From assembly GCF_035989265.1 (NCBI RefSeq), contig NZ_JAYKZX010000003.1:1364001-1428000 (forward strand): a stretch of 64,000 nt of DNA, written 5' to 3'. Source of the DNA: Sphingobium sp. HWE2-09 (GTDB taxonomy: Bacteria > Pseudomonadota > Alphaproteobacteria > Sphingomonadales > Sphingomonadaceae). Positions 1-64,000 of this stretch are shown here, one piece after another. The first letter of the stretch is position 1, and each line of letters begins with the position of its first letter. The notes below the pieces were generated by a model. It was not told where the DNA came from. It saw only the letters and a program-made list of their open reading frames with translations, and made no database searches. The position numbers and the translations under genes are program-made.

Positions 1-308
1 ATCGCCTTGAACGTCGCCCCAGCCGCTGCGATCGCCGCCTGCTTCGCCTTTTCGGCCTCAACGACAGGATCCTTGCCCGCGCGCACAAGCGCCCGCGCTG
101 CGTCGCGCCGGTCGCGCGCCTCGGCCAGCGAGACGTCCGGGAACAGGCCGAACGTCAGCCGCTTTTCCGTCTTCCCGATTCGATATTTGAACCGCCAGGA
201 CTTCGCGCCCTTCGTCGTGACGAACAGATGCAGCCCGCCAGAATCAGCGAGCTTATAGTCCCGCTCACCCGGCTTGGCGTTCTTCACTTCGGCGACGGTC
301 AGAGCCAC
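1..308 (-). CDS. Tyrosine-type integrase, N-terminal part (cut by window edge)
   Basis: Site-specific recombinase that would integrate and excise a genomic island or prophage. The minus strand reads from a GTG at 308 into the DUF4102-type arm-binding domain of P4/phage-like integrases: it starts MALTVAEVKNAKPGERDYKL, then GGLHLFVTTKGAKSWRFKYR, then LTFGLFPDVSLAEARDRRDA. An in-frame TAG lies six codons upstream and no ATG or TTG lies between, so GTG with the preceding G-rich stretch is the only reasonable start. About 102 codons are visible; the core and catalytic domains lie left of the window. It sits 154 bp from the 3' end of a tRNA gene and reads away from it, the usual arrangement of a tRNA-targeted element. 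Family certain; whether the gene is intact cannot be seen. Confidence 0.88.
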   Translation of the reverse strand, partial: MALTVAEVKNAKPGERDYKLADSGGLHLFVTTKGAKSWRFKYRIGKTEKRLTFGLFPDVSLAEARDRRDAARALVRAGKDPVVEAEKAKQAAIAAAGATFKA

Positions 309-370
309 GATGCCCCCACGGTTCTAAAAATGCCCCCACCCATGCCCCCCGGTGAGGCGCGCTAGGGTGA
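309..370. repeat. G/C-rich direct repeats between integrase and tRNA
   Basis: Three close copies of a (A)TGCCCCC(A/C) motif occur at about 310-360 just upstream of the integrase start, followed by two GTGAGAT copies at 368-383. Short direct repeats beside an integrase gene are often arm-type integrase or excisionase binding sites. That role is inferred from position only. Confidence 0.35.
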
Positions 371-462
371 GATGACGTGAGATAATGCGTATCTCGCAGC
401 CACGGAAAAGCCTATAGCGCAAATGCACTATGAGAACAAATGGAGATCATGATTGGGAAATA

Positions 463-539
463 TGGTGGGCCCGGCAGGACTTGAACCCGCAACCTATCCG
501 TTATGAGCGGACAGCTCTAACCAGTTGAGCTACAGGCCC
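463..539 (-). tRNA. tRNA with CAU anticodon (probably tRNA-Ile2, otherwise tRNA-Met)
   Basis: A 77-nt cloverleaf with encoded CCA. The acceptor stem GGGCCTG pairs with CGGGCCC, the T arm has GGTTCAAGTCC, and the anticodon loop is CTCATAA, giving CAT at positions 34-36. The overall sequence resembles alphaproteobacterial tRNA-Ile2, whose C34 is modified to lysidine by TilS, more than elongator tRNA-Met; this is a judgement by eye. Its 3' end faces the integrase at 1-308, so the gene is the likely attachment site of the element to the left. Confidence 0.9.
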
Positions 540-563
540 CACCTGCGCAGCCGATAGGCAGCA

Positions 564-1601
564 TTAGGCGGCTTTGCAAGCCCGTCCGTGCACAGGAACG
601 GCGGCGATGAATTGATCCAGGCTGGCGGGGGTTACGCCGCGGCGCGCAAGATGCGCCAATACCCCGTCCCACCACGCGTAAAAGCCGGTGCGGTCTGCTT
701 CATCGCGGACATAGGGCGTGTGCCCCGGCTCCAATGTCGGCGAATGAAAGCTGAAATTCAGTACAGGCACCCCTTCGCCGATCAGCGCGTCGATCGCGGC
801 GATGGCTTCGTGCAGCGGCACCCCCTCGGGCGTCAGGGGAATGCGGCTGAGCATCCTGGCGCGCGACAGGGCGCCTGCGATCGGCCCCATCGCCTGCACG
901 GCGCGGTACAACCGCTCGCCCCCGCCCCGCAACAAGCCGGCAAAGGCGGTGGACAGCGGCAGTTCGATCAGCGACCGCGTCGGCCCCGCCCAATAGGGAT
1001 GCTGCGGTAGCCCGTGGAAATTCGGGCCATGCTGGTGGCTGTAGTCGAAGCGGCAGCGCACCGAACTGTCGAGGCGAAAGCCCGCCGCTTCCAGCAATCG
1101 CGCACTGTTGGGTCCGACCCCGTAGCGCCCGGCGCGATAGGCGATCGGACGACGCCCGAAGCGCTGCTCCATCCGCGCGCACAGCGCCTCCAACTTGGCG
1201 CGCTCCACCTCTTCGGGCAGAAAGCCGACATAGCTGTTGGCGGCGTTCACCGCCTCCACATGCGGCGGGTTGACCCAGGGATGGAGATGCGCGCCGATAT
1301 CGGCGGTGCCATCGCTCGCCCACTGGCCCATCATCGCGGCGGCCGCGTCATTATCGACCACCGGATAATCGGTGACATAGATCGGCTTCACCCCGGCGGC
1401 CGCGAAATAGGCCTGGCCCCGCGCCATCCCGGCCAATGCCGTCACCCCATGACCGGTGCGGCTGAACGGCGCATCCCAGTCGAACTCTTCCTCGGTATCG
1501 ACGAACAGCATGAAGCGCGTGCCGAACGCCGGGTCGAGCGCAATCATATCCTGCGCCAGCGGCGGCTGGAGCAAATTGCCATCATGAAGGTCGTCAGTCA
1601 T
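564..1601 (-). CDS. Polysaccharide deacetylase-like (WalW-type) protein
   Basis: A 345-residue protein with the motifs of the NodB/polysaccharide deacetylase fold. FVDTEEEFDW at about residue 33 holds the acidic residues of motif 1. IGAHLHPW at about 102 holds the metal-binding histidines. YRAGRYGVG at about 155, followed by LLEAAGFRLDSSV, matches motif 3, and NFSFHSPTLEPGH near 284 supplies the C-terminal histidine. There is no signal peptide, so a cytoplasmic or peripheral role is likely. Relatives called WalW lie in exopolysaccharide loci, but here the neighbours are a tRNA and a sensor kinase, so the substrate is unknown. The start is the first ATG of a continuous frame. The fold is well supported and the reaction is inferred. 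Confidence 0.78.
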   Translation of the reverse strand: MTDDLHDGNLLQPPLAQDMIALDPAFGTRFMLFVDTEEEFDWDAPFSRTGHGVTALAGMARGQAYFAAAGVKPIYVTDYPVVDNDAAAAMMGQWASDGTADIGAHLHPWVNPPHVEAVNAANSYVGFLPEEVERAKLEALCARMEQRFGRRPIAYRAGRYGVGPNSARLLEAAGFRLDSSVRCRFDYSHQHGPNFHGLPQHPYWAGPTRSLIELPLSTAFAGLLRGGGERLYRAVQAMGPIAGALSRARMLSRIPLTPEGVPLHEAIAAIDALIGEGVPVLNFSFHSPTLEPGHTPYVRDEADRTGFYAWWDGVLAHLARRGVTPASLDQFIAAVPVHGRACKAA

Positions 1602-1647
1602 GCCCGACGTCTATCGCCCAATGGTTGCGATAGGGTTTCGCCGATCG

Positions 1648-3549
1648 TCAGGCGTGATCGGCCATGCCGCCTGCCGCCGCGACGGCAGGAATGGTTAGCA
1701 GCAACCGCGCCGGTTCGATCGCCAGCCCGCCACCGCATGTCGCCGCCAGTCCACGAATCAAACGCAACGAAAAGCCCAGCCCCAGCAGCGGCCCATCGGC
1801 CCAGTCGCCCCGCGCATCATAGCCCGGATCGAGCAATTGCGCTTCCTCCATGCCGGAGAGGGTCGATGGCCGATCGACAGCAAACACCACCCGGCCCGCG
1901 CCGCCATCAGGCTGGAACCAGCAGGCGCCCGTCACCGCTTCGTCCGGTGCCGCCACGGAGACGGCCGTGCGCAGCAGATGCTGCACCATCCGTTCGCCCT
2001 GCACCGGGTCGATCCGCACCTGCGGCAATCCGGGCGCGATAACGATATCGATAGGCACGTCGCCCTGGTCGCGAAAGCGGGTGGCGACCTGCGTCACCAG
2101 CAGCGCCGGGTCGATCAGTTGCGGCACGGTCGCGCCATCGCCGCGCGATACGCGGGCCGCCAGGTCCAGATCATCGAATGCCGCAAGCAAATGCCGCGCA
2201 TCCACCGCGATCTTGCCCGCCATGTCGCGATATTCGACACCGGCCGCGCCGAACAATTCCTGCTCGATGATCTCGGCAAAGCCCAATATCGCGTTCAGCG
2301 GCGTGCGCAATTCATGGACGAGTTGCCGCAGCGAGTCTGCCGACAAACCGGCAATCGCCATGGCCGCGGGCTTGGGTTCGTTCGCGACCTCATGCAGGAA
2401 CGGACGGCGCGCCTGCCCGCGATAGCCCTGAAAACGGCCGGATCGCGTATCGAAAAAGGGCGTGGCGGACATGCGCCATTCGCCCGCCATCGCGCCACCG
2501 ATAATCGTGTAGCGCCCGTTCTGAAAACCGCTGCGGCGCGCAAACGCACCCGCGACATAGGCGTCGGGACCGCTGCCGCCTTCCATCGCGATGTCGCCCA
2601 GCGTCAGGCCGATCAGCGCCGCGCGCGGCCCCTGATCGATCCAGAGGAGGACGCCTTCCGCATCCGTTTCGAACGCGAAGTCCTTGGGCGCTGGTTCCCT
2701 GACGGGAAAAGCATCGCCATTCGCGGCCTCCGGCGGCTTGCGCGTGCTGGTATAGCGGGCGATCCGGTCGACCAGATTGCGGATCTGGCCTTCATCGCCC
2801 GGCTGCGGGCGCAGCGGCGTCACCGTTGCGGTGGCTTTGGCGTCGGCTGCCCCCGTGTCTAACGCCTTCAGCGAGTCCGGTTCCGCCTGCATGTCCGGGG
2901 TCAGGATCATGTCGCTGTCGCCGACCATGTCCTGCCGCGCCGTGGACAGGACCAGGTCATGCGCACCGAACGCCTCCAGCGCGGTGCGGGTCGCCGCACC
3001 GATATCGCGCCGTCCGCGCAGGACGCCGCGTGCCGTCGGGGTCAGATGCGACAGCAAATCGATCCAGGCCGCTTCCGGCAATTGCGCGCGCGCCGTGGCG
3101 GCAGCGGCGATGGACGGGCGATCATTGGCGAAGAAGGCGACCAGGCTGGGCGATCGCAAACGACTGCCCAATTCCACCACGGTCGCGATTCGCTGCGTCT
3201 CGGTCAATTGGGGCCGCAGGGCGGACAACCGATCGAGCAGAGCGCCCCGCTCCTGCGGGGCCATGGCCGGGCGGTCGGGTCGATCGCGCTGCGCTAACAG
3301 GTCGACGCATTGCCGCCACAACGTCACCGCGCCCAGCCCGCTACGGTCTTCTGCCGCCAGCACTGTCTGCATCAGGTCGTTGAAACGCACGAAATTCCCC
3401 AAGTATTGCGGGTTGGAAGCATATCGATCGACGGCGCGCCGATGCTGCCGCGACCATGGATAGGCGTCCAGCGCCAAAAGGAAAAGACCCCGATCCCGCG
3501 AACGAAAGCGATCGTCGCATAGTGGGACAATTGCATTGCTCTGAAACAT
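1648..3549 (-). CDS. PAS/HisKA sensor-kinase-like protein with degenerate ATPase domain
   Basis: A 633-residue soluble protein. The open frame extends upstream, but that part is basic and low in typical codons; the ATG at 3549 (MFQSNAIVPLCDDRF) leaves room for a shared promoter with the divergent AsnC gene at 3594. Residues 1-240 are helical with no recognised motif. About 300-390 look PAS-like (FAFETDAEGVLLWIDQGPRA). A classical H-box, LRQLVHELRTPLNAILGFAE, gives a phospho-accepting His near 413. The catalytic region is odd: where an N-box is expected it reads MVQHLLRTAV with no Asn, the G1 DxGxG is replaced by VDRPSTL, yet a G2-like LLGLGFSLRLIRG is kept. It may be a weak or non-catalytic kinase. 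No cognate response regulator is adjacent. Confidence 0.72.
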   Translation of the reverse strand: MFQSNAIVPLCDDRFRSRDRGLFLLALDAYPWSRQHRRAVDRYASNPQYLGNFVRFNDLMQTVLAAEDRSGLGAVTLWRQCVDLLAQRDRPDRPAMAPQERGALLDRLSALRPQLTETQRIATVVELGSRLRSPSLVAFFANDRPSIAAAATARAQLPEAAWIDLLSHLTPTARGVLRGRRDIGAATRTALEAFGAHDLVLSTARQDMVGDSDMILTPDMQAEPDSLKALDTGAADAKATATVTPLRPQPGDEGQIRNLVDRIARYTSTRKPPEAANGDAFPVREPAPKDFAFETDAEGVLLWIDQGPRAALIGLTLGDIAMEGGSGPDAYVAGAFARRSGFQNGRYTIIGGAMAGEWRMSATPFFDTRSGRFQGYRGQARRPFLHEVANEPKPAAMAIAGLSADSLRQLVHELRTPLNAILGFAEIIEQELFGAAGVEYRDMAGKIAVDARHLLAAFDDLDLAARVSRGDGATVPQLIDPALLVTQVATRFRDQGDVPIDIVIAPGLPQVRIDPVQGERMVQHLLRTAVSVAAPDEAVTGACWFQPDGGAGRVVFAVDRPSTLSGMEEAQLLDPGYDARGDWADGPLLGLGFSLRLIRGLAATCGGGLAIEPARLLLTIPAVAAAGGMADHA

Positions 3550-3593
3550 TATTATGATGGGTCGCGTCAACAGGACAGGAAATAAGCGAAATA

Positions 3594-4067
3594 ATGGCCG
3601 GCCCCAATATCGACGACATCGACATGCAGATCCTGGGCGAACTGCAACAGGATGGCAGGATGACCAATGTGGAATTGGCCCGCAAAGTCGGCCTGACCGC
3701 GCCACCCTGCCTGCGCCGCGTGCGCGCGCTGGAGGAAGCGGGGGCGATCAAATCCTATCATGCCGTCGTCGATCCGGCGATGCTGGGCTATACCATCACG
3801 GTCTTTGCAATGGTCAGCCTGAAGAGCCAGGCGGAGGATGACCTCAAGGCGTTCCAGGACCATGTCGCATCGCTTCCCGAAGTGCGCGAATGCCACATGC
3901 TGAACGGCGAAATCGACTTTATCTTGAAGGTCGTGGCGCGCGACCTGCAGAGCTTCCAGCAGTTCCTGACGTCGAAACTGACGCCAGCGCCCAATGTGGT
4001 CAGCGTAAAAACGTCGCTGACCATCCGCACGTCCAAGAACCAGCCCGGCGTTCCCCTTCCCGTTTAA
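3594..4067 (+). CDS. Lrp/AsnC family transcriptional regulator
   Basis: A 157-residue regulator of the feast/famine family, which senses amino acids and binds DNA as dimers to octamers. Residues 6-65 form the winged helix: IDDIDMQILGELQQDG, then NVELARKVGLTAPPCLRRVR as the helix-turn-helix. Residues 70-150 form the ligand-binding RAM domain (ITVFAMVSLKS, VRECHMLNGEIDFILKVVARD). The length is normal for the family. It is divergent from the sensor-kinase-like gene at 3549 with a 44-bp gap, so it may control itself and that gene. The ligand cannot be told from sequence. Confidence 0.93.
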   Translation: MAGPNIDDIDMQILGELQQDGRMTNVELARKVGLTAPPCLRRVRALEEAGAIKSYHAVVDPAMLGYTITVFAMVSLKSQAEDDLKAFQDHVASLPEVRECHMLNGEIDFILKVVARDLQSFQQFLTSKLTPAPNVVSVKTSLTIRTSKNQPGVPLPV

Positions 4068-4157
4068 AGGGGTGGCCGCGGCTAAAGCGGTTTGAGATCT
4101 GATTACATCAGACCCACCGATTTAGAGCCTGATGATGTTAGGCAAATGCACATCGTT

Positions 4158-4231
4158 CCGTTCGCTTCGAGCGACGTCGAAAAGCCTGTAGCGCCATGTC
4201 CATGTTTCTCGACGTAGCTCGAAACCAACGG
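4158..4231. repeat. Palindromic intergenic repeat, family A (copy 1)
   Basis: Two arms, CCGTTCGCTTCGAGCGACG (from 4158) and GTTTCTCGACGTAGCTCG (from 4204), are imperfect inverted copies around a 19-bp centre. A near-identical element lies at 40922-40994 after glcB. Presence at two unlinked intergenic sites marks it as a dispersed REP-like repeat, not a local hairpin. Confidence 0.75.
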
Positions 4232-4271
4232 CTAAACAGTAAGCTGCATTGACCAGAACCTGTAGAGAGTT

Positions 4272-4337
4272 GTTCCCCGGCGAAGGCCGGGGTCCAGTTC
4301 GAAGCGTTGGACTTGACCCCAGCCTTAGCCGGGGAAC
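4272..4337. repeat. Palindromic intergenic repeat, family C (copy 1)
   Basis: The arms GTTCCCCGGCGAAGGCCGGG and the inverted AGCCTTAGCCGGGGAAC flank a short centre containing GTCCAG and TGGAC. A second copy at 10418-11543 is split by the IS30-type element, which shows this is a mobile or repeated unit. Confidence 0.75.
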
Positions 4338-4491
4338 GCTCTGACCATCCCAATGAGTCATTATCATCGCGCTATGGTATAAGTTAAAGTCATCATGCGT
4401 CTGGCGCTATGTTTCGCTCCGATTTACCTGTGCTGCCCTTCCGCTCCAGGTCAGAGGGGTCATCTGATAGGCTAGGAAAAACCCCCAGCTA

Positions 4492-5739
4492 TCACCCCGC
4501 CTTGCGGTCCTGATGCGCGGCCCAGGATGACCAGAATCCCGCCATCGCGGTCCAATCACCCGTCACCTGCGCCAGCGTCGCCTGCGCACCGTCCAGATCG
4601 CCCGACCGCGCCAGTGCGACGCCCAGCCGCGCGTTGACGCGCCCGGCATCGACGCCGCCCTTCGACAGGGCCAACCGATAGTTTTCGACAGCCTGCGGGA
4701 ACTGCCCCAGCGAAAAATAGCTGTCGGCCACCGCCAGCGCATCCTTGCCATTGCCGGCGGCTTGCGCCTTCTTCACCTGCGCGGGCAAGGCGGCCAGTTC
4801 CTTGGTCGCCTTGGGCGTCACGCTTTTGAGCAACTGGCTGGTCACGCTCTGGGCCGGAGTCAGCTTGCCTGCGCTGCGACCGGATTCGATGATCGCCTTG
4901 GCTTCCGAATAATAGCCCGATTTCTCGGCCGCCTGGGCGTAGGATTGATAGTCGCGCTCGCTCGCCATCGCGCCATTGGCGGCTTGCAGGCGATAGAGAT
5001 CGAGTTGCAGTTGCGGCTCCAGTTCGGCCGCCGCCTGATAGTTCACCAGCGCGGTGCGCCATTGCGGCTTGCCATCCTGCTGGTTCAACCGGTCGCGATA
5101 TAGCTGCCCCACCTCGGCCCAGTCACCCGCCTGATAGGCCATGGAGATCCCGCGGTCGATCCAGGCCAGGGGAACCGGCTGGCCCGATGCCTTCTGGCGC
5201 GCGATCACGGCCTGCACGAACGGCCGGGCTTCCTTGGGCTTGTTACGGCGCAGGGCAATGTCCGCGCGCAACATGGTCGCGTCGATCCCGTCATAGCCCA
5301 GCGTCTTGGCGTAATCGAGTTGCGCCGTAGCGTCCTCATAGTTGCCGACCATGTAGGACAGATAGGCCGCCACATAGCGCAGCCGCGGCGCTTCGCCACG
5401 CGGCAGGGCGCTGGTCTTGAACATGTCCGTTAGGGCGATCCGTTCCGCCTGCACGTCCCGGCGCTGCGCCGCCAACTGGAACCGCATGCCGGCCGCGACA
5501 TAGGATTCGAAGTCGTTGGTCGGGCTAAGCGCCGAAATCCGTGCACCGGCAGTCGTAGCATCGCGCGTCTTGAGCGCAGCTTCGGCCGACTGCGCAGCGG
5601 CGCGGAAGCTATCGGACATCTCGATCGGCGGACCGGCGATAACCGGCGCTTTTTTCTTCGCGATGGCGGGCGTAGCAAACAGGGCAAGTGCCGCCAGTGT
5701 CGCCACTGGCAGGCGAGAGAAAAACATATCGATGCGCAT
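4492..5739 (-). CDS. Exported helical-repeat (TPR-like) protein, paralogue of next gene
   Basis: A 415-residue secreted protein of unknown function. The start is the ATG at 5739 (MRIDMFFSRLPVATLAALAL): it gives a clean signal peptide ending ...ATPAIA before KKKAPV and follows a GGGGGAGG ribosome site; the longer open frame upstream has no such features. The mature part is Ala/Gln-rich and alpha-helical with TPR-like units, for example AAYLSYMVGNYEDATAQLDYAKTL (split: AYLSYMVGNYEDA / QLDYAKTL) near residue 140 and SYFSLGQFPQAVENYRLALS near 365. The C-terminal GGVDAGRVNARLGVALARSG is closely matched in the neighbour at 5829-7103 (GGVDADEINSRLGIAKAMAG). Same strand and similar length point to a tandem duplication. 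Probably periplasmic. Confidence 0.8.
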   Translation of the reverse strand: MRIDMFFSRLPVATLAALALFATPAIAKKKAPVIAGPPIEMSDSFRAAAQSAEAALKTRDATTAGARISALSPTNDFESYVAAGMRFQLAAQRRDVQAERIALTDMFKTSALPRGEAPRLRYVAAYLSYMVGNYEDATAQLDYAKTLGYDGIDATMLRADIALRRNKPKEARPFVQAVIARQKASGQPVPLAWIDRGISMAYQAGDWAEVGQLYRDRLNQQDGKPQWRTALVNYQAAAELEPQLQLDLYRLQAANGAMASERDYQSYAQAAEKSGYYSEAKAIIESGRSAGKLTPAQSVTSQLLKSVTPKATKELAALPAQVKKAQAAGNGKDALAVADSYFSLGQFPQAVENYRLALSKGGVDAGRVNARLGVALARSGDLDGAQATLAQVTGDWTAMAGFWSSWAAHQDRKAG

Positions 5740-5780
5740 GGCCACCCCGGCCTCCCCCAAGAACAAATCTTCGAAATAAT

Positions 5781-5816
5781 GAAAGAAACGCCGCAGCCTT
5801 ATATGAGGCTGCGGCG
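5781..5816 (-). terminator. Rho-independent terminator after the 5829-7103 gene
   Basis: On the minus strand CGCCGCAGCC and GGCTGCGGCG form a perfect 10-bp stem with an 8-nt loop (TCATATAA), followed by TTTCTTTC. It lies 13 bp after the stop of the upstream repeat-protein gene and before the start of the next one, so the second gene may have its own promoter or depend on read-through. Confidence 0.85.
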
Positions 5817-5828
5817 CTTTATACGTGA

Positions 5829-7103
5829 TCAGGCGCCCTTGGTGCCGACATAGGCCAGCCACAGGCTTGCGACCTGCTTGCGCGATCCGCCTTGCACCGC
5901 CTGGAAGGCCGCCTTGGCGCCCGCATTGTCACCGGCCATCGCCTTGGCGATGCCCAGGCGCGAATTGATCTCATCCGCGTCCACGCCGCCCTTCTGCTTG
6001 GCGAGTTCGAACAGGGTCGCGGCCTTGGCATAATCGCCATAGCCCAGATAGGCGTCGGCGGTCGCCGCGGCGATCTTGCCATTGGGCGCCTTGTTCGCGT
6101 CCGCTTCGGCCGCACCCAGCGTACTCTTGTCGCCAGCAATCTTGGGAACGGCCGCCTGATAGACATCCGCGCCCTGGGTCGCGCTCAGCACGCCTTTCGA
6201 TCGCCCGGCGTCGATCGCCGATTTGACTTCGCCATAGATGCCGGTCTTCGACGCCATTTCGGCATATTCGGTATAGTCCGCCGCGATGACCAGGCCGCCC
6301 GAGACCGAGAGCAGACGCAGCACGTCGAGATTCTCACGGTTTGAGATATTCGGATTGGCGCGCTGGAACAGACGCACCAGCGTACGCAGATTCTCACCAC
6401 TGGGCTGCGCCTGATAGGCCATGGTCGCCCATTCGGTCACGTCCGGCAGCTTGGCGGCTTCGGCGCGGCTGACGCCGATCTGATACCATTGCGCGGGCAC
6501 CTGCTGACCCGAAGCCTTCATGGCGTCGGCGCCGGCCTTCAAAGCGGCCAGCCCCTTCTGGTTGAACCCGCGCGCAGGCTCGACCGCGCCGTTGGCGGTG
6601 CCGGCCTTGCCGAAATAGGCCTGGGCCAACGTCGGCTGGACGCCCTCGGGCTTGTAACCGGCGGCCAAAGCCGCCTCGCCACGCTGGATCGCGACGTCGA
6701 AATTCTTGGCGGCCACGGCCTGTTCGGCGGCGATCGCATTGAACTGCCCAGCCTGCTCCGGCGGGGTCAGGCCGCTGTCGAGCATCTGGTTGAGCGCTTC
6801 GGTCTGCATCGCGCTATCCTTGGACGCGATCGACGCATTCAACTTGATCGCACCGATCTGATATTTGTCGTCATTGGACGTCGCCTTGCTGTCCGCTTCG
6901 GCCAAAGCGGCCTTCGCACCAGCGAAATCCTGCGCTTCGGCGGCCTTCTGCGCGGTCTGCAGCGCCTTGATGACGTCGGGCGACACGTTGAGCTTCGGCC
7001 CGGCCTTCTTCTCTTCCTTCTTCGCGGCAAAGGCAGGCGCGCTGATCGCGCCGCCGGTCATCGCCAAAGCGAGCGCGAGCGCCACCGGGGTTACAAAACG
7101 CAT
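5829..7103 (-). CDS. Exported helical-repeat (TPR-like) protein
   Basis: A 424-residue secreted protein of unknown function. The ATG at 7103 is chosen because MRFVTPVALALALAMTGGAI...APAFA is a clear signal peptide and GAGGAGAAG lies 8-10 bases upstream. The mature protein starts with a Lys/Glu-rich stretch (AKKEEKKAGPKLNVS) and continues as Ala-rich helical hairpins resembling TPRs, e.g. ADAYLGYGDYAKAATLFELA near residue 365. It resembles the downstream gene 4492-5739 along its length, most clearly at the C-terminus. A role in cell-envelope protein interactions is plausible for exported TPR proteins, but nothing here proves one. Confidence 0.8.
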   Translation of the reverse strand: MRFVTPVALALALAMTGGAISAPAFAAKKEEKKAGPKLNVSPDVIKALQTAQKAAEAQDFAGAKAALAEADSKATSNDDKYQIGAIKLNASIASKDSAMQTEALNQMLDSGLTPPEQAGQFNAIAAEQAVAAKNFDVAIQRGEAALAAGYKPEGVQPTLAQAYFGKAGTANGAVEPARGFNQKGLAALKAGADAMKASGQQVPAQWYQIGVSRAEAAKLPDVTEWATMAYQAQPSGENLRTLVRLFQRANPNISNRENLDVLRLLSVSGGLVIAADYTEYAEMASKTGIYGEVKSAIDAGRSKGVLSATQGADVYQAAVPKIAGDKSTLGAAEADANKAPNGKIAAATADAYLGYGDYAKAATLFELAKQKGGVDADEINSRLGIAKAMAGDNAGAKAAFQAVQGGSRKQVASLWLAYVGTKGA

Positions 7104-7383
7104 ATGTCTCTTCTCCTCTTCACGCCTGATGGAGGGGGCCACAGGCGGCCTTTTGCAATTGAGCGCCGATTAGGGGGCGGCGCGTGAATGGCCATTGAAC
7201 AAGCCTAAATCGTCATGGTTTGCAACCGTTATGCGCCCTTTTCGTTCCGCCTGCGAACATATCAGCGCGCCACGCCGCCCTGTCGGCACGCGCGAACGCG
7301 CGATCCCGGCCAAGGGGTGACAGATTTGTTTCGCTCGGCTAGGGATCGGGCAATAGAATCCATCCTGAAAAAAGAGAATCGCA

Positions 7384-10058
<2,675 letters not shown>

Positions 10059-10062
<4 letters not shown>

Positions 10063-10406
10063 GCGACTTGTTCGCCTATAAGGTGCTGACAGCGGAGCAA
10101 TATGCCCAGTTCAAAGCCGACGGCGTGTTCAAAGGCGCGCCGATCGACCTGACCGACGGTTATATCCACATGTCGACCCGCGATCAGGCGGCCGAAACGG
10201 TCGCCAAGCATTTTGCCGGGCAGGATCGGCTGGTCATGCTGATGATCGACCTCGCCCCCTTCGGCGATACGGTAAAATGGGAGGAGTCGCGCGGCGGCGC
10301 ACTCTTCCCGCACCTTTATGGCGACCTGCCGATCAGCGCGGTGGCAGGCAAGGTGGTGCTGCGCATCGGGGATGACGGGCGACACACATTCCCGGCGGGA
10401 TTTTGA
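10059..10406 (+). CDS. DUF952 family protein
   Basis: A small 115-residue cytoplasmic protein. DUF952 features are visible: AYKVLTAEQYAQFKADGVFK at the start, the conserved DGYIHMSTRDQAAETVAKHF in the middle, and FPHLYGDLPISAV near the end. The biochemical function of the family is not established to my knowledge. It overlaps the gyrA stop by four bases (ATGA), so it is probably translated by coupling with gyrA. It is followed directly by a palindromic repeat and the IS30-type element. Confidence 0.88.
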
Positions 10407-10440
10407 GTCGCTGACCTGTTCCCCGGCGAAGGCCGGAGTG

Positions 10441-11493
10441 TGAAGTCACGATTGAAGTGCAACATATGATTGGAGTTCGCAGAATGCCTCAGCGGGTGTT
10501 TTGAAGTCGAGGCATTTTCTGGGAGTGTGGTTGTAGGCTTGGATAGCGTCTGCGATGTCTGTTTCGGGCGTGGCGTCGAGGTTTGTTTTGCGTGGCAGGC
10601 GTCGCCTGAGGCGACCCATGGCGTTTTCGATGCCGCCTTTTTGCCAGGGCGCGTGGACGTCGCAAAAGAAGGTATCGATGCCGAGTTGATCGGTAAGCTG
10701 GTAGTGGAAGGCAAATTCGGTGCCATTGTCGATGGTCAGGGTTTTCCTGAGCGGGGCAGGGATAGCTTCGAGCAGGCTGGCGAGATGGGTTGCTGTGCTG
10801 TCGGCTTTTCGGTTGGGCGGCCGCACGAGCAGGGTGTAGCGAGACTGTCGTTCATGCGCGACGAGCAGCGCCTGCCCTGCCTTTGAGAATAGCATGTAAT
10901 CGGCTTCCCAATGGCCGGGAACTTGTCGATCGTCGACGTCATGGGGACGCTCGGCGATGGATCTGCGCCGCTTGATGAAGCCTGCAGGGCTGCCGCCGCG
11001 CATGCCAAGCCAGCCGCGGCGGGACTTTCGGCGCGGGAGCAGGCGATGCCAGTAATCCTTGGCGGACGAACGATAGTAGACGTAGCGGTAGATTGACTCA
11101 TGGCTGATGACGGTGCGACCATGGTCCCGCGCCAGTCGGCCGGCGATCTGTTCGGGGGACATTCCCATCGCAAGGCGGTTTCTCACCAGATCGCGCAGGT
11201 CCGGCTGGCGCGCCAGCTTGAACCGCTTGTCGCGTCGCCTGCGCCAGTGCGCCAGGGTTTGGGCGCGCAGAGCATCATAACCGCCAGGCCAAACGCCGAT
11301 CGGTCGCCCATTGCGCGTCAGTTCAAGACTGATCGTCGATCCGGCCCTGCCAAGAGCAGCGCCGATCGCCTGCACAGATTTACCGCCTGCATGCAGGCGG
11401 TAAATCTCGATCCGCTCTTCAAGGCTGAGCTGGCCGTAACAGTCTCCCATCGCAACAACATCCTACTGCTGTTGCACTTGGTTCGTGAACTTA
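10441..11493 (-). mobile_element. IS30-family insertion sequence
   Basis: About 1.05 kb, bounded by 24-bp imperfect inverted repeats: TGAAGTCACGATTGAAGTGC at 10441 and, read on the minus strand from 11493, TAAGTTCACGAACCAAGTGC. They share TCACGA and AAGTGCAACA. One transposase gene fills the element. Exact ends are uncertain by a few bases and I could not define a target duplication. The element is inserted in a palindromic repeat. Confidence 0.85.
10446..11450 (-). CDS. IS30 family transposase
   Basis: A 334-residue DDE transposase. The N-terminal helix-turn-helix (QLSLEERIEIYRLHAGGKSV, then RAGSTISLELTRNG) is the IS30-type HTH_38. The catalytic acids are Asp in GHWEADYMLF, Asp in TIDNGTEFAF, and Glu in WQKGGIENAMGRLRR. 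GGIEN followed by KTNLDATPETDI and HTPRKCLDFKTPAEAF is typical of IS30. The length matches full-size members and there is no frameshift, so it looks intact. The stop codon lies inside the left inverted repeat. Confidence 0.95.
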   Translation of the reverse strand: MGDCYGQLSLEERIEIYRLHAGGKSVQAIGAALGRAGSTISLELTRNGRPIGVWPGGYDALRAQTLAHWRRRRDKRFKLARQPDLRDLVRNRLAMGMSPEQIAGRLARDHGRTVISHESIYRYVYYRSSAKDYWHRLLPRRKSRRGWLGMRGGSPAGFIKRRRSIAERPHDVDDRQVPGHWEADYMLFSKAGQALLVAHERQSRYTLLVRPPNRKADSTATHLASLLEAIPAPLRKTLTIDNGTEFAFHYQLTDQLGIDTFFCDVHAPWQKGGIENAMGRLRRRLPRKTNLDATPETDIADAIQAYNHTPRKCLDFKTPAEAFCELQSYVALQS

Positions 11494-11698
11494 GGGGGTC
11501 CAGTTTCAAGGATCGGACTGGAGCCCGGCTTTCGCCGGGGAACAACCTGATATGGGTTTATATTGAAGCAGCTTGGTATCACTCCGCAAAGACGCATTAA
11601 CGATCCCTGTCCTATCCAAGCCATGGGCGGTATAAGCGCGCCTGTTCCCTACCCCGGCCCACGACATGAAATTTCCTACATCGGTATCGAAATTTCAA

Positions 11699-11726
11699 AA
11701 TCTGCGGGAAATGTGCGAAGTTAAGG
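11699..11726 (+). repeat. 28-bp repeated sequence, copy 1
   Basis: The core TGCGGGAAAT-GTGCGAAGTTAAGG matches the sequence upstream of glsA (36022-36049, minus strand) with about two mismatches in 28 positions. Here it lies at and just beyond the 3' end of the glycosyltransferase gene. Function unknown. Confidence 0.6.
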
Positions 11727-12839
11727 ATGGCGCACCATTCCCGCCACCTTGCCGCCCCTGACCCGATAGTCCCACCCGCCCCAGCGGATGCGGTTCGACC
11801 TGACCGCCAGCAATTGCACCACCAGATGCGCCCAGGTCACCACGAACGGCGCGACGATATCCCAAGCCAGCGACCGCTGGGCGCGAGCCGCATGGTCCGG
11901 CTCTACCACCGCAACGATGATCGAGCGGCGCACCAGCGCCCGCCCCCACGCCGCGCCATAACCGACCGCAACAGCGACCCAGCCGCCCCAACCCAAGGCC
12001 CAGACCCAAGCCCCCGCCTGCACCGCCACGACCCCGGTCGCCAGCGCCCACATGCTGACGCTATTGGTCACGATATGGCGATATTGCCGCACGCCAAAGC
12101 CCAGCAGATCGGCAGCGCGCCCATCCAGCGGACTGGCCACCAGCAGATCGCGCACCGGCCGCAGCCGCAGCTTCGCGCGCCATCCGGCCAGCCCGATTGT
12201 CATGTCGTCGGACAGCCGCCCCGCCAACGCTCGATCAAGGTCGAGCCGATCCGCCACCGCCCGCGTCATCGCCATCGCCCCGCCCCAGGGCATGGTCGCG
12301 CTGGCGGACCGGGGCAGCGTCGCCAACTGCATCTCCACCGCCCCGACCAGCGCCGCCATCGGCCCGCGCGATGGCAGCAGCAGCCGATAGCCCGTGGCGA
12401 TATCCGCCTTGCCCCGCACCAGCGGAAACAGCAGTCGCCCCACCAGCCGAACGGGCGGCTCTATGTCCGCATCGATAAAGACAAGATAGCGATCGTCCGG
12501 CCGCAGCGCCCGCAGCGCCGCGCGCAGCTTGTGCACCTTCTGCCCTTCATCCTGCGCCACCCCGGCTGCCACCAACTGCACCCAGCCGCCTTCCTGCACC
12601 GCCAGCGCCGCCGCCGCGGGACACGCTCCCGATGTCGCAATGAGTAAACGGAACGGCGCGCTCTGCACCTTCAGCCGCGCCATCAACGCCGCGCCGCCAT
12701 CCCAATCGTCCCGCACGCTCAGAATGACCACCGCACCATCGGGCGCTTCGACTTTCCGGTCCTTCGGCAGATTGTGCCAGTAATTGACCACGCCCAGCAC
12801 GGTCAGCGCCTGCAACCCGAACCAGACCCACAGCATCAT
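11721..12839 (-). CDS. Family 2-type glycosyltransferase (ceramide glucosyltransferase-like)
   Basis: A membrane-associated processive-type glycosyltransferase, 372 residues from the ATG at 12839 (MMLWVWFGLQALTVLGVVNY, an N-terminal membrane anchor). The frame is open further upstream but would overlap the divergent gene at 12896. Catalytic motifs: FIDADIEPP (D1/DxD, about residue 121-125), WGGAMAMTR, LSDDMTIG (D3), and QYRHI in place of the Q/RxxRW motif. C-terminal hydrophobic segments from about 265. This layout resembles ceramide glucosyltransferase and HpnI-like enzymes, which transfer sugars to lipids. In sphingomonads, which carry glycosphingolipids instead of LPS, a lipid acceptor would fit, but that is inference. 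Confidence 0.78.
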   Translation of the reverse strand: MMLWVWFGLQALTVLGVVNYWHNLPKDRKVEAPDGAVVILSVRDDWDGGAALMARLKVQSAPFRLLIATSGACPAAAALAVQEGGWVQLVAAGVAQDEGQKVHKLRAALRALRPDDRYLVFIDADIEPPVRLVGRLLFPLVRGKADIATGYRLLLPSRGPMAALVGAVEMQLATLPRSASATMPWGGAMAMTRAVADRLDLDRALAGRLSDDMTIGLAGWRAKLRLRPVRDLLVASPLDGRAADLLGFGVRQYRHIVTNSVSMWALATGVVAVQAGAWVWALGWGGWVAVAVGYGAAWGRALVRRSIIVAVVEPDHAARAQRSLAWDIVAPFVVTWAHLVVQLLAVRSNRIRWGGWDYRVRGGKVAGMVRHP

Positions 12840-12895
12840 CACAAGCGTCCGCGCCCTCTTTACCGTCTCGACCGCTGCTGTATGACGCTTGGCCG

Positions 12896-13759
12896 ATGCT
12901 CTCCAACCCCTTTCTCTTCTTCCTGATGCGCACCCTGCCCGCGCCGGTCGCATCCTGGACCGGCGGCTGGCTGTCCGCCCATGTCGCCCGCCGCTCCATG
13001 AAGCTGCGCGATGCGCGCGCCCGCACCAACCTCGCCCTGCTGCGCCCCGACCTGCCCGACGCCGAGCGGGAGGCGATATTGACGCGGCGCTGGGTCAATA
13101 TCGGCCGGACGATGGCGGAACTCGCCAATATCGACCGGCTCGTCAGCCCGGCCTATGTCACGGTCCGCGATCCTGTCGGCTATCAGACGGTGCTGGACAT
13201 GCCCGGCCCCATGATCTTCCTAGCCACGCATGTCGGAAACTGGGATTTGATGGCCGCCCATCTCAAGGCATCAACCGACCGGCCGCCATTGGGCGTCTAC
13301 GATCCGCCGACCGATGCGCGGGTCGCAGCGCAACTCAAGCGCGCGCGAAAAACATATATGGACGAGGCGATCACTGGAGGCGGTGGTGCAGCCCGCGCCA
13401 TCCTGCGTCATTTGGCTAAGGATCGAGCGATGCTCTATATCCTGATAGACGAACGGCGGGAGCATCAAGTGTGGTTCCCCCGCTTTGGCCGCGACTTGCG
13501 GCCGTCCGGCAATCTGGCCTTCACGCTGAAGCTCGCGCGCAAGTCCGGGGCAAAGCTGACCCCCTTCTATCTCGCCAGAACGCATGGACCGCATTTCGAC
13601 CTGCACTGGCATCCACCGATCGACCCCGCCATTGTCGATGACGATATCATCTTGACGCAGCTGGACGATTTCCTGGGGCAAGCCTGTATCGATCATGTCG
13701 ATGACTGGCTGGCGCTACACGACATGGACCTGACCCACCCGATTTCGGGCCGTGTGTGA
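12896..13759 (+). CDS. LpxL/HtrB-family lysophospholipid acyltransferase
   Basis: A 287-residue membrane-associated acyltransferase. The catalytic Hx4D motif is HVGNWDL at about residue 107. The family context MIFLATHVGNWDLMAAHLKA and the later DERREHQVWFPRFGR and GAKLTPFYLART are as in LpxL-like enzymes. An N-terminal hydrophobic stretch (MLSNPFLFFLMRTLPAPVAS) suggests membrane anchoring. Typical LpxL enzymes acylate lipid A, but sphingomonads largely lack LPS, so the acceptor is uncertain. It is divergent from the glycosyltransferase at 12839 with a 56-bp gap and is followed 32 bp later by trpF. Confidence 0.85.
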   Translation: MLSNPFLFFLMRTLPAPVASWTGGWLSAHVARRSMKLRDARARTNLALLRPDLPDAEREAILTRRWVNIGRTMAELANIDRLVSPAYVTVRDPVGYQTVLDMPGPMIFLATHVGNWDLMAAHLKASTDRPPLGVYDPPTDARVAAQLKRARKTYMDEAITGGGGAARAILRHLAKDRAMLYILIDERREHQVWFPRFGRDLRPSGNLAFTLKLARKSGAKLTPFYLARTHGPHFDLHWHPPIDPAIVDDDIILTQLDDFLGQACIDHVDDWLALHDMDLTHPISGRV

Positions 13760-13791
13760 CTTGGCCGCCCTTAGCGGTTAAAGGCTCGACC

Positions 13792-14433
13792 ATGTCCCAA
13801 CTCGCGATCAAGATGTGCGGCCTGTCCACGCCCGAAACGGTGGGCGCCGCCGTGCGTGCGGGGGCGAGCCACCTTGGCTTCGTCCATTTCGCCAAAAGCC
13901 CGCGCCATGTGGAGCCGGACCAGATCCGCGCGCTCGCTGCTCTTGCCCCGCAGGTCGAGAGGGTGGGCATCGTCGTTGATCCGACCGATGAAATGCTGGG
14001 CGAACTGATCGGCGCAGGCGCGCTCACCGCTTTCCAGCTTCACGGCAAGGAAAGCCCGGAACGCGCAGCCGCCATCCGCCAGCGCTTCGGTCTGCCGGTG
14101 TGGAAGGCGATCGCGGTCAAGACCCGTGCCGACATCGACGGCGCCAATGCCTATGTCGGCGCGGTCGATCGCCTGTTGTTCGACGCCAAGACGCCCGACG
14201 GCGCGGCCTTGCCGGGCGGCATGGGGCTGCGGTTCGACTGGACCCTGCTGCGCGGCATCGCCATTCCCGCCCCCTGGGGTCTGTCGGGCGGTCTGGGCGT
14301 TGGCAATGTGGCGGAGGCCGTGCGCATCACCGGCGCGCCATTGGTCGATGTCTCTTCGGGCATAGAGGACGCGCCGGGCATCAAGAGTGTGGACAAGATC
14401 ATGGCCTTCTGCAAAGCGGTTCAGCCATGTTGA
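13792..14433 (+). CDS. trpF: Phosphoribosylanthranilate isomerase
   Basis: Catalyses the Amadori rearrangement of phosphoribosylanthranilate in tryptophan synthesis; 213 residues. ATG 13792 (MSQLAIKMCGLSTPETVGAA) is chosen because it puts the family N-terminus, with catalytic Cys in IKMCGL, at the start; the open frame begins 36 bases earlier but those codons are not family-like. The general acid Asp lies in VDRLLFDAKTPDG, and GLSGGLGVGNVAEAV is the phosphate-binding loop. First gene of trpF-trpB-trpA-accD-folC. Confidence 0.96.
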   Translation: MSQLAIKMCGLSTPETVGAAVRAGASHLGFVHFAKSPRHVEPDQIRALAALAPQVERVGIVVDPTDEMLGELIGAGALTAFQLHGKESPERAAAIRQRFGLPVWKAIAVKTRADIDGANAYVGAVDRLLFDAKTPDGAALPGGMGLRFDWTLLRGIAIPAPWGLSGGLGVGNVAEAVRITGAPLVDVSSGIEDAPGIKSVDKIMAFCKAVQPC

Positions 14434-14529
14434 CGTTGAACGCCCCTGCCGTGCGCATCGAAGGACGATGGCGCTGATCGCTTCTTCACCCACAAGCGAA
14501 CGCCAATCCGTCCCGGAAAGACCGACATC

Positions 14530-15770
14530 ATGACTGATACCCTATCCTTGCCCAACAGCCTGCGATCGCAGCCCGACGCCAATGGCCATTTCGGCGCATT
14601 CGGCGGACGCTATGTCGCCGAAACGCTGATGCCGCTGATCCTGGAACTGGAGCGCGTCTATAAGGAGGCGAAGGCCGATCCGGCCTTCGACGCCGAGTTC
14701 GCCGAACTGCTGCGCTCTTATGTCGGCCGCCCCAACCCGCTTTATTACGCCGGTCGCCTGACAGAGGCGCTGCGGGCCAAGGCGGAAGCAGGCAAGGGCG
14801 CGAAAATCTACCTCAAGCGCGAAGAGCTGAACCATACCGGCGCGCACAAGATCAACAATTGCATCGGCCAGGCGCTGCTCGCCCGCCGCATGGGTAAGAA
14901 GAAGGTCATCGCCGAAACCGGCGCAGGCCAGCATGGCGTCGCCACCGCGACCGTCGCCGCGCTGTTCGGCATGGAATGCAAGATCTTCATGGGCGCCAAG
15001 GACGTGGAGCGGCAGAAGCCCAACGTCTTCCGCATGAAGCTGCTGGGCGCAGAAGTGATCCCGGTGCATTCGGGATCATCGACGCTCAAGGATTCGATGA
15101 ACGACGCGCTGCGTTACTGGGTGTCGAACGTGCATGACACCTTCTACATCATCGGCACGGCGGCCGGGCCGCATCCCTATCCCGAACTGGTCCGCGATTT
15201 CCAGTCGATCATCGGCAAGGAAACCCGCGCCCAGATGCTGGAGGCCGAAGGTCGCCTGCCCGACCTGCTGATCGCGCCGGTCGGTGGCGGCTCCAACGCC
15301 ATCGGTCTGTTCCACCCCTTCCTGGACGACCCAGAAGTCGCGATGATCGGCGTGGAAGCGGCGGGTGAAGGGCTGGACAGGAAGCACGCCGCCTCTCTGG
15401 CGGGTGGCGCATCGGGCATCCTGCACGGCAACCGCACCTACCTGCTTCAGGACGAAGACGGCCAGATCACCGAAGCGCACAGCATTTCCGCCGGCCTCGA
15501 CTATCCCGGCATCGGGCCTGAACATAGCTGGCTGCACGAGATCGGCCGGGTGAAATATATGCCGATCAAGGATGACGAAGCGCTGACCAGCTTCCAGACG
15601 CTCAGCAAGCTCGAAGGCATAATCCCCGCGCTCGAATCCGCCCATGCCATCGCCGCAGCCGAGCAGGTCGCACCGACGCTGGACGCGGACAAGATCATCG
15701 TGGTCAACCTGTCGGGTCGGGGGACAAGGATATCTTCACCGTCGCCGACGCGCTGGGAGTGGAGATGTGA
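14530..15770 (+). CDS. trpB: Tryptophan synthase beta chain, apparent 1-base frameshift near the 3' end
   Basis: Condenses indole with serine using PLP. The N-terminal 395 residues are normal: [17 protein letters not shown], the PLP lysine in [10 protein letters not shown], the substrate loop [14 protein letters not shown], and the phosphate loop GGGSNAIG. After [10 protein letters not shown] the expected ending [15 protein letters not shown] is present in the DNA, but in another frame: the run at about 15718-15723 has five Gs where six are needed. As written, the frame continues to 15858 with unrelated sequence. With the missing G restored the gene ends at 15770 (ATGTGA), overlapping the trpA start. 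Either a real disabling mutation or a sequence error. Confidence 0.93.
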
Positions 15771-16594
15771 GCGCCGTGCAGGATCGCCTCTCCTCCCGCT
15801 TCGCCGCCTGCAAGGCGCAGGGTCGCGCCGCGCTCATCACCTTCGTGACGGCCGGTGATCCCGACGTCGCAGCGACGCCCGCTATCCTCGACGCGCTGGT
15901 CGCGGGCGGTGCTGACATCATCGAACTGGGGATGCCCTTTACCGATCCGATGGCCGATGGCCCCGCGATCGAACTGGCTAACCTGCGCAGCCTGGGGTCG
16001 GGCACGAAGACGGCGCATATCTTCGCCTTGGCCGCCGATTTCCGCGCGCGCCATCCTGATACGCCGCTGGTGCTGATGGGCTATGCCAATCCGATGCTGA
16101 TCCGCGGCGCGGGCTGGTTCGCCGACCAGTGTAAGGCGGCGGGCGTCGACGGCGTCATCTGCGTGGATATTCCGCCAGAAGAAGATGCCGAGATCGGCCC
16201 GGCCCTGCGCGCGGTCGGCGTCCACCCGATCCGCCTGGCGACACCCACCAGCGATTCCGCGCGCCTGCCCACCGTGCTGGAAGGTGCCAGCGGCTTCCTA
16301 TATTATGTCTCGGTCGCAGGCATCACCGGCAAGCAGTCGGCGGCGCAGGCGTCGATCGACCTGGCCGTGAGCAAGCTCAAGGCCGCCACCGACCTGCCGA
16401 TCGCCGTTGGTTTCGGCGTACGTGGTCCTGAACAGGCGGCCGCCATCGGCCGCATCGCCGACGGCGTCGTGGTCGGCTCCGCCATCGTGGATATCGTCGG
16501 ATCGCATGGCGACGCTGCCGCACCCTTCGTGCGGGACTTCGTCGCGAGCCTGAGCAACGCCCTTCATCATCACTCCCGGGAGACCGCCGCATGA
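15767..16594 (+). CDS. trpA: Tryptophan synthase alpha chain
   Basis: Cleaves indole-3-glycerol phosphate to indole, which is channelled to TrpB; 275 residues. The start is GTG 15767 ([20 protein letters not shown]), which overlaps the original trpB stop and follows GGAGTGGAG. Catalytic Glu lies in [18 protein letters not shown] and catalytic Asp in [13 protein letters not shown]; the phosphate-binding GFGVRGPEQ and VVGSAIVD are present. The gene is intact, so the trpB frameshift does not remove it, but loss of trpB termination at 15770 would disturb translational coupling. The stop overlaps the accD start (ATGA). Confidence 0.96.
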
Positions 16595-17439
16595 GCTGGA
16601 TCAACCGCGTTCGTAACGCCCTGCCCTTCACAAAGAAGGAAACCACCGCCGAAACGCTGTGGCACAAATGCCCATCCTGCCAGGAAATGATCTTTATCAA
16701 GGAATGGGAAGAAAATCTGTCCGTCTGCCCGCGTTGCGACCATCATGGCCGCATCGGCCCGTCGGAACGGTTCGAGCAGATATTGGACGCGGGGTTCATC
16801 CTGCTGCCGACGCCGCAGGTGCAGGAAGACCCGCTCAAATTCCGCGACAGCAAACGCTATCCCGACCGGATCAAGGCCGCCCGCGCCGCCACCGGGGATC
16901 AGGACGCGCTGATCAATGCGCGCGGGGCGATCGATGACGTGCCTTTGGTAATGGGCGTGCAGAATTTCGCCTTCATGGGCGGTTCCATGGGCATGGGCGT
17001 GGGCGCGGCCTTCATCCAGGGCGTCAATGACGCGATCGCGCATAAATGCCCTTATGTCATCTTCACCGCCGCTGGCGGCGCGCGGATGCAGGAAGGCATA
17101 TTGTCGCTGATGCAGATGCCGCGCGCGACCGTTGCCATCCAGAAGCTTCACGCAGCGGGCCTGCCCTACATCGTCGTGCTGACCGATCCGACCACCGGCG
17201 GCGTGACGGCCAGCTATGCCATGCTGGGCGACATCCAGATTTCGGAACCCAATGCGCTGATTGGTTTCGCCGGCCAGCGTGTGATCGAAAGCACGATCCG
17301 CGAAAAGCTGCCCGAAGGGTTCCAGCGCGCCGAATATCTGCTGGATCATGGCATGATCGACATGGTCGTCCATCGCAGCGAGTTGCGCGACACGCTGGCG
17401 CGGGTGATCGGCTATCTGACGCCGCGCGCAGCGGACTGA
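16591..17439 (+). CDS. accD: Acetyl-CoA carboxylase carboxyltransferase subunit beta
   Basis: The zinc-containing half of the carboxyltransferase that transfers CO2 from biotin to acetyl-CoA in fatty acid synthesis; 282 residues. The zinc ribbon is CPSC at about 28 and CPRC at about 47, followed by the crotonase-like core: [12 protein letters not shown] and [19 protein letters not shown] form the acetyl-CoA and biotin pocket, and [16 protein letters not shown] is the oxyanion region. It overlaps trpA by four bases. accD next to trpA and folC is common in alphaproteobacteria. Confidence 0.97.
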
Positions 17440-17473
17440 CGACGCACAGGCGACATAGGGGAAAAGGCGCGCC

Positions 17474-18808
17474 ATGGCCGACCATGCGGTTTCGGACGAT
17501 GCTCAGGTGCAGGCGCAACTCGACCGCTTATGGTCGCTCTCGCCCGGTGTCGACATATTGGGACTGGAGCGCATCACCCGGTTGCTGGAGCGGCTGGGCG
17601 ATCCGCACCGCGCCCTGCCCCCGGTCTTCCATGTCGCAGGCACCAATGGCAAGGGATCGACTTGCGCCTTCCTGCGCGCGGCGATGGAAGCCGATGGCAA
17701 GACGGTGCATGTCTTCACCTCCCCCCATCTGGTGCGTTTCAATGAGCGCATAAGGATAGCGGGCCAGCTGATTTCGGACGCCCAACTGGCGCGCTATCTG
17801 GAGCGGGTGCTGGATATCGCCGAGGGCGTGAACGCCAGTTTCTTCGAAGTGACGACCGCCGCCGCCTTCCTGGCTTTTGCCGAGCATGACGCGGACACTT
17901 GTATCGTGGAGGTGGGTCTTGGCGGCCGACTGGACGCCACCAATGTCATCGTCGATCCGGCCGTGTGCGGCATCGCGCAATTGGGTATCGATCATCAGGC
18001 GTTTCTGGGCGACACGCTGGCGCAGATCGCGGCGGAGAAAGCGGGGATCGCCAAGGCCGATGCGGCGCTGGTGACGCAGCGCTATGCCGAATCGCTGGCC
18101 CCAGTGATGGAAGAAGCCGCCGCGCGCGCTGGCACGCGCTGGATCGCGCAGGGCGACGGATGGGATGCGGCGGTCTATCGCGACCATATGCATTATCGCG
18201 ACGATCTCGGGCGACTGGAAACGCCGTTGCCGCGTCTGGCCGGTGCGCATCAAGTGCAAAATGCAGCGCTTGCCTTCGCCATGCTGCGGCATCAAAGCGC
18301 GGTTACGCTGTCCGAAGCCGCATTGAAGGCCGCGCCGCTTTGGGCGCATTGGCCCGCCCGCCTGCAACGACTGGAGCAGGGACCGTTCTTGCGCGCCTTG
18401 CCGCCGGGCGCCACCGCTTGGCTCGACGGGGGGCATAATGCCGGGGCAGGTGAAGCGATCGGCGCTTTCTTTACCGCCGATCGACTGGAAGGGCATAAGC
18501 TGCACCTCGTCATCGGCATGTTGGCGAACAAGGAAGTGGACGCTTTCCTCGCGCCTTTTGCAGGCAAGATCGCGCATATTTACGCGCTGCCGGTGCCCGG
18601 GCACGAGTATCATCCGCCCGAACGCTTCGCCGCCATCGCCGCGCAATGGGGCATCGAATGCACCGCCCATGATGATGCGCCGTCCGCCATCGCCGCGATC
18701 GCCGAGCGATGCGCCGCGACGGGCAACGCCACGCCCAAGCTCCTAATCGGCGGCTCGCTCTATCTGGCGGGCGAAATTTTGCGACTGAACGATCAATTGC
18801 CAGACTGA
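17474..18808 (+). CDS. folC: Bifunctional folylpolyglutamate/dihydrofolate synthase
   Basis: Adds glutamate to dihydropteroate and to folates; 444 residues. The P-loop is VAGTNGKGSTCAFLRAAME near residue 55; the Mur-ligase-like features TSPHLVRFNERI, EVGLGGRLDATNVI and GIDHQAFLGDTLAQIAAEKA follow. The C-terminal domain has LDGGHNAGAG. It is preceded by a GGGGAAAAGGCG ribosome site and lies 34 bp after accD, as the last gene of the trp-acc-fol run. Confidence 0.96.
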   Translation: MADHAVSDDAQVQAQLDRLWSLSPGVDILGLERITRLLERLGDPHRALPPVFHVAGTNGKGSTCAFLRAAMEADGKTVHVFTSPHLVRFNERIRIAGQLISDAQLARYLERVLDIAEGVNASFFEVTTAAAFLAFAEHDADTCIVEVGLGGRLDATNVIVDPAVCGIAQLGIDHQAFLGDTLAQIAAEKAGIAKADAALVTQRYAESLAPVMEEAAARAGTRWIAQGDGWDAAVYRDHMHYRDDLGRLETPLPRLAGAHQVQNAALAFAMLRHQSAVTLSEAALKAAPLWAHWPARLQRLEQGPFLRALPPGATAWLDGGHNAGAGEAIGAFFTADRLEGHKLHLVIGMLANKEVDAFLAPFAGKIAHIYALPVPGHEYHPPERFAAIAAQWGIECTAHDDAPSAIAAIAERCAATGNATPKLLIGGSLYLAGEILRLNDQLPD

Positions 18809-18814
18809 ATAGAC

Positions 18815-18831
18815 TTGCGACTGACTCGCAA
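18815..18831 (+). promoter_or_regulatory. Candidate Fur (iron-box-like) operator
   Basis: TTGCGA-CTGAC-TCGCAA, a perfect 6-bp inverted repeat with a 5-bp centre. It resembles the TTGCGAnTGAnTCGCAA form of proteobacterial Fur boxes. It lies 45 bp upstream of the likely start of the DUF6628 gene and 6 bp after folC. Confidence 0.45.
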
Positions 18832-18875
18832 TAGCGTACGATAGCGTCTTCGATACGAAGAGAAGGCGCGATTCT

Positions 18876-19315
18876 ATGGCTTATGGAGAGTCCTCCCCCT
18901 CGACCTGCCCAGGCCCATTCCGGGCGGCTATGGTAATCGCCTGTTTCTGTTCGTGATGCGCAGGATGGCGAGCGCAGGGGTCAATGACGCCCATGCCGCC
19001 AATGCGATGCTGGGTGCGTTCGGTCGCAGCTATCGTCGCCCGCTGGTGTTGATGCGCGCGATGATGCTGGAACTGGCGCGCGCGTCGAGCCGCAAAATTT
19101 TGGTCGCGCCCTGCTGCTGCGCGCGCATGACCGCCGACGAGGCGCTGATGATGCAGGCGACCGGAGAGGCGCTGCGCGATCCCAATGCCGCTTATGAGCA
19201 GGTGAGCGAGTTATTGGGTAACGACCATGCACTGGGTGCGCTGACCTGCCTGCAGGCGGTGGCGCAGGCGCATGCGGATCTTGGTCGTCCGCTGGATCTC
19301 TACGCGGGCGGCTGA
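18876..19315 (+). CDS. DUF6628-type protein, apparent frameshift near the N-terminus
   Basis: A small protein of unknown function with a striking APCCCARMT motif at three adjacent cysteines. The best ATG, at 18876 (MAYGESS), has AGAGAAGG about 10 bases upstream but is out of frame with the rest. Adding one C to the run at about 18894-18899 joins it to LDLPRPIPGGYGNRLFLFVM and then RRMASAGVNDAHAANAMLG, which looks like the family N-terminus. As written only a GTG at 18953 could start the frame, cutting about 26 residues. Family assignment is from memory of sphingomonad proteins. The 3' end overlaps the convergent AmpG-like gene by 16 bp. Confidence 0.7.
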
Positions 19316-20625
19316 TTGCCGGGGTCGGTTGCCGCCGTCCCGACGCTGGCGTCGATCAGTCCTGCGCGCATCATCAGCCAGAACAGCAGGATGCCGGGCA
19401 CGGCCAAGGCAGTAGTGAACAGGTAGAAATCGACATAGCCGAATTGCTCGATCAGGCTGCCCGCCGTCGTGCCGGTCAGGAAGCGCCCGACGATGCTGGC
19501 GGCGGCAGAGATCAGCGCATATTGGGCAGCGGTGAAGCGCAGGTCGCACAGCGCCGAGAAATAAGCGACGACAGTAACGCCGCCGATACCGCTGGCAAAA
19601 TTTTCGAATCCGATGGCGCCTGCCATGCCCCAATTGCTCTTACCCAAAGCAGCGAGCGCGGCGAAGCTGAAATTGGACACGCCCATGAGGACAAGGCTGA
19701 GCAATACCGAGCGCTTCATGCCCATGCGGGCATAAAGAATGCCGCCAACGAAGATGCCGATCAGATAGGCCCAAAAGCCCATGCCGACGTCGTAGATGAC
19801 GATTTCGTCATTGGTGTAACCCATATCATCGAACAGCAGGCGGAAGGTCAGGTTCGCCAGCGTGTCGCCGATCTTGTGCAGCAGGATGAAGAGCAGAACG
19901 AGAAACGCGCCCTTGCGCTGGAAAAACTCGGCCAGCGGCCCGGTTATCGACGCCATCACCTCCCCCACGCCTCGCCGGACGACGGGATCGCGACGCCGTT
20001 CCGGTTCGCCCAGGATAAGACCGGTGAGCATCGCTGGCAGCGCGAAGGCCGCGCAGGCAAGATAGGCACCTTGCCAGCCGATCCTGGCGGCCAAAATCAG
20101 CGCCAGGGAACCAGCGGCCACCGATCCGATGCGCCAGCCATATTGCGACATGCCCGACCCGACGCCTAGTTGTTCGGGCTTCAATGTTTCGATGCGATAG
20201 GCGTCGATGACGATGTCATAGGTCGCGCCCGCAGCACCGACGAGGATGGCGGCATAGGCGGTCTGCAACAGGCTGGAGGTCGGATCGACCAGCGCCAGAT
20301 TGGCGACCGCCGCCATGACGAGCACGCCAGCCAGCAGCAGCCAAGACACCCGTTGCCCCAGATGGCCGATGATCGGCAGGCGCACGCCATCGACCACCCA
20401 GGCCCAGAGCCATTTGAGATTATAGACCAGAAACGCCAAGGTGAAGGCGGTCACCGCCTTCTTGTCGATACCGTCCTGCGCCAACCGGGTGGTCAGCGTC
20501 GCGCCGATCATCGCATAGGGAAAGCCGGACGATACGCCCAGGAAGAAGGCCGCCAATGGCGCCTTTTGCGTATAGGGCTTCACCGCGTCCAGCCAGGTGC
20601 GGCTGCCTTGCATGGCATCGGTCAT
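19300..20625 (-). CDS. AmpG-like MFS permease
   Basis: A 441-residue major facilitator with about 12 membrane segments. ATG 20625 (MTDAMQGSRTWLDAVKPYTQ) is chosen; upstream frame is non-homologous. FFLGVSSGFPYAMIGATLTT near the start, then YNLKWLWAWVVDGVRLP, and GAAGATYDIVIDAYRIETL in the middle are typical of the AmpG subfamily, which imports anhydro-muropeptides for peptidoglycan recycling. In other bacteria AmpG activity controls beta-lactamase induction; a beta-lactamase gene lies 38 kb away, but no ampR-like gene is beside it. Substrate inferred from family. Confidence 0.82.
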   Translation of the reverse strand: MTDAMQGSRTWLDAVKPYTQKAPLAAFFLGVSSGFPYAMIGATLTTRLAQDGIDKKAVTAFTLAFLVYNLKWLWAWVVDGVRLPIIGHLGQRVSWLLLAGVLVMAAVANLALVDPTSSLLQTAYAAILVGAAGATYDIVIDAYRIETLKPEQLGVGSGMSQYGWRIGSVAAGSLALILAARIGWQGAYLACAAFALPAMLTGLILGEPERRRDPVVRRGVGEVMASITGPLAEFFQRKGAFLVLLFILLHKIGDTLANLTFRLLFDDMGYTNDEIVIYDVGMGFWAYLIGIFVGGILYARMGMKRSVLLSLVLMGVSNFSFAALAALGKSNWGMAGAIGFENFASGIGGVTVVAYFSALCDLRFTAAQYALISAAASIVGRFLTGTTAGSLIEQFGYVDFYLFTTALAVPGILLFWLMMRAGLIDASVGTAATDPGNQPPA

Positions 20626-20707
20626 AAGTGCGCGCGTCCCCCGGTGGCGTCGAATTGCGCGCCACCATATGGCCTGATGGCCGCTGCGCAAGCCTGCTGT
20701 GCGGCGA

Positions 20708-21166
20708 TCAGGCCGGATGGTCGAACAGGCTGAGGCCGGGCGGCAGCTTGGGGCGGCGTACGCCACGCAGCACGGCGTCGATCACGCCGATCGCGGCGAC
20801 CAGATCGCGGGGGGCATAGGGTTTGGCGAGGCATCCCAAGGCCAGCGTCCGCGCCTCGACCGGGCAACTGCCGGTGACGAACAGCACCGGCAGTCCCTGC
20901 GACGCGGCATAGCGGGCGACGTCTATCCCGGTCTTGTCGCCGTGCAAGGCGACGTCGGCAATGATCAGGTCCACGCCGCCGCCATCCATGACCCGCACGG
21001 CATGGTCATGATCATCGACGGTCGCGGCGATGCTATAGCCCGCCTGCGCCAGAGCATGTTCATTGTCGAAGGCGACCAATGGCTCATCCTCCACCACCAA
21101 TATGGTGCGGATCGCCTTGCGGCGCGTGGTACGCGCGCCTGCCTCTTTCACCAGCCCGAAAAACAT
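20708..21166 (-). CDS. Single-domain response regulator
   Basis: A 152-residue receiver-only protein. ATG 21166 (MFFGLVKEAGARTTRRKAIR) leaves a short basic lead before the receiver. Receiver residues are present: the acidic pair in ILVVEDEPLVA, the phospho-acceptor Asp in LIIADVALHG, the switch Thr in LFVTGSC, and the Lys in LAKPYAPRDL. There is no output domain, so it acts by protein contact or as a phosphate sink. It is divergent from the pseudouridine synthase gene. No kinase gene is adjacent. Confidence 0.88.
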   Translation of the reverse strand: MFFGLVKEAGARTTRRKAIRTILVVEDEPLVAFDNEHALAQAGYSIAATVDDHDHAVRVMDGGGVDLIIADVALHGDKTGIDVARYAASQGLPVLFVTGSCPVEARTLALGCLAKPYAPRDLVAAIGVIDAVLRGVRRPKLPPGLSLFDHPA

Positions 21167-21317
21167 TTGCCGATCCGCCCTGATTCCGCCATGCACCCGA
21201 TGAAACGCCGCGCTCCCGCACCGGGTTGCCAGAGGGAAGATGCCATCCCGCTCGCCCAAGCGCCGAAGCGGCACATCTCAGCCTGTTGCTGACTTTTCCG
21301 TCATATGGGAAGGTCCA

Positions 21318-22568
21318 GTGCTCACGAAAAGGAACCCGCCCTTGGAACCGCCGAAAAAATCAGGACCGCCCCGCCGGGCAGGACCGGGCGGCCCCAAACG
21401 CCCGGGCGGGCCGGGCCGCAGCGGATCAGGTGGGCGCCCTGGCGCGCCGACGGGGCGTGGGGCGACAGCGAGCGAAGGCCGCCGGTCCGAAGGGCAGCGG
21501 GGCGACGCCAAGCCGCGCTTCGAACGGAAAGACGAGAGCCGGGCGGATCGGCCGCGTGGCGACAAGGCGCGGCCCGATCGGGCCAGGGCTGACGGCACCG
21601 GCGCGCGACCGGCCCGCACCGCAGGGCCGCGCGACGCCAGCGACAAGCCGCGCGCGCCCCGAAGCGAGGGCGATCGGGCCGATCGTCCCCGGACGGAGCG
21701 CAGCCGTCCCGATCGGGCGCGCGGGGACGCCCCCCGCTTCGCAGCCAAATCCTATCCGCCACGCAGGCCGAGGGGCACCGGACCGACCGAGACGACCAAC
21801 CCCCATCCGGCCCGTGCCGCTGCCGCCACCGACGGCAAGGGCGAGCCGCAGCGCATCGCCAAGCTGCTGGCGCGCGCGGGCATCGCGTCCCGCCGGGAAA
21901 TCGAGCGGATGATCGAGGAAGGCCGCGTTTCCAGGGATGGGGTCGTGATCGACACGCCCGCTACCTTGCTGACGTCGTTGCAGGGCGTGACGGTGGACGA
22001 GGTCGCGGTGGCCGCTCCCACGCCCACCCGCCTGTTCCTGTTCCACAAGCCGACCGGTTTCCTGACGACCGAACGCGATCCGGCGGGGCGACCGACCATC
22101 TACGACCGCCTGCCGACCGACCTGCCCCGGCTGATGCCGATCGGCCGCCTGGACATGAACACCGAAGGTTTGCTGCTGCTGACCACGGACGGCGGTTTCA
22201 AGCGGGAGATGGAATTGCCCGCGACCGGCGTCCCGCGCACCTATCGCGCCCGCGCCTTTGGCGAGGTGAGCCAGCAGCAGTTGGAAGACCTGTTCGACGG
22301 GCTGGAGATCGATGGCATCCGCTATGGCGCGATCGAGGCCAATCTGGAGCGGCGCACCGGGCGCAACCAGTGGATCGAAATGACCCTGACCGAAGGCAAG
22401 AACCGCGAAGTGCGGCGCGTGCTCGAACATCTGGACCTGAAGGTCAACCGGCTGATCCGTACCAGCTATGGCCCGTTCCATCTGGGCGAATTGCCGGTGG
22501 GCGCGGTGGAGGAGGTGCGGCAGCAGGATCTGGCGCTGTTCCGCAAGACGTTGAAAGGCCTGGCATGA
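21318..22568 (+). CDS. RsuA/RluB-family pseudouridine synthase with long basic tail
   Basis: Isomerises a specific uridine in rRNA; 416 residues. GTG 21318 (MLTKRNPPLEPPKKSGPP) is chosen because GGGAAGG lies just upstream. Residues 1-170 are low-complexity Arg/Pro/Gly/Asp (repeats such as RADRPRGDKARPDRAR) and presumably disordered. The S4 RNA-binding domain begins at QRIAKLLARAGIASRREIER and the catalytic domain has FLFHKPTGFLTTERDP, then catalytic Asp in IGRLDMNTEGLLLLT, and MTLTEGKNREVRRVLEHL. RluB (23S) is more likely than RsuA given the KNREVRR form, but this is not certain. The stop overlaps rsmD (ATGA). Confidence 0.9.
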   Translation: MLTKRNPPLEPPKKSGPPRRAGPGGPKRPGGPGRSGSGGRPGAPTGRGATASEGRRSEGQRGDAKPRFERKDESRADRPRGDKARPDRARADGTGARPARTAGPRDASDKPRAPRSEGDRADRPRTERSRPDRARGDAPRFAAKSYPPRRPRGTGPTETTNPHPARAAAATDGKGEPQRIAKLLARAGIASRREIERMIEEGRVSRDGVVIDTPATLLTSLQGVTVDEVAVAAPTPTRLFLFHKPTGFLTTERDPAGRPTIYDRLPTDLPRLMPIGRLDMNTEGLLLLTTDGGFKREMELPATGVPRTYRARAFGEVSQQQLEDLFDGLEIDGIRYGAIEANLERRTGRNQWIEMTLTEGKNREVRRVLEHLDLKVNRLIRTSYGPFHLGELPVGAVEEVRQQDLALFRKTLKGLA

Positions 22569-23104
22569 GAATCATTTCGGGCCAGTGGCGCGGACGCCCG
22601 CTGAGCGCGCCCAAGGGCGAGGCCACCCGCCCCACCGCGGATCGCACCCGCGAAGCCCTGTTTTCGATGCTGTTGAGTTGTATCGGATCGTTCGAGGGAC
22701 TGGCCGTAGGCGATTTTTTTGCCGGGTCGGGCGCGCTGGGGTTCGAGGCTTTGTCGCGCGGGGCGGCGTCCTGCCTGTTCGTGGAGCAGGACAAGCCTGC
22801 ACTGGACGCCATCCGGGCCAATGGTGAGCGGCTGGGCATACGTCCCGATATTCGCGCGGCCAGTGTGTTGACGCTGGGGGTGGCGGCAAAGCCGCTCGAC
22901 CTCATCTTCATGGACCCGCCCTATGGCACCGGCGCGGGCCAGGTGGCGCTGGACAAGCTGGGGCGGCTGGGCTGGACCAATAGCGGCAGCTGGATCAGCA
23001 TCGAGACGGATCGCCGCGAGGATGTGGCGGTGAAGGGCTTTGCGATCGATACAGTGCGCGATGTGGGGAAGGCGCGGATCACATTGTTGCGGTCGGACGA
23101 GTGA
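22565..23104 (+). CDS. rsmD: 16S rRNA (guanine-N2)-methyltransferase RsmD
   Basis: Methylates the 2-amino group of G966 (E. coli numbering) of 16S rRNA with SAM; 179 residues, normal length. The start MRIISGQWRGRPLSAPKG at 22565 is the family N-terminus and overlaps the preceding stop. RPTADRTREALFSML follows, the SAM-binding loop is VGDFFAGSGALGFEALSRGA, and the catalytic DPPY motif is in LIFMDPPYGTG. It is probably co-transcribed and coupled with the pseudouridine synthase, making a small rRNA-modification unit. Confidence 0.95.
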   Translation: MRIISGQWRGRPLSAPKGEATRPTADRTREALFSMLLSCIGSFEGLAVGDFFAGSGALGFEALSRGAASCLFVEQDKPALDAIRANGERLGIRPDIRAASVLTLGVAAKPLDLIFMDPPYGTGAGQVALDKLGRLGWTNSGSWISIETDRREDVAVKGFAIDTVRDVGKARITLLRSDE

Positions 23105-23305
23105 GACGCCGCCTGGCGATAATGAGACAGGGAGTGCGACAGTAGAATCGATGTCCTCACGCAAGCCCGCTAAATTTATCTAACTATATCAATATGTTAT
23201 GAATTTTTGATTTTCGCGGTTACGCTATTTGTCTCGATAAATGCGGGGCAACCGGGCCGGGCGACGGGCATGAATACCGCGCCGCCCGGCCCCATGGATT
23301 GCCGG

Positions 23306-23740
23306 TCAGCGCTTGCGGCGCATTTTCGCTTCGCCGCGATTGACGCAGCTGTCCTGCACCGTGCGTGAGCAGAGGGGATAGTCTTTCGCCTCCGTCGGCG
23401 GCGGCGTGACATTGCCGCCAACCGTTACCGGATTGGAGGCGGACCCCATAGGTGCGGAAGGATCACGCGGGACGCCTGCTGGCGCTGGCACCATGCCCGG
23501 ATCGGCCGGTACGGCGCCGGTGGGCTGTCCGGCGTTGGGATCTGCGGCATCCGGCGCGGCGGGGGTCGCCGGGGCGACAGGCGCCGACGGCGGCGTGGCA
23601 GCAGGATCGGCGGGGGGTGGCGGCGTCGTGGCGTCACCGGGCGGCTGGCTGCTCGGCGCGGGCATATCCTGCGCAAAGGTCGTAGCGCTCATGGCGGTGA
23701 AGCTCAGCATGGCAACGCCAGCCAACATGATGGATTTCAT
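23306..23740 (-). CDS. Exported Pro/Ala-rich protein of unknown function
   Basis: A 144-residue exported protein. ATG 23740 (MKSIMLAGVAMLSFTAMSAT) gives a signal peptide ending ...TTFAQ and follows AGGAAAGGATG on the minus strand. The middle (about residues 25-105) is almost entirely Pro, Ala, Thr, Gly and Asp and must be extended. The short C-terminal part carries two cysteines (DYPLCSRTVQDSCVNRGEAK) that could form a disulfide and ends in basic residues. The open frame extends 72 bases upstream but with atypical sequence. No known function. Confidence 0.72.
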   Translation of the reverse strand: MKSIMLAGVAMLSFTAMSATTFAQDMPAPSSQPPGDATTPPPPADPAATPPSAPVAPATPAAPDAADPNAGQPTGAVPADPGMVPAPAGVPRDPSAPMGSASNPVTVGGNVTPPPTEAKDYPLCSRTVQDSCVNRGEAKMRRKR

Positions 23741-23885
23741 CGGGACATCCTTTCCTATGTTCTTCGACCCGTGCTGCCTTTTTTTCCGACGGGGTCGGCG
23801 CGGGCGGATCAAGAACTAGGCTCATGACGCACCCGTTCCGTCCAGATGACGAAGCGTTGCTTTAGAGCGACCAGCCGATGAGAAT

Positions 23886-24284
23886 TTAGGGACCGTCGGG
23901 ATAGCGATCAAAGGCCGGAAGGTCATGCACCTTTGCCATCCACGGCATGGCTTCGGCCATTTGGATTTGCGCCTGCGGCGGCAGCGCCGCGGCATCGTCC
24001 AGCGTCGCCGTCTGGATGTCGATCGCGCCGGGAAAGGTGACGGGATTGGTATAAAACAACCCGGTGCCACACACGCCGCAGAAATGCCGCGTGGCGTTTT
24101 CCGACGACTGATATTGCACTGGCGTCCCGTCTATCCGCACCTTGTCCTCCGGAAAAAGCGCCCAGCCGACCATCGGCGCGCCCGCACTCGCCCGGCAGTC
24201 GTTGCAATGGCAGATCGCGCTATAGGCCGGGTCGCCGCTGGCTTCATATCGCACCGCGCCGCATTGGCATCGTCCGGTCACCAT
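23886..24284 (-). CDS. GFA-family (glutathione-dependent formaldehyde-activating-like) protein
   Basis: A 132-residue zinc-binding protein of the Gfa/CENP-V fold. Zinc ligands are visible: CQC at residues 6-8, CHCNDC at 25-30 and CGVCGTG at 69-75. Start ATG 24284 (MVTGRCQCGAVRYEASGDPA) has GGGAGTG upstream. Members are often annotated as formaldehyde-activating enzymes, but most are uncharacterised, so the reaction is not asserted. It is divergent from uvrD. Confidence 0.9.
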   Translation of the reverse strand: MVTGRCQCGAVRYEASGDPAYSAICHCNDCRASAGAPMVGWALFPEDKVRIDGTPVQYQSSENATRHFCGVCGTGLFYTNPVTFPGAIDIQTATLDDAAALPPQAQIQMAEAMPWMAKVHDLPAFDRYPDGP

Positions 24285-24389
24285 AATAGCACTCCCTTGC
24301 ATGATTCGCCTTTTGTTCTCATAGAAGGCGCAGCACCGCAAGAGGCACGCCCCTTGCCCCCGATCCACCCCATGCCTAGTTGTCCAGCC

Positions 24390-26666
24390 ATGACAGTCCC
24401 TGCCCCGTCCCCCAACGACCCGCCCTATATGCACAACCTCAACCCGCCGCAGCGGGAGGCGGTGTTGACGACCGAAGGGCCGGTGCTGGTGCTGGCGGGG
24501 GCCGGTACGGGCAAGACGGCGGCGCTGACGGCGCGGCTGGCGCATCTGGTTGCGACCGGGCGCGCTTATCCGTCGCAGATCTTGTCGGTGACCTTCACCA
24601 ACAAGGCGGCCCGCGAAATGCGCGAGCGGGTCGGCCGGATGATCGGCCCGGCGGTCGAGGGTATGCCGTGGCTGGGCACATTTCATGCGATCGCGGCGAA
24701 GATGCTGCGGCGTCATGCCGAACTGGTGGGGCTGCAATCCAATTTCACGATATTGGACACGGACGACCAGTTGCGGCTGATGAAGCAGTTGATTCAGGCG
24801 GAGGGCATCGACGAGAAGCGCTGGCCCGCGCGGCAGTTGGGCGGGCTGATCGACCAGTGGAAGAATAAGGGCTGGACCCCGGAGGATGTCGGCGCGGGGG
24901 AAAGCGAAGGCTATGCCAATGGCAAGGGGCAGATGCTCTATGCCGCCTATCAGGCGCGGCTACGCGCCGTAAATGCCTGTGATTTCGGCGACTTGCTGCT
25001 GCATGTTCTGACCATATTGAAGCGGCATCGCGATGTGCTGGAAAGCTATCAGGAGCGATTCCGCTATATCATGGTGGACGAATATCAGGATACCAACTCC
25101 AGCCAATATCTGTGGCTGCGGCTTTTGGCGCAGACGCGCAAGAATATCTGCTGCGTGGGGGATGACGACCAGTCCATCTATTCATGGCGCGGCGCAGAAG
25201 TCGCCAACATCCTGCGGTTCGAAAAGGATTTTCCCGGCGCGACGATCATAAGGCTGGAGCAGAATTACCGGTCGACGCCGCATATTCTGGGCGCGGCATC
25301 GGGCGTGATCGCGGAAAATGGCAATCGCCTGGGCAAGACTTTGTGGACCGACATCGACGTGGGCGAAAAGGTGCAGGTCGTCGGCATATGGGACGGGCCG
25401 GAGGAAGCGCGGCGGGTCGGCGAAGAGATCGAGCAGGTCCAGCGCAACGGCGGATCGCTGGACGAAGTGGCGATCCTGGTCCGCGCGCAGCACCAGACCC
25501 GCGAGTTCGAGGACCGCTTCATCCAGATCGGCATGCCCTATCGCATCGTCGGCGGGTTCCGCTTTTACGAGCGCGCCGAGATTTGCGATGCGCTGGCCTA
25601 TTTGCGGCTGGTGAACCAGCCCGCCGACGACCTGGCGTTCGAGCGGATCGTCAATGTGCCCAAGCGCGGGCTGGGCGACAAGGCGGTGGAGAAGTTGCAT
25701 CGGCTGGCGCGGGCGGAGGGGATACCGCTGGCGCTGGCGGCGGCGCGGATATTGGATACCGACGAACTGACGCCGCAGGCGCGACGGTCGCTGGGCAATT
25801 TCATCGGCGATCTGGCGCGCTGGCGCGATCGGGCGGGGCAATTGCCCCATGCGGAACTGGCGCGGCAGATATTGGACGAGAGCGGCTATACCGCGATGTT
25901 GCAGGCGGAACGCACGACCGAGAGCGCGGGACGGCTGGAGAATTTGTCCGAACTGGCGCGGGCGATGGAGGAATATGAGACTTTGGGCGCGTTCCTGGAG
26001 CATGTCAGCCTCGTCATGGATAATGAGGCGCAGGCCGAAGAGCGCAAGGTGACGATCATGACGATCCACGCCGCCAAGGGGCTGGAGTTCGACACGACCT
26101 TCCTGGTCGGGTGGGAGGAAGGCATTTTTCCGTCGCAGCGCGCGCTGGACGAAGGCGGCCTCAACAGCCTGGAGGAGGAGCGGCGGCTGGCCTATGTCGC
26201 GATTACGCGGGCGCGCAAGCGGTGTACCATCCTGCATGCCGCGAACCGGCGAATATATGGGCAATGGACAAGCAGCATCCCGTCCCGCTTCGTCGGCGAA
26301 TTGCCGCCCGAGCATGTCGATACCGAAAGCAGCATGACCGGCGGCGCGTCGCTGTGGCGCGCGAACTGGTCTGAGCGGGACGATCCGTTCGCTCATGTCG
26401 GACGGGGCGAAGGGCGCGGGCCAGGGTGGCAGCGGGCGCAATCGTCGGGACAGTTTAGCCGCGAACCGGTGCGGATCGTGGAGGCACGCACATCAGCCGT
26501 GTCGCTGGGCAACAAGGGCCGCGACGACATGAGCGTGGGGTTGCGCGTGTTTCACCAGAAATTCGGCTATGGCTCGGTCGCCGAGATCGAAGGCAATAAG
26601 CTGGAGATCGATTTCGAAACGGCCGGGCGCAAGCGGGTGATGGACAGCTTCGTTCAGCCTGCCTGA
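24390..26666 (+). CDS. uvrD: ATP-dependent DNA helicase UvrD/PcrA
   Basis: A superfamily 1A 3'-5' helicase for nucleotide excision and mismatch repair; 758 residues. ATG 24390 (MTVPAPSPNDPPYMHNLNPP) leads directly to the Q-motif NPPQREAV; ATG 24372 is an alternative and neither has a strong ribosome site. Motif I is AGAGTGKTAALTARL, motif Ia TFTNKAAREMRERV, motif II MVDEYQDTN, motif III VGDDDQSIYSWRGA, motif V TIHAAKGLEFDTTFLVG, and motif VI AYVAITRARKRC. The C-terminus has the GLRVFHQKFGYGSVAEIEG tail that contacts RNA polymerase in PcrA-type proteins. It overlaps the convergent GAF gene by 13 bp. Confidence 0.96.
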   Translation: MTVPAPSPNDPPYMHNLNPPQREAVLTTEGPVLVLAGAGTGKTAALTARLAHLVATGRAYPSQILSVTFTNKAAREMRERVGRMIGPAVEGMPWLGTFHAIAAKMLRRHAELVGLQSNFTILDTDDQLRLMKQLIQAEGIDEKRWPARQLGGLIDQWKNKGWTPEDVGAGESEGYANGKGQMLYAAYQARLRAVNACDFGDLLLHVLTILKRHRDVLESYQERFRYIMVDEYQDTNSSQYLWLRLLAQTRKNICCVGDDDQSIYSWRGAEVANILRFEKDFPGATIIRLEQNYRSTPHILGAASGVIAENGNRLGKTLWTDIDVGEKVQVVGIWDGPEEARRVGEEIEQVQRNGGSLDEVAILVRAQHQTREFEDRFIQIGMPYRIVGGFRFYERAEICDALAYLRLVNQPADDLAFERIVNVPKRGLGDKAVEKLHRLARAEGIPLALAAARILDTDELTPQARRSLGNFIGDLARWRDRAGQLPHAELARQILDESGYTAMLQAERTTESAGRLENLSELARAMEEYETLGAFLEHVSLVMDNEAQAEERKVTIMTIHAAKGLEFDTTFLVGWEEGIFPSQRALDEGGLNSLEEERRLAYVAITRARKRCTILHAANRRIYGQWTSSIPSRFVGELPPEHVDTESSMTGGASLWRANWSERDDPFAHVGRGEGRGPGWQRAQSSGQFSREPVRIVEARTSAVSLGNKGRDDMSVGLRVFHQKFGYGSVAEIEGNKLEIDFETAGRKRVMDSFVQPA

Positions 26667-27175
26667 GACTGTTGCTGCGCCGACGATGGCAGCGGCGTGG
26701 GGTGGGCAAGGATGCGGGCGGACAGCAGCGCGCTGACGTCGCGCACGAATCCCTGAATGATGGCGATCGTCGCCGCGTTGTTCACCAGGCGCGGCGCAGG
26801 ATCGATCGCGCATAAAGTGCCGTAGAAACTGCCGTCCGCGAGAGTCACCGGGAAGGATACATAGCTTTTGAAGCCGTAGAAGATCGGCACCGGATGCTTT
26901 TGCCACGCGATGTCCGCTTCGACATGATCGATCACGACATAGTCGCCGGTCTGGCGGATGTCGTTGCAGATGGTCATCTGCACTTCCAATTCTTCACCGG
27001 GGTCGAGGCCGAAGCCGATCCGGTCGACCACCTGGCAAGCGATCCATCGGTCCTCCGTCACCCGCGCAACGGCCGCGAAGCCCATTTGCGTCACAGCACA
27101 GAGCCGTTCCAGCACCGCGCGGATCGCGTCGTCATCGCCTTGCGCGGCAGTCTGAGCGGCCAGTTCATCCTTCAT
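26654..27175 (-). CDS. GAF domain protein
   Basis: A 173-residue soluble protein made almost wholly of one GAF domain. Visible features: GFAAVARVTEDRWIACQVVD, then LEVQMTICNDIRQTGDYVVI, and FYGFKSYVSFPVTLADGSFY followed by GTLCAIDPAP. This resembles the stand-alone GAF proteins and GAF modules of bacterial sensor kinases; the ligand is unknown. A conserved Cys in TICNDIR is at a position where some relatives bind a chromophore or sense redox, but nothing here proves this. No effector domain. Confidence 0.85.
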   Translation of the reverse strand: MKDELAAQTAAQGDDDAIRAVLERLCAVTQMGFAAVARVTEDRWIACQVVDRIGFGLDPGEELEVQMTICNDIRQTGDYVVIDHVEADIAWQKHPVPIFYGFKSYVSFPVTLADGSFYGTLCAIDPAPRLVNNAATIAIIQGFVRDVSALLSARILAHPTPLPSSAQQQSQAG

Positions 27176-27436
27176 GCCGCAGCCATGGCAGGAAAACCGA
27201 GCTTTGGCAAGTCGGCAGCGTAATGGCGGCGGGATTTGGTGGGTGTAGGGATGGCGCGCGCGATTTCGATCGGGCGGCTTTGGTTAGACGGACCTAGAGA
27301 TTTAGGGGGTGCACCCTCGCTTTCGCTCGGGGAATTTTTCGGGGAAATGTCCGGTGATCTAGGGTGTGCTACTCTCGCTTGCGCTCGGGGAGTTTTGCCG
27401 GAAGCCGTCCCCCGGACGGCTTTTAATCGGCAAAAC

Positions 27437-27512
27437 TGGTGGAGCCTAGCGGGATCGAACCGCTGACCTCCTGCATGCCATGCAGGCGCTCTCCCAGCTG
27501 AGCTAAGGCCCC
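27437..27512 (-). tRNA. tRNA-Ala (GGC), copy 1
   Basis: 76 nt with encoded CCA. GGGGCCT pairs with AGGCTCC in the acceptor stem, GGTTCGATCCC is the T arm, and the anticodon stem-loop CCTGC-ATGGCAT-GCAGG gives anticodon GGC. Identical or nearly identical to the copy at 27702-27777. Confidence 0.96.
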
Positions 27513-27701
27513 ATCGTTTGCGGCGATACCGCATCCCAATGGATCAGGCCATGTCCGGCAATGCCGTCGGCCATATGTGGTGCCCACCGCGCAGAGTCAG
27601 AGTGCGTTACGCGAGGTCAATTCCAACCTCCCGGCACCCCTTCGCTTACGCTCGGGCGTTTTGCCGTAAGCCGTCCCCGGACGGCTTTTAATCGGCAAAA
27701 C

Positions 27702-27777
27702 TGGTGGAGCCTAGCGGGATCGAACCGCTGACCTCCTGCATGCCATGCAGGCGCTCTCCCAGCTGAGCTAAGGCCCC
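27702..27777 (-). tRNA. tRNA-Ala (GGC), copy 2
   Basis: 76 nt with encoded CCA and the same sequence and anticodon (GGC) as copy 1, 265 bp away. The 3' flank on the minus strand is also repeated. On this strand it is the upstream member of the pair. Confidence 0.96.
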
Positions 27778-27863
27778 GTCACCAATCAAGCGCCGTTGGG
27801 GCGGCGCTTGCGAGGTCGCTGCCATTAGGTGGCAGCAATCCCCTTGGCAAGAACAAATTTTAC

Positions 27864-28196
27864 TTAGCTGTCGTCGTTGTCGTCGTCGCTCGCGGCTTCG
27901 ACGCCCAGGTCGTCGTCACCACCCAGATCGACGTCGTTATCCGGCGAATCGCCATCGTCATCGACATCGATGTCCAGATCGTCGTCGGCCGTTTCCAGCT
28001 CGCCATCGGCGGTCTCGATCACCTTCTTGGGCGCGGCTTCCTCATAAGGGAGCGGCTGCTTAGACTTCAGCACGGGTTCGGGCTCCCAGGCGCTGCCGCA
28101 ATTGATGCAGGTTACCGGATCATCCTTGCCCAGATCGTAGAAGCGCGTCGCGCATTTCGGGCAGGTCCGCTTCGTGCCCCATTCAGCCTTCACCAT
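27864..28196 (-). CDS. TIGR02300 family zinc-ribbon protein
   Basis: A 110-residue protein found in alphaproteobacteria. The N-terminus MVKAEWGTKRTCPKCATRFY with the FYDLGKDDP stretch and CINC forms a CxxC...CxxC zinc ribbon (about residues 12-34). The C-terminal half is very acidic (runs such as ADDDLDIDVDDDGDSPD) and presumably disordered. The function is unknown. It is divergent from aroA. Confidence 0.9.
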   Translation of the reverse strand: MVKAEWGTKRTCPKCATRFYDLGKDDPVTCINCGSAWEPEPVLKSKQPLPYEEAAPKKVIETADGELETADDDLDIDVDDDGDSPDNDVDLGGDDDLGVEAASDDDNDDS

Positions 28197-28333
28197 GTCC
28201 GGCCTGTTCCTTTATTCGATGCTCAAACAGATAATCACACGGCACAACATGCGTTGCCCGCGAAACGTGGCGCGCCTTGCCATAGCGGGATCGCGCTGTC
28301 AAAAGCCGGGCGCATTTTTTCGGTTCCAGGACA

Positions 28334-29686
28334 ATGGATACCCCCGTGACACAGCATGACGACCAGCCCACCCCGATGACCTTCACCGCCGCGCCCGCCC
28401 TGTCGGGCAGCGTGACCGTGCCGGGCGACAAAAGTATTTCCCACCGATCGCTGATGCTGTCGGCGCTGGCGATCGGCGAAAGCCGGGTCGAAGGGCTGCT
28501 GGAGGGCGAAGACGTGCTCGCCACCGCGGCTGCGATGCGGGTGATGGGCGCGCAGATCGAGCGCGATGCCGATGGCGTGTGGCATATTCATGGCGTGGGC
28601 GTGGGCGGGCTGCTCCAGCCCGAGACCGCGCTGGAGATGGGCAATAGCGGCACGTCGACGCGCCTGTTGATGGGGCTGCTCGCCAGCCATGACCTGACCG
28701 CGACCTTCGTGGGTGACGCATCGCTGAGCAAGCGGCCTATGGCGCGGGTCACCGATCCGCTGTCGCGCATGGGAGCGAGTTTCACGACCAGTCCGGGCGA
28801 TCGCCTGCCGCTGACGATGAGGGGCGCCTGCCCCGCCGTGCCGCTGGACTATCGCCTGCCGGTCGCATCGGCGCAGGTGAAGTCGGCGATCCTGCTGGCG
28901 GGCCTCAACACGCCGGGCATCACCCGCGTGGTCGAGCCGGTCCCGACCCGCGACCATAGCGAGCGGATGCTCAAGGGTTTCGGCGCGGATTTGAATGTCG
29001 AGACGCAAGCGGACGGCACGCGGATCATCACGCTGGTCGGCGAAGCGGAATTGCAGCCGCAGCAGATCGTGGTGCCGGGCGACCCCTCCTCCGCCGCCTT
29101 CCCGATGGTTGCGGCGCTGCTGGTGCCGGGATCGCGGGTGACGATCGCCAATGTCGGCCTGAACGCCACACGCGCGGGCCTGATCGACCTGCTGCGCGAG
29201 ATGGGCGGATCGATCGAGATCGTGAACGCCCGCGAAGTCGGCGGCGAGCCGGTGGGCGACCTGATCGTCACTGCGTCGGCGCTTAAGGGCGTGGAGCCAG
29301 ATCCCGCGCGTGCGCCCAGCATGATCGACGAATATCCGGTCGCCTTCATCGCCGCCGCCATGGCGCAGGGGCGCAGCGTGTTTCGCGGGCTGGACGAATT
29401 GCGGGTCAAGGAATCGGACCGGATCGCGACGATGGCGGCTGGGCTGCGGGCGATCGGCGTCAGCGTCGAAGAACTGGAGGATGGCATTATCATCGACGGC
29501 AGCGGCGGCGCGCCGTTGGCTGGCGGCGGGCCGATCGCGACCAAGCTGGACCATCGTATTGCGATGAGCTTCGCCGTCGCGGGCCTGGTGTCGAAAGGCG
29601 GCGTCACCATTGACGACATGCGCCCGGTGGCAACCAGTTTCCCCACCTTCGTGCCGCTGCTGCAACAATTGGGAGGAATCGCATGA
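28334..29686 (+). CDS. aroA: 3-phosphoshikimate 1-carboxyvinyltransferase (EPSP synthase), class II-like
   Basis: Transfers enolpyruvate from PEP to shikimate-3-phosphate, the glyphosate target; 450 residues from ATG 28334, with ATG 28376 (MTFTAAPALSGSVTVPGDKS) as alternative start. PGDKSISHRSLMLSALAIGE, LNTPGITRVVEPVPTRDHSE, VPGDPSSAAFPMVAALLVPG and APSMIDEYPVAF closely resemble the CP4-type class II enzyme. The PEP-pocket loop reads GNSGTSTRLLMG, so the alanine that makes CP4 glyphosate-tolerant is a glycine here. LRVKESDRIATMA is the C-terminal motif. It overlaps the next gene (ATGA). Confidence 0.95.
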   Translation: MDTPVTQHDDQPTPMTFTAAPALSGSVTVPGDKSISHRSLMLSALAIGESRVEGLLEGEDVLATAAAMRVMGAQIERDADGVWHIHGVGVGGLLQPETALEMGNSGTSTRLLMGLLASHDLTATFVGDASLSKRPMARVTDPLSRMGASFTTSPGDRLPLTMRGACPAVPLDYRLPVASAQVKSAILLAGLNTPGITRVVEPVPTRDHSERMLKGFGADLNVETQADGTRIITLVGEAELQPQQIVVPGDPSSAAFPMVAALLVPGSRVTIANVGLNATRAGLIDLLREMGGSIEIVNAREVGGEPVGDLIVTASALKGVEPDPARAPSMIDEYPVAFIAAAMAQGRSVFRGLDELRVKESDRIATMAAGLRAIGVSVEELEDGIIIDGSGGAPLAGGGPIATKLDHRIAMSFAVAGLVSKGGVTIDDMRPVATSFPTFVPLLQQLGGIA

Positions 29687-29946
29687 CGTTCGACGCCTTT
29701 GACTGGGATTGGGCGAACATCGTCGGCTTGATGGGCAGCGCGTTGATGGTCGTCGCCTATGCCTATAGCAATATGGCCAAGACCCTGAACTTCGTGATCT
29801 TCAACGCGATGAACCTGATCGGCGCGCTGCTGCTGATCTGGTCGCTGACCGTCCATTTCAATCTGGCGTCGATGGCGCTGGAGGTGGTGTGGGCCGCGAT
29901 CGCCCTGCTGGGTCTGGGCAATGCACTGAAAGGGAAGAAGCGATGA
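29683..29946 (+). CDS. CBU_0592-type small membrane protein
   Basis: An 87-residue integral membrane protein with about three hydrophobic segments (IVGLMGSALMVVAYAYSNM, FNAMNLIGALLLIWSLT, and LEVVWAAIALLGLGNAL). It matches the pattern of proteins annotated as CBU_0592 family; no function is established. It is sandwiched between aroA and cmk with four-base overlaps on both sides (ATGA), so the three are translated together. Confidence 0.8.
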   Translation: MTFDAFDWDWANIVGLMGSALMVVAYAYSNMAKTLNFVIFNAMNLIGALLLIWSLTVHFNLASMALEVVWAAIALLGLGNALKGKKR

Positions 29947-30578
29947 TCATCGCCGTGGACGGACCCGCCGCATCGGGCAAGGGCACTATCGCTAAGGCGC
30001 TGGGCCGCCATTACGGCCTGCCGGTGCTGGATACCGGGCTGCTCTATCGCGCGGTCGGCCTGTCCGTGCTGAAGGCGGGCGGCGACCCGGATGTGGAGGG
30101 CGATGCACTGACCGCCGTCGGGTTCGAGGACGCGATCCTGGCCGATCCGGCCCTGCGCAGCGAAGCGGTCGGCAGCCTGGCGTCGCGCGTGTCCGTGCAT
30201 CAGAGCGTGCGCGACGCGCTGGTCGCACGGCAGCGGGATTTCGCCACGCAGCCGGGGGGCGCGATCCTGGACGGGCGGGACATCGGCACGGTGATCGCGC
30301 CGGGTGCGGATGCCAAGATTTTCGTCACCGCCAGCGTCCATGTGCGCGCCCAGCGCCGGTATAAGGATGCGCTCAGCCATGGCGGTCACCCCGACATGGA
30401 CACGCTGATCGCCGACATCCAGGCGCGCGATACGCGCGACATGAGCCGGGACCATGCCCCGCTCAAGCAAGCCGATGGCGCGGACTTGCTAGATACCAGC
30501 GATTTGACTATAGACGCGGCCGTCCGGCAGGCTGTTGCGCTTGTGGACGCCCAGCTTGAAGGTCGCCGTAAAGGCTGA
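29943..30578 (+). CDS. cmk: Cytidylate kinase
   Basis: Phosphorylates CMP and dCMP with ATP; 211 residues. ATG 29943 starts MIIAVDGPAASGKGTIAKAL with the P-loop GPAASGKGT; LPVLDTGLLYRAV binds CMP and ILDGRDIGTVIAPGADAKIF is the family signature; the LID region is RRYKDA, and ARDTRDMSRDHAPLKQADGA closes the C-terminus. Order aroA-cmk-rpsA is widespread in proteobacteria. Confidence 0.97.
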   Translation: MIIAVDGPAASGKGTIAKALGRHYGLPVLDTGLLYRAVGLSVLKAGGDPDVEGDALTAVGFEDAILADPALRSEAVGSLASRVSVHQSVRDALVARQRDFATQPGGAILDGRDIGTVIAPGADAKIFVTASVHVRAQRRYKDALSHGGHPDMDTLIADIQARDTRDMSRDHAPLKQADGADLLDTSDLTIDAAVRQAVALVDAQLEGRRKG

Positions 30579-30583
30579 CCCGT

Positions 30584-30614
30584 CAAGGCGCGCGGTTGCT
30601 CCGGGCGCCCTTTT
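30584..30614 (+). terminator. Possible weak terminator after cmk
   Basis: AAGGCGC and GCGCCCTT can pair with one bulge around a roughly 13-nt loop, followed by TTTCGCTTTT. It lies just after the cmk stop and ahead of the rpsA leader. The stem is imperfect, so it may be partial or only a pause. Confidence 0.35.
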
Positions 30615-30747
30615 CGCTTTTCAAGGTAGCGCGTTCCCAAGCCCCTAACCCGCGGGATACGCGCAGGATATTCGGTTCTGGGCGTGCTTTGGCCAAAGAC
30701 CATCGGATACAACCGGTTGGCCAGCAATGACGAGTGAAGGACTACAC

Positions 30748-32460
30748 ATGGCCTCTACGGCATTCCCCACGCGCGACGATTTCGCCGCGCTTCTCAACGA
30801 TTCTCTCGGTGGTGAGGACGGCGGCTTTGAAGGCCGCGTCGTCAAGGGCACCGTTACCGCCATCGAAAACGACCTGGCCGTCATCGACGTAGGTTTGAAG
30901 TCGGAAGGCCGCGTGCCGCTGCGCGAATTCGCCGCGCCGGGCCAGAAGGCTGACCTCAAGGTCGGCGACGAAGTCGAAGTCTATGTCGACCGCGTCGAAA
31001 ACGCCCATGGCGAAGCCATGCTGTCGCGCGACCGCGCCCGCCGCGAAGCCGCCTGGGACAAGCTGGAAAGCGAGTTCACCGAGAGCGCCCGCGTCGAAGG
31101 CGTCATCTTCGGCCGCGTCAAGGGCGGCTTCACCGTCGACCTGGACGGCGCCGTGGCGTTCCTGCCCGGTTCGCAGGTCGATATCCGCCCGGTGCGCGAC
31201 GTCACCCCGCTGATGGACATCCCCCAGCCCTTCCAGATACTGAAGATGGATCGCCGTCGCGGCAACATAGTCGTGTCGCGTCGCGCCATCCTGGAAGAAA
31301 CGCGCGCCGAACAGCGCAGCGGCCTCATCCAGACGCTGGCCGAAGGTCAGATCATCGAAGGCGTCGTCAAGAACATCACCGACTATGGTGCGTTCGTCGA
31401 CCTGGGCGGCATCGATGGCCTGCTGCACGTCACCGACCTGTCGTACAAGCGCATCAACCACCCCAATGAGATGATCAACATCGGCGACACCGTTCGCGTG
31501 CAGATCATCCGCATCAACCGCGACACGCAGCGCATCTCGCTCGGCATGAAGCAGCTGGAAAGCGATCCCTGGGAAGGTGCGAGCGCCAAGTACCCGATCG
31601 GCGCCAAGCTGTCGGGCCGCGTCACCAACATCACTGAATATGGTGCGTTCGTCGAACTGGAAGCCGGCATCGAAGGCCTGGTCCATGTCAGCGAAATGTC
31701 CTGGACCAAGAAGAACGTCCACCCCGGCAAGATCGTATCGACCAGCCAGGAAGTCGAAGTTCTGGTTCTGGAAGTCGATCCCGAAAAGCGCCGCATTTCG
31801 CTGGGCCTCAAGCAGGCCCAGTCGAACCCCTGGGACAGCTTTGCCGAGCGTCACCCGATCGGTTCGACCGTCGAAGGCGAAGTCAAAAATGCGACCGAGT
31901 TCGGCCTGTTCATCGGCCTGGACGGCGACGTCGACGGCATGGTCCACATGTCCGACATCGCGTGGGGTATTTCGGGCGAAGACGCGCTGGCGCTGCATCG
32001 CAAGGGTGAGGCCGTTCAGGCCGTCGTTCTCGACATCGACGTCGAGAAGGAGCGCATTAGCCTTGGCATGAAGCAGCTTGAGCGTGGCGGCCCGGCTGCT
32101 GGCGGCACCGCTGCCGCATCGGCTGGCCTCAACAAGAACGCGATCGTCACCGTGACCGTCCTTGAAGTTCGCGACGGCGGCCTGGAAGTCCAGGCTGGCG
32201 AAGACGGCGCGGCCGGCTTCATCAAGCGCAGCGACCTGGGTCGCGACCGCGACGAGCAGCGTTCGGAACGCTTCCAGATCGGCCAGAAGTTCGACGCGAT
32301 GGTCACCGGTTTCGACCGCGCCAAGAAGCCGACCTTCTCGGTCAAGGCGATGCAGATCGCCGAAGAGAAGCAGGCCGTGGCGCAGTATGGTTCGTCCGAC
32401 AGCGGCGCGTCGCTGGGCGACATCCTGGGCGAAGCGCTCAAGGCCAAGACCGACAGCTGA
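30748..32460 (+). CDS. rpsA: 30S ribosomal protein S1
   Basis: Binds mRNA at the ribosome platform; 570 residues. ATG 30748 (MASTAFPTRDDFAALLNDSL) has GAAGGA 6-9 bases upstream. Six S1 (OB-fold) repeats are visible: domains 1-2 begin at VVKGTVTAIENDLAVIDVGL and VEGVIFGRVKGGFTVDLDGA, and domains 3-6 repeat the VKNITDYGAFVDLGGIDGLL pattern, including RISLGMKQLESDPWEGASAK. The leader of about 170 bp after cmk may hold its own promoter. A strong terminator follows at 32486. Confidence 0.98.
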   Translation: MASTAFPTRDDFAALLNDSLGGEDGGFEGRVVKGTVTAIENDLAVIDVGLKSEGRVPLREFAAPGQKADLKVGDEVEVYVDRVENAHGEAMLSRDRARREAAWDKLESEFTESARVEGVIFGRVKGGFTVDLDGAVAFLPGSQVDIRPVRDVTPLMDIPQPFQILKMDRRRGNIVVSRRAILEETRAEQRSGLIQTLAEGQIIEGVVKNITDYGAFVDLGGIDGLLHVTDLSYKRINHPNEMINIGDTVRVQIIRINRDTQRISLGMKQLESDPWEGASAKYPIGAKLSGRVTNITEYGAFVELEAGIEGLVHVSEMSWTKKNVHPGKIVSTSQEVEVLVLEVDPEKRRISLGLKQAQSNPWDSFAERHPIGSTVEGEVKNATEFGLFIGLDGDVDGMVHMSDIAWGISGEDALALHRKGEAVQAVVLDIDVEKERISLGMKQLERGGPAAGGTAAASAGLNKNAIVTVTVLEVRDGGLEVQAGEDGAAGFIKRSDLGRDRDEQRSERFQIGQKFDAMVTGFDRAKKPTFSVKAMQIAEEKQAVAQYGSSDSGASLGDILGEALKAKTDS

Positions 32461-32485
32461 GCCATTCGCTCTGCCGAAAAATGGA

Positions 32486-32521
32486 AAGCCCGCCGGACCT
32501 CTCGTCCGGCGGGCTTTTTCT
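32486..32521 (+). terminator. Rho-independent terminator of rpsA
   Basis: AAGCCCGCCGGAC and GTCCGGCGGGCTT form a perfect 13-bp stem with a 5-nt loop (CTCTC), followed by TTTTC. It begins 26 bp after the rpsA stop. Confidence 0.96.
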
Positions 32522-32639
32522 TGGTCTTTTTTCCTTCGTCCTTTTGCAAACGTAACGATCTTTATGTTGCCTGATTGTCAACGCCTTGCGGACGTTCTAT
32601 GCAAGCTGTGCGGCACGGCAGAGGGGCGCTGGAGAACCA

Positions 32640-32924
32640 ATGATCCGTTCGGAACTGATCCAGAAACTGGCCGACGAAAATCCGGGGCTTAGCCTGCCGG
32701 AAGTCGAGAAGATCGTCGATCTTTTCTTCAGGGAAATCGTCGACCGACTGTCCACCGGTGGCCGTGTGGAATTGCGTGGGTTCGGCGCCTTTACCACCCG
32801 CGCCCGCGACGCGCGCACCGGGCGCAACCCGCGCACCGGCGAACAGGTGCCGGTATCCGCCAAGCGCGTGCCCTATTTCAAGCCGGGCAAGGAAATGCGC
32901 GAACGGTTGAACGGCAAGGACTAA
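32640..32924 (+). CDS. ihfB: Integration host factor subunit beta
   Basis: The beta half of the DNA-bending IHF heterodimer; 94 residues. ATG 32640 ([20 protein letters not shown]) has GGAG eight bases upstream; the open frame starts earlier but is not family-like. The DNA-binding signature is [20 protein letters not shown] followed by NPRTGEQV, and the terminal [15 protein letters not shown] is typical. Its position after rpsA is conserved in proteobacteria. Confidence 0.95.
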
Positions 32925-33018
32925 GCTTCCAACATTTGCGTTTGGAAGACGGGGCGTTGCGAACGATCTTGACCTGCGGCGCGCCAGCCGTCAGGGAAAC
33001 GCGGCCCCTATGTTTCGG

Positions 33019-33104
33019 GCGGACGTGGCGAAATCGGTAGACGCAGCGGACTTAAAATCCGCCTTCCCCTGGAAATGCGGGTTCAAGTCCCGCCGTCCGC
33101 ACCA
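33019..33104 (+). tRNA. tRNA-Leu (TAA)
   Basis: 86 nt with encoded CCA and a long variable arm, as expected for a class II tRNA. GCGGACG pairs with CGTCCGC in the acceptor stem, GGTTCAAGTCCCG forms the T arm, and GCGGA-CTTAAAA-TCCGC gives anticodon TAA. Confidence 0.96.
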
Positions 33105-33171
33105 TGGCGACAAGCAAGGTTTTTTCTGCCAAGAGACTGGATATTGCGACCGGTTGCCGCAATGATGCAGC

Positions 33172-34956
33172 ATGGCCGGTGCATTTGATCCCAATAGTTT
33201 CAGCGACTCCCTCGTCATCTTGGGCGCGGCGGGACTCGTCATTCCCGGGTTCGCCCGGTTTCGGATCAGTCCGGTCATCGGCTTCATCCTGGTAGGTCTG
33301 GCCGTCGGCCCGGCGGGGCTGGGATCGCTGGTTAGTCAATATCCCTGGCTTTACCATGTCACCATATCGGACAGCGCCGCGATCGAGCCGTTCGCCGAAC
33401 TGGGCGTCATCCTGCTGCTGTTCTCTATCGGGCTGGAATTGAGTTTCCGCCGATTGTGGACCATGCGTGCGCAGGTGTTCGGAGTCGGTGCGACCGAATT
33501 GATCGGCGGCGCGCTGTTGATCGCGGCGGGGCTGTATCTGCTGGGGCAGCCGACGGCAGGCGCGATCGGCCTGGGTCTGGCGCTGGCCTTGTCCTCCACC
33601 GCCGTGGTGTTGCCGATGGTCGGCACGCAGAGCGCGGTCGGGCGTGCCGCATTTTCCATGCTGTTGTTCGAGGATCTGGCGCTGGTGCCGATCATCTTCA
33701 TGCTGGGCGCGCTGGCTCCGTCCGTCGCCGCGAGTCCCGATGGCGCGTGGAATGCGATGGCCGCCACCTTGTTGAAGGGCGGCATCACCATTGCGGTGAT
33801 GCTGGTGCTGGGGCGGCTGGTGCTGCCCCATGTGTTCAGCCAGGCGGCGCGGACCAAAAGCCCGGAGGTGTTCCTGGCCGCCAGCCTGCTGGTTGTGATC
33901 GTGTCCAGCCTGGCGACGTCGATCGCGGGCCTGTCGCCCATCGTCGGCGCGCTGCTGGCGGGGCTGCTGATCGCCGAAACCGACTATCATAGCGAAGTCG
34001 AGGTGATGACCGCGCCGTTCAAAGGGCTGGCGCTGGGCGTATTCCTGATCACCGTGGGCATGAGTTTGGACATCCGCGTCATTCTGGCCAACTGGCCGAG
34101 CCTGTTGATGGCGGTGGTCGGCGTGGTGCTGGCCAAGACGCTGGTGACCGGGGCGCTGCTGTATTTTTCCGGCGCGCGCAAGGGCGTGGCGCTGGAGGTC
34201 GGGGTGCTGATGTCCAGCCCATCGGAAACGACGCTGATCGTGTTGTCGGCGGCCGCGGCTGCGCAACTGATCCTGCCATCGACCGCCGCCTTCTGGCAGA
34301 TCGTCACCGCCATCGGCCTTACCATCACGCCGCTGCTGGCGCGGGTCGGCCATGATATCGCGCGGCGGCTGGAAACGGCGCTGGGCGAGGAGACGATCGA
34401 GGCGACCGAAGAGCATACGGAAGCGGCGGCGGTCGTCATCGGCTTCGGCCGGGTGGGCCGCATGGTGTGCGACCTGCTCAAGACCCACAAGCAGCGTTTC
34501 GTCGTGGTCGAATCGGACCCCGATGTCGTCGCGGAGGCGCGGCGGCTGGGCTATCCGATCCTGTTTGGCGATGTGGCGCGGGCGGAGATGCTGGACCGGT
34601 TGCGGCTGGGCCATGCCCGGGCGCTGATTCTGACGATGGACGATCCGGTGCTGTCGGTGCGGGTGACCAAGCGGGTGCGCGGCTGGGTGCCCGACCTGCC
34701 GATCATCGCGCGTGCACGCGACGCCGATCATGCGGCGCAGCTCTACAAGGCGGGGGCCAGCGATGCGGTGCCGGAAACGCTGGAAAGTTCGCTGCAACTG
34801 GCGGAGACGGCGCTGGTCGACCTGGGCGTTGCGATGGGGCCGGTGATCGCGTCGATCCACCAGACCCGCGAGGATCTGCGCGTCGGGATCAAGGAAGCGG
34901 CGCAGATGGAGACGGCGCCCAAGTTGCGGCGGTTGCGGGCGGATGAGGTGCCGTGA
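33172..34956 (+). CDS. CPA2-type monovalent cation:proton antiporter with RCK domain
   Basis: A 594-residue antiporter of the KefB/KefC/YbaL group. The first about 385 residues are roughly 12 membrane helices (FILVGLAVGPAGLGSLVSQY; FAELGVILLLFSIGLELSFR; ALALSSTAVVLPMVG; LLFEDLALVPIIFMLGALAP; VIVSSLATSIAGLSPIVGAL), in which FEDLALVP holds the family Asp. Residues about 410-530 form a TrkA-N/RCK domain with GFGRVGRMV (GxGxxG) and VVESDPDVVAEARR. The C-terminal about 50 residues are linker-like. It probably moves K+ or Na+ against H+, gated by a ligand or glutathione adduct as in Kef, but this is inferred. Confidence 0.9.
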   Translation: MAGAFDPNSFSDSLVILGAAGLVIPGFARFRISPVIGFILVGLAVGPAGLGSLVSQYPWLYHVTISDSAAIEPFAELGVILLLFSIGLELSFRRLWTMRAQVFGVGATELIGGALLIAAGLYLLGQPTAGAIGLGLALALSSTAVVLPMVGTQSAVGRAAFSMLLFEDLALVPIIFMLGALAPSVAASPDGAWNAMAATLLKGGITIAVMLVLGRLVLPHVFSQAARTKSPEVFLAASLLVVIVSSLATSIAGLSPIVGALLAGLLIAETDYHSEVEVMTAPFKGLALGVFLITVGMSLDIRVILANWPSLLMAVVGVVLAKTLVTGALLYFSGARKGVALEVGVLMSSPSETTLIVLSAAAAAQLILPSTAAFWQIVTAIGLTITPLLARVGHDIARRLETALGEETIEATEEHTEAAAVVIGFGRVGRMVCDLLKTHKQRFVVVESDPDVVAEARRLGYPILFGDVARAEMLDRLRLGHARALILTMDDPVLSVRVTKRVRGWVPDLPIIARARDADHAAQLYKAGASDAVPETLESSLQLAETALVDLGVAMGPVIASIHQTREDLRVGIKEAAQMETAPKLRRLRADEVP

Positions 34957-35010
34957 GGCTTTAGGGGGGATGGTGTTGCCGCGCGGGTGGTGCATCAGTT
35001 CGGGCGGTGG

Positions 35011-35038
35011 GACTGGGTTCCCGCCTGCGCGGGAACAC
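35011..35038. repeat. Half-unit of palindromic repeat family B
   Basis: GACTGGGTTCCCGCCTGCGC followed by GGGAACAC forms a hairpin (GTTCCCGC/GCGGGAAC) and matches the right half of the element at 57541-57606 with one change. It lies between the antiporter and the glsA 3' end and could act as a 3' stabilising or terminating structure. Confidence 0.7.
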
Positions 35039-35069
35039 GGCGTGATTTAATTACTCACGCGCCGCGCCG

Positions 35070-36014
35070 CTAATCCCCCTCCTCCGGCGGACTGAAGACG
35101 GACCAGCCGGTGCGGCGGGCCAGTATTTCCAGCGCCTGGGTGCCGAGGCAGCTATTGCCATTGTCGTTCAGGCCCGGCGACCAGACTGCGATCGAGGCGC
35201 GACCGGGGACGATGGCGAGGATGCCTCCGCCGACTCCGGACTTGCCAGGGATACCGACGCGGAAAGCGAAGTCGCCCGAGGCGTCATAATGGCCGCAGGT
35301 CAGCATCAGGGCGTTGATGCGGCGGGCGCGGTTGGGGGATACCACCCTGCCCCCGTCGGGATGGCGGCCGTCCAGCATCAGGTAGCGACCTGCGAGCGCG
35401 AGTTGGCGGCAACTCATTTCGATCGCGCATTGATGGATATAGTTGCCCAGCACCAGATCGACCGGGTGCCGGACATTGTCGAAGGCGCGCATATAGTTGG
35501 CGAGCGCCATGTTGCGATAGCCGGTGGCGGTTTCGGACGCGGCGACATCTTCATTGATGGCGATATTGTCGTCACCGGCCAGATAGCGGACGAAGCGCAG
35601 CATTTCGCCGATGGCGACGCGCGGCTGATGCCCGCCCAGATTGACGTCGGCCACCACGATCGCGCCGGCGTTGATGAAGGGATTGCGCGGGATGCCCTCC
35701 TCCCGCTCCAACTGGACGATGGAGTTGAAGGCGTTGCCGGACGGTTCGCGCCCGACCCGTTCCCACAGCTGGTCTCCGACCTTGCCCAGGGCGAGAGTGA
35801 GCGCGAAGACCTTCGACACGGACTGGATCGAAAATGCGGTGTCGGCGTCGCCGCCGGTCAGGAGGCGGCCGTCGGCTGTCGCGATGGCGATGCCGAATTG
35901 CGCCGGATCGATCTTCGCCAGTTCGGGAATGTAGCTGGCGACGGTGCCGCGATGATCGGCGGTCGCCATTTGGGCAACAATGTCGTCTATGATCGATGGC
36001 AGGTCAGGCGACAT
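35070..36014 (-). CDS. glsA: Glutaminase A
   Basis: Hydrolyses glutamine to glutamate and ammonia; 314 residues, with the serine-beta-lactamase-like fold. The nucleophile motif SxxK is [20 protein letters not shown] (Ser-Val-Ser-Lys at about 64-67), followed by [15 protein letters not shown] and [40 protein letters not shown] and [10 protein letters not shown] near the end are family signatures. AAGGGG lies just upstream of ATG 36014, inside the 28-bp repeat that precedes it. Downstream of alaS on the same strand, gap 137 bp. Confidence 0.95.
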
Positions 36015-36021
36015 GGCGACC

Positions 36022-36049
36022 CCTTAACTTCGCATATTTCCCGCAAATT
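36022..36049 (-). repeat. 28-bp repeated sequence, copy 2, in the glsA leader
   Basis: On the minus strand AATTTGCGGGAAAT-ATGCGAAGTTAAGG runs into AAGGGGTCGCC and the glsA ATG. About two mismatches from 11699-11726. In this position it spans the glsA ribosome-binding site. Confidence 0.6.
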
Positions 36050-36151
36050 CTGACATTAAATGTCCTATTGCCGTCATATTCGAACGCCGACCCCGATGCG
36101 GACGCGCCATTATAGCGGTGCGCATCGGGATAGGACAGGCAGATGGGCTGG

Positions 36152-38806
36152 TCAGGCCAGCACGCGGGCAAGCGCCGCCTTCACCGCGTCGATCGCGGTT
36201 GCGGCCTTGTCGCCATCGGGACCGCCGCCCTGTGCCATATCGGGACGACCGCCGCCGCCCTTGCCGCCCAGCGCTTCGACGCCGACGCGGACGAGATCGA
36301 CCGCGCTGATGCTGGCGGTGAGGTCGTCGGTGACGCCGACTGCGATCGTGGCGCGACCGTCGACCACGGCGAGGACGGCGGAGACGCCGCTGCCCAGCGC
36401 CTTCTTGTTGCCGTCCACGATGCCGCGCAGTTCCTTGGGGTCGAGGCCGTCGATGACCTGGCCCAAGAAGCTAACATTGCCGATCTGTTCGGGGCCAGCC
36501 GGTTGGGCGGAACCGCCGCCGCCAAGCGCCAACGCCTTCTTGGCTTCGGCCAGCTCGCGTTCCAGCTTGCGGCTCTGTTCGACTAGTGCGGCGATGCGGG
36601 CGGGGACTTCGTCGGGCGAGGTCTTGAGCGCGTTGGCGGTCTGGCGCAGCTTGTCGTCGCGGTCCACCAGCCACAGGCGGGCGGCTTCGCCGGTCAGCGC
36701 TTCGATCCGGCGGATGCCCGATGAAACGGCGCTTTCCGACACGATTTTGAACAAAGCGATGTCGCCGGTCGCGCGGACATGGGTGCCGCCGCACAGTTCG
36801 ACCGAATAATGATTCTCGTCCCCCTTCCCCATGGAAAGGACGCGCACTTCGTCGCCATATTTTTCGCCGAACAGCGCCATCGCGCCCGCGCCGATCGCGT
36901 CGTCGGGCGTCATGAGGCGGGTCGTGACCTCCTCATTATGGCGGATCTGGGCGTTCACATCCGCCTCGACCTTCGCGATCTGGGCGTGGGTCAGCGCTTC
37001 GGGATGGGAGAAGTCGAAGCGCAGGCGCTCGGCGGCGACCATGCTGCCCTTTTGCGTCACATGACCGCCCAGTTCCTTGCGGAGCGCGGCGTGGAGCAGA
37101 TGGGTAGCGCTGTGGTTGGCGCGGATGCGGTCGCGGCGTTCGACATCGACGGTCAGTTGCACGGTGTCGCCGACCTTGACGCTGCCTGCGCCGATCGTCG
37201 CCTGATGGGCGTGGAGGCGGCCCAGCGGCTTCGCGGTGTCGGCCACGTCGGCGGCGAGGCCGCCAAGCGAGGTGATGGTGCCTGCGTCGCCATTCTGGCC
37301 GCCGCTTTCGCCATAGAAAGGCGTCTGGTTGGTAATGATCGCGACGGTGTCGCCGACGCTGGCGCTATCGACGCGTACGCCGTCCTTGACGATGGCCTGC
37401 ACTTCGCCTTCGCCCTGCGTGCCGCTGTAGCCGGTGAATTCGGACGTGCCGAAGGTTTCGGCGATGTCGTACCAGATGTCGTCCGACGCCTTTTCGCCCG
37501 ACCCCTTCCACGCGGCGCGGGCGGCGGCTTTCTGTTCCGCCATGGCGGCGTCGAAACCGGCGCGATCGACCGACAGACCCTGGGTGCGCAGCGCGTCCTC
37601 GGTCAGGTCATAGGGGAAGCCATAGGTGTCGTAGAGTTTGAACGCGGTTTCGCCGGGCAGGGTCGCGCCTTCATTGAGATCGGCGGTGGCTTCGTCGAGC
37701 AGGCGCAGGCCGTTTTCCAGCGTCTTGCGGAAGCGGGTTTCCTCCCGCAGCAGCGTTTCCTCGATCAGCGGCTGGGCGCGGACCAGTTCGGGGAAGGCGC
37801 CGCCCATTTCCGACACGAGGCTGGAGACGAGGCGATACATCAGCGGGTCTTTGGCGCCGATGATATGCGCATGGCGCATGGCGCGGCGCATGATGCGGCG
37901 CAGGACATAGCCGCGGCCTTCGTTCGCGGGCAGCACGCCATCGGCGATCAGGAAGCTGGTCGAGCGGAGATGATCGGCGATGACGCGGTGGCTGGCCTGA
38001 TGTTCGCCGTCGGTCGCGGTGCGGGTGATCGCGCCGGATTCCGCGATCAGCGCCTTGAACGTGTCAGTGTCGTAATTGTTATGCACGCCCTGCATGACGG
38101 CGGCGATGCGCTCCAGACCCATGCCGGTGTCGATCGACGGCTTGGGCAGTTCGGAAACGATCTCGTTCGCTTCCTGCTCATACTGCATGAAGACGAGGTT
38201 CCAGATTTCCACGAAGCGGTCGCCATCTTCCTCCGGCGATCCTGGAGGGCCGCCCCAAATATGGTCGCCATGATCGTAGAAGATTTCCGAGCAGGGACCG
38301 CACGGACCGCTGTCACCCATCGCCCAGAAATTATCCTTGGTCGGGATGCGGATGATGCGGTGATCGGGCAGGCCCGCAATCTTCTTCCACAGGTCGAACG
38401 CCTCATCATCCGTGTGATAGACGGTCGCGGTCAGCTTGTCCGCGGGCAAGCCCCATTCCTTGGTGAGGAGGGTCCAGGCGTGGGTGATCGCCTGTTCCTT
38501 GAAATAGTCGCCGAAGCTGAAATTGCCCAGCATTTCGAAGAAAGTATGATGGCGCGCGGTGTAGCCGACATTGTCGAGGTCGTTATGCTTGCCGCCGGCG
38601 CGGACCGACTTCTGGCTGGACGTCGCGGTCTTGTAGGGGCGCGTTTCCAGGCCGGTGAAGACATTCTTGAACGGCACCATACCCGCATTGACGAACATCA
38701 AGGTCGGGTCGTTATGCGGCACCAGAGGCGCGGAGGGCACGATGGTGTGGCCGTTGGCCCCGAAATAGTCGAGGAAGGAGCGGCGAATGTCGTTGGTCGA
38801 GGTCAT
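36152..38806 (-). CDS. alaS: Alanine--tRNA ligase
   Basis: Charges tRNA-Ala; 884 residues, full length. The class II catalytic core starts [20 protein letters not shown] and includes [36 protein letters not shown] and [20 protein letters not shown]. The editing domain has [15 protein letters not shown] (HxxxH) and [12 protein letters not shown], which bind zinc. The C-terminal DHHA1 domain (from about 760) has [17 protein letters not shown]. The start has the M(T)S-T-N-D-I-R-R form common in alphaproteobacteria. Confidence 0.98.
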
Positions 38807-38859
38807 GGGGGCGATTTAGTGGGAAGCGGCCCGCCGCACAAGCGGGGGATTTGGTCTAT

Positions 38860-38988
38860 TCCTCCCCGGTTCGGGGAGGTGGCAGGCCGCAGGCCTGACG
38901 GAGGGGGTTAGCCCACCGAGCGTAATCAAGAAGCGCACCCCTCCACCACTCGCTTCGCGAGCGGTCCCCCTCCCCGTGCCGGGGAGGA
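38860..38988. repeat. Dispersed intergenic repeat with two inverted-repeat ends (family D)
   Basis: A hairpin CTCCCCGGTTCGGGGAG at the left and CTCCCCGTGCCGGGGAG at the right flank a segment containing GGCCGCAGGCCTGACGGAGG and CTCGCTTCGCGAG. Such units are frequent between sphingomonad genes. It fills most of the 183-bp gap between alaS and the M24 peptidase gene and has no coding potential. Confidence 0.65.
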
Positions 38989-38989
38989 T

Positions 38990-40249
38990 TTACCTGATCG
39001 GCGCTTCGATCGACATCGGAGGTTTCGAGAACCATCGCGGCCCCTGCGCCGTCATGTGGAAACAGTCTTCCAGGCGGATGCCCATGACGCCGGGCAGATA
39101 GAGGCCCGGTTCGTTGGAGAAGCACATGCCGACCTCCAGCTTCGTCTTTTCGCCGCGGACCAGGTTGACCGGTTCATGCCCGTCCATGCCGATGCCGTGA
39201 CCGGTGCGGTGCGACAGGCCGGGGAGCGCATAGTCGGGACCGTAGCCGAGTTTTTGATAATAATTGCGGACCGCGCCGTCGACCACACCGGCGGGCGCGC
39301 CCAGCATGGCGTTGCCGAAGGCGATTGTCTGCCCTTCCGCCACGGCGTTCCAGACCTTTCGCTGCTGGGCGGTGGGTGGGGCGCCGTGGACCCAGGTGCG
39401 GCTGATGTCGGATTGATAATCTTCGACCGTGCAGCCGCAGTCCATAAGGACGACGTCGCCCGCGCGGACGGCTTGCGGCTTGCCGGAGCCGTGGGGATAG
39501 GCGGCGGCTTCGCCGAGCAGGACGAGATTGAATTCGACCTGACCGCCCAGTTGCTTCGTCGCGGCGCTCATCAGGGCGCCGATGTCGGCGGGGGTCATGC
39601 CCGCCGTCACCTGGGGATAGGTCCAGCGATAGGCGGCCATGGTCACGTCGGTGGCGGTCTGCATCAGGGCGATTTCGGCGGCGGTCTTGCGCATGCGCAG
39701 GGCGCGGGTGACGGGGTCTTTGATGAGCGTCGCGGCGGGGAGCGCGGCCTTCAGGCCATCGACGGCGAAGTAGCGGACCGTTTCCTCGATACCGATGCGG
39801 CCTTTGCCCAAGCCTTTGGCGGTCAGGAAATCGGCGATCGGGGCGTAGGGGCTTTCATCCTCCTGCCAGACGCGGACGTCTGCGGGGATGGCGAGGGATT
39901 CGTCGATCGAGGGCTTCTCGAAGAAGGGGCAGACGATCAGCGGAGCGCCGGTCGCGGGGATGATGGCGGCGGTCAGGCGTTCGGAGCGGTGCCAGCGGAT
40001 CCCGCTATAATAGATGAGGCTGGCGCCCGGCTCGATCAGCAGCGCGTCGATGCCCTGCGCTTGCATCATCGCCTGCGCGCGGGCGAGGCGGTCGGCGCGT
40101 TCGGCCTTGCCGATCGGGGTGACGGTGGTGGTCAGGGGTTTGAGCGCTTCGGCTGCCCGCTCCTGTGCGAAGAGGCGCGGGGTCAGCGCGGCGGCAGCGA
40201 TGCCGCCAGCGGCGTAGCGCAGCAGGGTGCGGCGGTCAGGCGTAGGCAT
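38990..40249 (-). CDS. M24 family (Xaa-Pro-type) metallopeptidase with Tat signal
   Basis: Aminopeptidase P-like enzyme, 419 residues. ATG 40249 (MPTPDRRTLLRYAAGGIAAA) gives a twin-arginine signal peptide ending near LFA-QER, so the protein is exported folded, presumably with its metals. Residues about 45-170 are the creatinase-type N-terminal domain (IEPGASLIYYSGIRWHRSER). The metal ligands are Asp in VVLMDCGC, Asp in SDISRTWVHG, His in TGHGIGMDGHE, Glu in FSNEPGLYLPG, and Glu in IRLEDCFHM. It overlaps the upstream GST gene by 14 bp, suggesting coupling. Confidence 0.92.
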   Translation of the reverse strand: MPTPDRRTLLRYAAGGIAAAALTPRLFAQERAAEALKPLTTTVTPIGKAERADRLARAQAMMQAQGIDALLIEPGASLIYYSGIRWHRSERLTAAIIPATGAPLIVCPFFEKPSIDESLAIPADVRVWQEDESPYAPIADFLTAKGLGKGRIGIEETVRYFAVDGLKAALPAATLIKDPVTRALRMRKTAAEIALMQTATDVTMAAYRWTYPQVTAGMTPADIGALMSAATKQLGGQVEFNLVLLGEAAAYPHGSGKPQAVRAGDVVLMDCGCTVEDYQSDISRTWVHGAPPTAQQRKVWNAVAEGQTIAFGNAMLGAPAGVVDGAVRNYYQKLGYGPDYALPGLSHRTGHGIGMDGHEPVNLVRGEKTKLEVGMCFSNEPGLYLPGVMGIRLEDCFHMTAQGPRWFSKPPMSIEAPIR

Positions 40250-40862
40250 ATTTGCCGCCGGTCTGGAGCGCGGCCTTGTAGGCGGGGCGTGCGTGCATCT
40301 CGGCCAGCCAGCGTATGATGTTGGGGCGCGATTCGTTGAGGCCGCCACGCGAACGGGCAGCTTCGAGCGGGAAACTCATCATCATGTCGGCGGCGGTGAA
40401 GGCGTCGCCTGCAAAATAAGGGCGGCTCGCTAGTTCGGTTTCGATCCAGTCGAGATGATCGTCCAGCATCTTCTGCACCGTGGGCCGCGCGGGGCGGCCG
40501 AGCAGGCCGAGCTTGCCGATGATGAGCAGCGCGAGCAGCGGCGGCATCATCGAGCCTTCGGCATAGTGCATATATTGGCGATAGCGGATCGCGCCTTCGG
40601 GGTCTGCAGGCGAGCCGAAGCGGTTGCCGGCGCGGGTGACCAGATACTCCATGATCGCGCCGGTTTCGATCAGGCGGTGGCCGTCCACCTCCACCACCGG
40701 GGACCGGCCGAGCGGGTGGATGGCGCGCAGGCTTTCGGGTGCGCGCATCGTCTTGCGGTCGCGTTCGTAGCGGCGGACCTCATAGGCTTCGCCCAGTTCC
40801 TCCAGCAGCCAGAGGATGCGCTGCGAGCGGCTGTTGTTGAGGTGGTGGACGAGGATGGTCAT
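40236..40862 (-). CDS. Glutathione S-transferase family protein
   Basis: A 208-residue GST. The N-terminal thioredoxin-like domain has ILVHHLNNSRSQRILWLLEE and HPLGRSPVVEVDGHRLIETG, where PVVEVDG precedes the SxTGAI glutathione-binding turn; there is a Ser in NNSRSQR at the catalytic region. The C-terminal helical domain ends with AGDAFTAADMMMSFPLEAAR. No specific substrate can be assigned. The start is ATG 40862 and the 3' end overlaps the M24 peptidase start. Confidence 0.92.
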   Translation of the reverse strand: MTILVHHLNNSRSQRILWLLEELGEAYEVRRYERDRKTMRAPESLRAIHPLGRSPVVEVDGHRLIETGAIMEYLVTRAGNRFGSPADPEGAIRYRQYMHYAEGSMMPPLLALLIIGKLGLLGRPARPTVQKMLDDHLDWIETELASRPYFAGDAFTAADMMMSFPLEAARSRGGLNESRPNIIRWLAEMHARPAYKAALQTGGKYAYA

Positions 40863-40921
40863 GGCGGCTCCGGTGCTGGGTGGCGTGCAGGGCTAACGCA
40901 GCGTGGGGATAGTCACAACAT

Positions 40922-40994
40922 CCGTTCGCTTCGAGCGTGTCGAGAAGCGGTTAGAACAGCGCTTCCGTTTCTCGACTTCGCTCGAAACGAACGG
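40922..40994. repeat. Palindromic intergenic repeat, family A (copy 2)
   Basis: CCGTTCGCTTCGAGCGTGTC and GTTTCTCGACTTCGCTCG followed by AAACGAACGG are inverted copies. It matches 4158-4231. It lies just after the glcB stop and upstream of the GST gene start, and could fold in both transcripts. Confidence 0.75.
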
Positions 40995-41001
40995 ATATGG
41001 T

Positions 41002-43113
41002 TTACGCGTCCTCCAGCGCCCTCGCCTTCTGCCTGGCGCGGAAGGCGTGGAGGAGGGGTTCGGTGTAGCCGCTGGGTTGGGCGACGCCTTCGAATATCAG
41101 GGTGCGGGCGGCCTGATAGGCGAGGTTCTCCCCTTCCCGGCCGCGCATCGGCTGGTAGAGCGGGTCGCCCGCATTTTGCGCATCGACCTTGGCGGCCATG
41201 CGCTCCAGCGCGGCTTCGACCTGATCGGGCGTGCAGATGCCGTGCAGCAGCCAGTTGGCCATATGTTGCGAGGAAATGCGCAGCGTCGCGCGGTCCTCCA
41301 TCAGGCCGATGTCGTGGATGTCGGGCACCTTGGAGCAGCCGACGCCCTGGTCGATCCAGCGGACGACATAGCCCAATATGCCCTGCGCGTTATTGTCCAG
41401 TTCCTGCGCGATTTCGTCTTCCGAGAAATTGCGGCCGACGGCGACGGGGATCGTCAGCAGCTTGGCGAGCGGCGCGATGCCCTCGGCCTTGCGAGCCTCC
41501 TGTCGGGCGAAGACGTTGATACGGTGATAATGAGTTGCATGCAGCGTCGCGGCGGTGGGGGACGGCACCCAGGCGGTGTTGGCGCCGCTTTTTGGATGGC
41601 CGCTCTTTTGCGCGAGCATGTCGGCCATGCGATCGGGCGCGGCCCACATGCCCTTGCCGATTTGCGCGCGACCGGACAGCCCGCAGGCAAGGCCGATCTG
41701 GACGTTGCGATCCTCGTACGCCGCGATCCAGTCGCTCGTCTTCATCTCGCCCTTGGGGATCATCGGGCCAGCCTGCATCGCCGTGTGCATTTCGTCGCCG
41801 GTGCGGTCGAGGAAGCCGGTGTTGATGAAGACGATGCGGTCGCGGACGGCGTGGATGCAGGCGGCAAGGTTGGCGGAAGTGCGGCGCTCTTCGTCCATGA
41901 CGCCGACCTTGATCGTATGGCGGGCAAGGCCCAGCATGTCCTCGATCGCGTCGAACAGACTGTTGGTAAAGGCGGCCTCTTCGGGGCCGTGCATCTTGGG
42001 CTTGACGATATAGACGCTGCCCGCGCGGCTGTTGCCGCCCTCGCGCGCAAGATCGTGCATCGCGATCAGGCTGGTGACGATGCCGTCCAATATGCCTTCG
42101 GGCGCTTCGTCGCCATTGGTCAGACGAATGGCGGGCGTGGTCATCAGATGGCCGACATTGCGGACGAACAGCAGGCTGCGGCCCGGCAGGGTGAAGGCGC
42201 TGCCGTTGCGCGCGGTATAGGCGCGATCGGGATTGAGGGCGCGGGTCATGGTCGCTCCGCCCTTCTCGAACGTTTCGGTCAAATCGCCGCGCATCAGGCC
42301 GAGCCAATTGGCGTAGGCGGCGACCTTGTCGTCCGCATCGACGGCAGCAACGGAGTCTTCAAGGTCACAGATCGTGGTCAGGGCGGATTCCAGGATGACG
42401 TCGGCTATGCCCGCCGGGTCGGTCGCGCCGATCGGGTGCGTATGATCGAAAACGACTTCGATATGCAGGCCGTTGTGGCGGAACAGGCGGCCCTTTTCGC
42501 TGGTGCCGATATATTGGGCGGGGTCCGCCAGCGTGATGGCGTCGCTGGTGAGGTCGGCCCAGCTTCCATCCGCCAGCGGGATCGCATGGTCCAGAAACGC
42601 CTTGGCCCACGCGATGACCTGCGCGCCGCGGGCGGCGTCATAGCCCTTCCCGGCCGCTGCGCCCGGGATCGCATCGGTGCCGTAGAGCGCGTCGTAAAGG
42701 CTGCCCCAGCGCGCATTGGCGGCGTTGAGCAGGAAGCGGGCGTTGAGGATCGGGACGACCAGTTGCGGTCCGGCGAGGCGCGCGACTTCGTCATCGACAT
42801 TCTCGCTGCCGATTGTGAAAGGCGCGGGTTCGGGGACGAGATAGCCGATGTCTTGCAGGAACGCCTGATAGGCGGCGGCGTCATGGGGTTGGCCCCGGCG
42901 CTGTTCGTGCCAGCTGTCGATCTGCGCCTGCAGCGTGTCGCGCTTGTGCAGCAGGGCGGCGTTTTCGGGGGCGAAGCGGGCGAAGATGGCGGCAGCGCCC
43001 GTCCAGAAGGCGTGCGGCGTGATGCCGGTGCCGGGCAGCGCGCGGGTGTCGATGAAATCAGCCAGGCTTTGGGCGACCTGGAGGCCGGCTTTGTCGATCA
43101 TGTGGTCGGTCAT
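41002..43113 (-). CDS. glcB: Malate synthase G
   Basis: Condenses glyoxylate with acetyl-CoA to malate, completing the glyoxylate shunt; 703 residues, the usual size of isoform G. ATG 43113 ([20 protein letters not shown]) has AGGAG upstream. Family signatures include [60 protein letters not shown], and [12 protein letters not shown] family B palindromic repeat lies 24 bp upstream of the start, so it is probably in the 5' leader. It is divergent from a LysR gene that is its likely regulator. Confidence 0.97.
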
Positions 43114-43136
43114 GTCATTCTCCTAACCTCGCTTCT

Positions 43137-43223
43137 GTCATCCCCGCGAAGGCGGGAATCCATCTCCGGCGTTGGCGACGGCCGCTGCGTCGGGAGATGG
43201 GTTCCCGCCTTCGCGGGAATGAC
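43137..43223. repeat. Palindromic repeat, family B (copy in the glcB leader)
   Basis: GTCATCCCCGCGAAGGCGGG at the left and TTCCCGCCTTCGCGGGAATG followed by AC at the right are inverted copies. The inner ATCTCCGGCG and CGGGAGATGG also pair. Sister copy with the same inner parts is inside the cysteine desulfurase gene (60705-60790). Confidence 0.85.
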
Positions 43224-43305
43224 GATGTAAAGGTAGGTTATTCCATTTTCATTATGGCGTATATTCGCTATTATGCGAAGACAGTCATTCCTCTGGTGAA
43301 CGAAT

Positions 43306-44211
43306 ATGATGGACCCCGACCATGAATTGTTTGTGACCGTCGTCGATGAAGGCGGCCTGGCGGCGGCGGGGCGGCGGTTGCATATTTCGCCTGCGATGAT
43401 GTCCAAGCGGCTGGCACGGCTGGAGGAGCGACTGGGCGCGCGGTTGGTCCATCGGACGACGCGGCGCTTGTCGCTAACGCCTGCGGGCGAGCAGCTGCAT
43501 GCCGACCTGCGCGGGATATTGGCGGCGCTGGACGATGCGGAGCGGCGGGTGTCGGGCGTGTCGGCGGTGCCGTCCGGCGCGCTGCGCGTGACTGCGCCGA
43601 CATCCTTCGGGCGGATGCATCTGGCGCCCTATCTGCAAGGCTTCATCGACGCCTATCCGCGGATAGAACTGCGCATCGACCTGTCGGACGATTTTGCCGA
43701 CCTGATCGAAAGCCGCGCGGACCTGGCCATCCGCATCACTGCCGATCCGGGGCCGGGACTGACCGCCAAAAGGCTGGCGACCAATCGCCGCATCCTGTGC
43801 GCCGCGCCCGCCTATCTCGATCGCTTCGGGATGCCCGATCGCCTGGCCGACCTCAAAAACCATCGCCTGCTGGCCGCCGACGGGCAGATGCCCTGGCGAC
43901 TGGTCGGGCCGAAGGGACCGGTCACGGTCGAGGGCCGCAGCCATGTCCGCACCAACAGCAGCGAGGTGGTGCGCGAATTGGCGCTGGCGGGCGGCGGCAT
44001 CGCGCTACGGTCGCTGTGGGATATCAGCGAAGCGCTAAGCCAGGGTAAAGTTCGGCAGATACTGCCGGATTATGAAGGGTCGGCGGATGTCGGCCTGTTC
44101 GCGGTGCAATTGCCGCAGCATAATCCGCCCGCCGCGATCACCGCCTTCATCGATTTTCTTGTTACACTTTATGTCCCGACGCCGCCGTGGGAACGCGCTG
44201 GGTTGCCCTGA
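43306..44211 (+). CDS. LysR family transcriptional regulator
   Basis: A 301-residue activator/repressor. The N-terminal winged helix spans residues 1-62: ELFVTVVDEGGLAAAGRRLH, then HISPAMMSKRLARLEERLGA, and VHRTTRRLSLTPAGEQLHAD. The ligand-binding domain follows (LRVTAPTSFGRMHLAPYLQG; DLIESRADLAIRI). The closest-looking subgroup is the CrgA-like LysR branch. It is divergent from glcB with a 192-bp gap that holds a palindromic repeat, so it may control glcB. Effector unknown. Confidence 0.92.
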   Translation: MMDPDHELFVTVVDEGGLAAAGRRLHISPAMMSKRLARLEERLGARLVHRTTRRLSLTPAGEQLHADLRGILAALDDAERRVSGVSAVPSGALRVTAPTSFGRMHLAPYLQGFIDAYPRIELRIDLSDDFADLIESRADLAIRITADPGPGLTAKRLATNRRILCAAPAYLDRFGMPDRLADLKNHRLLAADGQMPWRLVGPKGPVTVEGRSHVRTNSSEVVRELALAGGGIALRSLWDISEALSQGKVRQILPDYEGSADVGLFAVQLPQHNPPAAITAFIDFLVTLYVPTPPWERAGLP

Positions 44212-44238
44212 CGGAACGCAGTCACTAAGGCCCATCGC

Positions 44239-46506
44239 ATGGACGATAACACCCGCCGCGCCGCCCTTGATTACCACCGCTATCCGCAGCCCGGCAAGCT
44301 GCGCATAGAGCCGACCAAGCGGATGGTGAACCAGCGCGATCTGGCGCTGGCCTATTCGCCCGGCGTCGCCGCGCCCTGCGTGGAGATCGCCGCCGATCCC
44401 GACAAGGCGATGGATTATACCGCGCGCGGCAACCTGGTCGCCGTCATCTCCAACGGCACCGCCGTGCTGGGCCTGGGCGCGATCGGCGCGCTGGCATCGA
44501 AGCCCGTGATGGAGGGCAAGGCGGTCCTCTTCAAGAAATTCGCCGATATCGACGTGTTCGACATCGAACTGGACACGACCGACCCGGACGCGTTCGTGGA
44601 AGCCGTCTCGCTGATGGAGCCGACCTTCGGCGGCATCAACCTGGAAGATATCAAGGCGCCGGAATGTTTCGCGATCGAGGCGCGGTTGAAGGCGCGGATG
44701 AACATTCCGGTCTTTCATGACGACCAGCATGGCACCGCCATCGTCGTCGCCGCGGCCGTGCGCAACGCGCTGGTGTTGCAGGGCAAGACGCTGGCGGACG
44801 CGAAGCTGGTGACGTCGGGCGCGGGCGCGGCGGCGCTGGCGTGCGTCGACCTGCTGGTGTCGATGGGCCTGCCGATCGAAAACGTCACCATGACCGACAA
44901 GGATGGCGTGATCCATTCGGGCCGGGAAGGCATGTTGCCCAATATGGCACGCTATGCCCGCACCACCAATGCGCGCACTCTGCCCGACGTGCTGCCGGGC
45001 GCGAACCTGTTCCTGGGGTTGTCCGCGCCGGGCGTGTTGAAGCCCGAATGGCTGCCGCTGATGGCGCCCAATCCGCTGATCTTCGCGCTTGCCAATCCGG
45101 AGCCGGAAATCCGCCCCGAAGCCGCGCGCGAAGTGCGCCCCGACGCGATCATCGCGACCGGCCGGTCGGACTATCCCAACCAGGTCAACAACGTCCTGTG
45201 CTTTCCTTATATCTTCCGTGGCGCGCTGGATTGCGGCGCGACGCAGATCAACGAGGCGATGAAGGTCGCCGCTGCGGATGCGATCGCCGCGCTCGCCCGG
45301 ATGCCCGCGCATGACAGCGTGGCGCAGGCCTATGGCGGCCGCAGGCTGGTGTTCGGCGCGGACTATATCATCCCCACGCCCTTCGACCCGCGCCTGATCG
45401 GCGAGATCGCGGTCGCGGTCGCACGCGCGGCGATGGACAGCGGCGTCGCGAAGAAGACGCTGGACCTGGACGAATATAAGCGCAGCCTTTCCCGCCAGAG
45501 TGCGCGGTCGGGCCAGTTGATGCTGCCGGTGTTCGAAGCCGCGCGTGGCACCGGATGCCGCATCGTCTATGGCGAGGGCGAGGATGACCGCGTGCTGCGC
45601 GCCATCCGCGATGCGCTGGACGAAGGAATCGTGCGCCCCACAATCGTCGCGCGCCGCCGCATCCTGGAACAGAAGCTGCCCGAACTGGGCCTGGGCTTCG
45701 AACTGGATCGCGACGTCGATGTCGTGGACCCGGAAACCGACCATCTGATCATGGGCGAACTGGTCGAGGCCTATCGCGCGGTCGCATCGCGCCGCGGCGT
45801 GCCGGCGGACGAAATATTGCGCCATGTCTATCGCCGCCCGACCATCACGGCAGCCATGCTGTTGCACACGGGCCGGGTCGATGCGGCGCTGGTCGGCGGG
45901 CGGTCCGAATATTGGGGCCAGGTCGAACATGTGCTGCGCATCATCGACCGGGTGCCGGGCCACAGCCGCGTCTATGCGCTGTCCGGCCTGATCCTGGACG
46001 CGGGCGCGCTGTTCATTACCGACACGCATATGGTGCCGGACCCGACGCCGGAACAGATTGCGGAAATGACGCTGGCGGCGGCGGCCGAGCTGCAGCATTT
46101 CGGGCTGACGCCGCGCGCGGCCATGCTGTCGCACTCCAATTTCGGGGCGTCGCATACCGACAGCGCGCGCAAGATGCGCAAGGCGTTCAAGATCGTGCGC
46201 GACACCGCGCCCGAACTGGCGGTCGATGGCGAAATGCATGCCGATGCGGCCCTGAGCCAGGCATTGCGCGAGCGACTGGTTCCCGATTCGCGGTTCGAAG
46301 GGCCAGCCAATCTGCTGGTCATGCCGAACCTGGATGCGGCGAACATCACGCTGACGGCGCTGTCGGCGTCGTCCAGTTCGCCGACCGTAGGCCCGATGCT
46401 GATGGGCCTGTCCAAGCCGATCCATGTGCTGACCCCCGGCGTCACGTCGCGCGGCATCCTGAACCTGACCGCGATCGCGGCGGCGGAAGTGGCGCGGGAA
46501 GGCTAG
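44239..46506 (+). CDS. maeB: NADP-dependent malic enzyme with phosphotransacetylase-like domain
   Basis: Decarboxylates malate to pyruvate; 755 residues, the usual MaeB length. The malic-enzyme part (about 1-430) has [80 protein letters not shown] and the nucleotide loop [20 protein letters not shown]. The C-terminal domain (about 430-755) resembles phosphotransacetylase ([40 protein letters not shown]) and is usually regulatory. With glcB nearby it fits C2/C4 carbon metabolism. Confidence 0.96.
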
Positions 46507-46557
46507 GATTAACCTTTTGCGCCTATCCTGCCCCGGCATGGAGGCATGAGGATAAAG

Positions 46558-47265
46558 ATGGCGGGTTTCCTGAAATCGCTGGCGAAAACCGCCGGGCCGA
46601 AGCTGGCGATCGGCGGCATCATGGCGGTGACGGGCCTGGTGGTGTTCGCGTCCATTGATCGGCCTGCGTTCGAGGGCAAGGCTGCGCCGGAATCTCCGGC
46701 GGCAAAAACCGCGAACGTGGCGGCCGTTACGCCGCCGCCTTCCCCCGCCAAGCCGGTCGAACGGCGCAGCGACCAGGGCATGGCGGTCGATCCCGGTGCG
46801 CTGCGGGTCAAGCGCGTGCTCAAGATCGACGGGCCGTTCCGCCATGGCGACTATGCCTGGGACGAGAATGGCGCGCCCGCGACCGGGCCGGTGATCATCA
46901 CGGTCGACCTGCGCGCGCAGACGCTGTCGGTGTTCCGCGCAGGCTATGAGATCGGCGCGGCGGTGATCCTCTATGGCGCGACCGACAAGCCCAGCCCCAA
47001 GGGCGCCTTTCCGATCATGGCGAAACGGGCAGACTATTATTCGCGCACCTATAATAATGCGCCCATGCCCTTCGCCCAGCGGCTGACCAGCGATGGCGTG
47101 TTCATCCATGGCAGCGACGTGCAATGGGGGCGCGGCACCCATGGCTGCATCGGCGTGCCGGTGGCGTTCGCCAAGAGATTGTTCGGCGTGACGAAGGTCG
47201 GCGATCTGGTCGTGATTACCGACGGCAAGATGCTGGACGTCAGCCAGGCGCAGGTGAACGGGTAA
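46558..47265 (+). CDS. L,D-transpeptidase (YkuD domain)
   Basis: Cell-envelope enzyme that forms or exchanges peptidoglycan cross-links. ATG 46558 (MAGFLKSLAKTAGPKLAIGG) is preferred because GAGGATAAAG lies upstream; ATG 46546, four codons earlier, is the alternative. Residues 18-35 are a membrane anchor (IGGIMAVTGLVVFASID), then a Pro/Ala linker. The YkuD domain (about 100-230) has the catalytic region FIHGSDVQWGRGTHGCIGVP with the nucleophile Cys; the usual SHGC is THGC here. Confidence 0.9.
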   Translation: MAGFLKSLAKTAGPKLAIGGIMAVTGLVVFASIDRPAFEGKAAPESPAAKTANVAAVTPPPSPAKPVERRSDQGMAVDPGALRVKRVLKIDGPFRHGDYAWDENGAPATGPVIITVDLRAQTLSVFRAGYEIGAAVILYGATDKPSPKGAFPIMAKRADYYSRTYNNAPMPFAQRLTSDGVFIHGSDVQWGRGTHGCIGVPVAFAKRLFGVTKVGDLVVITDGKMLDVSQAQVNG

Positions 47266-47273
47266 CGCCCGGC

Positions 47274-48164
47274 CTATTGCGGCGCATCCTCTAAGCGCGG
47301 GCGGTGGCCGACCGTCAGCGCGCTGCCTGCCGACGCGGCCATGATGCAGGCGATGGCGGTCCATTGCAGCGGCGTCAGCTGCTCGCCCAGCACGACGAAG
47401 CCTGCCAGCGCGCCCATGGCCGGGGCGGAACTGACCAGCAGGCCGAAGACATGGGCGGGTAGCCGCCGCATCGCTTCCATCTCCAGCGAATAAGGCAAGG
47501 CGCTGGACAGGAAAGCGATCGCCAGTCCGACGAGCAGGACGTGGGGCGATAGCAAGGCCGCGCCTGCATCCGCTACGCCCAGCGGCAGGATCAGGATCGC
47601 CGCCGCCAGCATCCCCCAGGCGACGGCGTCGCGCCCGACCGCGCCGGACACCCGCTTGCCGGTGACGATATAGAGCGCCCAGCAGGCGCCCGCCGCGCAG
47701 GCGAAGGCCACGCCGACGGGATCGAGCGCGGCATGATGCCGGACGGGGAGCAGCAGCAACAGCCCCGCAACCGCCGCCGCGAGCCACAGAAAGTCACGCG
47801 GTCGCCGGGAGCCGAACAGCACGACTGCGAGCGGCCCGGCGACTTCGATCGCGATCGCCACGCCCATGGGGATGCGCGCAAATGCTTCATAGATGCACAG
47901 GTTCATTAGGCCGAGCGTCGCGCCATAGAGAATCAGCCATGCGCGGCTGCCCTGCGGCACGGGGCGGCGCCATGGTCGTCGCACCAGCCACAGCAGGACC
48001 GCCGCCAGCGCGATACGCACCCCCGCGACCCCGGCCGCGCCGAGCAACGGAAACAAAGTCTTGGCGAAGGCTGCGCCGAAATTGACCGAAATCATCGACG
48101 CCAGCACCGCGCCCATGCCCACCAGCGCCGCGCCGCGTCCATCCTGCCGATCGTGCATGTCCAT
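47274..48164 (-). CDS. EamA/DMT family transporter (RhtA-like)
   Basis: A 296-residue inner membrane protein with about ten helices in two EamA halves. MISVNFGAAFAKTLFPLLGA starts the first half; FARIPMGVAIAIEVAGPLAV, then FSRRPRDFLWLAAAVAGLLL (as GSRRPRDFLW) marks the middle; SSALPYSLEMEAMRRLPAHV, then LLVSSAPAMGALAGFVVLGE ends the second. RhtA-type members export threonine or homoserine, but the substrate here is inferred only. Divergent from an MFS gene. Confidence 0.88.
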   Translation of the reverse strand: MDMHDRQDGRGAALVGMGAVLASMISVNFGAAFAKTLFPLLGAAGVAGVRIALAAVLLWLVRRPWRRPVPQGSRAWLILYGATLGLMNLCIYEAFARIPMGVAIAIEVAGPLAVVLFGSRRPRDFLWLAAAVAGLLLLLPVRHHAALDPVGVAFACAAGACWALYIVTGKRVSGAVGRDAVAWGMLAAAILILPLGVADAGAALLSPHVLLVGLAIAFLSSALPYSLEMEAMRRLPAHVFGLLVSSAPAMGALAGFVVLGEQLTPLQWTAIACIMAASAGSALTVGHRPRLEDAPQ

Positions 48165-48229
48165 ATGATGAGCCTATAGTCGATCGCCGAAAGATCACGA
48201 GCGCAGAGTGATGCTGCGGCCCCCGCGAT

Positions 48230-48254
48230 TGCATATCGCGCCGCCGCATATGCA
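48230..48254. promoter_or_regulatory. Candidate operator (inverted repeat)
   Basis: TGCATAT and ATATGCA, a perfect 7-bp inverted repeat with an 11-bp spacer, between divergent transporter genes (starts at 48164 and 48349). Suited to a dimeric regulator, but no regulator gene is adjacent. Confidence 0.3.
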
Positions 48255-48348
48255 CAAAATGCAGACAGTCGCGGGGTTGACCCGCGCTGTCATCGCGCCC
48301 ATTTGCCAGCTTTCCACAATATTTCTGCATTGCAGCATGGAGCTTGCC

Positions 48349-49545
48349 ATGGGTGCCCAACCCCAAAAGGCGCATCCCGCGCTCGTCCTGTTCGCCCTTG
48401 CGGTCGGCGCCTTCGCGATCGGCACGACCGAATTTGCGTCGATGAGCCTGCTGCCCTTCTTTGCGCGCGACCTGCATATCGATGCGCCGACCGCCGGCAA
48501 TGCGATCAGCGCCTATGCGCTGGGCGTGGTGGCGGGCGCGCCGATCATCGCCGCGTTCGGCGCGCGCCTGCCGCGCCGGACGTTGCTGATCGGCCTGATG
48601 GCGATGTTCGCCATCGCCAATGGCCTGTCCGCCCTGTCGCCCAGCTATCCTTGGCTGCTGCTGTTCCGCTTCCTGTCCGGCGTGCCGCATGGCGCCTATT
48701 TCGGCGTCGCCGCGCTCGTCGCCGCCAGCCTGGTGCCGTTCGAAAAGCGCACGCTGGCGATCGCCAAGGTCATGTCCGGCCTGACGGTCGCCACCGTGAT
48801 CGGCGTGCCGGTCGCCAACTGGATGGGGCAGGTGCTGGGCTGGCGATCAGGCTTCTTCGTCGTCACCGCGCTGGCGGTCGCGACGGTGACGCTGGTCGCG
48901 CTCTACGCCCCGCGCGATGCGGGCGATCCCAAAGCCAGCCCGATGCGCGAGTTGACGGCGCTCAGCAAAGTGCAGGTGTGGTTGACGCTGCTGACCGGCG
49001 CAATCGGCTTTGGCGGCATGTTCGCAGTCTATACCTATGTCGCGTCCACCATGATCGATGTGACCCATGTGTCGGAAACCTATGTGCCGCTCGTCCTCAT
49101 GATCTTCGGCGTCGGGCTGACGCTGGGCAATCTGGCGGCGGCTTGGGCGGCGGACCGGGCGCTCAACCGCACCGTGATCGGCGTGCTGTTGTGGAGCGCG
49201 GTATCGCTGGCGCTGTTCCCATTGATGGCGGGCAATATCTGGACGCTCGGCCTCAACATCTTCCTGATCGGCATCGGCGGCGGGCTGGGCACGCCGTTGC
49301 AGGCGCGGCTGATGAACGTGGCGGGCGATGCGCAGACGCTGGCGGCGGCGCTGCACCACAGCGCGTTCAACATGGCGAACGCGCTTGGTCCATGGCTGGG
49401 CGGCCTGTCGATCGCCGCGGGCTATGGCCTGGTGTCGACCGGCTGGATCGGCAGCGCGCTGGCGCTGGGCGGGCTGTCGATCTTCCTGATCGCCATCGCG
49501 CTCGAGCGGCGGCCGTTGGCGGCGGTGCCTGCGGCAGCGGAATGA
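48349..49545 (+). CDS. MFS transporter (AraJ/sugar-efflux-like)
   Basis: A 398-residue major facilitator. ATG 48349 (MGAQPQKAHPALVLFALAVG) has GGAG six bases upstream and begins just before the first helix; the open frame extends 47 codons further without family-like sequence. GAFAIGTTEFASMSLLPFFA, then SAYALGVVAGAPIIAAFGAR, and FLSGVPHGAYFGVAALVAAS are typical of the AraJ/Bcr-like arabinose/drug efflux group. About 12 helices. Substrate unknown. Confidence 0.9.
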   Translation: MGAQPQKAHPALVLFALAVGAFAIGTTEFASMSLLPFFARDLHIDAPTAGNAISAYALGVVAGAPIIAAFGARLPRRTLLIGLMAMFAIANGLSALSPSYPWLLLFRFLSGVPHGAYFGVAALVAASLVPFEKRTLAIAKVMSGLTVATVIGVPVANWMGQVLGWRSGFFVVTALAVATVTLVALYAPRDAGDPKASPMRELTALSKVQVWLTLLTGAIGFGGMFAVYTYVASTMIDVTHVSETYVPLVLMIFGVGLTLGNLAAAWAADRALNRTVIGVLLWSAVSLALFPLMAGNIWTLGLNIFLIGIGGGLGTPLQARLMNVAGDAQTLAAALHHSAFNMANALGPWLGGLSIAAGYGLVSTGWIGSALALGGLSIFLIAIALERRPLAAVPAAAE

Positions 49546-49631
49546 CCGCGCGTAGGTAGGCGGTTGAAGGCGGGGCACCACCCCGCTATCAGCGGCGCAT
49601 AAGACTTAGCAGGGCAAGAGGATGGCCGGGC

Positions 49632-50273
49632 ATGACCCCAGGACCCTTCACGCCCATGACCACGACCCTGCCGCCCCCCGCCCGTCCCCATAGCCTGGCC
49701 GAAGATGGCTATGCCATTGCCATCGGCTGCGCCTTCATCGCGCTGGGGCTAGTGCTGCTGAAAGCCGCCAATCTGGTGACGGGCGGCATGGCGGGGATTG
49801 CGCTGCTGCTATCCTATCTGGTCCATTGGTCGCCCGCGACCCTTTTCCTGCTGATCAACATTCCCTTCTTCCTGTTCGCCGGACGGGCGATGGGGGTGGC
49901 GTTCGGGTTGAAGACGCTGTTCGCCAATGTCGCGATCATGGCGGTAGGCCTCGCCATGCCCGCCGCGCTTCAGATCGCGCGGATCAGCCCGCTCTTCGCC
50001 GCCCTGTTCGGCGGATCGATCATCGGTTTCGGCATCCTGGCCATCGCGCGGCATGGCGCGGGCGTCGGCGGCGTGGGCGTCGTCGCGCTGATATTGCAAC
50101 GGTCGCGCGGGTGGAATGCCGGACGCACACAGATGCAGTGCGATATCGTCATCCTGCTGGCGTCGCTACCGGTGCTGAATGTCGAACGGTTCGGCCTGTC
50201 GATCCTGTCGGCCGCCGCGATCAATGCGGTGCTGTTCGTCAATCACCGGCCGGGGCGTTATATCGGTCATTGA
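49632..50273 (+). CDS. YitT family membrane protein
   Basis: A 213-residue integral membrane protein with about five helices. AIGCAFIALGLVLLKAANLV, then TGGMAGIALLLSYL and LFLLINIPFFLFAGRAMG match the YitT family N-terminal part, and the central GGSIIGFGILAIARHGAGVG is typical. Many YitT proteins have a C-terminal DUF2179 domain; this one ends after the membrane part (NHRPGRYIGH). Function unknown. ATG 49632 has AGAGGA upstream; ATG 49656 is an alternative. Confidence 0.87.
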   Translation: MTPGPFTPMTTTLPPPARPHSLAEDGYAIAIGCAFIALGLVLLKAANLVTGGMAGIALLLSYLVHWSPATLFLLINIPFFLFAGRAMGVAFGLKTLFANVAIMAVGLAMPAALQIARISPLFAALFGGSIIGFGILAIARHGAGVGGVGVVALILQRSRGWNAGRTQMQCDIVILLASLPVLNVERFGLSILSAAAINAVLFVNHRPGRYIGH

Positions 50274-50277
50274 GGGC

Positions 50278-50808
50278 TTACCCCTCGCACAGCGCCTTGT
50301 CGTCGCTGTCGCGGGCGCGCAGGGCGCTGGCGGCGTCATTGGCGATGCGGGGGAAGCTGACCCCCTCCAGCGTGCCGCGTCCCTGGCACAGGTCCGCGCA
50401 GGCCATATCGACCACGCCGGGCAACGACACCTGATCGCCATCATATTGGGCGACGACGATGCAGCGGTCGCCGCCCTTGAAGCTGAGGATCAGCTTGTCG
50501 CCTGCGCGCCGCGCCGTGCCCTGCCCCCGGCAGCTCTGGTCCTCGCCGAAATTGGCCTGGAGGCCGAAGCGGAACGACGCGTCCTTGGCCGGCATGACGC
50601 AGAGCAGGTCGCGTCCGGCCTCATGGCTGCGCTGGAACAGGCCGACAGGCGACGTCTTGCCGCTGTCGGTGATTGCGCCGCTTTCGATCGCCGCGCGTTC
50701 CAGGCCGGACGCGGGCGCGCTGTCCGATCCCGATGCAGCGTCAGCCACCGCCGGAGCGCGCTGGCACGCCGCCAGCAGCAGAAGCAGCGCCAGACTAGTC
50801 CGCGGCAT
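50278..50808 (-). CDS. Putative lipoprotein of unknown function
   Basis: A 176-residue protein with a lipobox: [20 protein letters not shown] (LAAC, Cys15), so it is probably lipid-anchored. The mature part has four or more cysteines ([37 protein letters not shown]) and ends [10 protein letters not shown]; disulfides are likely. I do not recognise the family. Its start overlaps the hisI stop by 14 bp on the same strand. Confidence 0.75.
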
Positions 50809-51178
50809 CGACCGCCGGATCGATCATCGTCAGCCCGTCCGGCCCGACCCGGCGAAAGAAGCAGGAGCGCGCGCCGGTGTGGCAGGTGGGTCCGGCCGGA
50901 ACCGCCTTCACCCAGACCGCGTCCTGATCGCAATCGATGCGGATGTCGCGCACGCTGAGCATATGGCCGGACGTTTCGCCCTTCTTCCACAGCGCCTGGC
51001 GGCTGCGCGACCAGAAATGGGCAAGGCCGGTGTCGACCGTCAGGGCCAGCGCCTGCGCATTCATATGCGCGACCATCAGCAGTTCGCCGGTCGCCGCATC
51101 GGTGACCACGGCGGTGATCAGGCCATGATCGTCATATTTGGGATTGAGGGTCAGCCCCTTGTCGCGCGCATCGGTCAT
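50795..51178 (-). CDS. hisI: Phosphoribosyl-AMP cyclohydrolase
   Basis: Opens the purine ring of phosphoribosyl-AMP in histidine synthesis; 127 residues. ATG 51178 ([20 protein letters not shown]) fits the family start; the longer frame upstream runs into the tRNA. Metal-binding and catalytic motifs are [13 protein letters not shown] (three Asp and a Cys) and [13 protein letters not shown] (two Cys and a His). There is no hisE domain. A tRNA-His gene lies upstream. Confidence 0.95.
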
Positions 51179-51298
51179 GGGCGCGCTATAGAATATCGGG
51201 CGGGACGGTGGGAAACGCTTTTTCGCATGGGACAATGCGAAATACTGGCTGTCCCTGAGCGAGACAGCGCCCCTTCGGACAAGGGGATATAGCAGAAA

Positions 51299-51376
51299 TG
51301 GGGCGATCGACGGGATCCGAACCCGCGACCTCCGGTACCACAAACCGGCGCTCTAACCAACTGAGCTACGATCGCC
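51299..51376 (-). tRNA. tRNA-His (GTG)
   Basis: 78 nt with encoded CCA and the extra G-1 paired to C73 that is specific to tRNA-His. The acceptor stem GCGATCG pairs with CGATCGC, the T arm is GGTTCGGATCC, and CCGGT-TTGTGGT-ACCGG gives anticodon GTG. Confidence 0.95.
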
Positions 51377-51502
51377 ACAGGGGCCGAAAGCCCCGAGAGA
51401 AGCGCCACATATGCGGCCCATTACCGGTCGTCAAGCAGGCAAATGATGCCGGTCGGTCATTCATCCCGATCGATGACAGGGATTGGCCGCTATCGCGCGG
51501 CC

Positions 51503-52075
51503 TTATGGCGTGGGCACGGCGGCGCGCAGTTGGGCGCGCAGGTTGGTCAGTATGCGTTCCGGCACCGTGGGGCGGGTCGCGGCTGGCTTCCCTTTACGCA
51601 GGCGGGCGCGGTCCTTTTCGGGCGGATCGACGAAGCGGACGCGGACCGGCGCATGACCCTGCGCCCTGATCCCCAATTCTTCCGCCGCGCCGCGCGACAG
51701 GTCGATCACGCGGCCACGCCCCGAAAAAGGCCCGCGATCATTGACCCGGACCAGGATCGTGCGGCCGGTGTCGAGCGCCGTCACCTCGACATAGCTGGGC
51801 AGCGGCAGGCTGACATGGGCGGCGGTGAGCCACTTCGCACGAAAGCGTTCGCCATTGGCGGTGCAGTTACCCGATTCCGATCCGTACCAGCTGGCATAGC
51901 CCAGCATGTCGTAAGCGGGATCGGCGGCCGGGACATAGGTGGTGCCGCGCACCTTATAGGGCGGGCCGATCCTGACCGGCGTATCGCGTACCGGCCGGTA
52001 GTCGCCACCCGCGCAGGCGGACAAAGTCGCCAGCCCAAGAGTGATCCAGATCGTCCTGCCTGCCATTATCGCCAT
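51503..52075 (-). CDS. rlpA: RlpA-like septal-ring lytic transglycosylase
   Basis: An outer-membrane lipoprotein that acts on glycan strands lacking stem peptides at division sites; 190 residues. Lipobox ATLSACAGG (Cys about 21). The double-psi beta-barrel domain has LGYASWYGSESGNCTANGER, then FRAKWLTAAHVSLPLPSYVE and TILVRVNDRGPFSGRGRVID with the catalytic Asp in NDRGPF, then LSRGAAEELG. No SPOR domain follows the barrel (only about 45 basic residues), unlike E. coli RlpA, so septal targeting by SPOR is not expected. Confidence 0.92.
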   Translation of the reverse strand: MAIMAGRTIWITLGLATLSACAGGDYRPVRDTPVRIGPPYKVRGTTYVPAADPAYDMLGYASWYGSESGNCTANGERFRAKWLTAAHVSLPLPSYVEVTALDTGRTILVRVNDRGPFSGRGRVIDLSRGAAEELGIRAQGHAPVRVRFVDPPEKDRARLRKGKPAATRPTVPERILTNLRAQLRAAVPTP

Positions 52076-52292
52076 GCCGCCTTTCTATCGTCGGCAGGCC
52101 GAACGGTCGAGGCCGGGCGGGCAAAAGAAAAGGGACGCAAAGGCGATGCCCCTGGTCCCTTTTGCCTTTCGGCGTCCTGCTGCGTGGAGGGTGGCCCCCT
52201 GTCGCTGCATCACTCTCCTGAAAAACGTCCGGCCGCGATGCCGGTAGGTCGTCAAACGGCAGGCGCCCGCCGGACGGCAGGCGCCCTGTCCG

Positions 52293-52565
52293 TTAGTTGA
52301 CCGAATCCTTCAGGCCCTTGCCGGCCTTGAACTTCGGCTGCGTCGAAGCCTTGATGGTCATGGTCTCACCCGTGCGCGGGTTACGGCCGGTCGAGGCCTT
52401 GCGCTGGGAAACCGAGAAGGTGCCGAAACCTACGAGGCGCACTTCGTCGCCCTTCTTCAGCGCGCCGGTGATCGCGTCGAAAACGCCTTCCACCGCTTTG
52501 GTCGCGTCGTTCTTGTTGAGGCCGCTGCTTTCAGCAACCGTGCTGATCAGATCCTGCTTGTTCAT
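52293..52565 (-). CDS. HU family DNA-binding protein
   Basis: A 90-residue nucleoid protein (HupB-like). MNKQDLISTVAESSGLNKND, then EVRLVGFGTFSVSQRKASTG and RNPRTGETMTIKA are the family features. It lies downstream of lon on the same strand, an order common in proteobacteria. An imperfect hairpin with GGCGCC repeats follows at about 52262-52290 and may help termination. Confidence 0.96.
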   Translation of the reverse strand: MNKQDLISTVAESSGLNKNDATKAVEGVFDAITGALKKGDEVRLVGFGTFSVSQRKASTGRNPRTGETMTIKASTQPKFKAGKGLKDSVN

Positions 52566-52746
52566 GCCTTGGGAACCCCCTTGTGCTGTTGGTTGATTAG
52601 GAATTGCGGCGTAGGCGGCGCAATAAGGCGCGGATTTCCGCGCCTGTCAAAGAGAAAGCGACAAAGTCCTTCGCTTCGATCGAAATTTGCGCCCGCTTGC
52701 ACGAAATATGCCGAAACCAACGGCTATCCGCCGGTTTCGGCTTGAC

Positions 52747-55143
52747 TTAATGACGCAGCGCGGGATCGCTGTCGCGGCCCGGCCCATTGCTGGGCTGGGC
52801 AGCAAGGTCATCCTCTTCGGTCCAGGCGATCGCTTCGGGAACGGAGGCAAGCGCGCGGGCGAGCACTTCGTCCACATGGCTGACCGGTACGATTTCCAGC
52901 CCGTCGCGGATATTGGCCGGGATTTCCGCCAGATCCTTTTCATTTTCCTGCGGGATCAGCACCGTCTTGATGCCGCCGCGCAACGCCGCGAGCAGCTTTT
53001 CCTTGAGGCCGCCGATCGGCAACACCCGGCCGCGCAACGTGACTTCGCCGGTCATCGCCACATCCTTGTGCACGGGGATGCCGGTCAGCGTGGACACGAT
53101 GCAGGTCACCATGCCGATACCGGCGGACGGGCCATCCTTGGGCACGGCGCCTTCGGGCAGATGGATATGGATATCCTTGCGATTGAAGATGCTGGGCTTG
53201 ATGCCATAGCCCGGCGAGCGGGCGCGCACGTAGGAAAAGGCGGCCTGCACCAATTCGTTCATGACTTCGCCCAGCTTGCCGGTCGTCTTGATCATGCCCT
53301 TGCCGGGCACGGTCACCGCCTCGATCGTCAGCAATTCGCCGCCGACTTCGGTCCAGGCCAGACCCGTCACCGCGCCGATCTGATCCTCTTCCTCACCCAT
53401 GCCATGCCGGAATTTGCGGACACCGGCATAGTCGGCCAGATTGTCGGGCGTGATGACGACCTTGTCATAGGCGCCTTCCAATATCTTGCGCAGAGCCTTG
53501 CGGGCGAGGCGCGCGACTTCGCGTTCCAGCGTGCGGACGCCCGCTTCACGGGTATAGTAGCGGATCAGGTCGCGCACGGCGTCTTCGGTGACGATGAACT
53601 CGCCATCCTTCAGGCCATGCGCCTCGACCTGCTTGGCGACCAGATGACGCTGGGCGATCTCGACCTTCTCATCCTCGGTATAGCCTTCGAGCCGGATGAT
53701 CTCCATGCGGTCGAGCAAAGGCTGCGGCAAATTCAACGAGTTGGCGGTCGTCACGAACATGATGTCCGAAAGATCGACGTCGATTTCCAGATAATGGTCC
53801 TGGAACTTGCTGTTCTGTTCCGGGTCCAGCACTTCGAGCAGCGCGGACGCCGGATCGCCGCGGAAATCCTGACCCAGCTTGTCGATCTCATCCAGCAGGA
53901 ACAGCGGGTTCATCGTCCCCGCCTTTTTAAGGTTAGTGACGATCTTGCCTGGCAGCGAGCCGATATAGGTGCGGCGGTGGCCGCGAATTTCGGCCTCGTC
54001 GCGCACGCCGCCCAGCGACTGGCGCACGAACTCGCGCCCTGTCGCCTTGGCGATCGAGCGGCCGAGCGAGGTCTTGCCGACGCCCGGCGGGCCGACGAGG
54101 CAAAGGATCGGGCCTTTCAGCTTATTGGTGCGCGCCTGGACGGCGAGATATTCGATGATCCGGTCCTTGACCTTTTCCAGCGCAAAATGATCCTCGTCCA
54201 GGATATCCTGCGCTTTTTTGAGGTCATTCTTGACCTTGCCCTTCTTGCCCCAGGGCAGACCCAGCAGCACGTCGAGATAGTTGCGCACGACCGTGGCTTC
54301 CGCCGACATGGGCTGCATGCCTTTGAGTTTCTTCAACTCGGCCGTCGCCTTGGACCGGGCTTCCTTGCTCAGCTTGGTCTTGGCGATCTTCTCGGTCAGT
54401 TCGGCGAGTTCGTCGCCTTCCTCACCTTCGCCGTTGCCCAGCTCGCGCTGGATCGCCTTCAACTGCTCGTTGAGATAATATTCGCGCTGGGTCTTTTCCA
54501 TCTGGCGCTTCACGCGGCCACGGATCTTCTTTTCGACCTGGAGCACGCCCAGTTCGCCTTCCATAAAAGCGAACACCATTTCCAGGCGCTTGACCGGGTC
54601 GGCCTCCACGAGCAGCGACTGCTTGTCGGACACCTTGACGTTAATGTTCGCGGATACGGCGTCGGCCAAGCGACCGGCGTCCTCAATCTCGCGCAGCTGG
54701 ACCGGTGTTTCGGCAGGCAGCTTCTTGTTGAGTTTCGCGTAATTTTCGAACTGTTCGGCGACAGAGCGCATCAGCGCGGAGGCTTCGGGGCCGTCCGCGA
54801 CGATCTCCTGCACGTCATCGACATGAGCGATTAGATAGCCGTCCTGCGCGTCCATCGACGCCAGCTGGGCGCGATGCTTACCTTCCACCAGGACGCGGAC
54901 GGTGCCGTCGGGCAGCTTGAGCAACTGCAACACGATCGCCACGACGCCCGTATCATAGAGCGAATCCCGGCCCGGATCATCTTCCGCCGGGTCGAGTTGC
55001 GACACCAGGAAGATTTCCTTCGATCCTTCCATCGCGGCTTCCAAGGCAGCGACGCTCTTGTCGCGGCCGACGAAAAGCGGGACGATCATCTGCGGGAAGA
55101 CGACGATGTCGCGCAGCGGCAGAAGGGGATATTGCTCAGTCAT
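52747..55143 (-). CDS. lon: ATP-dependent protease Lon
   Basis: A AAA+ serine protease for damaged and regulatory proteins; 798 residues. The N-terminal LON domain begins [20 protein letters not shown]. The AAA+ module has Walker A in [18 protein letters not shown], Walker B in [12 protein letters not shown], and the sensor region [15 protein letters not shown]. The Ser-Lys dyad is in [14 protein letters not shown], with the Lys after [20 protein letters not shown] in [14 protein letters not shown]. The start is ATG 55143. Usually heat-inducible; no heat-shock promoter is identified here. Confidence 0.98.
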
Positions 55144-55302
55144 TCAGTCTCCGGGGCCGAAGAAGCGGCCCTCTCCTACGGTTCATCGCCATTATGGGGA
55201 TGCCCGTCGCAGCAATCAATTGCCAGCTATCATATGGCGAAACGATGAACCGAAGGTGATCGATCCGCCGTTTGGAAAATACGCTGCCGCGCATTTTCGG
55301 AA

Positions 55303-55381
55303 CCGCACCAGCCCTCTCCCCCACCCGGCCACCCAACGGCAGCATCATATGGGTGGCCGGGTGGGGAGAGGGCTGGTGCGG
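55303..55381. repeat. Large near-perfect inverted repeat after ybaB
   Basis: Left arm of 33 bases (55303-55335; CCGCACCAGCCCTCTCCC at its start) pairs with 55350-55381 except for one extra G/C in the run, around a 14-nt loop (55336-55349). It begins 8 bp past the 3' end of ybaB and ends 159 bp before the lon start. No T-run follows, so it is not a classical terminator. Confidence 0.88.
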
Positions 55382-55389
55382 CCAACTCA

Positions 55390-55713
55390 TCAAAAGGGCA
55401 GCTTGAAGCCGGGGGGCAGTGGCAGGCCTGCGGTCATCTTGCCCATTTCGGCGTTGCTGATTTCGTCCGCCTTCTTGCGCGCGTCGTTGAAGGCGGCGGT
55501 GATCAGGTCTTCCAAGATCGGCTTTTCCGACGGGGCCATCAACGTGTCGTCGATCGATACGCCCAGGATGCGGCCCTTGGCCGATGCGCGCACCTTGACC
55601 AGGCCGCCGCCCGCTGCGCCTTCGACTTCCAGCTTGTCCAGATTATCCTGCGCGCGTTGCAATTCTTCCTGAACACGGCTCGCCATGCCCAGGATTTCGT
55701 TCAAATCTTTCAT
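55390..55713 (-). CDS. YbaB/EbfC nucleoid-associated protein
   Basis: A 107-residue dimeric DNA-binding protein. MKDLNEILGMASRVQEELQR begins the helical part, and GLVKVRASAKGRILGVSIDD, then LITAAFNDARKKADEISNAE and GLPLPPGFKLPF match the family. It follows dnaX by 3 bp on the same strand, the usual dnaX-ybaB pair; recR is not present here. Confidence 0.96.
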   Translation of the reverse strand: MKDLNEILGMASRVQEELQRAQDNLDKLEVEGAAGGGLVKVRASAKGRILGVSIDDTLMAPSEKPILEDLITAAFNDARKKADEISNAEMGKMTAGLPLPPGFKLPF

Positions 55714-55716
55714 ATC

Positions 55717-57327
55717 TCAAGCACTCCATTGTTCGAGCGTATCGTCCAGCTCGGCATCGGGGAAGGCAGTCATCGCCGCCTTGACCACCGGGGTTTCCAA
55801 TATGTCGGCGCGGGCATCCGCCACCTTGCGCTGTTCCTGTTCCAGCAGGGTCGGTTCCCCGCCGGCATCGCTTTGCGCCAGTTTCCAGGCGACGCCGGTC
55901 ACGTCGCGCAGGGCCGGCAGCATCCGCGTGGCAAAGTCCGACGAGAGTTGCGGGGTCGGGCGATAGTCCAGTTCGGGCGGCGCATAGCGCACCAGTCCGA
56001 TACAATCATGCAGTTCCTGCGCCAGTTGCCCCTTGCCCTTCTGCCAGAAGGCTTCGATCAGGTCGGGAAAGGTGGCGGGCAGGCTGGCGGACGGGCTGGG
56101 TGACTGAGCAGCGGGCGGTGCGCCCGGTGCCGACGCCGGGGCAGCGGGCGCGCCTTCGCGCAGCATCCGCGCCAGTTCGCCAGGGTCGGGCATGGTGGCT
56201 GCGTGCATGACGCGCAACAGCGCCATTTCGCAGCTTTCGATCGGCAGGATGGCGCTAGCCACCTCGTCATGCCCCTTGAGCAACAATTGCCACAGGCGAT
56301 GGAGCGGCGCGAAGCCCAGTTGCGACGCCCATTCCGCCAGCGCGTCGCGCTCTTCGGCGGACTGGCCGGGGCTGACGATATCGCGGCCCGCCTTGACCAG
56401 CGTCACGGCATGGGTGAGTTCCAGCAGGCCGCGCATCAGCGCCAGCGGCTCGACGCCCAGCGCATAGTGATCGCGCACCGCGCCCAGCAAAGCGGCGGTG
56501 TCGCCCTCCAGCAGCAGGCCCAGCAGACGCCGCACCGATCCGCGATCGGACAGGCCCAGCATGTCGCGCACCTGCGCGGCGGTGACCATCGGCGCGGCAC
56601 CGTCGCCCATTTCCGCATGGGCGATCGCCTGGTCGAGGATGGAGAGGCCATCGCGCGCCGATCCCTCGGCCGCCTGCGCGATCAGTGCCAGCGCATCGGC
56701 TTCGGCCGCGACGCTTTCGGCCTCCACCACATGGGCGAAATGGGCGGCGAGCAGTTCGGCCGGGATGCGGCGCAGGTCGAAGCGCTGGCAGCGCGACAGC
56801 ACCGTCACCGGCACCTTGTTCACTTCGGTCGTGGCGAACAGGAATTTCACATGGGCCGGCGGCTCCTCCAGCGTCTTCAACAGCGCGTTGAAGGCGTTTT
56901 TGGAGAGCATATGGACTTCGTCGATGATGTAGATCTTGTAGCGCGCCGACACGGCGGCATAGCGCACCGCCTCGATAATCTCACGCACATCGTCCACGCC
57001 GGTATGGCTGGCGGCGTCCATTTCCACCACATCGATATGCCGACCCTCGGCGATGGCGACGCACGGTTCGCACACGCCGCACGGATCGATGGTGGGACCG
57101 CCCTGCCCGTCCGGGCCGATGCAGTTCAAGGCCTTGGCGATCAGCCGCGCGGTGGAGGTCTTGCCCACGCCGCGCACGCCGGTCATCAGGAAGGCATGGG
57201 CCAGTCGCCCCCGCTTGATCGCGTTGCCCAGCGTCTGGACCATCGCATCCTGCCCGATCAGCTCCCGAAAACTGCGCGGTCGATATTTGCGCGCCAGGAC
57301 GCGGTAGGGCTGCGGGGAATCGGACAT
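55717..57327 (-). CDS. dnaX: DNA polymerase III subunits gamma/tau
   Basis: Clamp-loader ATPase; 536 residues. MSDSPQPYRVLARKYRPRSF starts the family N-terminus. Walker A is GVRGVGKTSTARLIAKALNC; the zinc motif is DPCGVCEPCVAIAEGRHIDV preceded by a further Cys in LNCIG; Walker B and sensor 1 are YIIDEVHMLSKNAFNALLKT, then EEPPAHVKFLFATTEVNKVP. Domain III follows, with a short, Pro/Ala-rich region near 400-420 and a C-terminal part of about 110 residues. The SRP RNA gene lies just upstream on the same strand. Confidence 0.97.
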   Translation of the reverse strand: MSDSPQPYRVLARKYRPRSFRELIGQDAMVQTLGNAIKRGRLAHAFLMTGVRGVGKTSTARLIAKALNCIGPDGQGGPTIDPCGVCEPCVAIAEGRHIDVVEMDAASHTGVDDVREIIEAVRYAAVSARYKIYIIDEVHMLSKNAFNALLKTLEEPPAHVKFLFATTEVNKVPVTVLSRCQRFDLRRIPAELLAAHFAHVVEAESVAAEADALALIAQAAEGSARDGLSILDQAIAHAEMGDGAAPMVTAAQVRDMLGLSDRGSVRRLLGLLLEGDTAALLGAVRDHYALGVEPLALMRGLLELTHAVTLVKAGRDIVSPGQSAEERDALAEWASQLGFAPLHRLWQLLLKGHDEVASAILPIESCEMALLRVMHAATMPDPGELARMLREGAPAAPASAPGAPPAAQSPSPSASLPATFPDLIEAFWQKGKGQLAQELHDCIGLVRYAPPELDYRPTPQLSSDFATRMLPALRDVTGVAWKLAQSDAGGEPTLLEQEQRKVADARADILETPVVKAAMTAFPDAELDDTLEQWSA

Positions 57328-57398
57328 GGATAGGGTCTAGCCGTTCAGGAGGCTATTGTCGAAGCTGGAAGATTTGGGCTGGATGAAGCGTGGAGGGT

Positions 57399-57487
57399 GG
57401 GAGCCGGAACGACCCGTGACGAAATCACTGTGGCTGCTTCCGTCAGGACCTGACCAGGTTCGCGACGATCACGTCCGCCCGACTCCC
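57399..57487 (-). ncRNA. ffs: Signal recognition particle RNA (small, 4.5S type)
   Basis: The conserved apical loop GGTCAGGTCCTGACGGAAGC with AGCC after it is read on the minus strand, matching the E. coli SRP RNA core (GGTCAGGTCCGGAAGGAAGC). The ends GGGAGTCGG and CCGGCTCCC pair perfectly, giving an 89-nt hairpin; true ends may extend a few bases. It lies 70 bp upstream of dnaX, its position in many bacteria. Confidence 0.9.
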
Positions 57488-57540
57488 GGCGCGGCATATG
57501 GCGAAGTGGTGGCGCGATGGCAAGGGGGCTTGGGCTAGGC

Positions 57541-57606
57541 GTGTTCCCGCGAAGGCGGGAACCCAGTTGAGACGGCGGGACTGGGTTCCCGCCTTCGCGG
57601 GAACAC
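57541..57606. repeat. Palindromic repeat, family B (short complete copy)
   Basis: GTGTTCCCGCGAAGGCGGGA and the inverted TTCCCGCCTTCGCGGGAACA flank a short centre. It lies just past the 3' end of the beta-lactamase gene, ahead of ffs, and may serve as a 3' end structure. Shares the GCGAAGGCGGGAA unit with the copies at 43137 and 60705. Confidence 0.82.
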
Positions 57607-57614
57607 GCCACAAA

Positions 57615-58583
57615 TTATTCCAACCCGCTCTTCTGCGCCTTGCCGACGAAATCGAGCGCGGCGCGCGCCGTTTCCGCGATGGCGGCTTCGGCCTTTTTGG
57701 CGTCCACGGTGGGGCGGTCGAGATAGATGGCCAGGATATATTCGTCGCCATTGGGCGATTTCACCAGCGCCACGTCATTATAGGCGGTGCCGCAGCTGCC
57801 GGTCTTGCTGCCCGATGTCCAGCCTTCGGGCAGGCCCGCCCTGATCCGCTTGTCGCCGGTGCTGCTGGCATTGAGCCAGGCGCGCAGCCTGTCGACGCTC
57901 GTCGGCTTCATGTCGCGGAACAGCAGGCGGCCCATCAACCCGGCCATCGCGGCGGGCGAGGTCGTGTCGCGCGGGTCGCCTTCGACATTTTCGTTGAGCG
58001 ACGGTTCGTTGCGGTCGAGCCGCGTGATCGTATCCCCATGGGCGCGCATGAAGGCGGTCAGGCCGTCCGGCCCGCCCAGCATCGGCAGCAGCAGGTTGGC
58101 GGCGCTGTTGTCGCTGACCTCGACCGCCGCCTGGGCCAGTTCGCCCATGCTCATGCGGCCGCGCTTCTTGTTCTTTTTCACGACGGGCGAATAGTCGAGG
58201 ATATCGTCGCCGCTGAACGGGATTTCCCCCTCCAGCCCGAACTTGCCGCCCTCCGCGCCGATCAGCACGGCGGCGGCCAGCGGTGCCTTGAAGGTCGAGC
58301 ACATCGCGAATTGTTCGTCGCGGTTGAAACCCAGCAGCAGCGCGCCGCTCTTGTCCACCAGCGCCACACCCAGTCGCCCGCCGGTTTCCTTCTCGATCTC
58401 CGCCGGATTGCGCACCGACGTCAACGCCGATTGCGGTACGAGATAGCGGGGCGCGGGTGGCAGGACCGAATCCAACTGGCCGGTGGGTTCGGGCGCCTTG
58501 GGCGGCGCTTTCTTGTCGGCGGCGATCGACGGCGCGGTGAGCAGGGCCAGCGCGATGCAAGCGGTCAATATCTTCACGGTCAC
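57615..58583 (-). CDS. Class A beta-lactamase with carbapenemase-type cysteine pair
   Basis: A 322-residue periplasmic serine beta-lactamase. The signal peptide is MTVKILTACIALALLTAPSI ending near ...SIAA, followed by a Pro-rich linker. All active-site motifs are present: SxxK as MCSTFKAP (Ser96/Lys99; Ambler 70/73), SDN at 157-159 (130-132), ExxLN as NEPSLNEN (Glu193/Asn197; 166/170), and KTG as SKTGSCGT (Lys260; 234). Cys95 and Cys264 are at Ambler 69 and 238, where KPC, SME, NMC-A and IMI have their disulfide. The start overlaps the ferredoxin stop (ATGA); no ampR is adjacent. A carbapenem spectrum is not proven. Confidence 0.93.
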   Translation of the reverse strand: MTVKILTACIALALLTAPSIAADKKAPPKAPEPTGQLDSVLPPAPRYLVPQSALTSVRNPAEIEKETGGRLGVALVDKSGALLLGFNRDEQFAMCSTFKAPLAAAVLIGAEGGKFGLEGEIPFSGDDILDYSPVVKKNKKRGRMSMGELAQAAVEVSDNSAANLLLPMLGGPDGLTAFMRAHGDTITRLDRNEPSLNENVEGDPRDTTSPAAMAGLMGRLLFRDMKPTSVDRLRAWLNASSTGDKRIRAGLPEGWTSGSKTGSCGTAYNDVALVKSPNGDEYILAIYLDRPTVDAKKAEAAIAETARAALDFVGKAQKSGLE

Positions 58584-58915
58584 ATGCCCTGCATATTGTT
58601 GAACTCACCGGGGATACGGACGGTCAAAGTGTCCAGCTTTTCGTCCAGCAGAATCTGGCACGCTAGGCGGCTGGTTCGGGTGGCGGCGGCGGCGAGATCC
58701 AGCATATCCTCTTCATCCTCGCTGGCGCGCGGGAGTTTGGCGAAATCGTCGGCGTCGATGATGACATGGCAGGTGGAGCAGGCCATCTGCCCCTCGCACG
58801 TTCCCTCCAGCGGTTGGCCCGCCGCCTGGGCGATATCGAGCAACACCGATCCTGTGGGTGCGTCAACCTCCTGTCGTCTCTCGCCATCGGCGCTGATGAA
58901 GGTGACCCTGGTCAT
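58580..58915 (-). CDS. 2Fe-2S ferredoxin (adrenodoxin-type)
   Basis: A 111-residue electron carrier. The cluster ligands are in GTCEGQMACSTCHVIIDADD (Cys-x5-Cys-x2-Cys) and SRLACQILLDE (fourth Cys). FISADGERRQEVDAPTGSVL starts it, and TVRIPGEF is the end. Adrenodoxin-type ferredoxins often serve Fe-S assembly or cytochrome P450. Here it is downstream of two cysteine desulfurases and overlaps the beta-lactamase start by four bases. Confidence 0.94.
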   Translation of the reverse strand: MTRVTFISADGERRQEVDAPTGSVLLDIAQAAGQPLEGTCEGQMACSTCHVIIDADDFAKLPRASEDEEDMLDLAAAATRTSRLACQILLDEKLDTLTVRIPGEFNNMQGM

Positions 58916-58935
58916 GCTAATGCGTGCGCTCCCTA

Positions 58936-60024
58936 TTACGGCGCCGCTTGTGCGGCTGCCGCCTCGTTCAATGTTGTTGCAGCCCTCTCCATCTCGTCCC
59001 GGCTCGTGTAGCGGCCAAAGCCGATCCGCACCGATCCGCGCGCCTGGCCGTCCGTCAGGCCCAGCGCGCGCAGCACATGGCTAGGCCGCCCGGACCCGCT
59101 TGCGCAAGCGCTTCCCAACGAAAAAGCAACATTGCGGCAATAGGACAACAGTCTTGCCCCGTCGATTCCATCGCGCCGCAGATTGAGATTGCCGGGATAG
59201 CGGTGGATGTCGGACCCGTTGAGCGTCCAGTCGGCGAACAGCGTGCGGGCCAGCGCGGCTAGGCTTTCGACATGGGCGCGGTCGGCGTCGGCGCGTTCGC
59301 GCATCAGTCGCGCGGCGACGCCGAAACCGGCGCAAAGCGCGGGCGAGAGCGTGCCGGAGCGCAGGCCGCCCTCCTGCCCGCCGCCATGGATCAGCGGCGC
59401 GGGTCGTACGCCATCGCGAAGCCACAGCGCGCCGACGCCCTTGGGACCATGAATTTTGTGCGCACTGATCGCGACCATGTCGCAGGATGGCGGGATGGGC
59501 ACGCGGCCATAGCCCTGCACCGCGTCGCACAGGAACAGCGCGCCTGCGCGGTGCGCCAGGTCGGCGAGCGCCTCGACGGGCTGAATCACGCCGATCTCGT
59601 TATTGACGAGCATGGCGACAACGAGTGCGACACCTGGAACGATGGCGCGGGCGGCGGCCTCCAGATCGACGAGGCCGTCCGGGCCGACGGGCAGGACCGT
59701 CACATCCCGCCCGGCCCGGGCCATTGCTTCGGTCGTATCCAGCACGGCGGCATGTTCGGTCGCGATCGTGACGATGCCGCCGGGCGGCGCACCCTGGATC
59801 GCGATGTTGAGCGCTTCGGTCGCGCCGGAGGTGAAGAGGAGCTTGCCGTCGGGGGGCAGCAGCCGGGCGATCTCGTCACGCGCGACTTCCACCTGCGCGG
59901 CGGCGGCGCGGCCCAGGCGATGGGCGCTATGGGGGTTGGCGAACTGGTCGCGCAAGAGCGGGACCATCGCGTCGAACGCCTCGGGCGCGAGCGGCGTCGT
60001 CGCCTGATAATCCAGATAGATCAA
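58936..60024 (-). CDS. Cysteine desulfurase (NifS/IscS-like)
   Basis: A PLP enzyme releasing sulfur from cysteine; about 362 residues. The frame opens earlier at 60087, but a TTG at 60024 (reading LIYLDYQATTPLAPEAFDAM as MIYL...) starts the family N-terminus and overlaps the upstream stop as TTGA, which suggests coupling. PLP lysine is in MVAISAHKIHGPKGVGALWL, and the loop with nucleophile Cys in AFSLGSACASGSGRPSHVLR. LVVAMLVNNEIGVIQPVEAL is the usual NNE region, with Ile instead of Thr after Glu. It is the second of two desulfurases in the cluster. Confidence 0.9.
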   Translation of the reverse strand: MIYLDYQATTPLAPEAFDAMVPLLRDQFANPHSAHRLGRAAAAQVEVARDEIARLLPPDGKLLFTSGATEALNIAIQGAPPGGIVTIATEHAAVLDTTEAMARAGRDVTVLPVGPDGLVDLEAAARAIVPGVALVVAMLVNNEIGVIQPVEALADLAHRAGALFLCDAVQGYGRVPIPPSCDMVAISAHKIHGPKGVGALWLRDGVRPAPLIHGGGQEGGLRSGTLSPALCAGFGVAARLMRERADADRAHVESLAALARTLFADWTLNGSDIHRYPGNLNLRRDGIDGARLLSYCRNVAFSLGSACASGSGRPSHVLRALGLTDGQARGSVRIGFGRYTSRDEMERAATTLNEAAAAQAAP

Positions 60025-61145
60025 CGGCTTGCTCTTTGCATCATGGCACCCCAGACAGCGAGGAACCTGTCCATGTCGCTGTCGCACGTCTGCGGGCCGA
60101 AGCTGACGCGGACGACCTGCGACGCGACATCCTCGTCCCAGCCCATCGCGCCCAGCACATGGCTGGTCTTGAGCGACCCGGACGAACAGGCGCTGCCCGC
60201 CGACACCGATATGCCCGCCATGTCGAATTGGATCAGCTGGGCGCGGGCCGACAGGCCGGGCATGCGGTAGCTGGCGATGGTGGGCAAGCGCGGCGCATTG
60301 CGCGCGACGATGATGCCGCCCGCCGCCTCTATGCCTGCGTCCAAACGAGCGCGCATCTGCGCGGCGCGGGGCGGCCAGTTCTCGCGCGCCTCCAGCGCCG
60401 CGGCCATGGCGAGAATGGCGGGCAGATTTTCGGTCCCGGCGCGATAGCCCTGTTCCTGCCCGCCGCTCGGTTCGATCAGGGCGAGGTCGCGGATCAGCAG
60501 CGCGCCGATGCCGGGTGGGCCGCCAAATTTATGCGCGCTGATCGCGATCATGTCCGCGTCCGGCAGCGGGAGTTTGCCTGCGCTCTGGGCGCAGTCGGCA
60601 AACAGGATCGCGCCGTTGCGGGCGATCGCGTCGAGCGGCTGAATCACGCCGGTTTCGTTGTTGACGTGCTGGATGGCGAGGAGCGCTCTTCCCTCTCCTC
60701 GATCGTCATCCCCGCGAAGGCGGGGATCGATCTCCGGCGCTGCATCTGGGGATGGGGTGGGAGATGGGTTCCCGCTTTCGCGGGAATGACGGGGGGAAAG
60801 GACGAGGCCATTCCTATCCACCGCCAGCCGCTCAGCGTCCTTCGTCACGCGCAAGACGGCGTCATGCTCCACCGGCGAGGTGACGATCCGCCCGGCCTTC
60901 GCGCGGGTCAGGCCGATGGCGATCGCCTCGCTGGCGCCTGACGTGAAAAGGACATGTCCGGTCCACCCCAGCGCTGCGACGATACGCGCCCGCGCATCCT
61001 CCAGCGCGGCGCGGGCGGCACGGCCGTCGGCGTGGGGGCTGGACGGATTGGCCCAGTTCGCCATCGCCTCTACCATCGCCGCCTGCGCGGCGGGCAGCAT
61101 GGGCGTGGTCGCGGCGTGATCGAGATAAAGACGGTCGGCAGCCAA
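60021..61145 (-). CDS. Cysteine desulfurase with an in-frame palindromic repeat insertion
   Basis: A second NifS/IscS-like enzyme, 374 residues. MAADRLYLDHAATTPMLPAA starts it; PLP lysine in ISAHKFGGPPGIGALL; nucleophile Cys in SVSAGSACSSGSLKTSHVLG. Between NGLVL and RALLAIQHVNNETGVIQPLD there is extra sequence: SPRHSRESGNPSPTPS, then DPRLRGDDD. That stretch is the translation of an 86-bp family B palindromic repeat (60705-60790, about residues 119-147). The frame is intact on both sides. Whether the enzyme is active depends on tolerance of this loop. Divergent from the alpha/beta hydrolase gene. Confidence 0.9.
   Translation of the reverse strand: MAADRLYLDHAATTPMLPAAQAAMVEAMANWANPSSPHADGRAARAALEDARARIVAALGWTGHVLFTSGASEAIAIGLTRAKAGRIVTSPVEHDAVLRVTKDAERLAVDRNGLVLSPRHSRESGNPSPTPSPDAAPEIDPRLRGDDDRGEGRALLAIQHVNNETGVIQPLDAIARNGAILFADCAQSAGKLPLPDADMIAISAHKFGGPPGIGALLIRDLALIEPSGGQEQGYRAGTENLPAILAMAAALEARENWPPRAAQMRARLDAGIEAAGGIIVARNAPRLPTIASYRMPGLSARAQLIQFDMAGISVSAGSACSSGSLKTSHVLGAMGWDEDVASQVVRVSFGPQTCDSDMDRFLAVWGAMMQRASR
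60705..60790. repeat. Palindromic repeat, family B, inside a coding sequence
   Basis: GTCATCCCCGCGAAGGCGGG and TTCCCGCTTTCGCGGGAATG, then AC, are inverted copies; the inner ATCTCCGGCG and GGGAGATGG match those of 43137-43223. It is wholly within the cysteine desulfurase gene. Confidence 0.88.
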
Positions 61146-61297
61146 GCGGCGTTACTCATTGATTGCGGAAATGGCGGCGGCTTCTATATAGGCGGTCTGC
61201 CGCGCAGCGCCAGCACTAGCCGAAACGGTGCGCGCGATCCGCATCCATTCGCTGTCGGCTCATCCGAGCCAGGCGGCCCAGAACGATAACAGGTGCC

Positions 61298-61954
61298 ATG
61301 CCAGACGTCATTTTCCCCGGACCCGAAGGTCGCCTCGAAGGCCGTTTCAGCCCCCCGCCCCGCCCGCGTGCGCCGGTCGCCATGATCCTGCACCCGCATC
61401 CGCAGGGCGGCGGCACGATGAACGACCGCATCACCCAGGCGCTCTACAAGACCTTCGTAAAGCGCGGCTTTGCCGTGTTGCGCTTCAACTTCAGGGGCGT
61501 GGGTCGCAGCCAGGGCACGTTCGACAACGGCATCGGCGAATTGTCCGACGCGGCGGCCGCGCTCGATTGGGTGCAAAGCTTCCATCCCGAAGCGCAGACC
61601 ACCTGGATCGCGGGCTTTTCCTTCGGCGCGTGGATCGGCATGCAGTTGCTGATGCGCCGCCCGGAAATCCGCGGCTTCATCTCGGTCGCGCCACCCGCCA
61701 ACATGTACGACTTCTCCTTCCTGGCGCCCTGCCCCTCATCAGGCATCATCGTGCAGGGCACGTCGGACGAAGTGGTGACGGCAAGCGCCGTGCAGAAGCT
61801 GGTCGACAAGCTGCGCACGCAAAAGGGCATCACCATCCATCATGACGAAATTCGCGGCGCGAACCATTTCTTCGAGCATGAGCTGGACCAGCTGATGAAG
61901 TCGGTCGACAATTATCTCGACATGCGCCTGTCACCGGATTCGCCGATCCGCTGA
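61298..61954 (+). CDS. Alpha/beta hydrolase
   Basis: A 218-residue hydrolase. The nucleophile elbow GFSFGAWIGMQ (Ser in GFSFG), the oxyanion region LHPHPQGGGTMNDR and the catalytic His in RGANHFFEHEL; VLRFNFRGVGRSQG is the early strand-turn. An acid is expected in DEVV. Similar hydrolases sit next to Fe-S genes in alphaproteobacteria; here the cysteine desulfurase is divergent. A strong terminator follows. Substrate unknown. Confidence 0.88.
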   Translation: MPDVIFPGPEGRLEGRFSPPPRPRAPVAMILHPHPQGGGTMNDRITQALYKTFVKRGFAVLRFNFRGVGRSQGTFDNGIGELSDAAAALDWVQSFHPEAQTTWIAGFSFGAWIGMQLLMRRPEIRGFISVAPPANMYDFSFLAPCPSSGIIVQGTSDEVVTASAVQKLVDKLRTQKGITIHHDEIRGANHFFEHELDQLMKSVDNYLDMRLSPDSPIR

Positions 61955-61977
61955 GGATAGGGCATAACCGAACGAAG

Positions 61978-62005
61978 AAGGCCGCCCATGAGGCGGCCTT
62001 TTTTT
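61978..62005 (+). terminator. Rho-independent terminator after the alpha/beta hydrolase
   Basis: AAGGCCGCC and GGCGGCCTT form a 9-bp stem with a 5-nt loop (CATGA) followed by TTTTT. It begins 23 bp after the stop. Confidence 0.95.
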
Positions 62006-62036
62006 GTGAGGTTTAAGTTGGAAGCAGACTGTCGGT

Positions 62037-62170
62037 TACTCTGCCCCTCCCGTAAACGGGAGGGGCAGCGAGACTTAATGAGCGTAGCGAATTTAGTCGC
62101 AGCGGGGTGGGCATTTCCGACGTGGCGCAGGCCCACCCCCTAACCCCCTCCCGCTAGCGGGAGGGGGAAT
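62037..62170. repeat. Dispersed intergenic repeat (family E)
   Basis: Left hairpin CCCCTCCCGTAAACGGGAGG, and right CCCCTCCCGCTAGCGGGAGG, with an internal CGCAGCGGGGTGGG and CCCACCCCC pair. The arrangement parallels the element at 38860-38988. No coding potential. Confidence 0.65.
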
Positions 62171-62216
62171 ATTGTCCGCTCTTAGCCGGTTCCCGATCGA
62201 CCGCTTTCACGCCGTC

Positions 62217-62633
62217 CTAAATCCGCCGCTTCGCGTCGAACGGCTCGACGATCTGGCAGCGGTAGGAGCGCACTTCGTCGATCAAGCCCGCATGGAGTTC
62301 GGTCGACAGGATCAGGGTCGATCGGTCGAGCCGTTCCAGCCGCCGCGTGTCGCTGAGCAGGCCGCTGATGATGCCGCCGCCCTGCTGCACCAGGGTGATC
62401 GTCGCATCGTCCTGCGCGGCGATCTTGGTCCAGCCCTGGCCGCCTTCGCGCCAGCGGCCTGCGGTGAAGTCGATCACGATCTCCCTGACCGATCGATCAT
62501 CGCCGGTGCAGGACAGGCCACGGACCTGGGAAAGCGTGGGCACGACGGCTGGCGGCAGCGCTGCCGCGATAAGGGGCGTCGCGAGCAACCCGCTGAATAG
62601 GGTCAAGATAGTCGAGGCCGATCGGATGCGCAT
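62217..62633 (-). CDS. Exported protein of unknown function
   Basis: A 138-residue protein. ATG 62633 (MRIRSASTILTLFSGLLATP) gives a signal peptide ending ...LIAAALP; the frame is open 54 bases earlier but the extra codons are not needed. The mature part has two cysteines (LSCTGDD and YRCQIVE) that may pair, and beta-rich segments such as RSVREIVIDFTAGRWREGGQ and ATITLVQQGG. I do not recognise the family. Confidence 0.72.
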   Translation of the reverse strand: MRIRSASTILTLFSGLLATPLIAAALPPAVVPTLSQVRGLSCTGDDRSVREIVIDFTAGRWREGGQGWTKIAAQDDATITLVQQGGGIISGLLSDTRRLERLDRSTLILSTELHAGLIDEVRSYRCQIVEPFDAKRRI

Positions 62634-62696
62634 GCACCACCTTACCAGAGGCGCACGCCCCAGCAAACCGGTTAGCGCACATCGCAATGGGCCGGC

Positions 62697-62888
62697 TTAT
62701 CTCTGCTCCAGCGCAGGCAGGTCCGGTCCCGGGATCGCGCTGATCGCGACATTGCCGAACATGACGAGGCCCGCCAGGATCATCAGGCCACCGCGCTTGC
62801 GGTCGCCTTTCTTCACGATCGCATAGATGCCGCCGCCGGTCAGCAGCACGCCCGCGAGCATCAATATCGATAAAATCGTACCAGCCAT
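62697..62888 (-). CDS. Small membrane protein of unknown function
   Basis: A 63-residue protein with two hydrophobic segments (TILSILMLAGVLLTGGGIY and GLMILAGLVMFGNVAISAI) and a basic KKGDRKRG turn between them. ATG 62888 (MAGTILS...) is chosen because the preceding open frame lacks family character and would overlap rpiB. Not recognised; it sits between the exported unknown and rpiB. Confidence 0.7.
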   Translation of the reverse strand: MAGTILSILMLAGVLLTGGGIYAIVKKGDRKRGGLMILAGLVMFGNVAISAIPGPDLPALEQR

Positions 62889-62990
62889 GCGGCCATGCCA
62901 TAGTCGGCAAGCTGGACGGTGGCAATTGCCCGCCTCTCCCCCTATGAGGCGCGCAGAACGAATCACCCCATGGACGCAGGGCCAGCCGCC

Positions 62991-63428
62991 ATGAAAATCG
63001 CCATCGCTTCCGATCATGCCGCCATCGACCTGAAGGCGGAGCTTGCGCAGTGGCTGCGCGACGAAGGGCATGAGGTCGCCGACCTTGGTCCCGCGACCGC
63101 CGACCGCGTCGATTATCCCGATTATGGTTACAAACTCGCGTCAGCGGTCGCATCGGGCGCGGCGGAACGCGGTATTGCGCTCTGTGGCTCCGGCATCGGC
63201 ATTTCGATCGCGGTCAACCGCAATCCGGCCTGCCGCTGCGCGCTGGTGGGCGAGCCTTTGTCGGCCGCGCTGTCGCGCGAACATAATGACGCCAATGTCA
63301 TTGCCATGGGCGCGCGCCTGACCGGCGTGGACATGGCGAAAGCCTGCGTCACCGCGTTCCTTACCACCGATTTCGGCGGTGGCCGCCATAGTGGCCGCGT
63401 CGACAAACTCTCCCAGCCCGCGCTCTGA
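62991..63428 (+). CDS. rpiB: Ribose 5-phosphate isomerase B
   Basis: Interconverts ribulose and ribose 5-phosphate; 145 residues. MKIAIASDHAAIDLKAELAQ is the family start; the catalytic Cys is in GIALCGSGIGISIAVNRNPA and the phosphate-binding region is REHNDANVIAMGAR. ATG 62991 is used; the open frame starts 72 bases earlier. It is 12 bp upstream of glyA, a pair common in alphaproteobacteria. Confidence 0.96.
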   Translation: MKIAIASDHAAIDLKAELAQWLRDEGHEVADLGPATADRVDYPDYGYKLASAVASGAAERGIALCGSGIGISIAVNRNPACRCALVGEPLSAALSREHNDANVIAMGARLTGVDMAKACVTAFLTTDFGGGRHSGRVDKLSQPAL

Positions 63429-63440
63429 AAGGACGTTTCG

Positions 63441-64000
63441 ATGAGCATCGACACCCTCGCCCCCGCCATCCGTCAGGACGGCTTCTTCAGCGAAAACCTC
63501 GCCAGCGCGGACCCCGAAATCTTCGGCGCGATCGGCAATGAACTGAAGCGCCAGCAGGACAAGATCGAACTGATCGCGTCCGAAAATATCGTGTCCAAGG
63601 CGGTGCTGGAAGCCGCCGGTTCGATCTTCACCAACAAATATGCCGAGGGCTATCCGGGCAAGCGCTATTATGGCGGCTGCGAATATGCCGACGTCGTGGA
63701 GACGCTGGCGATCGAGCGCGCAAAAGAATTGTTCGGCGCGAATTTCGCCAATGTGCAGCCCAATAGCGGCAGCCAGATGAACCAGGCCGTGTTCCTGGCG
63801 CTGTTGCAGCCGGGCGATACCTTCATGGGCCTGGACCTGTCGTCGGGCGGCCACCTGACCCACGGGTCGCCGGTGAACATGTCGGGCAAGTGGTTCAACC
63901 CGGTCGCCTATGGCGTGCGCCCCGACGATCATCTGATCGATATGGACGAGGTCGCCCGCATCGCGCGGGAGAGCAAGCCCAAGCTGATCATCTGCGGCGG
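63441..64000 (+). CDS. glyA: Serine hydroxymethyltransferase, 5' part (cut by window edge)
   Basis: Converts serine and tetrahydrofolate to glycine and 5,10-methylene-THF with PLP. ATG 63441 ([20 protein letters not shown]) has AAAGGA upstream. [20 protein letters not shown], then [20 protein letters not shown] and [20 protein letters not shown] are family features; the visible part ends at KLIICGG, before the PLP lysine. About 186 of some 430 residues are seen. Confidence 0.97.

What the first reader, a model, noticed from the sequence alone, without database searches (positions are those of the whole stretch)
60705..60790. Palindromic repeat domesticated in frame inside a cysteine desulfurase gene
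An 86-bp inverted repeat of the same family as 43137-43223 lies wholly inside the desulfurase at 60021-61145. The reading frame is kept through it; it encodes HSRESGNP...DPRLRGDD and adds a loop ahead of the conserved NNETG segment. Seen directly: repeat identity, intact frame, catalytic Lys and Cys on both sides. Inference: insertion occurred in a coding region and was tolerated, as with Rickettsia palindromic elements. It could also modify mRNA folding or act as a flexible loop, or mark a pseudoenzyme beside the intact paralogue at 58936-60024.
Basis: partly seen in the sequence, partly recalled or inferred. Interest (0 to 1): 0.72.

Follow-up and report, generated by a model that had tools for sequence, protein, structure and literature searches.

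The report
Desulfurase loop collects palindromic DNA repeats
A variable loop of an otherwise well-conserved sulfur-handling enzyme in Sphingobium bacteria holds, in frame, one of several palindromic DNA repeats, different in different relatives; in-frame repeats are known, but such turnover at one spot is unusual.

Summary
In detail: an 86-nt palindromic repeat (88 nt with its CGTC ends; 60704-60791) lies in frame in a NifS/IscS-like cysteine desulfurase. At least 21 full-length copies exist in this genome; it matches the CGTC-type REP dimers described in 2013. It is not a lone "domestication". Among 69 distinct genes of Sphingobium and close relatives, 33 carry a recognisable repeat here, full or decayed, of three kinds: A (this one), B (another CGTC REP) and C (unlike them in sequence). 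The 18 full elements start 7-16 nt after the same Gly codon, in frame. Kinds switch between well-supported close relatives (at least 13 changes on the gene tree). The rest of the enzyme looks equally constrained with or without repeats (dN/dS about 0.14), active-site residues are invariant, and AlphaFold2 has low confidence in the repeat-coded loop (and in three residues at the catalytic Cys). The neighbouring paralogue carries inserts in the matching segment in 2 of 79 loci, both outside Sphingobium. Best reading: a permissive loop where REP dimers arrive, are exchanged between strains and are trimmed by deletions; tolerated rather than needed. Pseudoenzyme is not supported. In-frame REPs are known; the turnover at one site is the new part.

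The parts
60021..61145 (-). NifS/IscS-like cysteine desulfurase gene (374 aa, TTG start) that carries the element
60704..60791 (-). CGTC-type REP dimer, family A (GTCAT...ATGAC is 60705-60790); codes residues 119-148 of the enzyme
   Evidence: family features compared with PMC3733652
60704..60730 (+). REP unit 1: CGTC tag, 8-bp stem ATCCCCGC/GCGGGGAT, 4-nt loop GAAG, tail CGA
   Evidence: sequence
60765..60791 (-). REP unit 2, head-to-head with unit 1: CGTC tag, stem ATTCCCGC/GCGGGAAC (7 of 8 pairs), loop GAAA, tail CCA
   Evidence: sequence
60731..60764 (.). spacer between the two REP units
   Evidence: sequence
58936..60024 (-). second cysteine desulfurase (paralogue), TTG start overlapping the first gene's stop; no insert here, but 2 of 79 relatives read carry inserts in the corresponding segment
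58580..58915 (-). ferredoxin-like gene, next downstream
   Evidence: TIGR02007 match 65.5 bits, below its cut-off of 132.1
43137..43223 (.). another family A copy in the window
   Evidence: the 522-aa ORF that spans it has no Pfam match

Best explanation
The insert is a CGTC-type REP dimer sitting in a permissive loop of a cysteine desulfurase that is still under selection. The loop stands between a conserved x-x-G turn and the strand that leads to NNETG; the neighbouring paralogue has a segment of near-constant length there in Sphingobium. Shown: three kinds of dispersed repeat (A, B, C) occupy this spot in different relatives, in frame, and switches of kind separate close relatives. Inferred: elements arrived at least twice (A/B, and C separately), then were exchanged between strains by short-tract recombination, swapped element for element, and eroded by in-frame deletions that leave short hairpin remnants. 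Also inferred: the peptide is disordered and on the surface, hence tolerated; exposure and distance to the active site were not measured. I find no sign that the host needs it. What first mobilised the elements is unknown.
For: Occupancy: of 69 distinct genes 33 carry an element or remnant (A 9+5, B 4+4, C 6+5; my assignment from probes and peptides). Same place: 18 of 18 full elements start 7-16 nt after the Gly codon; A and B share one codon phase (12 of 12) and C is constant in phase (6 of 6). Turnover: at least 13 changes among A/B/C on the careful tree (the 20 printed of 50 label shuffles gave 13-19); 9 changes among the 18 full elements; supported groups whose members differ are L113/L035, L120/L125, L122/L153, L009 with L123 and L051, L010 with L003/L022/L116, own/L133, L002/L013. 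Exchange: L122 (B) and L153 (none) differ at 21 of 927 positions outside the loop, yet the whole loop differs. Swap: L116 (A) and L010 (B) have nearly the same bases just before the element. Erosion: L001 and L004 differ by 20 codons inside the element. Tolerance: dN/dS medians 0.143 (162 pairs with element) and 0.140 (213 without). Loop pLDDT under 50 at 121-131, 137-139 and 144-150, mean 88.7 overall. Dispersed repeats. Regional control: in 21 stretches of 20 kb with 413 called genes, of 36 hits 19 lie in this gene, 12 between called genes, 4 in one other gene, 1 in a doubtful ORF.
Against: No filled/empty pair with matching flanks was seen, so a clean insertion event is not shown; in L122/L153 the whole loop is replaced. 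The tree is of the same gene, recombination may distort it, 24 of 66 inner forks are weak and the bootstrap had not settled. The observed 13 changes equal the lowest of the printed shuffles, so kind is not wholly random on the tree. All 9 full A alleles are exactly 86 nt, while the own genome's 21 copies are 85-89 nt with only 2 of 86 (this one included), so most A alleles may descend from one event. 36 of 69 loops are 'none or unclear' and some may be decayed elements. The gene was found at E<=1e-100 in 65 of 94 genus genomes; the other 29 were not examined. 19 of the 20 fetched control stretches came from genomes whose gene aligned over its full length, mostly element carriers, so 19 of 36 is no unbiased rate. 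Low pLDDT is also given to residues 320-322 at the catalytic Cys, so it does not prove disorder. Expression was not tested.
Confidence: 0.73

Rival explanations
1. The repeat-coded loop is selected: a flexible, charged segment that tunes partner binding or stability, so lineages keep refilling it.
For: High occupancy (33 of 69) with different families in close relatives.
Against: 36 of 69 relatives have no recognisable element, and dN/dS outside the loop is alike in both groups. Sequence and length of the loop are not conserved. The frame used (mean hydropathy -0.81) is not the most hydrophilic of the six (-1.16).
Confidence: 0.12
2. The site is a preferred DNA target: elements home to this sequence rather than being merely tolerated there.
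For: Repeats of unlike sequence (A/B and C) start within 7-16 nt of the same codon. Genomic A copies show sharp ends.
Against: A short permissive loop alone would give such closeness. Whether A/B and C share a codon phase depends on where the end of C is drawn (one base either way), so I do not count it. No shared target sequence was defined; the own genome has no Y1 transposase.
Confidence: 0.1
3. The element acts as RNA: its hairpin in the mRNA tunes expression of the downstream paralogue and ferredoxin-like gene.
For: Fold -48 kcal/mol, z -6.9; the paralogue's start overlaps this gene's stop.
Against: The element is absent in many relatives that keep the two desulfurases side by side. No terminator-like site on the gene's strand was found (one hit on the other strand, shuffle mean 1.4).
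Confidence: 0.06
4. The gene is a decaying pseudoenzyme beside the intact paralogue.
For: It is the copy with the insert and scores lower against the NCBIfam desulfurase models than the paralogue.
Confidence: 0.02

Closest known systems
CGTC-tagged REP dimers (Di Nocera, De Gregorio, Rocco 2013, PMC3733652; abstract, sections 6 and 15 and passages read)
   Same: CGTC tag, 8-bp stem starting with AT, 4-nt loop, CCA-like tail, head-to-head dimers, many copies, mostly alphaproteobacteria including S. chlorophenolicum; some lie inside ORFs (dimers or groups coding 20-30 aa); no dedicated transposase known to the authors.
   Different: That paper names recB of two Xanthomonas species as a case of different REPs at about the same site, and other genes as hit at different sites; here three kinds turn over at one site across a genus. 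Kind C lacks the CGTC tag.
Rickettsia palindromic elements (Ogata 2000, 2002; seen only as described in passages of PMC10969869 and PMC3733652)
   Same: Palindromic repeats in frame inside metabolic genes.
   Different: Described as about 150 bp with a conserved peptide each, in unrelated genes; here 78-86 nt, and one gene site is used by several families.
REPINs with RAYT transposases (PMC3116915 and others; search listing only)
   Same: Paired REPs forming a long hairpin (recalled).
   Different: Those are linked to GTAG tags and a RAYT gene (PMC3733652 passages and recall); here CGTC tags and no Y1_Tnp in the own genome.
Coding palindromes in Nematomorpha mitochondrial genes (PMC6649704; search listing only)
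   Same: Inverted repeats inside protein-coding genes.
   Different: Animal mitochondrial genes; no dispersed REP family is named in the abstract lines seen.

Membership tests
CGTC-type REP (family 1 of Di Nocera 2013) | CGTC tag at one end of each unit | tested here: met
   both outer ends, 60704 and 60791
CGTC-type REP (family 1 of Di Nocera 2013) | 8-bp stem with AT first, 4-nt loop, CCA tail | tested here: met
   by sequence: unit 1 8 of 8 pairs but tail CGA; unit 2 7 of 8 pairs, tail CCA; criteria
CGTC-type REP (family 1 of Di Nocera 2013) | many dispersed copies, mostly head-to-head dimers | tested here: met
   at least 21 full-length dimers in the own genome
CGTC-type REP (family 1 of Di Nocera 2013) | no dedicated transposase | tested here: inconclusive
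   no PF01797 match in own genome, a match in 23 of 94 genus genomes and in 5 of 18 full-element carriers; other transposases not searched
GTAG REPIN mobilised by RAYT | GTAG tag | tested here: not met
   ends are CGTC
GTAG REPIN mobilised by RAYT | RAYT gene in the genome | tested here: not met
   no PF01797 match at E<=0.001
Rickettsia palindromic element | about 150 bp, each with a conserved peptide | tested here: not met
   86-88 nt; each of six frames is stop-free in only 8-13 of 21 copies
Cysteine desulfurase (class V aminotransferase fold) | PF00266 domain and fold | tested here: met
Cysteine desulfurase (class V aminotransferase fold) | PLP lysine, active-site His, catalytic Cys | tested here: met
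   K206, H94, C320 invariant in 54; roles recalled
NifS, IscS or SufS equivalog | curated NCBIfam cut-off | tested here: not met
   best 196.4 bits against 530.75 needed

The most novel reading that the evidence does not exclude
One loop of the sphingomonad desulfurases is a true landing site for mobile palindromes: several unlike repeat families, perhaps without transposases of their own, keep arriving there, in both paralogues and in more than one genus, and act as a standing source of new, disordered protein segments in an otherwise conserved enzyme.
Probability: 0.2. Interest if true: 0.75.

Novelty: new variant of a known kind. Interest (0 to 1): 0.56.

Why it matters
In-frame REPs have been described as scattered over many genes. 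Here one gene offers a natural series (full, swapped, trimmed and empty loops in close relatives), so one can ask how CGTC REPs, for which no transposase is known, arrive and leave, and whether repeat DNA supplies usable protein sequence. It also gives a test bed: an enzyme assay can compare naturally occurring loop forms.

Tried and rejected
Rejected: assembly artefact (related repeats at this site in other assemblies); pseudoenzyme; GTAG REPIN with RAYT. A link between Y1 transposases and occupancy: 5 of 18 full-element carriers have a match, against 23 of 94 genomes, so none seen.

Led nowhere: seeking DNA for the second insert site in the paralogue with P0133 gave 8 of 298 family genomes at E<=1e-120; a motif scan of these 8 showed no site-1 insert and read site 2 in only 2 (21 aa, no insert), so that site rests on proteins and on one DNA locus (L070, site 2 z -3.0). 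L070's site-1 stretch hardly folds better than shuffles (z -1.4). Promoter scan: none. Own-genome copies: 22 loci were looked at for spanning ORFs; of 19 ORFs of 130 aa or more other than L081's, 10 were scanned with Pfam, and 8 of these 10 had no match, one was TruB and one a T2SSG-type protein whose element lies before the domain. The 'same codon phase for all three kinds' first looked like a strong point; it depends on where the end of C is drawn, so I dropped it.

Rows dropped: 131 gene rows collapsed to 98 distinct, L012 added by hand made 99, and 30 more distant rows were left out of the tree; by eye their loops hold no A, B or C. dN/dS used 22 of the 36 rows without element.

Papers: listings (15 of 18 shown; no paper; 12 of 92 shown) showed no report of this desulfurase; the table of intragenic REPs in PMC3733652 is a supplement that could not be read and may list it.

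Full report

2. What kind of element. Two units, each with a CGTC tag, an 8-bp stem beginning AT, a 4-nt loop and a CCA-like tail, are set head to head. That is the CGTC REP dimer of Di Nocera and colleagues (PMC3733652; abstract, sections 6 and 15 and passages read). They report CGTC REPs in Sphingobium chlorophenolicum, REPs inside ORFs of several species, and no dedicated transposase for CGTC REPs. The own genome has no Y1_Tnp match; 23 of 94 genus genomes do, 5 of the 18 full-element carriers among them.

3. The loop in relatives. Among the 120 listed proteins closest to the query (of 8000 scored; a list biased to insert carriers) the segment before NNETG holds kind A in 16, B in 15, C in 12, remnants in 29, none or unclear in 48 (regex; sequences). 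Among 69 distinct genes of Sphingobium and close relatives with DNA, 33 carry an element or remnant (A 9+5, B 4+4, C 6+5; one B, L012, is degenerate and was assigned by eye). B and C are dispersed too: B matched in 4 of 5 and C in 5 of 5 genomes searched, at E<=1e-8. The 18 full elements start 7-16 nt after the Gly codon; A and B share one codon phase, and C is constant among its six, but whether C's phase equals that of A and B depends on where its end is drawn. A and B have nearly the same flank in one pair (L116/L010), which suggests swapping; C has its own flanks, which suggests a separate arrival. L008 carries A in the opposite orientation. All nine A alleles are 86 nt, against 2 of 21 own-genome copies, so most may share one origin.

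4. Turnover. On the careful tree of the gene without the loop, the kinds need at least 13 changes (20 printed of 50 shuffles: 13 to 19), the 18 full elements 9, occupied/none 11. Seven supported groups contain different states. L122 (B) and L153 (none) differ at 21 of 927 positions elsewhere, yet their loops are unlike over their whole length, which points to short-tract allelic exchange. L001/L004 and L111/L005 show in-frame shortening inside the element that leaves a short hairpin.

5. The enzyme. Median dN/dS outside the loop is 0.143 (162 pairs of 19 rows with element) and 0.140 (213 pairs of 22 of the 36 rows without). Active-site residues are invariant in 54 sequences. AlphaFold2 gives mean pLDDT 88.7, under 50 in much of the repeat-coded loop and also at residues 320-322 by the catalytic Cys. 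Surface exposure was not measured.

6. Is the site special? In 21 stretches of 20 kb (20 fetched plus the own one; 413 genes by a rough caller), 36 hits were found: 19 in this gene (one, L180, confirmed), 12 between called genes, 4 in a gene that looks like a GIY-YIG/TrmJ fusion (names recalled), 1 in a doubtful ORF. The genomes were mostly chosen as carriers, so the figure for this gene is not a rate, but no other called gene in these stretches came close. In the own genome one further conserved gene, truB, has family A in frame (L097), as the 2013 paper reports for truB in other species. In the paralogue, 2 of 79 loops read carry an insert in the corresponding segment (Sphingomonas gilva L070; MAG L064), none of the 38 from tree rows. 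A search with the S. gilva protein, itself an insert carrier, lists more such inserts (14 of 120 of 7 aa or more at three neighbouring places) and a second insert site (37 of 120, 30 printed), at protein level only except L070 and L064.

7. Verdict. Confirmed and larger than reported: not a single domesticated repeat but a permissive loop with recurrent turnover of several repeat kinds. Function of the loop is not shown.

Noticed in passing
L097 (own genome, C3:649029-649119): A second in-frame family A element of the own genome lies in tRNA pseudouridine synthase TruB, between the Pfam N- and C-terminal domains.
   Followed up: partly
L177 about 15179, L181 about 15582, L188 about 5620, L189 about 5407: A weak C-type match (4 mismatches) sits where a GIY-YIG-like nuclease reads through into a TrmJ-like methyltransferase (names recalled), as if a repeat had fused two genes.
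   Followed up: no
L070:3068-4264 and P0121-P0240: Second insert site in the paralogue (before W-T-x-N-G): 37 of 120 proteins have inserts of 7 aa or more, many reading PLPAREG..PSLAGR, probably another palindromic family.
   Followed up: partly
L064:3308-3541: A strongly folding, longer palindrome of another kind (z -5.7) in the paralogue of a Sphingomonadaceae MAG.
   Followed up: no
window 57538-57609: A perfect 30-bp inverted repeat of another kind lies between the ORFs at 55717-57327 and 57615-58583.
   Followed up: no
window 57615-58583 (-): Class A beta-lactamase of the SGM family (587 bits, cut-off 500).
   Followed up: no
L159: One contig of the genus shows two long NNETG-type ORFs, one without the usual anchors; not examined.
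   Followed up: no
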